A stretch of 28,359 nt of DNA from a virus. Below the pieces are notes generated by a model that did no database searches, was not told the DNA's origin, and saw only the letters and a program-made list of their open reading frames with translations. The first letter of the stretch is position 1. Every line of letters starts with the position of its first letter. Both the position numbers and the translations under genes were made by a program. Location of the stretch: positions 1 to 28,359 of IMG/VR virus record IMGVR_UViG_3300025102_000205; one strand, 5' to 3'. Below, piece by piece: positions 1 to 28,359 of the stretch.

Positions 1-318
1 AAAGATTAACCACTCATCAAGTCTGTCCTCAATGTAATGTTGTAAATCAAAACTTAAGTCAGTTAGATAGTCTGCATAGTACTTAGTGTGGTCCACTTTT
101 TTAGAAAGTGTCTGCCAATCTTTAGGCAATCTACCACTAAAATCTCCAATGATTTCATTTTTAATTCTCTCCACTACAATAAGAGTTTGTTTTCTAACCA
201 TTGGCATACTAAGGTGAAGATAATGCTCTTCCATAGCTTGTAAGAAATCATCTTTGTCGATGACATCTTTTTCTAAAGCATCAAGATTAAACTTTAATGC
301 TTCCATAAATTTACTCAT
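1..318 (-). CDS. Hypothetical protein, partial (C-terminus outside window)
   Basis: An open frame starts at an ATG at 318-316 and reads 106 codons to the window edge without a stop, so only the N-terminal part is visible. The protein begins MSKFMEALKFNLDALEKD and is acidic and probably helical, with no motif that I recognise and no signal peptide or membrane segment. It is the last visible gene of the leftward operon. It is separated from its upstream neighbour by a 65-nt gap that holds a strong hairpin, so its expression may be partly uncoupled from the genes before it. The start is preceded by an A/T-rich leader, as in the rest of the window. Function unknown. Confidence 0.7.
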   Translation of the reverse strand, partial: MSKFMEALKFNLDALEKDVIDKDDFLQAMEEHYLHLSMPMVRKQTLIVVERIKNEIIGDFSGRLPKDWQTLSKKVDHTKYYADYLTDLSFDLQHYIEDRLDEWLIF

Positions 319-344
319 AATTATATGTATTAAGTTAAACAATG

Positions 345-364
345 ACTCCCAGATGTCTGGGAGT
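345..364 (-). other. Intergenic hairpin (possible attenuator or weak terminator)
   Basis: The arms ACTCCCAGA and TCTGGGAGT are perfectly complementary (9 bp, or 8 bp with a 4-nt loop) and sit between two minus-strand genes. Read on the minus strand the hairpin is followed by TCATTGTTTAACTT, not by a clean T-run, so a classical terminator is uncertain. It could equally stabilise an mRNA end or mark a processing point. Confidence 0.5.
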
Positions 365-383
365 TTCGTAGGTGTTAAAACCT

Positions 384-869
384 TTACTCTTCAGATTGTT
401 CTTTCTCTACAAAATCAAACTTCTGTCTTAAGTCACCCTCTACACATTCTTTAGGGAATAACTCTTCCATTAGTTTTTTCTCATCACCAAACATGTACTG
501 AGTTCCATGCTTTCTTATCTCTTCGGCTTTTCTATCTCTCATCCAAGAGTCCTCAAGTAAGACACTATATGTTTCATAACTTATGTCTTTCCATTTACTA
601 TTCTTTGCATCAATTTCATCCCACAAAGTATCATCGGCATAATCTCCTTCTATTGAGATTGAATCACCACTCCAAGAGCCAATTAATAGACTATGTGAAC
701 TTAAGTCTCCACCTCCTCTTCCATTGCCATTAGCAAGTAGAATTGATAGTCCTTGTAAAATTCCCACTCCAGTTGAAGTGAACTCCATTAATTTAGCACC
801 ATTGCCAAATGTATAAGGAGTCAAATACTCCTTTTTTGTTTTGTTTATTACTTTATAATATTGTCCCAT
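384..869 (-). CDS. Conserved hypothetical protein, MGQYYKV family
   Basis: This 161-aa protein opens with MGQYYKVINKTKKEYLTPY followed by FGNGAKLMEF. From memory, this N-terminal signature (MGxYY.(I/V).N...(K/R)EYL.P...F..G.KL.E) recurs in a family of unknown function found in phages and in bacteria such as actinomycetes. The middle is glycine-rich (GNGRGGG, about residues 48-54), followed by SGDSISIEGDYADD, and the C-terminal half is acidic and helical. The stop of the upstream gene lies two bases before its ATG (TAA-TT-ATG), which suggests translational coupling. No catalytic motif is evident, so the role stays unknown. Family membership is recalled from the signature and has not been searched. 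Confidence 0.75.
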   Translation of the reverse strand: MGQYYKVINKTKKEYLTPYTFGNGAKLMEFTSTGVGILQGLSILLANGNGRGGGDLSSHSLLIGSWSGDSISIEGDYADDTLWDEIDAKNSKWKDISYETYSVLLEDSWMRDRKAEEIRKHGTQYMFGDEKKLMEELFPKECVEGDLRQKFDFVEKEQSEE

Positions 870-871
870 AA

Positions 872-1162
872 TTATTGTTTTTGATTTAAGATGAATTCAT
901 TTAATAGTTCTTTGTTGCTTTGGTCAAGCATCATGTAGAATCTGTAAAAGAGTTCTGTTCCACTCATACTTCTTACAAGTGGATTAGAACACTCTTTTCT
1001 TGCCTTAGTTAATTGTGTAACCAAGGTATCCCATTTATCTTGTAGGTGGTTTGCAAGTAATGGATTGTCTGTCCAGACTCTATCAATAAAGTCATAGTGA
1101 AAATTGTTAGCATAGTATGTGAATGCTACAATTGGGTTTTGTTTTGTTTTAGTGTGTGCCAT
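872..1162 (-). CDS. Hypothetical protein
   Basis: A 96-aa soluble protein beginning MAHTKTKQNPIVAF. It is rich in aromatic and Asn residues in its first half (YYANNFHYDF) and ends in a helical stretch (LDQSNKELLNEFILNQKQ). I recognise no domain. The gene sits inside the leftward operon: the stop of the upstream gene (1165-1167) is two bases before its ATG, and its own stop is two bases before the next ATG. The regular TAA-NT-ATG joints support it as a real gene, although the product is not recognisable. Confidence 0.65.
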   Translation of the reverse strand: MAHTKTKQNPIVAFTYYANNFHYDFIDRVWTDNPLLANHLQDKWDTLVTQLTKARKECSNPLVRSMSGTELFYRFYMMLDQSNKELLNEFILNQKQ

Positions 1163-1164
1163 AG

Positions 1165-1440
1165 TTATTTATGTTTTTTAGTTAAGTTAGTCACCATGTG
1201 TGCCATCATTTTAAAATGGTTGTCAAGTGGATTGCTAAGTGGAGAATTTTTGTCTTCATTTCCATCCTCATCCAAGTGGATAATTGGAGATGAATTGTCA
1301 AATTCCCAGGATAGATCTTCCACAGCTTTGGGTGTAATTTTGAGATATAAATCTCTAGTTTCTTCATCACTATCATGACTATCAAGGTAGTGTTGAAATA
1401 CTTTGTGAATGATTTTCATTTCACTTTCAGTGTAGTTCAT
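1165..1440 (-). CDS. Hypothetical acidic protein
   Basis: A 91-aa protein, MNYTESEMKIIHKVF..., strongly acidic in its centre (SHDSDEETRD and LDEDGNEDKN) with a more basic C-terminus (TNLTKKHK). It has no membrane segment and no motif that I recognise. It is the first gene downstream of the tRNA-like element at 1477-1519, with a 36-nt A/T-rich leader between them. Small acidic phage early proteins are often host-takeover factors, but nothing in the sequence proves that here. Confidence 0.65.
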   Translation of the reverse strand: MNYTESEMKIIHKVFQHYLDSHDSDEETRDLYLKITPKAVEDLSWEFDNSSPIIHLDEDGNEDKNSPLSNPLDNHFKMMAHMVTNLTKKHK

Positions 1441-1476
1441 AGTTTATTAAATTTAATTATCTGCATTATTGCATTG

Positions 1477-1519
1477 AGATTAGGAGAGGAATCGAACCTC
1501 TCCATGTTCCAAACTAATC
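1477..1519 (-). ncRNA. tRNA-like minihelix (acceptor stem plus T-arm, no D or anticodon arm)
   Basis: On the minus strand the element reads GATTAGT, an 11-nt linker, then T-stem AGAGG, loop TTCGATT, stem CCTCT, then CCTAATC and T. The loop matches the tRNA consensus (G53, T54 T55 C56 R57 A58, C61) exactly. GATTAG pairs with CTAATC as an acceptor-like stem, with a seventh T/C mismatch. There is no D-arm, no anticodon arm and no encoded CCA. It starts on the last base of the upstream stop codon and lies inside an operon. It could be a tRNA remnant, an attachment-site fragment or a transcript-processing signal (RNase P cleaves minimal acceptor/T-arm substrates). Its RNA nature is inferred from the fold. 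Confidence 0.55.
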
Positions 1520-2076
1520 TATAGTGTATAGAGTACCGACTCTTTAATGTAGTCATCTCTATATTGGTGTACATCAAGATGCATCATTGCACCACCATCA
1601 TTACCTTCATCATCAGTCTGAGGAATTAAACAAGTCTTATCATCTAACCATAATGCAAGTGGTGATTTGTTCCATCCAAATTCTGCACATTCATTTGGTG
1701 TAAGGTGTCTGACATTTACAATCTTTCTACCTACTAGATGAGTAAAGTTTGCCCTATGCACATTGTGAGGTAGGTTGTCGATTGCTCTTTGTTTAGCTTT
1801 CTTATTGTCTCTAATCTCTTTGTTTACTTCATTAGGAACTCTACCATATTTAACTCCTAGACTAGTTATAATATAAGAGTTTTTAGATTCTTTAATAAGT
1901 AATCCATCAGTTATCCATTCTCCAATATTTGCATTGTAGTAACCTTGCTTACTGATAAACTTCTTTGGATTCTTTCCTTGAGCAATCCATACTTGTTCTC
2001 TAATGTCTTTTAGAGTAAAAATTTTACCATCAAACTTATCTGCTAAGTTGATGAAGATTTGTTGTTTTATTTTCAT
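1519..2076 (-). CDS. Winged-helix-like phage protein of unknown function
   Basis: 185 aa. Residues 1-80 read like a winged-helix domain: MKIKQQIFINLADKFDGKI, then FTLKDIREQVW, and a strand-turn-strand LLIKESKNSYIITSLG. A basic linker follows (NKEIRDNKKAKQR). The C-terminal part, about residues 113-165, resembles a recurrent phage and bacterial module (IVNVRHLTPNECAEFGW ... ALWLDDKTCLIPQTDDEGND), known to me only as conserved hypothetical. The ATG overlaps the TGA of the small upstream gene (ATGA), so the two are translationally coupled. Its stop abuts the tRNA-like element. A DNA-binding or regulatory role is plausible but unproven. Confidence 0.75.
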   Translation of the reverse strand: MKIKQQIFINLADKFDGKIFTLKDIREQVWIAQGKNPKKFISKQGYYNANIGEWITDGLLIKESKNSYIITSLGVKYGRVPNEVNKEIRDNKKAKQRAIDNLPHNVHRANFTHLVGRKIVNVRHLTPNECAEFGWNKSPLALWLDDKTCLIPQTDDEGNDGGAMMHLDVHQYRDDYIKESVLYTL

Positions 2077-2198
2077 GATGTAATTGTTTTAAAGGTTATA
2101 AATAATATTCCGATACAGTCCATGATTATTAAGAAATAAACAAGACTTGCTACTATAGGGTTTGTTTCTTCCCAAAGTTTAATTATAAAGTATTTCAT
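2073..2198 (-). CDS. Small membrane protein (41 aa)
   Basis: A 41-codon frame, MKYFIIKLWEETNPIVASLVYF and so on, ends in TTFKTITS-like polar residues (FITFKTITS). Residues about 15-36 (VASLVYFLIIMDCIGILFI) form one hydrophobic transmembrane segment. Support comes from its joints: its ATG lies two bases after the TAA of the upstream gene, and its TGA overlaps the ATG of the downstream gene. Both are typical of this operon. Possible roles include a membrane-directed early function or a superinfection factor, but nothing identifies one. Confidence 0.6.
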   Translation of the reverse strand: MKYFIIKLWEETNPIVASLVYFLIIMDCIGILFITFKTITS

Positions 2199-2200
2199 AG

Positions 2201-2389
2201 TTATAGGTTTAAAGGGTTAATGTTAATGTCAAGTGCATCACTCATTGTATGCACATTCTCGATAATAATAGTTAATTCTTCCATTGTATTTAATTTAATT
2301 AAGTTAGATATGAGAGGTAAGTCACTGACTATCAGTGAGTTAGATGTAAATTGTGTGTATTGTGTGTCTCTCATGAGATAAATATACAA
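2201..2389 (-). CDS. Small hypothetical protein, first gene of the leftward operon
   Basis: Up to 62 aa (MYIYLMRDTQYTQFTSNS...), mostly polar at the start and then an alternating hydrophobic/acidic C-terminal half (TMEELTIIIENVHTMSDALD). A second ATG at 2374 would give 57 aa. The sequence TATATTTA on the minus strand (2386-2379), one base off the Bacteroidota promoter TAnnTTTG, lies so close that it would favour the inner start with almost no leader. Nothing in the product is recognisable. Its position next to the divergent control region marks it as the promoter-proximal gene. Confidence 0.5.
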   Translation of the reverse strand: MYIYLMRDTQYTQFTSNSLIVSDLPLISNLIKLNTMEELTIIIENVHTMSDALDININPLNL

Positions 2390-2893
2390 TAAATATCTAA
2401 TATATTACTAATACTTTGCTAATACTTTTAGACTAGGAGAAACAATTCTCTTTAATACTTATTGCAAATGATTGTTGTTTAATATTTAATTCATTAATCA
2501 TAGTCAAGTGTGAAATGATAGTTGACTTTTGTTTATGTTTTGTTTAGTTATAATTCAGTCGGTGAGGGGGTTAAGGGAAGGCTCTCTGTCTCTTCTCTTT
2601 TGTTTAACCAATTGAAGAGGGAAGGCCATAGATAGTGGAGGAGGAGTCATGTATACACCTAATTAACAAGGGATGTGATAGGTAACACCTACCTAGTACC
2701 TAGCTATGTCATACTAGGGTAGGCAAATTCTGAAAAAATCTGAAAAAAAAAGTTGAAATCCTTTTTTGACCTAAAAAAAATAATGACTTTCTGTGGGGGC
2801 GGGGTGTGTGTATAAGCACTAATAACCCTCAACCTCTATATATCTAATAACTCAAAAAAATTTTCAGTATCTTTACTATCTAAATTTATAGCT
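2390..2893. promoter_or_regulatory. Divergent control region without genes (candidate promoter/origin area)
   Basis: About 500 bases separate the leftward and rightward transcription units, and I find no credible frame in them. They contain G-runs that stand out in an AT-rich genome (GGTGAGGGGGTTAAGGGAAGG near 2561-2581 counted loosely, and TGGGGGCGGGGTG near 2795), purine-rich stretches, an imperfect inverted repeat (2688-2723), A-tracts at about 2734-2780, and TATCTTTA at 2868-2875, one base off the promoter consensus, 19 bases before the next ATG. A control region or replication origin is an inference from position and composition. Confidence 0.4.
2688..2723. repeat. Imperfect inverted repeat in the divergent region
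   Basis: CCTACCTAGTA (2688-2698) pairs with TACTAGGGTAGG (2712-2723): 11 base pairs with one bulged base and a 13-nt loop that itself contains CTAG and TAGCTA. No T-run follows on either strand, so it is not a typical terminator. An operator or origin element fits its position better. Confidence 0.5.
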
Positions 2894-3091
2894 ATGAATA
2901 ATTCTGATTACATTGATGGGTTGTACGTTAAGAACGGAAGACTTATAAATGAACGACCAAACAGTATGACTGGTATTCAAAAAGCAGTATCTATTAAACG
3001 ATCAGTAACTAACGATCGTAAGATAAATCAAGTTGCAGAAGCGATACAGTTAGCTGAAAATAAAAAGAACTTTAACGAACTTAATTTCTAA
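2894..3091 (+). CDS. Small hypothetical protein
   Basis: A 65-aa frame beginning MNNSDYIDGLYVKNGRL, with a basic, helical second half (AVSIKRSVTNDRKINQVAE). It is the first rightward gene after the divergent region. A near-consensus promoter element (TATCTTTA, 2868-2875) lies 19 bases before the ATG, and a weak hairpin followed by a run of nine T is found 30 bases after the stop. It could therefore be a single-gene unit. I recognise no motif. Codon use is AT-rich like its surroundings, which supports coding but does not prove it. Confidence 0.55.
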   Translation: MNNSDYIDGLYVKNGRLINERPNSMTGIQKAVSIKRSVTNDRKINQVAEAIQLAENKKNFNELNF

Positions 3092-3122
3092 AAATATTTT
3101 CTGTTTTCTTTTTGTTTAAATT

Positions 3123-3153
3123 AAGAGGTTTAGAAATAGATCTCTTTTTTTTT
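3123..3153 (+). terminator. Weak candidate terminator
   Basis: AAGAG (3123-3127) can pair with CTCTT (3142-3146) around a 14-nt loop, followed by an uninterrupted T-run to 3153. The stem is short and the loop large, so the call relies mainly on the T-run and on its place after a small gene. Confidence 0.3.
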
Positions 3154-3200
3154 GCATTGTGTATAATAACTGACACAAGTATGACAATCTAAATTTAAAA

Positions 3201-3271
3201 TCGACATAAGCTAACTAACTGATTATTAGTACTTTTATTATTATAATTATTAATAATGTCGATAATGTCGA
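3201..3271. repeat. TAATGTCGA tandem repeat with an inverted copy, upstream of groEL
   Basis: TAATGTCGA occurs twice back to back (3254-3262 and 3263-3271), and its inverted core TCGACAT lies at 3201-3207. The intervening 46 bases are almost pure A/T. This forms a small cluster of like sites in the 327-base gene-free stretch before groEL (3092-3418), suited to a DNA-binding protein or an unwinding element. The rest of that stretch holds only A/T-rich sequence and the promoter. Confidence 0.5.
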
Positions 3272-3348
3272 AAAAAATACTATTATAAAAATAAAAAAAA
3301 AGTAAAGTACAGTAAAATATATATAGAGTGTATAGTAGCAAAAAACAT

Positions 3349-3360
3349 TGTCATTTGACA
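3349..3360. promoter_or_regulatory. Candidate operator TGTCATTTGACA
   Basis: Two 5-bp inverted arms, TGTCA and TGACA, are separated by TT and end one base before the -33 box of the groEL promoter. The placement is typical of an operator. It does not match CIRCE, the HrcA site (TTAGCACTC-N9-GAGTGCTAA), so regulation by host HrcA is not indicated. Confidence 0.4.
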
Positions 3361-3361
3361 T

Positions 3362-3391
3362 TTTGCTTTTTCACAAATTATACTATCTTTG
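3362..3391 (+). promoter_or_regulatory. Bacteroidota-type promoter of groEL-groES
   Basis: TTTG (3362-3365) and TATCTTTG (3384-3391) are spaced by 18 bases. This matches the Bacteroidota vegetative promoter (-33 TTTG, -7 TAnnTTTG, spacing about 17-23). Initiation some 5-7 bases downstream would leave a leader of about 20 nt before the ATG at 3419. Of the promoter matches noted in this window it is the only one with both boxes intact. Confidence 0.65.
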
Positions 3392-3418
3392 TTTAGTAAT
3401 CTAATTTAATTTAATCCA

Positions 3419-5032
3419 ATGAGTGCACAAGGCTATATACCCAAAGACCTAACTTTTGATGAAGAAGGTCGTAAACAATTAATCCAAGGAATTACTGCAA
3501 TATCTAAAGCTGTTAAAAGTACGCTTGGCCCACGCGGTCAGACTGTATTAATAGAATCTCCCGATCATGTTGGTGGAATTACAGTAACTAAGGATGGGGT
3601 AACTGTAGCTAAGTCTATATTCTTAGACAACCCAATAGAAAACCTAGCCATACAAATGATGAAGGATGCAGCGACTAGAACTGCTAACTCTGCAGGTGAC
3701 GGAACAACTACTGCAATAGTATTAACTGAAGCTATAGTAAATGCAGGACAAGAACTTTTAAAAGAAGACCATAACATTACTGAGGTTATTAAAGCAATCA
3801 ATAAACATTGCGATAAAATAATTAGTATGTTAGAAAAAGATGCCAAGAAGATTACTCCAGAAACCCTGCTAGATGTTGCAACAATATCTGCCAACAACGA
3901 CAAAGAGATAGGTAAGATAATATCTGATGCCTATAAAAAAGTTGGTGCTAATGGGATAGTTACTGTAGAAAAATCACAGAACCACGAGACATATGCTGAG
4001 GTCACTAATGGTATAAAAGTAGATAGAGGATACTCCTCACCTATGTTTTTAAATAATCATCGTAAAGATGAGTGTGTGCTTGAAGATGTCTTGGTGTTAG
4101 TGTGCGATATTGGTATTGATAACATCCTACAAATTGAGAATGTATTGAAACCAATCATACAACAAAATAAAAAATTACTAATCATAGCTCCATGTTCTGA
4201 CAATGTAGTCAACACTCTTGCGGCCAATGTGGTTCGTAATAATTTAAAACTCTGTACTATTCTGCCTCCACAGTTTGGGTATAAAAGTCATGAGCTGATG
4301 CAAGATATAGCATTCGCGGTCGGAGCAAAAATATTTTCAGAACAAACTGGAGATGATTTGAGTTTAATAAACATGAACGATCTGGGACATGTAGATAAAA
4401 TAATAGTTGGTAAAGATTCAAGTGTGTTGATTAAAGATGCAGACATAAGCGAAGCAACACTAAACAGAATAGAAGAACTTAAAGAACAACAAAAAAACAT
4501 GACAATTAAAAGCGATAAAGATTTTATAAACGAAAGAGTTGCAAGTCTAGCTGGAGCTATTGGGTGTATATATGTTGGAGCTAATAGCGACGTTGAGCAA
4601 AAAGAAAAATTTGACCGAGTCGATGACTCGGTATGCGCGGTGCGCAGCGCCTTACAAGAAGGCATTATTCCTGGCGGAGGACTAGCACTATTTAATTGTG
4701 CACAATTTTTAAGGGAATATATTAAATCCTACAAGCCATTTCAAAACGAGCCTAACATACAAGTAGCTGGTGAGATATTATCACAAGCAATACAAGTTCC
4801 ATTGAAACAAATTATTATTAATGCAGGGAAAGATGTGGCTGAGATAATTAGTAAATTCAAACACATGGGGGGTAATATAGGATACGATGTAAAAAATGAA
4901 GATGTAGATGATATGTATGTGTTAGGTATAATCGATCCACTAAAAGTAACTAAGAACGCACTGGTTAATGCAGTGTCTGTTGCCACTACAATACTTTCTA
5001 CTAATGCAATCATAACACATAAACGAGCATGA
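3419..5032 (+). CDS. groEL: Phage-encoded chaperonin GroEL (Hsp60, group I)
   Basis: 537 aa, full length for the family (E. coli about 548). It would form the ATP-driven folding ring in the host cytoplasm with GroES as lid. Family motifs are in order: LGPRG (36-40), TKDGVTVAK with the nucleotide-site Asp59, GDGTTTA (93-99), ATISANND (154-161), the apical start DRGYSSPMF (202-210), LLIIAP (253-258), RVDDSV with the ATP-hydrolysing Asp403 (E. coli D398), PGGG (418-421), and DPLKVTKNALVNAVSVA near the end. The C-terminus stops at THKRA, so the flexible GGM tail of most bacterial GroELs is missing. It is much diverged from host-type sequences, as expected for an old phage gene. It has its own promoter and overlaps groES by ATGA. 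Confidence 0.97.
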   Translation: MSAQGYIPKDLTFDEEGRKQLIQGITAISKAVKSTLGPRGQTVLIESPDHVGGITVTKDGVTVAKSIFLDNPIENLAIQMMKDAATRTANSAGDGTTTAIVLTEAIVNAGQELLKEDHNITEVIKAINKHCDKIISMLEKDAKKITPETLLDVATISANNDKEIGKIISDAYKKVGANGIVTVEKSQNHETYAEVTNGIKVDRGYSSPMFLNNHRKDECVLEDVLVLVCDIGIDNILQIENVLKPIIQQNKKLLIIAPCSDNVVNTLAANVVRNNLKLCTILPPQFGYKSHELMQDIAFAVGAKIFSEQTGDDLSLINMNDLGHVDKIIVGKDSSVLIKDADISEATLNRIEELKEQQKNMTIKSDKDFINERVASLAGAIGCIYVGANSDVEQKEKFDRVDDSVCAVRSALQEGIIPGGGLALFNCAQFLREYIKSYKPFQNEPNIQVAGEILSQAIQVPLKQIIINAGKDVAEIISKFKHMGGNIGYDVKNEDVDDMYVLGIIDPLKVTKNALVNAVSVATTILSTNAIITHKRA

Positions 5033-5286
5033 TCCCTATAAATAAATACATAATTATTGACACTATTGAAGAAGAAATAAAAACAGACTCTGGACTGTTA
5101 TTGTCTGCAAACGACATAAAAGACTTTAGATATAAAAAAGGGAAAGTTGTTAAGCCAGGGACAAACGTAAGTGATATTAAAGAAGGGGACATGATTTATT
5201 ACGACAAAATGTCTGGATATACTATGATAATAAACGACACACAGTATACTATAATTCTTGAGAGAGATGTCGTTGTTGTTTTATAA
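5029..5286 (+). CDS. groES: Phage-encoded co-chaperonin GroES
   Basis: 85 aa, slightly short for a GroES (about 97). It begins MIPINKYIIIDTIEE. The mobile loop, which docks on GroEL, is visible at about residues 16-32 as EIKTDSGLLLSAND, where GLLL replaces the canonical GIVL tripeptide region. It is followed by GKVVKPG (38-44), KEGDMIYYDK (51-60) and the last strand ILERDVVVVL, all matching the chaperonin-10 barrel. The start overlaps the groEL stop (ATGA), so the two are coupled, and the order groEL then groES is opposite to most bacterial operons. Its 3' end overlaps the convergent gene by 38 bases. A cognate pair with the phage GroEL is the natural reading. Confidence 0.93.
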   Translation: MIPINKYIIIDTIEEEIKTDSGLLLSANDIKDFRYKKGKVVKPGTNVSDIKEGDMIYYDKMSGYTMIINDTQYTIILERDVVVVL

Positions 5287-5734
5287 AATCATTCATCTCA
5301 ATAATCGTGTTTCGGTAAACCTTATCCATGTAAGATGCATCGTTTCTGAACAAAGGATTAGAGTGTGCAGTCTCCGCAATCTCCTCACCATTTAATTTTT
5401 TATAAATCATTGTTATGATGCGTTTAGCTTTGTAAGTTAGCTCGTAAAGTGTAGCCTTGTTACCCTCTCTTTTTCTCCAAACATGAATCCAATCATCACG
5501 AAGAAGCCTTGCAAACCTAGGATATTCCCAACTCATAACCTCTTCATACTTTTTAAACTGTTCTTTGTTAAATATATCCTCACTGTATAGAAACAATAAC
5601 ATCTCAAGATCAGGTGTAGATAATTTATACTTAGCCTTCACCCAATATCTTATGACTCTCCAGTATTTTAAATAGTTGTGTGATGGTGTAATTCTTGATG
5701 TTGCCTTACGCTGATAAACGCCTTTAGATTTCAT
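5249..5734 (-). CDS. Winged-helix (MarR-like) phage protein, convergent with groES
   Basis: 161 aa. It starts MKSKGVYQRKATSRITPSHN and continues with a helical region resembling MarR-type winged helices: YKLSTPDLEMLLFLYSED (about 37-54), a recognition-like segment around EVMSWEYPRFARLLRDDW, and a wing-like turn VWRKREGNKATLYELT, then KAKRIITMIYKKLNGEE. Proteins like this occur near structural genes of marine Bacteroidota phages, from memory, with unknown role. It is the only minus-strand gene among the rightward genes, overlaps groES tail-to-tail, and faces away from the promoter at 5749-5756. A DNA-binding regulator is plausible; the domain call is from pattern only. Confidence 0.75.
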   Translation of the reverse strand: MKSKGVYQRKATSRITPSHNYLKYWRVIRYWVKAKYKLSTPDLEMLLFLYSEDIFNKEQFKKYEEVMSWEYPRFARLLRDDWIHVWRKREGNKATLYELTYKAKRIITMIYKKLNGEEIAETAHSNPLFRNDASYMDKVYRNTIIEMNDFIKQQRHLSQEL

Positions 5735-5748
5735 TAAATTAAAGTTAC

Positions 5749-5756
5749 TATATTTG
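5749..5756 (+). promoter_or_regulatory. Bacteroidota -7 element TATATTTG for the small-gene cluster
   Basis: An exact TAnnTTTG match lies 29 bases before the ATG at 5786, between divergent genes. No TTTG box is seen at the usual distance upstream. It probably starts the long transcript over the tiny basic genes. Confidence 0.5.
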
Positions 5757-5785
5757 TAAATATAATTATTTTAATAATAAAAATT

Positions 5786-5881
5786 ATGGCTAAGAAAAAA
5801 GTAGTAAAAAAAGCAGCTCCTAAAAAAGTTGCAGTTAAATCGCCAAGTGTAAAGAAAGAAAGTAAAAGAGTTATTATCTAA
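5786..5881 (+). CDS. Lys-rich micro-protein (31 aa)
   Basis: MAKKKVVKKAAPKKVAVKSP followed by SVKKESKRVII: about a third lysine, with Ala/Pro spacers like a histone-H1-type or nucleoid-binding tail. It is preceded by the A-rich leader and ATTATGG start context shared by other genes here, and its stop lies two bases before the next ATG. No fold is expected. Binding to DNA or RNA by charge is the simplest guess. Confidence 0.6.
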   Translation: MAKKKVVKKAAPKKVAVKSPSVKKESKRVII

Positions 5882-5883
5882 TA

Positions 5884-6009
5884 ATGGCTGTAAATAATTT
5901 CGTATCTTATTTGTCGAAAGGTAAAAAGAAAAGACCTGGTGTTCACAGCAAGAATGCTTCGCGTAGTCAAAACGCCTACAAGAAGTCTTATCGTGGACAG
6001 GGTAGATAA
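5884..6009 (+). CDS. Basic micro-protein, KRPGVHSKN type (41 aa)
   Basis: The N-terminus MAVNNFVSYLSKG is followed by the motif KKKRPGVHSKNASRSQN and a C-terminal AYKKSYRGQGR. From memory, the pattern KRPGVH.K...S..(K/N)..(K/N)YKK.YRGQGR recurs in marine Bacteroidota phage genomes as a short protein of unknown function, so this is very likely real despite its size. It follows the previous stop by two bases. Confidence 0.7.
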   Translation: MAVNNFVSYLSKGKKKRPGVHSKNASRSQNAYKKSYRGQGR

Positions 6010-6026
6010 AAATTAATTTAAAAATT

Positions 6027-6158
6027 ATGATGAACAAAAAACCAATGCTAAACGCAGTACAAAAGCCAAAGATGGCTTACATGAAAAAACCTAAGTTAAA
6101 TAAAGGGTTTGATTCTTTACCAAAAAAAGTGCAAAAAAAAATTCTGAAGAAAAAATAA
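6027..6158 (+). CDS. Lys/Met-rich micro-protein (43 aa)
   Basis: MMNKKPMLNAVQKPKMAYMK then KPKLNKGFDSLPKKVQKKILKKK. Six methionines and fifteen lysines dominate. The LPKKVQKKIL stretch is amphipathic helical (the pattern of proteins that end in LP..VQ.KI). Two adjacent ATGs exist (6027, 6030). The stop directly abuts the ATG of the next gene, so translation is probably coupled. No function recognised. Confidence 0.65.
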   Translation: MMNKKPMLNAVQKPKMAYMKKPKLNKGFDSLPKKVQKKILKKK

Positions 6159-6497
6159 ATGTCATTTAAGTTAAAAAATACTTACGAGATGTTTGGGTAC
6201 AATAAAGAATTTAGTAATGGTGATAGACTTGTTACTGAAAAAAAATTACCTAAAGATGTTTATGGTCAAATAAATCCTAATGGAGTTATAGAAATAAACA
6301 AAGATATTTCGGACAAGAATAAAAAACGTGCAGTTGCACATGAACAAATTCATTTAAATCAAATGAACGAAGGTAGATTACGATACGATCATAACAATTA
6401 TTATTATAGAACTAGTAATGTTTCGCCAATACAAGTTATACCAGTGTCAGAAATAAACACTAAGGATAGAGATTTACCTTGGGAAAAACACAGTTAA
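6159..6497 (+). CDS. Zincin-like HExxH protein
   Basis: 112 aa. The segment RAVAHEQIHLNQMNEGRLRYDHNN carries HEQIH, a zinc-metallopeptidase HExxH signature, inside a helix, and ends with the conserved-looking LPWEKHS. The pattern AHExIHxxQMxEG...YD...YYYR recurs in small phage proteins, from memory. The first half has GDRLVTEKKLPKD and GVIEINKDIS, likely beta-strands before the catalytic helix. A third zinc ligand is not evident: candidates are Asp or His in YDHNN. It lacks a signal peptide. It might be a protease (for example in virion maturation) or a zinc-binding fold that has lost activity. It abuts the preceding gene with no gap. Confidence 0.75.
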   Translation: MSFKLKNTYEMFGYNKEFSNGDRLVTEKKLPKDVYGQINPNGVIEINKDISDKNKKRAVAHEQIHLNQMNEGRLRYDHNNYYYRTSNVSPIQVIPVSEINTKDRDLPWEKHS

Positions 6498-6512
6498 ATT
6501 AAAATAAATATT

Positions 6513-6689
6513 ATGCCCAATAAAGATTACAACAGTATTAATTTTAAAAATAAAGACATAGATAAAATTATATCCAAAAGAAAAAGTGTAAAAAAAATTA
6601 AAATGAAACCCAAAGGAGTTTCAAAAACTGCATGGACAACGGTTGGATTAAATACATATCCCAAAAATATGGATCATTTAAAAAAATAA
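6513..6689 (+). CDS. Basic small protein (58 aa)
   Basis: MPNKDYNSINFKNKDIDKII followed by a Lys-rich part (SKRKSVKKIKMKPKG) and a C-terminal TAWTTVGLNTYPKNMDHLKK. A competing frame that opens at 6632 would overlap it. I choose this frame because its ATG has the leader AAATAAATATTATGCC, repeated at the next gene, and because codon use fits. The product is unknown. It belongs to the cluster of positively charged proteins here. Confidence 0.6.
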   Translation: MPNKDYNSINFKNKDIDKIISKRKSVKKIKMKPKGVSKTAWTTVGLNTYPKNMDHLKK

Positions 6690-6694
6690 ATATT

Positions 6695-6898
6695 ATGCCA
6701 GGAAAAAATAAACGTACCGTAACACTTACTAAAACAAAAAGAAGTGGAAAAGTTGTAAAAAGAAAAATAACTCATAAAGCAGCTGTAAGAAAAATAAAAA
6801 GAAGAGGTGGAACAATTCCACCAAACACTAGTACACAGACATTAACAGGAATAGGAATTGATAAAAGAAACTCCTATGGTAGAAGTAAAAAAAGATAA
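6695..6898 (+). CDS. Basic small protein (67 aa)
   Basis: MPGKNKRTVTLTKTKRSGKV leads into KRKITHKAAVRKIKRRGGTIPPNTS and ends RNSYGRSKKR. It is strongly Lys/Arg/Thr-rich, and HKAAVRKIKRRGG looks like a basic helix. The frame is open back to 6632, but the ATG at 6695 is preferred: it follows the previous stop by five bases and has the same AAATATTATGCC leader as the gene before it. Function unknown; nucleic-acid binding by charge is possible. Confidence 0.65.
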   Translation: MPGKNKRTVTLTKTKRSGKVVKRKITHKAAVRKIKRRGGTIPPNTSTQTLTGIGIDKRNSYGRSKKR

Positions 6899-6901
6899 AT
6901 C

Positions 6902-7015
6902 ATGGCTAGAAAAAAGAAAATGAAGAACCCATGTTGGAAAGGTTTTATTGCATATGGAATGAAGATGAAGAATGGAAAAGAAGTTCCAAATTGTGTTCCT
7001 AAGAAAAAGAAATAA
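6902..7015 (+). CDS. Micro-protein of the PCWKGF...VPNCVP family (37 aa)
   Basis: The sequence after a basic MARKKKMK start is NPCWKGFIAYGMKMKNGKEV followed by PNCVPKKKK. The signature NPCW.GY...G.K.KNG..VPNCVP is one I recall from many marine phages and some bacteria as a tiny protein of unknown function, so it is almost certainly translated. Two cysteines flank a beta-hairpin-like core and could bind a metal or form a disulfide. It sits three bases after one gene and two before the next. Confidence 0.8.
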   Translation: MARKKKMKNPCWKGFIAYGMKMKNGKEVPNCVPKKKK

Positions 7016-7017
7016 TT

Positions 7018-7293
7018 ATGCCTATAGCAAGAACCACAGGCAAAGGAGGTAACTACAGAAAAACATCATCTGGTGCGGGTATGACTGCTAGAGGGGTGGC
7101 TGCATACAAAAGAGCTAATCCTGGTTCAAATCTCAAAACAGCTGTAACTGAAAAGAAACCTAGCAAGATGAGATCAAAAAGAAGAAAGTCTTATTGTTCT
7201 AGGTCTGCAGGTCAAATGCGTATGCACAATATAAATTGTTCTAAGACTCCAGACAAAAGAATTTGTGCAGCACGTAGACGCTGGAGATGTTAA
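7018..7293 (+). CDS. Basic, Cys-containing small phage protein (91 aa)
   Basis: Begins MPIARTTGKGGNYRKTSSGA, then GMTARGVAAYKRANPGSNLKTAVTE, and ends with YCSRSAGQMRMHNINCS and KTPDKRICAARRRWRC. The layout G(M/L)T.(K/R)G...Y.R.NPGS.LKTAVT ... (F/Y)C.RS.GQM ... C...R(R/K)W.C is a conserved phage small-protein pattern that I recall without a known function (possibly the family labelled DUF6321, unverified). Four cysteines near the C-terminus (YC, NC, IC, RC) could make a zinc knuckle. Two bases separate it from the previous stop. Confidence 0.8.
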   Translation: MPIARTTGKGGNYRKTSSGAGMTARGVAAYKRANPGSNLKTAVTEKKPSKMRSKRRKSYCSRSAGQMRMHNINCSKTPDKRICAARRRWRC

Positions 7294-7302
7294 ATAAAAA
7301 TT

Positions 7303-7644
7303 ATGGCAAACAAAAAAAAAGATCCTGAATATATTAGATTACGTTCCACAACTAAGTCTAATCAAAAAATGGGTAAGAAAAAGAAAAGTAAAACTGTTTC
7401 TGAATCTTCCAATACACCTGCTTACGGGAATAAGCCAAATGTTTCGTATAGAAAAACTACTACAAAAACTAAAGGAAATAAAACTACACAAAAAAGTAAA
7501 TTCAAACAGGTAAGTGAAAACGATGGTGAATTTACTAAATATGTTTCTAAAACCAGAAACGGTAACAGAAGAGTAAGAACAAAAAAAATATCTGCAAGTA
7601 GGGCGGAAGGAATAGCTAGAAGGTTGAAGAAAAAATATAAATAA
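7303..7644 (+). CDS. Very basic protein (113 aa)
   Basis: Begins MANKKKDPEYIRLRSTTKSN and is rich in Lys, Thr and Ser throughout, so most of it is likely disordered. Its C-terminal 45 residues (FTKYVSKTRNGNRRVRTKKI, then SASRAEGIARRLKKKYK) look more ordered, with a strand pair and an amphipathic basic helix. It is the last gene before an internal promoter at 7653. It could bind DNA or the capsid interior; no family recognised. Confidence 0.65.
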   Translation: MANKKKDPEYIRLRSTTKSNQKMGKKKKSKTVSESSNTPAYGNKPNVSYRKTTTKTKGNKTTQKSKFKQVSENDGEFTKYVSKTRNGNRRVRTKKISASRAEGIARRLKKKYK

Positions 7645-7652
7645 AATATTAG

Positions 7653-7660
7653 TATATTTG
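7653..7660 (+). promoter_or_regulatory. Bacteroidota -7 element TATATTTG
   Basis: An exact TAnnTTTG match 20 bases before the ATG at 7681. No -33 TTTG is visible. It probably gives a second start for the distal part of the small-gene cluster. Confidence 0.5.
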
Positions 7661-7680
7661 TATATATAAATTTTTTAATT

Positions 7681-7878
7681 ATGAAAAAACAAGGATATAA
7701 TTCAAGATTAGATGAGTCTTTAGGTGCTAAGCATGGAAAAAAATCTCAGTCTTTTAAAGACCGTAGAGATGAATCAAAAGCCATGTCTAAAAAAGAGTAC
7801 GGACATTCTTATGGAGGTGACTCTGGAATGTCATACAGACATACATCTAGTTGGAAAACTCATGGTCATTTAAAGTAA
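7681..7878 (+). CDS. Small His/Lys/Ser-rich protein (65 aa)
   Basis: MKKQGYNSRLDESLGAKHGK then KSQSFKDRRDESKAMSKKEYG and a glycine/histidine-rich tail (HSYGGDSGMSYRHTSSW, HGHLK). The opening pattern M.K.GYN.RLDESLG is one I associate with small conserved marine phage proteins, of unknown function. The repeated DES/(R)RDES elements are notable. It overlaps the next start by one base (TAATG), so the genes are coupled. Confidence 0.7.
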   Translation: MKKQGYNSRLDESLGAKHGKKSQSFKDRRDESKAMSKKEYGHSYGGDSGMSYRHTSSWKTHGHLK

Positions 7879-8033
7879 TGGCTAAAAACTTTATACAAAA
7901 TGTTTTTCAAGGAGCAAAACGAAGAGGAACTCTTGGTGATTGCACAGGAAAAAAATTTGGTAGTAAGAGTTGTCCAGTAGGAAGTAAAAAATATAATTTT
8001 GCAAAAACAATGCGCAAAATAAATAAAAAGTAA
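7878..8033 (+). CDS. Small Cys-containing basic protein (51 aa)
   Basis: MAKNFIQNVFQGAKRRGTLG then DCTGKKFGSKSCPVGSKKYN and FAKTMRKINKK. The two cysteines sit in CTGKKFGSKSC, a short loop that could be a disulfide or metal-binding turn. The frame extends upstream to 7851, but the ATG at 7878, overlapping the previous stop as TAATG and starting MAKN, is the natural start. The next gene uses the same TAATGGCTAA junction. Function unknown. Confidence 0.7.
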   Translation: MAKNFIQNVFQGAKRRGTLGDCTGKKFGSKSCPVGSKKYNFAKTMRKINKK

Positions 8034-8191
8034 TGGCTAAGAAAAAAATAAAGTTAGTTAATAAAAAAATTTCAAAACAAAATCCTCCAACTGCAGGGTT
8101 TGTAGAGTGGCATGATAGATCACAAGAAATTAGAGACAGAATGGCCGCAAGACAGGTTGCATTAGCAAAAGAGTCAAAAAAGAAAAAATAA
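8033..8191 (+). CDS. Small basic helical protein (52 aa)
   Basis: MAKKKIKLVNKKISKQNPPT followed by AGFVEWHDRSQEIRDRMAARQV and ALAKESKKKK. The central EIRDRMAARQVALAKES is a strong amphipathic helix between two lysine blocks. It starts inside the preceding stop (TAATG), and a one-base gap leads to the next gene. No family recognised. Confidence 0.65.
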   Translation: MAKKKIKLVNKKISKQNPPTAGFVEWHDRSQEIRDRMAARQVALAKESKKKK

Positions 8192-8192
8192 A

Positions 8193-8333
8193 ATGGGCAA
8201 GTTATTAGTTAAGATAGGGCATTGGATTCAAAAAGTTTGGAAAAAACTTTTATGTAAATGGAACTGGTTAGTATCAAAACTAATAATAGATGTTAAAGAA
8301 TGTCCAGTCGCACAGTGTGTTTGTAAAAAATAA
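8193..8333 (+). CDS. Small amphipathic protein with CPxxxCxC tail (46 aa)
   Basis: MGKLLVKIGHWIQKVWKKLL forms an amphipathic Trp/Lys-rich helix, followed by CKWNWLVSKLIIDVKE and the tail CPVAQCVCKK. The helix could associate with membranes, and the CPVAQCVC cluster resembles a metal-binding or thiol turn. A similar ECP...C.C ending recurs in small phage proteins, from memory. The start context is AAAATGG, one base after the previous stop. Confidence 0.65.
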   Translation: MGKLLVKIGHWIQKVWKKLLCKWNWLVSKLIIDVKECPVAQCVCKK

Positions 8334-8338
8334 TAGTT

Positions 8339-8485
8339 ATGAAATCAAGAGGCATAGGCGATAGTATAGAAAAATTTACCAAGGCTACTGGTATAAAAAA
8401 AGTAGTCGAAACAGTAACGAAAGGTGACTGTGGTTGTAATAAGCGTAGAGATACGTTAAACCGTATGTTTCCTTACGATAGATAA
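8339..8485 (+). CDS. Conserved small protein, KATGIKKVVE...CGC family (48 aa)
   Basis: MKSRGIGDSIEKFTKATGIK is followed by KVVETVTKGDCGCNKRRDTL and NRMFPYDR. The pattern G.GD.(I/V)EK.TKATGIKK.VE....DCGC..R...LN..FPY is one I recall as a widespread short phage protein, some with longer C-termini, of unknown function. The CGC could bind metal. It closes the run of tiny genes, 30 bases before the next, structural-type gene. Confidence 0.8.
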   Translation: MKSRGIGDSIEKFTKATGIKKVVETVTKGDCGCNKRRDTLNRMFPYDR

Positions 8486-8515
8486 AGAGATTTTTAACCC
8501 TCTAAATAAAATAAA

Positions 8516-9049
8516 ATGGCGTATCCTAAAATTACCGTTAACACGGGACAAGCACTTGCGGTTATAGCAAGTGACACAATACCAATACCTTCACCAAATG
8601 CAGTTCAATTATCAGGAACAACTTCTGCCACGACAGCTAACAAGTTAGTTGCGGTAGGATCTGATTTCAGTAGTGTAATTGTTGGAGACATTGTATATAA
8701 CACAACAGACAACACTGTTGCAACCGTAACAGCAATAGATAGTTCTACAATACTATCCATTTCGGCAGATATATTTACATCACCTGAAGGTTTTATTGTA
8801 TTTCAAGCTGGACCACACTTTGAGGTTCGTATAGACTCATCAGCTGGGTGTTTGCTATATGTTGGAAGTAGTGAAGCTTCAATGGATGTAGCAAAATCAT
8901 ATGTAGATGTTAAAGTTAAAACAGTGGCTGGAAGCATAGTTACATTTAGTAATTTTCCAGTAGGAGAATACTTACCAGTTCAAGTATTACAATTATATGC
9001 TACTGGGACTGATGCTGGAGCAGATAATAATTGTGTAGCAATATGGTAA
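8516..9049 (+). CDS. Putative virion structural protein (beta-rich)
   Basis: 177 aa, poor in charged residues and rich in Thr, Ser, Val and Ala, with no signal peptide: MAYPKITVNTGQALAVIASD, a VGDIVYNTTDNTVATVTAID repeat-like strand pair, and a C-terminus KTVAGSIVTFSNFPVGEYLP then VQVLQLYATGTDAGADN. The VKTVAG..VTF.N.P.G.(Y/F)LPVQV..(V/L)YATGT ending is typical, from memory, of small phage decoration or spike-like proteins encoded near head genes. It is not proven to be in the virion. A short ORF overlaps its end. Confidence 0.65.
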   Translation: MAYPKITVNTGQALAVIASDTIPIPSPNAVQLSGTTSATTANKLVAVGSDFSSVIVGDIVYNTTDNTVATVTAIDSSTILSISADIFTSPEGFIVFQAGPHFEVRIDSSAGCLLYVGSSEASMDVAKSYVDVKVKTVAGSIVTFSNFPVGEYLPVQVLQLYATGTDAGADNNCVAIW

Positions 9050-9126
9050 ATAAATTTAATTACACACAAACAAATAGTTTGTTAAACGATGAGATAGTAT
9101 TTAATTACATATATGTAACAAAATAA
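9043..9126 (+). CDS. Possible overlapping micro-ORF (27 aa)
   Basis: An ATG seven bases before the end of the upstream gene opens MVNKFNYTQTNSLLNDEIVF then NYIYVTK, with a stop five bases before the next start. It fills an otherwise empty 82-base gap in a phage where gaps are usually below 20 bases. The region also holds a palindrome and a hairpin, so a control region is the alternative reading. Confidence 0.25.
   Translation: MVNKFNYTQTNSLLNDEIVFNYIYVTK
9105..9118. promoter_or_regulatory. 14-bp perfect palindrome upstream of the TM gene pair
   Basis: TTACATATATGTAA is its own reverse complement and ends 13 bases before the ATG at 9132. A nearby hairpin, AACAAA-TAG-TTTGTT (9069-9083), precedes it. 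An operator is possible; A/T-rich palindromes also arise by chance in this composition. Confidence 0.3.
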
Positions 9127-9131
9127 TAATA

Positions 9132-9407
9132 ATGAAAAAATTCAATCCACAAAGTAGATTTAGTTTAACTATAAAAGAACTTATAACTGGTGCACTTGGA
9201 TTAGGTTCATTACTTGCAGTTTTTTTTACTCTTAAAGCTGATATTGCATTAGCTAAACAATTACCACTACCAGAAGTTACAAAAATAGAATTATCTTATA
9301 AAGATGAGTTAATTAAAAATGATTTTGAAAATATGAAAGAAGATATTTCTGATATTAAAGATGACATAAAATATATAAAAGATTATATTATAAAAAATAA
9401 AAAATAA
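9132..9407 (+). CDS. Membrane-anchored coiled-coil protein (paralogue of the next gene)
   Basis: 91 aa. After MKKFNPQSRFSLTIKELI comes one transmembrane segment (ITGALGLGSLLAVFFTL, about residues 18-34) and then ADIALAKQLPLPEVTKIEL and a heptad-like acidic/basic helix (FENMKEDISDIKDDIKYIKD). The order TM, FTL..DI, then KDELI, then coiled coil is shared with the following gene, so the two are probably duplicates. Just upstream of the lysis genes, this may be a lysis accessory or spanin-like element, but no lipobox or N-terminal signal cleavage site supports a spanin. Function unproven. Confidence 0.65.
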   Translation: MKKFNPQSRFSLTIKELITGALGLGSLLAVFFTLKADIALAKQLPLPEVTKIELSYKDELIKNDFENMKEDISDIKDDIKYIKDYIIKNKK

Positions 9408-9409
9408 AC

Positions 9410-9721
9410 ATGGCAACAAAGATAGGTGAAGATACTAACGTACAGCTGGATTTAAAAACAATCGGCATAATTATAGCAGGAACAATTTCTTTAGCTAGTA
9501 TGTGGTTTACTTTACAAAGTGATATAACAGAATTACAAAGCAAAATAGATAATTTTTCTGGAGATGAGTTTGTACAACAAATGGAATTTAAATTCAAAGA
9601 TGAGTTGATACGTTCGAACATTGTACAAATTGATAAACTCACAGAAAACATAAAAGAAGATGTTGAAGAAAACAAAGAGGCAATAAAAGATTTAGAAGAT
9701 AAAGTTTATAAAAAAAGATGA
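9410..9721 (+). CDS. Membrane-anchored coiled-coil protein
   Basis: 103 aa. It starts MATKIGEDTNVQLDLKTIG, then the transmembrane helix IIIAGTISLASMWFTL (about 19-35), QSDITELQSKIDNFSGDEFV, and KDELIRSNIVQIDKLTEN with a long charged coiled coil ENIKEDVEENKEAIKDLEDK. Like its upstream neighbour it has FTL..DI just after the membrane segment and a KDELI motif, supporting a duplication. It follows the first by two bases and overlaps the next gene by four (ATGA), tying it to the lysis block. Lysis-related or tail-associated membrane protein are both possible. Confidence 0.65.
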   Translation: MATKIGEDTNVQLDLKTIGIIIAGTISLASMWFTLQSDITELQSKIDNFSGDEFVQQMEFKFKDELIRSNIVQIDKLTENIKEDVEENKEAIKDLEDKVYKKR

Positions 9722-10038
9722 AAAATTTAATATGTGTTTTTTTTGTGTTTTTTTTGTGTTTTACAAATGCACAAGACTTAACATTAATGCATATAAATGC
9801 AAAATGGAATCAACCTAATAACTTTGATTTAAAAGGTGTAAAAAATTGTAAAGTAAGGTATGCGTTATTAGAAGATCAAGTCCCATCACTAAAGGCACAA
9901 ATAAAATCTGTTCCAATAATTATTTTATTAGATAAAAACGGAAAACCACGAGGGCAATGGGTGGCTAACTTAAGTTTCAAAATAACCGCAACCAAAGAAG
10001 AAATACAAGACAGAATAAACGAAGTTGCTAAAGAGTAA
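9718..10038 (+). CDS. Secreted thioredoxin-fold protein lacking CxxC
   Basis: 106 aa with a clear Sec signal peptide, MKNLICVFFVFFLCFTNAQ, so it would act in the periplasm. The mature part matches the thioredoxin fold: strand LTLMHINAKWNQ at the place of the active site, VRYALLEDQ, and the cis-Pro region SVPIIILLDKNGKP (64-77). The usual CxxC is replaced by NAKWN, and only one cysteine (44) remains in the mature protein, so redox activity is unlikely and a binding role is more probable. Similar proteins occur in marine Bacteroidota phages, from memory. The signal peptide is encoded by a homopolymer tandem repeat (9734-9762). It is coupled to the upstream gene by ATGA. Confidence 0.7.
   Translation: MKNLICVFFVFFLCFTNAQDLTLMHINAKWNQPNNFDLKGVKNCKVRYALLEDQVPSLKAQIKSVPIIILLDKNGKPRGQWVANLSFKITATKEEIQDRINEVAKE
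9734..9762 (+). repeat. 11-bp tandem repeat with T8 runs inside a signal-peptide coding region
   Basis: GTGTTTTTTTT is repeated (9734-9744, 9745-9755) with a partial third copy (9756-9762). It encodes the hydrophobic core VFFVFFLCF. Neither 11 bp nor a single T is a multiple of three, so slippage would frameshift the gene. Confidence 0.75.
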
Positions 10039-10042
10039 TTAA

Positions 10043-10456
10043 ATGAGAAATATAGATAAAATTATCGTGCACTGTTCAGCAACTCCTAAGGGAAAACATT
10101 TTAGTGCCGATACTATAAAGAAATGGCATTTAGAAAGAGGCTTCTCAGATATCGGTTATCACTACATTGTCCATATTGATGGAAGTATGGAGTATGGAAG
10201 AATGGTTAATGTTCAAGGTGCTCATTGCAAGGGAGAAAATAAATCTAGCATCGGAGTATGTTATATTGGAGGGATGGATGAAGGCATGAAGCAATGGGAA
10301 GACACGAGGACTGAAGAACAGAAATCTACACTTTTAGATTTATTAAACTTATTAAAAAAATTTCACCCTAATGCAGAAATATATGGGCACAGAGACTTTT
10401 CTACAAAAGAATGCCCAAGTTTTGATGCAAAGGAAGAATATAAATATTTAACATGA
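10043..10456 (+). CDS. N-acetylmuramoyl-L-alanine amidase endolysin (amidase_2, T7-lysozyme type)
   Basis: 137 aa, a single-domain type 2 amidase that cleaves the amide bond between N-acetylmuramic acid and L-alanine. It begins MRNIDKIIVHCSATPKGKHF. By analogy to T7 lysozyme, the zinc ligands are His10 (in VHCSAT), His116 (in YGHRDFS) and Cys124 (in KECPSFD), with Tyr39 (in IGYHYIVH) and Lys122 as catalytic helpers, and all are present. WHLERGFSDIGYHY is the usual substrate-site motif. There is no signal peptide, so release needs the adjacent holin gene, which overlaps by ATGA. The enzyme looks intact and active. Confidence 0.93.
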   Translation: MRNIDKIIVHCSATPKGKHFSADTIKKWHLERGFSDIGYHYIVHIDGSMEYGRMVNVQGAHCKGENKSSIGVCYIGGMDEGMKQWEDTRTEEQKSTLLDLLNLLKKFHPNAEIYGHRDFSTKECPSFDAKEEYKYLT

Positions 10457-10860
10457 AAAAATTATTTGCAAAAATGTTTGGTGGAGCAGGAGTCTCTATC
10501 GCAGAAAAATTAGGCGGAGTAGTTGATAAATTTGTTAGGACTAAAGATGAAAAGGCAGAGTTTGAAAAACAAATGACGGAGATTTTTATGTCTCATGAAT
10601 TAAGTTTAGAAAAAGAAATCACATCACGTCATGCCGCAGACATGCAATCAGATTCATGGCTCTCGAAGAATATACGTCCCTTACTTACTATTTTTAGCTT
10701 AATATTATATACATTATTTGCTATCTCAGATGGTAATATAGGTGAGTTTAATATAGCAAATCAGTATGTAGATTTGCTTGGACAAATTGTAATAATGAGT
10801 TTAGGTTTTTATTTTACTTCTCGAGGTATTGAAAAAACTGCAAAGATTTGGAGGAAATAA
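10453..10860 (+). CDS. Holin of the three-TM type (holin_3TMs)
   Basis: 135 aa. A cytoplasmic helical N-terminus (MKKLFAKMFGGAGVSIAEKL, then DKFVRTKDEKAEFEKQMTEI) precedes WLSKNIRPLLTIFSLILYTLF, the first strong membrane segment (about 77-92), a short loop and the second segment QIVIMSLGFYFTSRG (about 108-123), ending GIEKTAKIWRK. The SKNIRPL...(Y/F)GFYF.SRGIEK layout is that of phage 3TM holins. It would form holes or depolarise the membrane so that the amidase, encoded by the overlapping upstream gene, reaches the wall. Assignment by motif and context, fairly secure. Confidence 0.85.
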   Translation: MKKLFAKMFGGAGVSIAEKLGGVVDKFVRTKDEKAEFEKQMTEIFMSHELSLEKEITSRHAADMQSDSWLSKNIRPLLTIFSLILYTLFAISDGNIGEFNIANQYVDLLGQIVIMSLGFYFTSRGIEKTAKIWRK

Positions 10861-10879
10861 AACAAAGCAAAAGATTTAT

Positions 10880-10887
10880 TAACTTTG
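10880..10887 (+). promoter_or_regulatory. Bacteroidota -7 element TAACTTTG before the adhesion module
   Basis: Exact TAnnTTTG, 15 bases before the ATG at 10903. It likely starts transcription of the fibre genes. A convincing -33 box is not seen. Confidence 0.45.
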
Positions 10888-10902
10888 TTAAAATAAATTA
10901 TT

Positions 10903-11628
10903 ATGGCAAGAATTAGTACTTACCCGTTAGACACTAAATTAGTTGGCTCCGATTATTGGATTGGATCAGACGCTAATAGTAGTTTTGCTACTAAAAACTT
11001 TACTATTGAGTCTGTAGCTAAGTTTATGAATAGGGAGGCTGTTCAATCACAAGCCATAAGATTTGTATATACCAATACAGTTCCTGTGCAAGATGGAAGT
11101 TTATCGTTTGATCCACAAGGAAATGACAATGTATCATTTTCTGGAATTACTGGGTTTAAAATAAGCAAGTATGCATTAGTAGAGCCAACTACAGATATTT
11201 CTGGATATTATGAAACTGGATTGTTAGGAGCTGATGTTTTAGTTACACAATGTGATGACATATCTAAGTGGGCTATTTTCACATGGAATTCTGCAACAGT
11301 AGATGCAAGTGGAAATTTTTACGACATAGTTGTTACTCACAAGAACAGTCAAAATGGCTTAACAGCAAACAAAGATTATTTTATATCTTTGCTAAGTATT
11401 CCAGGTACATCTGATGCAAACTTTACATTTGCATTAACTGGCTCAAACCAATATACTGTTGTTCATGGTTTAAACAAGATTCCATCAGTAACAGTTTTAA
11501 CAGGAACAATTGCGAGTCCTGGAGTAGAAATTTTTTGCGATGTTGATTTTGTTGACAATAATCAAGTAACATTAACATTTGCACAACCTGCAAACCCAGG
11601 ATTTACTGGAGTTGTAACATTTAATTAA
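10903..11628 (+). CDS. Tail or adhesion-associated structural protein
   Basis: 241 aa, low in charge and rich in Thr, Ser, Asn and Gly. The N-terminal part MARISTYPLDTKLVGSDYW then FATKNFTIESVAKF resembles the opening of the gene at 23925 (MARIS...SDY...(T/S)TK..T.ES), a module I take to be an attachment domain. The C-terminal domain SNQYTVVHGLNKIPSVTVLT ... DVDFVDNNQVTLTFAQP is typical of short phage fibre tips (VVHGL.K.PSVTV, D.NQVTLTF). It has no signal peptide. A virion location is inferred from these motifs and from its place at the head of a run of fibre genes. Confidence 0.7.
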   Translation: MARISTYPLDTKLVGSDYWIGSDANSSFATKNFTIESVAKFMNREAVQSQAIRFVYTNTVPVQDGSLSFDPQGNDNVSFSGITGFKISKYALVEPTTDISGYYETGLLGADVLVTQCDDISKWAIFTWNSATVDASGNFYDIVVTHKNSQNGLTANKDYFISLLSIPGTSDANFTFALTGSNQYTVVHGLNKIPSVTVLTGTIASPGVEIFCDVDFVDNNQVTLTFAQPANPGFTGVVTFN

Positions 11629-11639
11629 AATAAAAAATT

Positions 11640-13145
11640 ATGGCAATAAAATATTTATCTAATATTAATCTTGATAATAACGAGTTAAAAAGCTTTATTG
11701 TCGATAATCAATCATCTAACCCTACTGGACTAGCGGGCGAAGGACAATTAATTTATAGAACAGATACTAATGAGTTATACTATCACACTGGTAGTAATAC
11801 ATGGGTTGCCATATCCTCTGGTATGGTTACATGGATTTTATCAGCAGATTCTGGATCTGATCAAACAATAAACAACGGAGAAACTGCTACGATAAATGGA
11901 GAAAGTGGATTTATAACAACAACAGTAGGCGCAACTAGAAAGGTTGAAATTACTATGGATGATAATGCACCTAGTGCTGCAGCAGGCACAGTCGCATTTC
12001 CAACTAGTATTGGTTACAATAAAAAAGGACAAATTACAGCAGTTACTGCTGGCACACAACCAGTAACTAGCTTTACTATATCAGATACTGTTTCTCCTGC
12101 TGCCGGTACACAAACTGTAGAAAACGGAAATACAATAACATTCGCACACAATGTTGGATTAACATCTGTAGTGTCAGCTACAGACACTGTAACATATAAT
12201 TTAAAACTAGATGACTTACCAGATATGACTCAAGCTTGGGTTAACACTGATGAGTTTATTGTATTAGATGGTACAGCGCAAAAAAGAAAAGCAAGTAGTG
12301 AAATTCCTCTTAACCTATTAGGATTGCCTGGTGCAAATTTAGATATTAATACAAATAAACTTGTAAATGTAACAAATCCTACAGATGCACAAGACGCAGC
12401 TACAAAAGCATATGTTGATGCTGCTGTAACTGGACTTTTAGAATTTAAAGGAGGTTTTGATGGTAGCACAGGTAAAGTAACTGGTACTACTGATTTTCTT
12501 GATAGCAGAGGAACACAAATTGCATGTGCAGTTGGTGACACTTATGTAGTAACGACAGCTGGTACATTTTATACAGAAACAGTCGAAGTTGGTGATACAT
12601 TAATTTGTCAAACCGCAACTGCAGCTGGGGCGGGAGCATTAACTGACTGGATTACAGTTCAAAATAATATTGGAATAGCAACAGCAACAACAACTGGAGT
12701 TGTAAGTATTCCAACCGCAGGAGGCCTTTCGGTAACTGCTGCAGGTGCTGTGTCTATAGCCGATCAAACAGGTTTAACCGCTGCAACATATGGAGATGCC
12801 AATACAGTTGGACAATTTTCAGTCGATGGAAAAGGGGTAATTACTGGAGCAGCTGATGTTGATATAGCAATAACCGCATCTCAAGTAACAGACTTTTGTA
12901 CTGAAGTTCAATCTTGTGTAGGAACAAATTTAAATTATGCAGTTGACATTGGAGATGGTTCAACTAACCCTATTATTGTAACTCATAACTTAGGAACACT
13001 AGATGTAATTGTACAGTTAGTATTAAAGTCTACTGGCGAAACAATTTATGCAGATACAGTCAGAAACAGTACAACACAAGTAACTATAACTACTACAACA
13101 ACTTTAGCTACTGCTGAAGCTAGGATTTTGGTAACCGCTGTGTAA
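11640..13145 (+). CDS. Tail fibre protein
   Basis: 501 aa, starting MAIKYLSNINLDNNELKSFI. The opening resembles the N-termini of the three S74 fibres (MA(I/L)K.LS...(I/L)...). It is followed by NPTGLAGEGQLIYRTDTNE, the GEGQ(L/I)YY.T.T.(E/K)LY motif of phage fibres, and after residue about 240 by KLVNVTNPTDAQDAATKAYV, the common fibre repeat in which DAATKAYVD precedes a trimerisation segment. The end PIIVTHNLGTLDVIVQL...A RILVTAV-like strands resembles the tip domain of the previous gene. It has no S74 domain, so it may be a stalk or short fibre. Confidence 0.75.
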   Translation: MAIKYLSNINLDNNELKSFIVDNQSSNPTGLAGEGQLIYRTDTNELYYHTGSNTWVAISSGMVTWILSADSGSDQTINNGETATINGESGFITTTVGATRKVEITMDDNAPSAAAGTVAFPTSIGYNKKGQITAVTAGTQPVTSFTISDTVSPAAGTQTVENGNTITFAHNVGLTSVVSATDTVTYNLKLDDLPDMTQAWVNTDEFIVLDGTAQKRKASSEIPLNLLGLPGANLDINTNKLVNVTNPTDAQDAATKAYVDAAVTGLLEFKGGFDGSTGKVTGTTDFLDSRGTQIACAVGDTYVVTTAGTFYTETVEVGDTLICQTATAAGAGALTDWITVQNNIGIATATTTGVVSIPTAGGLSVTAAGAVSIADQTGLTAATYGDANTVGQFSVDGKGVITGAADVDIAITASQVTDFCTEVQSCVGTNLNYAVDIGDGSTNPIIVTHNLGTLDVIVQLVLKSTGETIYADTVRNSTTQVTITTTTTLATAEARILVTAV

Positions 13146-13163
13146 AACATTAACTTTACATAC

Positions 13164-16130
13164 ATGGCGTTAAAATTCTTAAGTAGCGGAGACATAGATG
13201 GGGAATTTAAAATAGAAGTAGCTGGACCAAAGCTACAATTAAAACCCACTACTCAAAACAATGCATCTGTTATAGAATTAGGAGTATTAAATGCAGGCAC
13301 TAATGCATATGCAAAAATAGATGCAATCAATCTTCAAAATTATGACACTAATTTAAGGTTTTATACAAATGCTGCCGGCACTACTGCACAAGTAGAAAGA
13401 ATGAGGATAGGCTCATCTTTAATTTCATTTCCAACAATCACAGAGCTTCGCGGGGACATAGGATCTGCTAAGTTTGCTGTTGGCAATATGGGAGATGCAT
13501 CTAGTCAAATGATGGTGTCATCAAGAGGTTTTATAACTTTTAATGTTAGTAATACTGGAAGCGGACTAGATGCGCTTGAAAGATTAAGAATTACATCTAC
13601 AGGTGCAATATCTGTCGGCTCGACAGGAACCAACTATGGTTCATCTGGTCAAGTATTAACATCTGGTGGTAACTCTAATCCTACATGGACAACTCCAACA
13701 ACAGGAACAGTTACTGGCACTGGAGTTGCAACAAGAGTGGCTTTTTGGTCATCAACTACTGCATTAAGCAGTAATGCAAATTTGTATTGGGATAACACAA
13801 ATAGTAGGCTAGGTATAGGTGTATCACCATCATATAAATTACAAATTTTAGAAACTGGAGGTGCAACTACGAATATTGGAGTATACTCAAACGTGCAAGG
13901 AAACGGCACAAACAATTATTCTTTTTATGCAGATGCCACACAAGGAACTTCTACAAATTTTGCTTTTTATGCTGCTTCAGGAAAGTCAGCATTTTTAAAT
14001 GACGTTGGAATAAATACTGATGCACCTACTGAAAAACTAGAGGTAAAAACAGGCAGTATATTTATAAATGCAGAAAATGAAGGTTTAATAGTAGATTCAG
14101 TTTCTAAGAGAGTTGGGTTTATGAAATATAGTGGACATGAAGCATATATTTCTAGAGTAGCTGGGCAAGATTTTGCAATTGTTAGAACTGGTGGCACCGA
14201 CATAAAAGATGGCTCATCAATTACAAAAGATTTAGATATTAGTGGTTCCGGAGACGCAACCTTTGGAGGTAATGTAACCATGTCTAAAGCAGCACCAGTT
14301 TTAGAAATTTCATCTACAAGTGGCGGTGCAGCGCAGATTATAATAGGTAGAACAGCGGACACTAAAGCAAAGATAAAAGCTGGAGACGCACTGGCTGGAG
14401 ATCTTACTTTTTCAACTGGAGGAAGTCGTAGGATAGAAATAGCTAATGGTGGTGGTATTACATTTAACAATGCTTTAACCGCGACTACTGCATCTTTTTC
14501 GGGAGATATAAATATTAACGGGGGAACAGGTTATAATGATAAAAGTAATATTTATCTGTCTAATAGCAGGACTTTAATACAGTCAGATATTGTAGACCAA
14601 ACTGCTAATGGAGATACAAGTTTAGATTTTCAAACAAGAAGTGGGGGTAGCACATCATCCGCTATATTTATTGATGAATTTAGAAGAGTAGGAATCGGAA
14701 CGACTTCGCCTACAAGTATACTACAAATAAAAAAATCTACACTACCTAGAATTACTTTAACAAAAACTGGAGTATTAGATTGGTTTATAGGTAATCCATC
14801 ACAAGGAGCAAGTAATAATTTTACAATAGGTACTAATTCAGGTAGTAATGATGAAATATTAACTCTTACTAATACTGGAAATGTAGGTATCGGAACTACT
14901 TCGCCTAACGCTAAATTAGAAGTTGCTAGTGGTCAAGCTAAAACTGTTACTTCTGGCGTGGAGTTTGCAAGATTTGGAACATCAAATGAAGCATCAAATT
15001 ATGCAACTTTAAATTGTGAGATGAAAGGTGGAGCTACGGCTGCTGATAGAAAATGGATATTTCAAACAATAGAAGCTGGGGTTGCTAATGCGGGTAATAT
15101 AATTTTTCAACCTGATGGAGGAAAAGTAGGAATTGGAACTGATTCACCTCAATATAAATTAGATATTGATGGGCAAATAAGAGCTGAAGGAATAGTTAAT
15201 ATTGGAGGATTAGGGGTTGCAGCATCTGGAGCCTTGGCTAATGTAGATATAAATGATACAGACACAAACGGAACATCAACAACCTACCAATCAAACATAA
15301 CATTTAAAGCTGCGGGAGTTTTAAAAGCTCAAATAGGTAAATTATCTAATAGCACTAATTATTTTACTGCTGCAAAAAACTTTGATGGTCCAGTTAATAT
15401 AATCGCTAGTGAAATACATAGCGGTCACACACATAGTCAAGAATATATCTTTGGCTATGAACCTGCAAACAGTGGTAACACATGGGGGTTAAATATAGTA
15501 GATGACACAAACACACCTAACAGTATATATATTGGAGCTGAAGGACTACACAACAATTCAAGTATATTTTTTCATGGTTATGTTAATGCTTTATGTGTAA
15601 CAAGAATAAGTTTAAATCAAACTTTAGGACAATGGTTATTTGATGCTCCAGATTGTGGAACTAGTAGTACATCAGTTAAATGGAGAAAGTATAATGTCGC
15701 TGGCTACATGCAAAACATGATAAATTTTGAGTCAAGTGGAACTATAAATAATGCAACAGGTAGTTATGGTTCAATTAGCTCAGATGAAAGGGTAAAAGAA
15801 AATATAGTTGAAGCAACTTCTAAGTTAGATGATATATTATCACTTAGAGTTAAAAACTTTAACTTTATAGGTGATGACTTTAAACAAATAGGTTTAATAG
15901 CTCAAGAGGTTGAAGAAGTTTTCCCTTCTTGGGTTACTACTAGCGACACTAGAATATATAAAACACATGATGAACATGGTGTACCTTTGGAAGAACAAGG
16001 TGAACTTGTTTCTGGATATGAGGATGGTAAAGGTTTAAAAGTAGGTATGGAGTTCGCTGTGCTTGTTAAAACAATACAAGAGCTAAATGCTAAAATAGTA
16101 GCATTAGAATCTAGAATAAACGAAATGTAG
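13164..16130 (+). CDS. Tail fibre/spike with C-terminal S74 self-cleaving chaperone
   Basis: 988 aa, opening MALKFLSSGDIDGEFKIEV. The body has repeated fibre motifs of the form (V/L)GIGTTSP.(A/S)KL(E/Q)(V/I), at the DNA level near 13804, 14690, 14882 and 15128, and bears no signal peptide. From residue 873 an intramolecular chaperone domain follows: S873-D-E-R-V-K878 ENIVEATSKLDDIL, then IGLIAQEVEEVFPSW, and ends IQELNAKIVALESRINEM, a trimeric coil. By analogy to endosialidase, Ser873 and Lys878 form the cleavage dyad, releasing about 116 residues after trimerisation. Receptor binding is the likely role; the target is unknown. Confidence 0.9.
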   Translation: MALKFLSSGDIDGEFKIEVAGPKLQLKPTTQNNASVIELGVLNAGTNAYAKIDAINLQNYDTNLRFYTNAAGTTAQVERMRIGSSLISFPTITELRGDIGSAKFAVGNMGDASSQMMVSSRGFITFNVSNTGSGLDALERLRITSTGAISVGSTGTNYGSSGQVLTSGGNSNPTWTTPTTGTVTGTGVATRVAFWSSTTALSSNANLYWDNTNSRLGIGVSPSYKLQILETGGATTNIGVYSNVQGNGTNNYSFYADATQGTSTNFAFYAASGKSAFLNDVGINTDAPTEKLEVKTGSIFINAENEGLIVDSVSKRVGFMKYSGHEAYISRVAGQDFAIVRTGGTDIKDGSSITKDLDISGSGDATFGGNVTMSKAAPVLEISSTSGGAAQIIIGRTADTKAKIKAGDALAGDLTFSTGGSRRIEIANGGGITFNNALTATTASFSGDININGGTGYNDKSNIYLSNSRTLIQSDIVDQTANGDTSLDFQTRSGGSTSSAIFIDEFRRVGIGTTSPTSILQIKKSTLPRITLTKTGVLDWFIGNPSQGASNNFTIGTNSGSNDEILTLTNTGNVGIGTTSPNAKLEVASGQAKTVTSGVEFARFGTSNEASNYATLNCEMKGGATAADRKWIFQTIEAGVANAGNIIFQPDGGKVGIGTDSPQYKLDIDGQIRAEGIVNIGGLGVAASGALANVDINDTDTNGTSTTYQSNITFKAAGVLKAQIGKLSNSTNYFTAAKNFDGPVNIIASEIHSGHTHSQEYIFGYEPANSGNTWGLNIVDDTNTPNSIYIGAEGLHNNSSIFFHGYVNALCVTRISLNQTLGQWLFDAPDCGTSSTSVKWRKYNVAGYMQNMINFESSGTINNATGSYGSISSDERVKENIVEATSKLDDILSLRVKNFNFIGDDFKQIGLIAQEVEEVFPSWVTTSDTRIYKTHDEHGVPLEEQGELVSGYEDGKGLKVGMEFAVLVKTIQELNAKIVALESRINEM

Positions 16131-16157
16131 TTAAAAAAATGTATTCTTATAATTAAC

Positions 16158-16165
16158 TATCTTTG
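16158..16165 (+). promoter_or_regulatory. Bacteroidota -7 element TATCTTTG
   Basis: Exact TAnnTTTG 14 bases before the ATG at 16180. Same sequence as the -7 box of groEL. It suggests that each large fibre has its own promoter; near-matches precede 13164 (TAACTTTA, 13151-13158) and 20035 (TATATTTA, 20014-20021). Confidence 0.5.
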
Positions 16166-16179
16166 AATAAATATAAAAT

Positions 16180-19100
16180 ATGGCAATTAAGTTTTTAAGT
16201 AGTGAGAATATAGCTGGAGATATAGATGTAACTCTCTCTAAAAATGGCATAACATATTTAGCTGTAACCAATACAGATAATGGTGCCTCCGCGAACGCGC
16301 GTGTACAGGTAGTAGGGGAATCTTCACAACTTGACCTTATTGCTACTAGCGCTGGATATACAGGTGTCACAGGTTGGGCAGATTCAGGGATTGTATCTAC
16401 AGATTCTGGAGCTAGTGGAGGCTTAAAACTTAACTCCCAAGCAGGCGGTATACAATTACAATCTTCAACTACATCATATGTAATAATGGATGCTAGTGGT
16501 TATTTAGGTGTAAATATGACACCAGATACATCGGTTAGGTTGTCGGTTAGTGGTGCTATTGGACCAACTAACGGAACCGAGGGCGCACCGACACATACAT
16601 TTTATGGCGATCCAAATACTGGAATGTTTAGAAGTGGTGCCGATACATTAGGATTCAGTACAGGTGGAACAACTAGATTGTCGGTTAGAGCAGCAGGAAT
16701 TGATGTTGTAGGAGAAACAGAAACAGATACAGCTTTAGTTACTGATAAATTAGGTATAGGGGCTATCAATAATAGTTTCAATTTATATAACAACGGAACA
16801 ACTTATCTGAATGGTGATACTACAGTTGATGCTACATTTACTGTGTCAAATACAGCAACTACAAGTTCAGTATCTACTCAGTTTATGTATGGTAAGAGAA
16901 CAAACTCATCAGATGGACCTATTGGTGAAATAATATATTCTAATAATGGTGATAGTGTTGCAACATTAGCAGGTTTTAGAGATGGAGCAGATGATAAAGG
17001 TTCTTTAGTTTTTCAAACACAAAATGGTTCTGCTGGTTTTGCTACTAGGCTTACTATAGCTGCACCTGGTGATGCAACCTTTACAAATAATTTAACCTTT
17101 CCAGACGCAGGACTATCTAGTAGTGCATCAGCAACTAATTTCGGTGTTTATACTACAGAAATAAGGTTGATAGACACTCCTAATGGTGGATTAAAACAAT
17201 GTAGAGTAATTACAGATAATTATGGTGAATGGGTTTTAGTAGGAAGATTTGCGGCGTCTGCTATGACATCTATTCAAGGCGTTTGGTCTTCAGAATCTGG
17301 TTTAGACACATCAACCTCACAAAGCACTACAACTAAATTTTCTGCTGATTTTGGTGATAGTTATCCTACAGAAGTTAGGATAATGGGATCAACAGATTTT
17401 ACTAAATGGAGAGATAATAGAACAATTGACTTTATTTATGGTGTTCCAGAAGGAAGGGCATGGAAATATTTTTTTAGTGGAGGTGCCGCAAACGGTATGA
17501 CATCTGTTGGCCCAAATCACAGTGGTAATAATAAGTTTGGATGGAACATAAATGGTAGTTACGATGGATTCGGTAGGTGGGTAAACCCAGCTCAAACCTC
17601 AGTTGGTATGTCTGATACTAATGTTACAAATCCATCCGCTGCATACACCACAGCTACCAACAATGCTTTTAATTGGCATTCCGCTAGTGATGCTAAAATG
17701 ACCGTTTCAGCTACAAGGACATTTAGTGGACAAGATAGTTTTGAAACAGCAGGGTTTGGTAAAGATGATGCTATTCAAGGATTTTTTGATGAATATCCTA
17801 ATGAAACAAACAACATGCAGGGTGGAGTTGATTTTAGTTCTTCTGTATGGGTGTTAATAAAACTACCTACTGCTATAAGCAGTGGTTCTGGTGGTGGTTC
17901 TGGTAATCAGTGGGCTGGAGGCCCAACCACAATACACAATACTAATACTGGTTCTGTCGGTATAGGAACATCCAACCCAGGGGTTACAGGAAAAGGACTG
18001 GAAATTCAAAACATAGGAAACGACACAACAGCTTCGTTAAAATTAACAGGTCATAATAATACAGGCACTCCTGGTGCAGCAACATCTACAGAATTAAAAC
18101 ATATAGGAGATAGTTTAAAGTTTGCAATCAATCATGCGGGCACAGATGCATTAACTATTGGTAGTAGTGCTAGTACAATAGGATTTACACTTGCTAACAC
18201 TACTGAATTAGGAACATATCCACAAGGAGCTGTAAAAAGAATTAGAATGGCTCAAGGTGGTGAAATACATTTTGGGGATACAACAACCGCAGCACCTTTA
18301 GGCATAACTGAAGGAGCATGGGATAATTTTGGAGATCAAGATAGATTAAGTATATATGCTCGAAACGATTTTAGTGTTTATTCTTATGGTGGTGCATCTC
18401 CATTAACAACTCCAAAACTACATATCGATGATGCTAATTCATATTTTCAAGGATCTAACTTTGGAATTGGAACAACTTCACCCGACCACCCTTTGGAAGT
18501 TGTAGGAGTTATATCAAGTGCAGATTCAGGGTTACAAAAATCAACTTTTGCTAATGTTGGTAATGATTTAGTTTTAACTGCTAATGCAGATGCAACTAAT
18601 GTAACAGCTAACATATTATTTAAAAGTTCTGGCTCAGGTGGTGGTGCAGTAAGCGAAAAAATGCGTATTGCTTCTACTGGTGCAGTTGGAATTGATAATA
18701 GTTCGCCTGATAGTTTTAATGGTAGTGGAACTACATCTTCATCATTAGTTATAGGTAAAGGAACAAGTAGTATTTCACCACAATTAACTTTATGGCAAGG
18801 CAATTCAGCACAAGCAACTATTAATTTTGCAAGTGCTAATACTGGTGCTGGTCAATATGAAGGTAGGATTCGTTATACAAGAGATACTGGTGTTATGGAT
18901 TTTAGAACTAACGGTGTAGCAAATGTATTGGTTTTAACCTCTTCAGGAAACGTAGGAATCAATGATACATCAGCCCCTAATAGATTAAGTGTAAGTGATA
19001 GTGGAAATTTAGTTTGTAGATTTACAGGTGGAACAACATTTTCTTTAATTCAAAACAATACAGATAGTTCAGTTATATTTTCAGCAAATCACGGTAATGC

Positions 19101-19527
19101 ATCTCCCACCGGAGTTGAAAAAAGATTTATATGGCAAATGGCTGGAGGCACAGCAAAAATGAAACTTGATGACGGAACGTTAACAGTATCAGCAGATTTA
19201 ATAGCTTATGGTTCACCATCAGATAAAAGATTAAAAGAAAATATTAAACCAATTGAATCAGCTTTAGATAAAGTAGAGAAACTACAAGGTGTAACGTTTG
19301 ATTGGAAAGATAAAAAACAAGATAAAGCTTATGATCCTGATCAAAATTGGAAACATGATATAGGGTTTATAGCTCAAGACGTACAGAAAGTTATACCAGA
19401 GCTTGTAAGAGAAAATAAAGATGGGATGCTTTCAATGAGGCATCAAGGTATGGCGCCAATATTACTTGAAGCAATTAAGGAATTAAAAGCTGAAGTAGAA
19501 GAACTTAAAAAACAAATTAAACAATGA
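16180..19527 (+). CDS. Tail fibre/spike with C-terminal S74 self-cleaving chaperone
   Basis: 1115 aa, the largest protein here, opening MAIKFLSSENIAGDIDVTLS. The body contains HTFYGDPNTGMFRSGADTLGFSTGG-type and VGIGTSNPG / FGIGTTSPDHPLE fibre motifs. A middle part (about 330-580) is less repetitive and aromatic (RDNRTIDFIYGVPEGRAWKY) and may be a receptor-binding or sugar-binding domain. A Gly/Ser linker (SGSGGGSGNQW) follows. The S74 domain begins at S1014-D-K-R-L-K1019 ENIKPIESALDKV and continues IGFIAQDVQKVIPELV to the coil AIKELKAEVEELKKQIKQ; Ser1014/Lys1019 is the expected cleavage dyad. It overlaps the next gene by ATGA. Confidence 0.9.
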   Translation: MAIKFLSSENIAGDIDVTLSKNGITYLAVTNTDNGASANARVQVVGESSQLDLIATSAGYTGVTGWADSGIVSTDSGASGGLKLNSQAGGIQLQSSTTSYVIMDASGYLGVNMTPDTSVRLSVSGAIGPTNGTEGAPTHTFYGDPNTGMFRSGADTLGFSTGGTTRLSVRAAGIDVVGETETDTALVTDKLGIGAINNSFNLYNNGTTYLNGDTTVDATFTVSNTATTSSVSTQFMYGKRTNSSDGPIGEIIYSNNGDSVATLAGFRDGADDKGSLVFQTQNGSAGFATRLTIAAPGDATFTNNLTFPDAGLSSSASATNFGVYTTEIRLIDTPNGGLKQCRVITDNYGEWVLVGRFAASAMTSIQGVWSSESGLDTSTSQSTTTKFSADFGDSYPTEVRIMGSTDFTKWRDNRTIDFIYGVPEGRAWKYFFSGGAANGMTSVGPNHSGNNKFGWNINGSYDGFGRWVNPAQTSVGMSDTNVTNPSAAYTTATNNAFNWHSASDAKMTVSATRTFSGQDSFETAGFGKDDAIQGFFDEYPNETNNMQGGVDFSSSVWVLIKLPTAISSGSGGGSGNQWAGGPTTIHNTNTGSVGIGTSNPGVTGKGLEIQNIGNDTTASLKLTGHNNTGTPGAATSTELKHIGDSLKFAINHAGTDALTIGSSASTIGFTLANTTELGTYPQGAVKRIRMAQGGEIHFGDTTTAAPLGITEGAWDNFGDQDRLSIYARNDFSVYSYGGASPLTTPKLHIDDANSYFQGSNFGIGTTSPDHPLEVVGVISSADSGLQKSTFANVGNDLVLTANADATNVTANILFKSSGSGGGAVSEKMRIASTGAVGIDNSSPDSFNGSGTTSSSLVIGKGTSSISPQLTLWQGNSAQATINFASANTGAGQYEGRIRYTRDTGVMDFRTNGVANVLVLTSSGNVGINDTSAPNRLSVSDSGNLVCRFTGGTTFSLIQNNTDSSVIFSANHGNASPTGVEKRFIWQMAGGTAKMKLDDGTLTVSADLIAYGSPSDKRLKENIKPIESALDKVEKLQGVTFDWKDKKQDKAYDPDQNWKHDIGFIAQDVQKVIPELVRENKDGMLSMRHQGMAPILLEAIKELKAEVEELKKQIKQ

Positions 19528-20003
19528 GTTTACCAAGTTCAGGAGAAATAAAGGCAAGTCAAATGAATACCGTAGCAAGTAGGTCGGCAACTGCCAATGC
19601 ACCTTTGTCTGGTACTAGCTCAACGCCACAAAATGGTTCATTAGTTAAAATATATGCTACAGCTACTCCAGCAGTCAATCAAAGTGCACCACATTCATTT
19701 AGTGAATTTTACGGAAGAAGCTTTGTGTCTTTAACAGCTTTTTTAGTTGGTAACCCATCAGCGTTTGTTTCGGATATGTGTAGTCAATTATCTTCTCAAG
19801 CAACTTATTATCATGATGGGAGTGGTACTTATCCTGTTACTGGTGATATAGTTTACTTAAGCAACTCCACATCAAGCCCAGTAGATGGAGGTACAGGAGT
19901 ACAGTGGCCAATTTTTCCCGGCGGACCTAATGCACCAGTTGGATGGTTTAGAATAACAGGAAGTACTGGAACAGTGCAATCAACAGGAGCTTGTAACCCT
20001 TAA
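19524..20003 (+). CDS. Small fibre-associated protein (159 aa)
   Basis: Begins MSLPSSGEIKASQMNTVASR and reaches APHSFSEFYGRSFVSLTAFL. The pattern LPSSG.I..SQ(V/M)N.E/A... then (H)SFSEFYG is a phage motif that I recall at the start of fibre or collar-linked proteins. The second half (GDIVYLSNSTSSPVDGGTG, then GWFRITGSTGTVQS) is beta-rich and Gly/Ser-rich and could be a small tip domain. It is translationally coupled to the giant fibre upstream by ATGA, so the products may interact. It has no signal peptide. Role inferred from context. Confidence 0.65.
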   Translation: MSLPSSGEIKASQMNTVASRSATANAPLSGTSSTPQNGSLVKIYATATPAVNQSAPHSFSEFYGRSFVSLTAFLVGNPSAFVSDMCSQLSSQATYYHDGSGTYPVTGDIVYLSNSTSSPVDGGTGVQWPIFPGGPNAPVGWFRITGSTGTVQSTGACNP

Positions 20004-20034
20004 GTTTAATTAATATATTTATAAAAAGATAGTA

Positions 20035-23000
20035 ATGGCAATAAAAATATTAAGTAGCGAAAATATAACAGGGAATGTACATCTAACAGATGAAAAAATA
20101 TTAGCTTTTAGAAGCACTAATGATTACTCTATACAATATAGAGATTTAGATTTCAGATTTATTGGTTCAGCAGATGGTACAACAAATAGATTCTTTTCTT
20201 TTGGGCATTATACATCTGATAATCCAGCGGGTACCTGGAATGGTAAAGTTTATATAAATTCATATACAGGTGCAGTAGGAATCGGAGCAAATTTGCCTGA
20301 TGGTAATTTAGAAGTTATTGCAAGTACAGTTGTTAGTGGTGCTTCAGATAGTGTAAACAATGTTCTTATAGGTCTACAGTCTGCTAATAGACCAACAATT
20401 ATATTAGATACCGCTGACACTACATATACAAATAGAACTTGGAATATAACTAATGTTGGTTCGGCAGGAAGTTTATTTATTGGAAGAAATGGTCTTGATA
20501 CTATGGTAATGTCTAATGATGGAAAAGTATCAGTATATAATGATTTTATAATAAACAACTCTTCGCCAGAACTATATATGCAAACTGGTGGCTCACATTA
20601 TAACTGGTTATTAGCAGCTCAAGAAAGTGTAGATGCGGGATTTGAAATAGCCTCACAACCTGCTGCTGGTGGAAGTTTTGATATACGCATGTTAATTAAA
20701 GGTGATACTGGAAGAGTAGCTATAGGTGGAACTACAACATCCGCAAATACATTAACGTTACAAGGCACAGGCACCGAGCTAGATTTAACAAACACATCTG
20801 GTAGTGGTAAAAATTATAGATTTAGTTCAGTTTCTAATGGTGATTTTGAAATTATTGATAAAACAGCTAATCAAGAAAGAATGAAAATTGACACTAATGG
20901 TGTCGTTACATTTACATCTCCACAACCTATAGGTGTAGTTTTTAAAACTACAAGTGCAAGTTATGGTGCTATGAATATTTACAAAGACCATACGGGAACT
21001 ACAAGAGGAGCCGCTGGTTTTAATTCTACTTCAATGTATTTCGGTGGTGAAGCAAACACAAACACTATATTACAGGCTGGCGGACAAACGAGTTTATTTT
21101 GTGATGAAGGTAGTCGAAATGTTGTTATTAAAGGAACTACTATTAATGGTGCGTTCGGAGCAAGTAATTCAATACTAGCTGTTAAAGCTGTTTCATCTGG
21201 TGGTGAAGGTATTATACAGATACAAGGTCAAGGTAACCAAAATACAGATACTGTTGGACAAATACAATTTTATAGTTATAATGTATCTACACCTTATGCA
21301 TCAATTGTAGGTAGAAGATACACTAGCGACACTGAAGGTAGTTTAGTTTTCAATACGAGTAATGTTGAAAGGTTTATAATAGCAAACGATGGTGATATTT
21401 ATAATAGAGAGTCTGTAAATAGAGCAAACACTTTTTATGGTTATCATGCTGCTAAAGCTTCTGCAACTGGTACAAGTAATAGTGCTTATGGTTACGAAGC
21501 TTTGTATGATTTAACAACTGGAACAAATAATGTTGCTATAGGAAGATCAGCATTACAAGATTTAACAGTTGGAGCTAGTAATGTTTGTATAGGTAATTCA
21601 GCAGGCTCAGGTGGGGATTTTGGAGAAAGTGTTTTTGTTGGATATTTAGCTGGGCAAGTAAATACTCAAGGTGGTATAGTAGGAATAGGAACTGAAGCAT
21701 TAAAAAATAATACAAGTGTAAACAATACAGCAGTAGGACATAGAGTTTTAATTAACAATACAACAGGAGATTCAAATACAGGATTAGGTTTTAGAGCGTT
21801 AGATACAAATGTAACAGGAAATAACAATACAGCAATAGGTAGTGAATCATTAAAAAACTCAACAGGTGGAAGCAACACAGCTGTTGGAACTCAATCATCT
21901 TTAGACAATACAGGTGGTGGTCAAAATGTAGCAGTAGGAGTTTCAGCCTTAAGAGTTAATACAACAGGAAGCAATGCTGTGGCAATAGGATGGGAAGCAT
22001 TAAAATCAGATGTTACTGTAGAAGAAAGTGTGGCGGTAGGTGCAAGAGCTTTATATAGCCAAACATCAGGTCGTAACCATGCTATTGGTTTTCATTGTCT
22101 ACAAGACTTAACAAGTGGAGTTTATAATACTGGTGTCGGTGGTGAATGTATGGAAAATGTTACTACAGGAGGGGAAAACACCGCAATGGGAGCATTTGCA
22201 TTAAGATTTATAACAACCTCTGGCAATAATACTGCAATAGGATATAAGACTTTATACAGTCAAACTTCAGGAAGCTCCAATACAGGTGTTGGACATCAGG
22301 CGGGAGAGTTTATTAATGATGCTAACTATACTACTCTTGTAGGTGCTCAATGTGGTTCTTTGATAACCAATAATGATTATAACACTATGATGGGGTATTA
22401 CACTGGTAGAAACACAACTACTGGTGAAAACAATGCTTTCTTCGGTGCTATCGCAGGAAGGTTTAATTCAACAGGTAGTAGAAATACTTATATAGGTTGT
22501 CAAGCTGTAGATAACCAAACACACACAGGAAGCGACAATACTGTAGTAGGTTTTGCAGCGGCTCAAAATATAATTTCTGGTTATGACAATATTTTAATTG
22601 GTAAAGGTGTTGCAAGTGGTTTAACAACTGCAAATGCTAACATTGGTATTGGTATTGATGCGTTAGATTCTTGCACAAGTTCTGCTGGTAATGTTGCAAT
22701 AGGTTATGCTTCTATGGGTGGGGGAGCAATGTCTGGAACAGGAAGGAATATTGCTCTTGGAGATGCATCTATGTATAATGTTACAAGCGGTCAAAACAAT
22801 ATTGCTATAGGTTGGAATGCAGGTAGAACAGGTAGTAATACTCCAGATTCATTAGGCTCAATTACTACAAATAGTAACGAAATACAAATGGGTAATAAAT
22901 CTCATTCAGGAGCATTTATTCAAATAGGTTGGACTACGGTTTCAGATGCAAGAGACAAAGGAAATGTTAAAGATGTGCCACATGGATTAGATTTTGTAAA

Positions 23001-23238
23001 TCAATTACAACCAAAATCATTTGAATTTAAACCAGATAGAGAGGTAGAAGATACGGATGGAATTGAAAGATATGGATTCTTAGCTCAAGATGTTTTAGAA
23101 CTTGAAGGAGACAATCCTGTTGTAGTAAATAAAAATGATGAAGATAAATTAAAAATGACTAATGATTATTTAGTGCCAATATTAGTAAATGCAATAAAAG
23201 AACTAAAAGCAGAAATAGAAATATTAAAAAATAAATAA
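20035..23238 (+). CDS. Tail fibre with YadA-like repeat stalk and S74 chaperone
   Basis: 1067 aa, opening MAIKILSSENITGNVHLTDE. About residues 460-935 consist of some twenty short repeats of the type NTAIG..AL......(S/G)(N)N(T/V)A(V/I)G, with NNVAIGRSALQDL, NTAVGHRVL and NVAIGYASM examples. These match the left-handed beta-roll head repeats of YadA-like trimeric adhesins, a rigid trimeric stalk. The S74 domain follows: S970-D-A-R-D-K975 GNVKDVPHGLDFVN, YGFLAQDVLELEGDN and the coil LVNAIKELKAEIEILKNK. Here the loop reads RDK instead of RLK but keeps Ser and Lys. It likely recognises a different surface from the two previous fibres. Confidence 0.9.
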   Translation: MAIKILSSENITGNVHLTDEKILAFRSTNDYSIQYRDLDFRFIGSADGTTNRFFSFGHYTSDNPAGTWNGKVYINSYTGAVGIGANLPDGNLEVIASTVVSGASDSVNNVLIGLQSANRPTIILDTADTTYTNRTWNITNVGSAGSLFIGRNGLDTMVMSNDGKVSVYNDFIINNSSPELYMQTGGSHYNWLLAAQESVDAGFEIASQPAAGGSFDIRMLIKGDTGRVAIGGTTTSANTLTLQGTGTELDLTNTSGSGKNYRFSSVSNGDFEIIDKTANQERMKIDTNGVVTFTSPQPIGVVFKTTSASYGAMNIYKDHTGTTRGAAGFNSTSMYFGGEANTNTILQAGGQTSLFCDEGSRNVVIKGTTINGAFGASNSILAVKAVSSGGEGIIQIQGQGNQNTDTVGQIQFYSYNVSTPYASIVGRRYTSDTEGSLVFNTSNVERFIIANDGDIYNRESVNRANTFYGYHAAKASATGTSNSAYGYEALYDLTTGTNNVAIGRSALQDLTVGASNVCIGNSAGSGGDFGESVFVGYLAGQVNTQGGIVGIGTEALKNNTSVNNTAVGHRVLINNTTGDSNTGLGFRALDTNVTGNNNTAIGSESLKNSTGGSNTAVGTQSSLDNTGGGQNVAVGVSALRVNTTGSNAVAIGWEALKSDVTVEESVAVGARALYSQTSGRNHAIGFHCLQDLTSGVYNTGVGGECMENVTTGGENTAMGAFALRFITTSGNNTAIGYKTLYSQTSGSSNTGVGHQAGEFINDANYTTLVGAQCGSLITNNDYNTMMGYYTGRNTTTGENNAFFGAIAGRFNSTGSRNTYIGCQAVDNQTHTGSDNTVVGFAAAQNIISGYDNILIGKGVASGLTTANANIGIGIDALDSCTSSAGNVAIGYASMGGGAMSGTGRNIALGDASMYNVTSGQNNIAIGWNAGRTGSNTPDSLGSITTNSNEIQMGNKSHSGAFIQIGWTTVSDARDKGNVKDVPHGLDFVNQLQPKSFEFKPDREVEDTDGIERYGFLAQDVLELEGDNPVVVNKNDEDKLKMTNDYLVPILVNAIKELKAEIEILKNK

Positions 23239-23261
23239 TTAACTTTATAAAAAATTAAATT

Positions 23262-23621
23262 ATGGCAAATTTTTATAAGTGGACAATAAATCAAATGAAT
23301 GCCCGTATTGAAGAAGATGGGAATAAAAATGTAATATTTAATGTACACTGGACATATACTGCTCAAGATGATAAAGATGCGAAATACTCCGCTAGTACAA
23401 TAGGAACTTACTCTTTGGAGTACAATCCTTCAACACCCTTTATACCTTATGCAGATGATGAGGCATTTGAAAATATTGTTATTGGATGGTTAAAAGACGG
23501 TTTGCCTGTTGCTGATATGGAAGCAAATTTATCTAAACAAATAGATTTAGAAAAAAAACCTATTGATGAAGACTTATATTTTACATGGGATAATCCACCA
23601 GTACCACCTATTGAAGAATAA
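23262..23621 (+). CDS. Conserved phage protein of unknown function (119 aa)
   Basis: MANFYKWTINQMNARIEEDG, then KNVIFNVHWTYTAQDDKDAK, a strand-rich middle (STIGTYSLEYNPSTPFIPYAD), and ENIVIGWLKDGLPVADMEAN before the end DLEKKPIDEDLYFTWDNPPV. The pattern (Y/F).W.I......(P/E).G...VV.NVHW...A.D......(S/G)..G...(F)IP...(E)..(V/I)GW is common, from memory, in marine phages of many hosts next to fibre genes, without a known role. It is acidic and soluble. A near-match promoter (TAACTTTA) lies just before it. I would call it virion- or tail-associated only by position. Confidence 0.7.
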   Translation: MANFYKWTINQMNARIEEDGNKNVIFNVHWTYTAQDDKDAKYSASTIGTYSLEYNPSTPFIPYADDEAFENIVIGWLKDGLPVADMEANLSKQIDLEKKPIDEDLYFTWDNPPVPPIEE

Positions 23622-23632
23622 TATTATTTTAC

Positions 23633-23640
23633 TATATTTG
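23633..23640 (+). promoter_or_regulatory. Bacteroidota -7 element TATATTTG
   Basis: Exact TAnnTTTG, 30 bases before the ATG at 23671, within a 49-base gap. Probably drives the small genes that lead into the packaging genes. Confidence 0.45.
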
Positions 23641-23670
23641 TTTTTTATAACTTAAATTAAATCTAATACT

Positions 23671-23922
23671 ATGGCAAAAATTACAGAAGAAGAATTAAAA
23701 AGACTTCAAGGCATGAATGCTGAGTTTACAAAAACTAAACTAGCACTTGCAGATTCATTACTTCAACAAAAAGAATTAATGGTTCAAATGGACAATCTAA
23801 GATCTGCATTTAAAGTAGATGAAAAAAATCTAATGGAAGCTTACGGAAACGATGTTTCTATTGATTTAGCAACTGGAGAAATAAAAGAAAAAACAGAAGA
23901 AGCACAAACTGTAGAAGAGTAA
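23671..23922 (+). CDS. Coiled-coil small protein (83 aa)
   Basis: MAKITEEELKRLQGMNAEFT followed by KTKLALADSLLQQKELMVQM and DNLRSAFKVDEKNLMEAYGN, then a short strand motif VSIDLATGEIKEKTEE. The middle is a long amphipathic helix suited to a coiled coil, and the end (YG...(I/V)D..TGEI) is a conserved pattern of phage proteins with the layout (I)T.EEL..L......F...K..L.D......L, unknown in function. It follows an internal promoter and lies three bases before the next gene. It may be an assembly chaperone or a scaffold; that is inference only. Confidence 0.65.
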   Translation: MAKITEEELKRLQGMNAEFTKTKLALADSLLQQKELMVQMDNLRSAFKVDEKNLMEAYGNDVSIDLATGEIKEKTEEAQTVEE

Positions 23923-23924
23923 AA

Positions 23925-24458
23925 ATGGCAAGAATAAGTAACACTAGCGTATATCCAAATATTAATCCTGTATTGTCAGATTACTTTGTTTTGACTGATG
24001 CTAATGATGACTTATCTACTAAAACTTGTACACTAGAGTCTTTACAACAACTTTATAATGTTGATGTAGTTTCAAAATCTATAACAGTTTCTCCACTTTA
24101 TCTAAATGTTTTAGCAACTCAAGACTTTGAAATACTTCCTGCACCAGGTTCTGCATATGTATATGACATACAAAGAATTGTCGTTTTTATGGATCCAGGC
24201 TCTACAGTGTATGATTTTGCAACAGATTTACCATCATTTGATATGGGATCATTAGCACTTAGTGATATTCAAATATCTACCATGAACTCTTCAACAGATG
24301 TTGTTGAAGTAATTTATACTGGAGGTACTACTAATTTTGTGTTACCAACTAATACTTCGGTGGTTTTGTCCAAAGCTGGTAGCAACCCTACACAAGGCAA
24401 TGGAACGCTTTATGTTAATATTTCTTACAGAAAACTAAAGTTAAATTCAACTTTCTAA
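23925..24458 (+). CDS. Virion-associated protein with MARIS attachment-like N-terminus
   Basis: 177 aa, low charge, rich in Thr, Ser and Val. Its start, MARISNTSVYPNINPVLSDY then STKTCTLESLQQLY, mirrors that of the gene at 10903, so the two likely share an N-terminal module. The rest (SPLYLNVLATQDFEILPAPG, PTNTSVVLSKAGSNPTQG) is a beta-rich domain with a closing strand GTLYVNISYRK. No signal peptide. The duplicated N-terminus suggests two different C-terminal domains mounted on the same virion position, which is inference. Confidence 0.65.
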   Translation: MARISNTSVYPNINPVLSDYFVLTDANDDLSTKTCTLESLQQLYNVDVVSKSITVSPLYLNVLATQDFEILPAPGSAYVYDIQRIVVFMDPGSTVYDFATDLPSFDMGSLALSDIQISTMNSSTDVVEVIYTGGTTNFVLPTNTSVVLSKAGSNPTQGNGTLYVNISYRKLKLNSTF

Positions 24459-24462
24459 TCAA

Positions 24463-24687
24463 ATGGACATCCGTAAGATTTCCATAGGAGCAGATTACAA
24501 GTCTGGTGCCATGCATTATATTGTAGGGCAAAGTGTTTTAGGAGGTTCATATGTTATTCATTTAATACAACACGACGCCTCTTCTAGTTCATTTAAAATA
24601 TGGATAGAAAAGAATCAAGAGTTAATTATGTGGAAAGAGTTTAAAAACACAATGCCCATTTCTGTAGAATATAATTTAAACTTTTAA
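24463..24687 (+). CDS. Conserved small phage protein (74 aa)
   Basis: MDIRKISIGADYKSGAMHYI then VGQSVLGGSYVIHLIQHDAS and a strand pair FKIWIEKNQELIMWKEF, ending MPISVEYNLNF. The pattern MDI.KI.IG.DYKS.AMHYIVGQ.V..G.Y.IH.I.......(Y)KIWIE......WKEF...MP.S.EYN..F is recurrent in marine Bacteroidota phages, from memory. It is compact, probably all-beta, function unknown. It overlaps the next gene by one base (TAATG), which couples it to the GroES-like protein and the packaging genes. Confidence 0.75.
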   Translation: MDIRKISIGADYKSGAMHYIVGQSVLGGSYVIHLIQHDASSSSFKIWIEKNQELIMWKEFKNTMPISVEYNLNF

Positions 24688-25253
24688 TGCAGTCTCCACA
24701 TTCTTTCATAGTTCGACCAGTAAAAGGAAGAAGGTATGACAATATAAAAGACATAGGTGGTATTGACTTTATAACTAGCGTTTCTAAAGAGGACCACAAA
24801 GCATCGAACAGACAAGCAGAAGTTGTGTCTACACCATTAAATTATTCTGGAGATATAAAAAAGGGCGATATACTATTAGTTCACCACAATGTTTTTAAAT
24901 TTTATTTTGACATGAAGGGTAGAGAAAAAAGTGGTAAAAGTTTTTTTAAAGAAGATTTATTCTTTATTGACAACGATCAGTTTTTTTTATATAACAAAAA
25001 AGGTAAATGGTATGGTCATGATAGATATTGTTTTGTAAAACCTATTCCAAAAAAAGATTTTTATTTAAAAGGTGTTGGTGTTAAGGAAGAACCTTTGCAT
25101 GGTGTAATAAAATACTCTAACAAACAATTAGAACAATTAGGTGTGAATGAAGGCGATGAAGTCTGTTTTACACCTGATAGTGAATATGAGTTTTATGTTG
25201 ATGATGAAAAATTATATCGTATGTTTACTAATAACATAGCATTAACATTATGA
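24687..25253 (+). CDS. Tandem GroES-like (chaperonin-10-like) protein
   Basis: 188 aa that reads as two GroES-like halves. The first: SFIVRPVKGRRYDNIKDIGG followed by IDFIT, resembling the GroES opening and mobile loop (IRPL..RV...(E)....GGI(V)LT), then AEVVSTPLNY...GDIKKGDILLVHHNV. The second: YCFVKPIPKK (about 114-123), GVIKYSNKQLEQLGVNEGDE, VCFTPDSEYEFYVDDEKLYR and MFTNNIALTL, close to GroES G.V...G......VKVGD.V.F.....(E).......E....(E)SDI.A. It differs from the canonical groES encoded at 5029. It may be a lid for GroEL, a GroES decoy, or a virion or assembly factor with the fold reused. The fold call is by pattern and not searched. Confidence 0.6.
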   Translation: MQSPHSFIVRPVKGRRYDNIKDIGGIDFITSVSKEDHKASNRQAEVVSTPLNYSGDIKKGDILLVHHNVFKFYFDMKGREKSGKSFFKEDLFFIDNDQFFLYNKKGKWYGHDRYCFVKPIPKKDFYLKGVGVKEEPLHGVIKYSNKQLEQLGVNEGDEVCFTPDSEYEFYVDDEKLYRMFTNNIALTL

Positions 25254-25528
25254 TGGATAGTAAAAAAATAAAAGAAGAAATAATTAAAGCTGGTGAAAAA
25301 GCAGTTATACAATTAATTAAAGTAGCAAAAGAAGATATTATTAAATACGAAAAAGATGATGAGTTGGCGGCTGACAGATTGAAAAATGCAGCCGCTACAA
25401 AAAAACTTGCTATCTTTGATGCATTCGAGATATTAAAAAGAATTGAAGATGAAAAGCAATTAATAGATGGAATTGACATAGTTAAAAATAATACGCCTAA
25501 AGGATTTGCAGAATCAAGATCAAAATAG
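25250..25528 (+). CDS. Candidate small terminase subunit or TerL partner (92 aa)
   Basis: An all-helical protein: MMDSKKIKEEIIKAGEKAVI, then QLIKVAKEDIIKYEKDDELA, ADRLKNAAATKKLAIFDAFE and ILKRIEDEKQLIDGIDIVKN. The ELAADRLKNAAATKKLAIFDAFEIL-type segment is recurrent, from memory, directly upstream of TerL in marine Bacteroidota phages. Small, helical and in front of TerL suits a small terminase, but I see no helix-turn-helix and would not assign it firmly. Two adjacent ATGs exist. It overlaps the gene before by ATGA and the TerL frame by 23 bases. Confidence 0.6.
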   Translation: MMDSKKIKEEIIKAGEKAVIQLIKVAKEDIIKYEKDDELAADRLKNAAATKKLAIFDAFEILKRIEDEKQLIDGIDIVKNNTPKGFAESRSK

Positions 25529-27755
25529 TTTATTTAGAAAGCTGTACAAAATTGTGCCAAACAATGTTATGGCAACAAAGAACAGAGCACGTACATGGCT
25601 ATATGGTTATAATCCTAAATATGATTTTGTAGTAATTTCTAAAACTGGGCAAATTGATCAAATAATAAATATAAATGGTTTAAATATTGCCTTACCTAAG
25701 CCTCCCGCGCGCGTGTATGCGAGAGACAAAAAACAAAAAGAACAATATTGGGAGCCACATGTTTTGCCTAAAGAGTTAAAAAGAATACAGTCTATATTCC
25801 ATTGGCACGAAACACCACCACAATTTAAAAACAAATGGGTAGATTATATTGAGCAAGAGTTTGACAGGAGAGATGAAGGTTTTTGGTTTATGAATAATGG
25901 AGAACCAACCTATATAACTGGCACTCATTATATGTATCTGCAATGGACAAAAATTGATGTTGGTCATCCAGATTTTAGAGAAGCAAATAGATTGTTTTAT
26001 ATTTTTTGGGAAGCATCTAAAGCGGATAAAAGAAGTTTCGGTATGTGTTATTTAAAAATAAGACGTTCTGGATTTTCTTTTATGAGTTCATGTGAGGGTG
26101 TAAACACTGCAACAATTACTAAAGACTCAAGAATAGGTATACTTTCTAAAACTGGTGCCGATGCCAAAAAAATGTTTACAGATAAAATTGTACCTATTTC
26201 TAACAATTATCCGTTCTTTTTTAAACCCATACAAGATGGTATGGATAAACCTAAAACTGAATTAGCTTATAGAGTTCCAGCTTCTAAAATTACAAAAAAA
26301 AATATGTATGTTATAGATGAGGAAGAGTTAGAGGGATTAGACACTACAATTGACTGGAAAAATACATCTGACAACAGTTATGATGGTGAGAAGCTACAGC
26401 TTTTACTTCATGATGAAAGTGGTAAATGGGAAAGACCTGAAAACATTTTAAACAACTGGAGGGTTACAAAAACATGTCTTAGGTTAGGTAGTAAAGTTAT
26501 TGGCAAATGTATGATGGGTTCGACATCTAATGCTTTGGATAAAGGAGGTGCTAATTTTAAATCTTTATACGAAGATTCGGATTGCATGAAAAGAAATTCT
26601 AATGGACAAACAAAAAGTGGTTTATATAATTTGTTTGTTCCGATGGAATGGAATATGGAAGGTTTTATAGATAGATATGGAATGCCTGTATTAAAAACTC
26701 CTAAAGAACCAGTTATGGGTATAGATGGAGAATTAATTTATCAAGGAGCTATTGATTATTGGCAAAACGAAGTAGAATCACTTAAAAACGATCCAGATGC
26801 ATTAAACGAGTTTTATAGACAATTCCCAAGATCTGAGTCTCATGCTTTTAGAGATGAAAGCAAACAGTCGTTATTTAATCTGACAAAAATATATCAACAA
26901 ATAGATTACAATGATTCTTTAATAATGCAACATCATGTAACCCAAGGAGGTTTTCATTGGAAAGATGGAATAAAAGATTCTAAGGTAATATGGAGCCCAA
27001 ATAAAAGAGGAAGATTTTTTGTAACTTACATTCCAAAGGCTTCGCTTCAAAATAACGTTATAGAAAGAGGAGGGCATAAACGACCAGGAAATGAACATCT
27101 TGGTTCATTTGGTTGTGACTCTTATGACATTTCTGGAGTTGTTGTTGGGAAAGGTTCTAACGGATCATTACATGGGTTGACTAAATTTAATATGGATGAC
27201 GCACCTAGTAATGAGTTTTTTCTTGAATATATAGCCAGACCTCAAACAGCCGAAATATTTTTCGAAGAAGTTTTAATGGCTTGTGTTTTTTATGGTATGC
27301 CAATATTATGCGAAAACAATAAACCACGTTTGCTGTATCATTTTAAAAATAGAGGATATAGGGGGTATTGTTTAAATAGACCAGATAAAAAATATAACAA
27401 GTTATCTAAAACCGAAAGAGAATTAGGTGGGATACCTAATAGCTCAGAAGATGTAAAACAATCACATGCATCTGCAATTGAATCCTATATAGAAAAACAT
27501 GTAGGATTGGATTTAGATGGAACTTATAGAGATAAAGATGTTATGGGTACAATGTATTTTCAACGAACACTAGAAGACTGGGCGAAGTTCGATATAACTA
27601 ATAGAACAAAATTTGATGCCGCAATAAGTTCTGGTTTAGCAATTATGTCTAATCAGAAACACCTATACACCCCAACTCAAAAACAATCAAAAATAAGCAT
27701 TAACTTTGCAAGATATAATAACAAAAGTTCAGTTAGTCAATTACTTAAAAGATGA
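25506..27755 (+). CDS. terL: Terminase large subunit (DNA packaging ATPase/nuclease)
   Basis: Up to 749 aa from a TTG at 25506, or 728 from the first ATG (25569). The segment before that ATG (SLFRKLYKIVPNNV) looks conserved to me, favouring the TTG. N-terminal ATPase domain: YITGTHYMYLQW (136-147), the Walker-A place IRRSGFSFMSS (185-195) where the usual Lys-Ser/Thr is replaced by Phe-Ser, ILSKTGADAKKMF (212-224), Walker B LQLLLHDE (297-304) and coupling motif GSTSN (338-342). C-terminal RNase-H-like nuclease: GCDSYD (536-541), LCENN with Glu603, and a late acidic SSEDVKQS. It would pump DNA into the prohead through the portal and cut it. It overlaps the portal gene by ATGA. Confidence 0.93.
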   Translation: MQNQDQNSLFRKLYKIVPNNVMATKNRARTWLYGYNPKYDFVVISKTGQIDQIININGLNIALPKPPARVYARDKKQKEQYWEPHVLPKELKRIQSIFHWHETPPQFKNKWVDYIEQEFDRRDEGFWFMNNGEPTYITGTHYMYLQWTKIDVGHPDFREANRLFYIFWEASKADKRSFGMCYLKIRRSGFSFMSSCEGVNTATITKDSRIGILSKTGADAKKMFTDKIVPISNNYPFFFKPIQDGMDKPKTELAYRVPASKITKKNMYVIDEEELEGLDTTIDWKNTSDNSYDGEKLQLLLHDESGKWERPENILNNWRVTKTCLRLGSKVIGKCMMGSTSNALDKGGANFKSLYEDSDCMKRNSNGQTKSGLYNLFVPMEWNMEGFIDRYGMPVLKTPKEPVMGIDGELIYQGAIDYWQNEVESLKNDPDALNEFYRQFPRSESHAFRDESKQSLFNLTKIYQQIDYNDSLIMQHHVTQGGFHWKDGIKDSKVIWSPNKRGRFFVTYIPKASLQNNVIERGGHKRPGNEHLGSFGCDSYDISGVVVGKGSNGSLHGLTKFNMDDAPSNEFFLEYIARPQTAEIFFEEVLMACVFYGMPILCENNKPRLLYHFKNRGYRGYCLNRPDKKYNKLSKTERELGGIPNSSEDVKQSHASAIESYIEKHVGLDLDGTYRDKDVMGTMYFQRTLEDWAKFDITNRTKFDAAISSGLAIMSNQKHLYTPTQKQSKISINFARYNNKSSVSQLLKR

Positions 27756-28359
27756 AAGACGTTACAATTAATATACAATCTGCTGCTTTTCCTGATCAAT
27801 TTGTTTCAGACTCAACAAAAGACACAGTAGAATATGGTTTACAGATAGGACAAGCAATACAATATGAATGGTTTAGAAGAGATAATGGTTCATGTAGATT
27901 TTATGATCAGTGGGGTGAGTTCATGCGTCTGCGCTTGTACGCGCGAGGGGAGCAGTCAATTGCTAAATATAAAAATGAATTAGCTATAGATGGTGATTTA
28001 TCTTATTTGAATTTAGATTGGACACCAGTTCCTATTATACCAAAGTTTGTCGATATTGTTGTAAATGGAATGTCTGATAGATTATTTAAAGTAAAAGCAT
28101 ATGCAGAAGACGCAATGTCTGCTGAAAAAAGAAACGAGTTTCAAAAACAAATAGAAGGTGAAGTAATAGCAAAACCTTTATTCAATCAAATACAAGAAGA
28201 CTTTGGTATAAATGTATTCCAGTCTGATCCAGGTGAACTTCCAGAATCAGATGAAGAAATGGAATTGTACATGAATATGAAATACAAGCCAGCTGTTGAA
28301 ATAGCAGAGGAGGTTGCAATTAATACATTATTTTCTGAAAATCATTACAATGATATAAG
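27752..28359 (+). CDS. Portal protein, partial (N-terminal 202 residues)
   Basis: The frame starts MKDVTINIQSAAFPDQFVSD, coupled to terL by ATGA, and runs off the window. Typical portal layout follows: EWFRRDNGSCRFYDQWGEF, RLYARGEQSIAKYKNELAI, DGDLSYLNLDWTPVPIIPKF and VDIVVNGMSDRLFKVKAYAE, then helical SAEKRNEFQKQIEGEVIA. The (N)LDW.PVPIIPK.VD..(V/I)..G(M/I)..R wording is what I recall for portals of marine Bacteroidota phages. The product would form the ring through which DNA enters and to which TerL docks. Around 27925-27950 the codons turn abruptly GC-rich (CGT CTG CGC ... GCG CGA GGG) in an otherwise AT-rich gene. Confidence 0.8.
   Translation, partial: MKDVTINIQSAAFPDQFVSDSTKDTVEYGLQIGQAIQYEWFRRDNGSCRFYDQWGEFMRLRLYARGEQSIAKYKNELAIDGDLSYLNLDWTPVPIIPKFVDIVVNGMSDRLFKVKAYAEDAMSAEKRNEFQKQIEGEVIAKPLFNQIQEDFGINVFQSDPGELPESDEEMELYMNMKYKPAVEIAEEVAINTLFSENHYNDI

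Follow-up and report, generated by a model that had tools for sequence, protein, structure and literature searches.

Between two co-directional genes of a virus genome lies a short stretch that folds like the acceptor stem and T-arm of a tRNA and lacks an anticodon arm. This raises the question of what kind of RNA it is, and what it may do within an operon. The genome record, called the window below, comprises 28,359 bases and is assigned to a large, podovirus-like group of marine phages. The most similar terminase is that of Podoviridae sp. ctfjg026 (MW202828; 72.6% identity), followed by those of the Flavobacterium Elemovirus and of Cellulophaga phages.

Anatomy and surroundings of the element

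The minus strand reads, from position 1520 to 1477, AGATTAG-TTTGGAACATG-GAGAGG-TTCGATT-CCTCTC-CTAATCT, followed by C, giving an element of 44 nt (Table 1). The GATTAG/CTAATC stem and the T-loop consensus bases described in an earlier sequence-only reading are present on this strand, and the element indeed begins on the TAG stop codon of the upstream gene, whose 185-residue product had no match in Pfam or PHROG. The acceptor stem, previously taken to be 6 bp long, extends to 7 bp through A1520-T1477, and the T-stem has 6 bp instead of 5. The linker TTTGGAACATG has the stated length of 11 nt, and an anticodon arm is missing as claimed. However, the D-arm that had been declared absent is there in reduced form: the linker holds a mini D-arm of 2 bp, whose pairs covary in relatives and whose UGG corresponds to G18 G19 in the tRNA D-loop.

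Table 1. Coordinates of the mini-tRNA element, its parts and its neighbours in the window.
Feature	Position	Strand	Remarks
Upstream gene, 185 aa	1519-2076	minus	element begins within its TAG stop
83-nt island	1443-1525	minus	2 variable positions among three related phages; flanks ~76-81% identity
Mini-tRNA element, type A	1477-1520	minus	acceptor 7 bp, mini D-arm 2 bp, T-arm 6 bp, anticodon arm absent
Acceptor 5' strand AGATTAG	1514-1520	minus	pairs with 1477-1483; overlaps TAG stop of upstream gene
Mini D-arm TT-TGG-AA (RNA: TT-UGG-AA)	1507-1513	minus	2 bp, inside linker
T-arm GAGAGG-TTCGATT-CCTCTC	1484-1502	minus	6-bp stem, consensus loop
Acceptor 3' strand CTAATCT	1477-1483	minus	partner of 5' strand 1514-1520
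C right after acceptor	1476	minus	C in 37/39 elements; outside covariance model
Second hairpin TGCA-ATAA-TGCA	1462-1473	minus	downstream of element
Downstream gene, 91 aa	1165-1440	minus	ATG 36 nt past element end

Known kinds of tRNA-like gene do not account for the site. A functional tRNA gene was rejected because the 11-nt linker takes the place of the anticodon arm and because both ARAGORN, proposed as a check in the sequence-only reading, and Rfam were negative in the window. Neither program found a tmRNA there, the sole trace being a T-arm match of 10.7 bits, far below threshold.

Thermodynamic folding of the strand alone gave a mixed picture. In a 57-nt segment the acceptor is not part of the minimum free energy (MFE) structure. 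In a 45-nt segment the MFE structure is the acceptor plus T-arm with the junction pair shifted (-13.1 versus -12.4 kcal/mol for the target fold). The case for structure is carried by covariation, not by folding energy.

Elsewhere in the window, a non-coding block of 76 nt (positions 2551-2626; TAATTCAGTCGGTGAGGGGGTTAAGGGAAGGC...) separates divergent operons and is identical in two relatives, over 76 and 75 nt. Positions 3419-5032 and 24687-25253 hold a phage GroEL and a GroES-like co-chaperonin.

Conservation of the fold across phages

In the two nearest relatives the element lies inside the 83-nt island (Table 1). The island alone is weak evidence, because the relative L003 shares ~92% identity with the window as a whole. 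These 83 nt are spanned by an open frame, but a coding reading was rejected, as no synonymous change was seen and the frame relation to the neighbouring genes is not the same in the window and in L003. The motif ACTATAG before the element was likewise discarded as a T7-like promoter, being frequent in coding sequence and unlinked to gene starts. Stronger evidence comes from more divergent phages. Two of these, L113 and L120, have a homologue of the 185-aa protein (35% identity in L113), followed by GGTATG CATGGTGCATTG GGGAG TTCGATT CTCCC CATACC. Here, place and fold are those of the window and the sequence is different.

An alignment of 14 sequences (A4) was used to build a covariance model, which yielded 40 matches in IMG/VR phages, 37 of them distinct (A5). 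The counts from both alignments lean towards structure, because A4 was chosen partly on acceptor pairing and A5 was aligned to the model; read with this in mind, 97.2% of cells are paired in A4 (65.7% when shuffled) with 55 versus 14 double-change cells, and 97.2% are paired in A5 (62.9% when shuffled) with 162 versus 39 double-change cells and a covariation score of 0.866 versus 0.206. When the pairing partners were slid along the 37 elements as a control, the signal was lost every time. In A4 an N stands in for one missing base; the acceptors were mis-registered in an earlier MAFFT alignment (A3). The window element scores 61.3 bits with covariance model R1, to whose training set the window belongs.

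The signal extends over all parts of the fold. Double changes occur at 6-7 of the 7 acceptor pairs in relatives and at 4-5 of the 6 T-stem pairs, the T-arm being paired in 98.6-100% of cells, and the T-loop TTCGANY is almost invariant across elements. The two pairs flanking UGG are complementary in 29 of 29 elements (shuffle p 5e-5), with eight distinct combinations (TT/AA, CT/AG, CA/TG, AA/TT, AT/AT, TA/TG, TA/TA and GA/TC); this mini D-stem was noticed afterwards and played no part in the choice of sequences. A second hairpin of at least 4 bp begins within 8 nt past the element in 29 of 39 cases, compared with 12.3 expected, and its pairing is kept while its sequences vary. The covariance check on related phages thus bore out the sequence-only reading, in that stem pairing is maintained through double changes. 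The element is conserved as an RNA structure with a tRNA-like fold, and that of the window is one member of an RNA class that appears to be undescribed.

A strict acceptor and T-arm descriptor finds the site in the window and nothing in 200 shuffles of it. In 0.94 Mb of related phages, a descriptor of the same kind returned 28 sites, compared with 2 in reversed and none in shuffled sequence; these comprise 8 true tRNAs, about 17 anticodon-less elements and a few weak AT-rich ones. When IMG/VR was scanned with letters of the linker and loop only (TGGNGCAYKGNNNNGTTCGANYC), 35 sites were obtained. The T-stem is paired in 18 of these, and 16 of the 18 have an acceptor of at least 5 bp, which was not part of the pattern. 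The pattern TTTGGAACA...TCGAT gave only chance matches in IMG/VR. BLAST of the region or of 44-mers against annotated phages returned short matches that are chance by E-value; inspection of these places led to elements in the phages Tiger and Endor1.

Placement in operons and putative role

All type-A elements are in sense orientation, and nearly all are within intergenic gaps. The next start codon is mostly 15-60 nt away, and the upstream stop codon can overlap the element or be more than 200 nt distant. Arrays occupy consecutive gaps of co-directional genes, with 7-8 copies in L349, 6 in L352, 5 in L357 and 4 in L341. Among cultured phages, the Streptomyces phages Endor1, Joe and Amela carry nine elements each and none on the other strand. 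In Endor1 all lie on the coding strand in gaps of the leftward operon; in Joe 8 of the 9 gaps of at least 75 nt are occupied, and in Amela 6 of 7. One Amela element lies inside an annotated gene, the start of which may have been placed too far upstream. Mycobacterium phage Tiger, likewise cultured, has a single element, directly past gp85. No type-A element was found in the scanned stretches of R4, phiC31, Bacteroides phage BF503P1 and Croceibacter phage P2559Y. Where the element occurs, it is in sense orientation and nearly always at the border of a gene.

In pre-tRNA, bacterial RNase P reads the coaxial acceptor/T-stem, the T-loop, the GG of the D-loop and the C after the stem, and RNase Z acts on acceptor/T-arm substrates. 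We propose that the element is probably a cis-acting minimal tRNA mimic that is cut by host RNase P and/or RNase Z and punctuates polycistronic phage mRNA. Of the functions put forward in the sequence-only reading, a phage RNA processing signal is the one best supported, because the element recurs, is structured, is sense-oriented and punctuates intergenic gaps, and because it keeps the parts by which tRNA enzymes recognise their substrates and has no anticodon arm; cleavage itself is predicted. E. coli RNase P cuts synthetic substrates made of an acceptor and a T-stem/loop (PMC11143913), and bacterial RNase P recognises the T-loop and 3'-RCC, the anticodon arm being dispensable (PMC4975455).

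In the proposed process, the acceptor stem stacked on the T-arm would mimic the part of a tRNA that processing enzymes read, and the UGG of the tiny D-arm could dock into the T-loop. Host RNase P would cut on the 5' side and/or RNase Z on the 3' side, releasing a separate message for each gene. On the upstream mRNA, the 3' terminus would fall at or within the folded tRNA-like structure. The downstream mRNA would begin a few nucleotides ahead of a protective hairpin, which a short leader would connect to the start codon; the second hairpin, close to the new 5' end, could shield this message. The enzymes, the cleavage and any effect on stability or translation are what we infer.

The tight spacing to the start codon, together with the variable distance to the upstream stop and the common second hairpin, would also suit an uncleaved leader. 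Here, the mini-tRNA and the hairpin would form a stable structure before the start codon that aids ribosome loading or blocks nucleases, perhaps via a tRNA-binding protein (EF-Tu, a ribosomal protein or a T-arm modification enzyme). We regard this as unlikely, since a plain stabiliser needs neither a consensus T-loop nor a UGG mini D-arm nor the following C, all of which are kept across very different phages.

The multi-copy arrays bear on two further readings. As a decoy or trans-acting mini-tRNA, the excised RNA would bind the host CCA-adding enzyme, RNase P, SmpB or EF-Tu and thereby alter translation or confer resistance to tRNA-cutting defences. A decoy for CCA addition or aminoacylation was also among the suggestions of the sequence-only reading. 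Arrays would supply many such molecules, and in shape the element is similar to the tRNA-like domain of tmRNA and to minimal substrates of CCA enzymes. However, nothing would require a decoy to sit ahead of a start codon in almost all large gaps, and orthologous sites keep position, not abundance, so that we consider this role quite improbable. In the arrays, imperfect hairpins flank consecutive small genes, much as attC sites do in integrons. In a recombination or gene-cassette site of this kind (attC-like, or a tRNA-derived attP), genes and hairpins would move as modules. Yet the flanks show no consistent GTTRRRY core: by eye, the attC cores GTTRRRY / RYYYAAC are lacking and the flanks read GTTC or have no GTT. 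The T-loop consensus is kept instead, and all copies are sense-oriented. The tRNA-derived attachment remnant suggested in the sequence-only reading, an attP from the 3' end of a host tRNA, was abandoned, as the 5' strand of the acceptor, which an attP would not have, is present and covaries with its partner, copies recur in many gaps of a single genome, and a search of 84,980 bacterial and archaeal genomes gave no exact match to the 25-nt core of the window element. Overall, a recombination site appears very improbable.

Least probable, to the point of being barely credible, is a transcription terminator or attenuator without a U-tract. Stable GC-rich hairpins do occupy the gaps between genes, and terminators without poly-U have reportedly been described for the early region of phage phiC31. 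Against this, neither hairpin of the listed elements is followed by a T-run (by eye), a terminator requires no T-loop or mini D-arm, one in every gap would silence distal genes, and phiC31 itself showed no such element in the stretches scanned.

A wider scenario can be drawn, which we judge evenly poised. In this scenario, numerous dsDNA phages infecting Bacteroidetes, Actinobacteria and further hosts would either retain independently or share a minimal tRNA mimic of three helices that punctuates their mRNA gene by gene. They would borrow host RNase P/RNase Z to cut a single long early transcript into one message per gene, each with a 5' end protected by a hairpin. This would be a prokaryotic counterpart of mitochondrial tRNA punctuation, made of RNAs unable to decode, and a general route by which phages cut their own messages with the tRNA machinery of the host. 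It would also supply natural, phage-evolved examples of minimal RNase P substrates and account for a recurrent non-coding element that Rfam and ARAGORN miss or call odd tRNAs. The cultured phages Endor1, Joe and Amela make the processing reading directly testable.

Resemblance to known RNAs, and variant forms

The claim that no element of this kind had been described held for Rfam 15, where no family reached the gathering score, and for the open-access literature searched; the Endor1 genome paper does not mention the element. Already known are tRNA-like processing in mitochondria and RNase P substrates in general. In plant mitochondria, t-elements are non-decoding tRNA-like sequences at mRNA ends that are cut by RNase P and RNase Z and can set these ends (PMC11658184). 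Like them, the phage elements are tRNA-like folds beside genes in polycistronic transcripts, with no translational role and no encoded CCA; in contrast, they are 44 nt long, lack an anticodon arm, occur in phages and number up to nine per genome, with cleavage predicted. Mitochondrial tRNA punctuation similarly places one tRNA-like fold between neighbouring coding regions, cleavable there and predicted to be so in phages, but employs functional tRNAs, whereas the phage elements cannot decode.

The model RNase P substrates AT1 and pATSer, hairpins of acceptor, T-stem and T-loop, have nearly the same anatomy, including the 5' leader and the need for the T-loop. They are man-made, while the phage elements are natural and have an added mini D-arm. 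The tRNA-like domain of tmRNA shares the acceptor and T-arm, a reduced D-region with UGG and the lack of an anticodon arm; unlike tmRNA, the phage element has no coding domain and no encoded CCA, and that of the window has no G3-U70 alanine identity pair. The mascRNA of MALAT1, mentioned in PMC11658184, differs in being a human nuclear RNA present in single copy at a 3' end. We class the element as a putative tRNA-like processing signal. The consensus in the D- and T-loops hints that the motif descends from a tRNA.

Some tRNA annotations touch on the same subject. In Amela, ARAGORN calls a tRNA-Arg and a tRNA-Trp over two elements (7163-7245 and 10674-10764); in phage annotations, other elements may be concealed as false tRNAs by calls of this kind. 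A tRNA-Ala annotated in an operon of the Elemovirus MT497017 (10494-10570) has an unusually large anticodon loop and may be a tRNA-like element instead of a functional tRNA. In phiC31, Rfam and ARAGORN find an unannotated tRNA-Gly(ccc)-like gene between gp13 and gp14 (31424-31511).

Related forms retain the acceptor and T-arm and differ in the middle only. The linker is 1 nt long in L283 and L289, which therefore have no D-loop partner, and 14 nt in L252; L242, L185 and L288 contain an extra hairpin. The Camvirus elements, found by descriptor, score lower with R1 because their acceptors are shorter (5-6 bp) and their linker, around CGGCA, is another one. In L003, C replaces T54 of the T-loop. 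The stack of acceptor and T-stem varies from 11 to 13 bp, compared with 12 in canonical tRNA, and the invariant C is not strictly position 74, since it is the 13th or 14th base after the T-loop.

Larger folds were seen as well. In L286 (13465-13525) and L288 (G117 and G109), a variant with the acceptor AGCAACGG, two inner hairpins and a T-arm lies near a true tRNA and a second mini-tRNA element. In MW202828, two tandem tRNA-like folds follow the last gene of an operon (590-700), the second of which has an acceptor, a D-arm (CCCC-aaatggta-GGGG) and a T-arm without an anticodon arm; this pair precedes a terminator-like hairpin with a T-run, not a gene.
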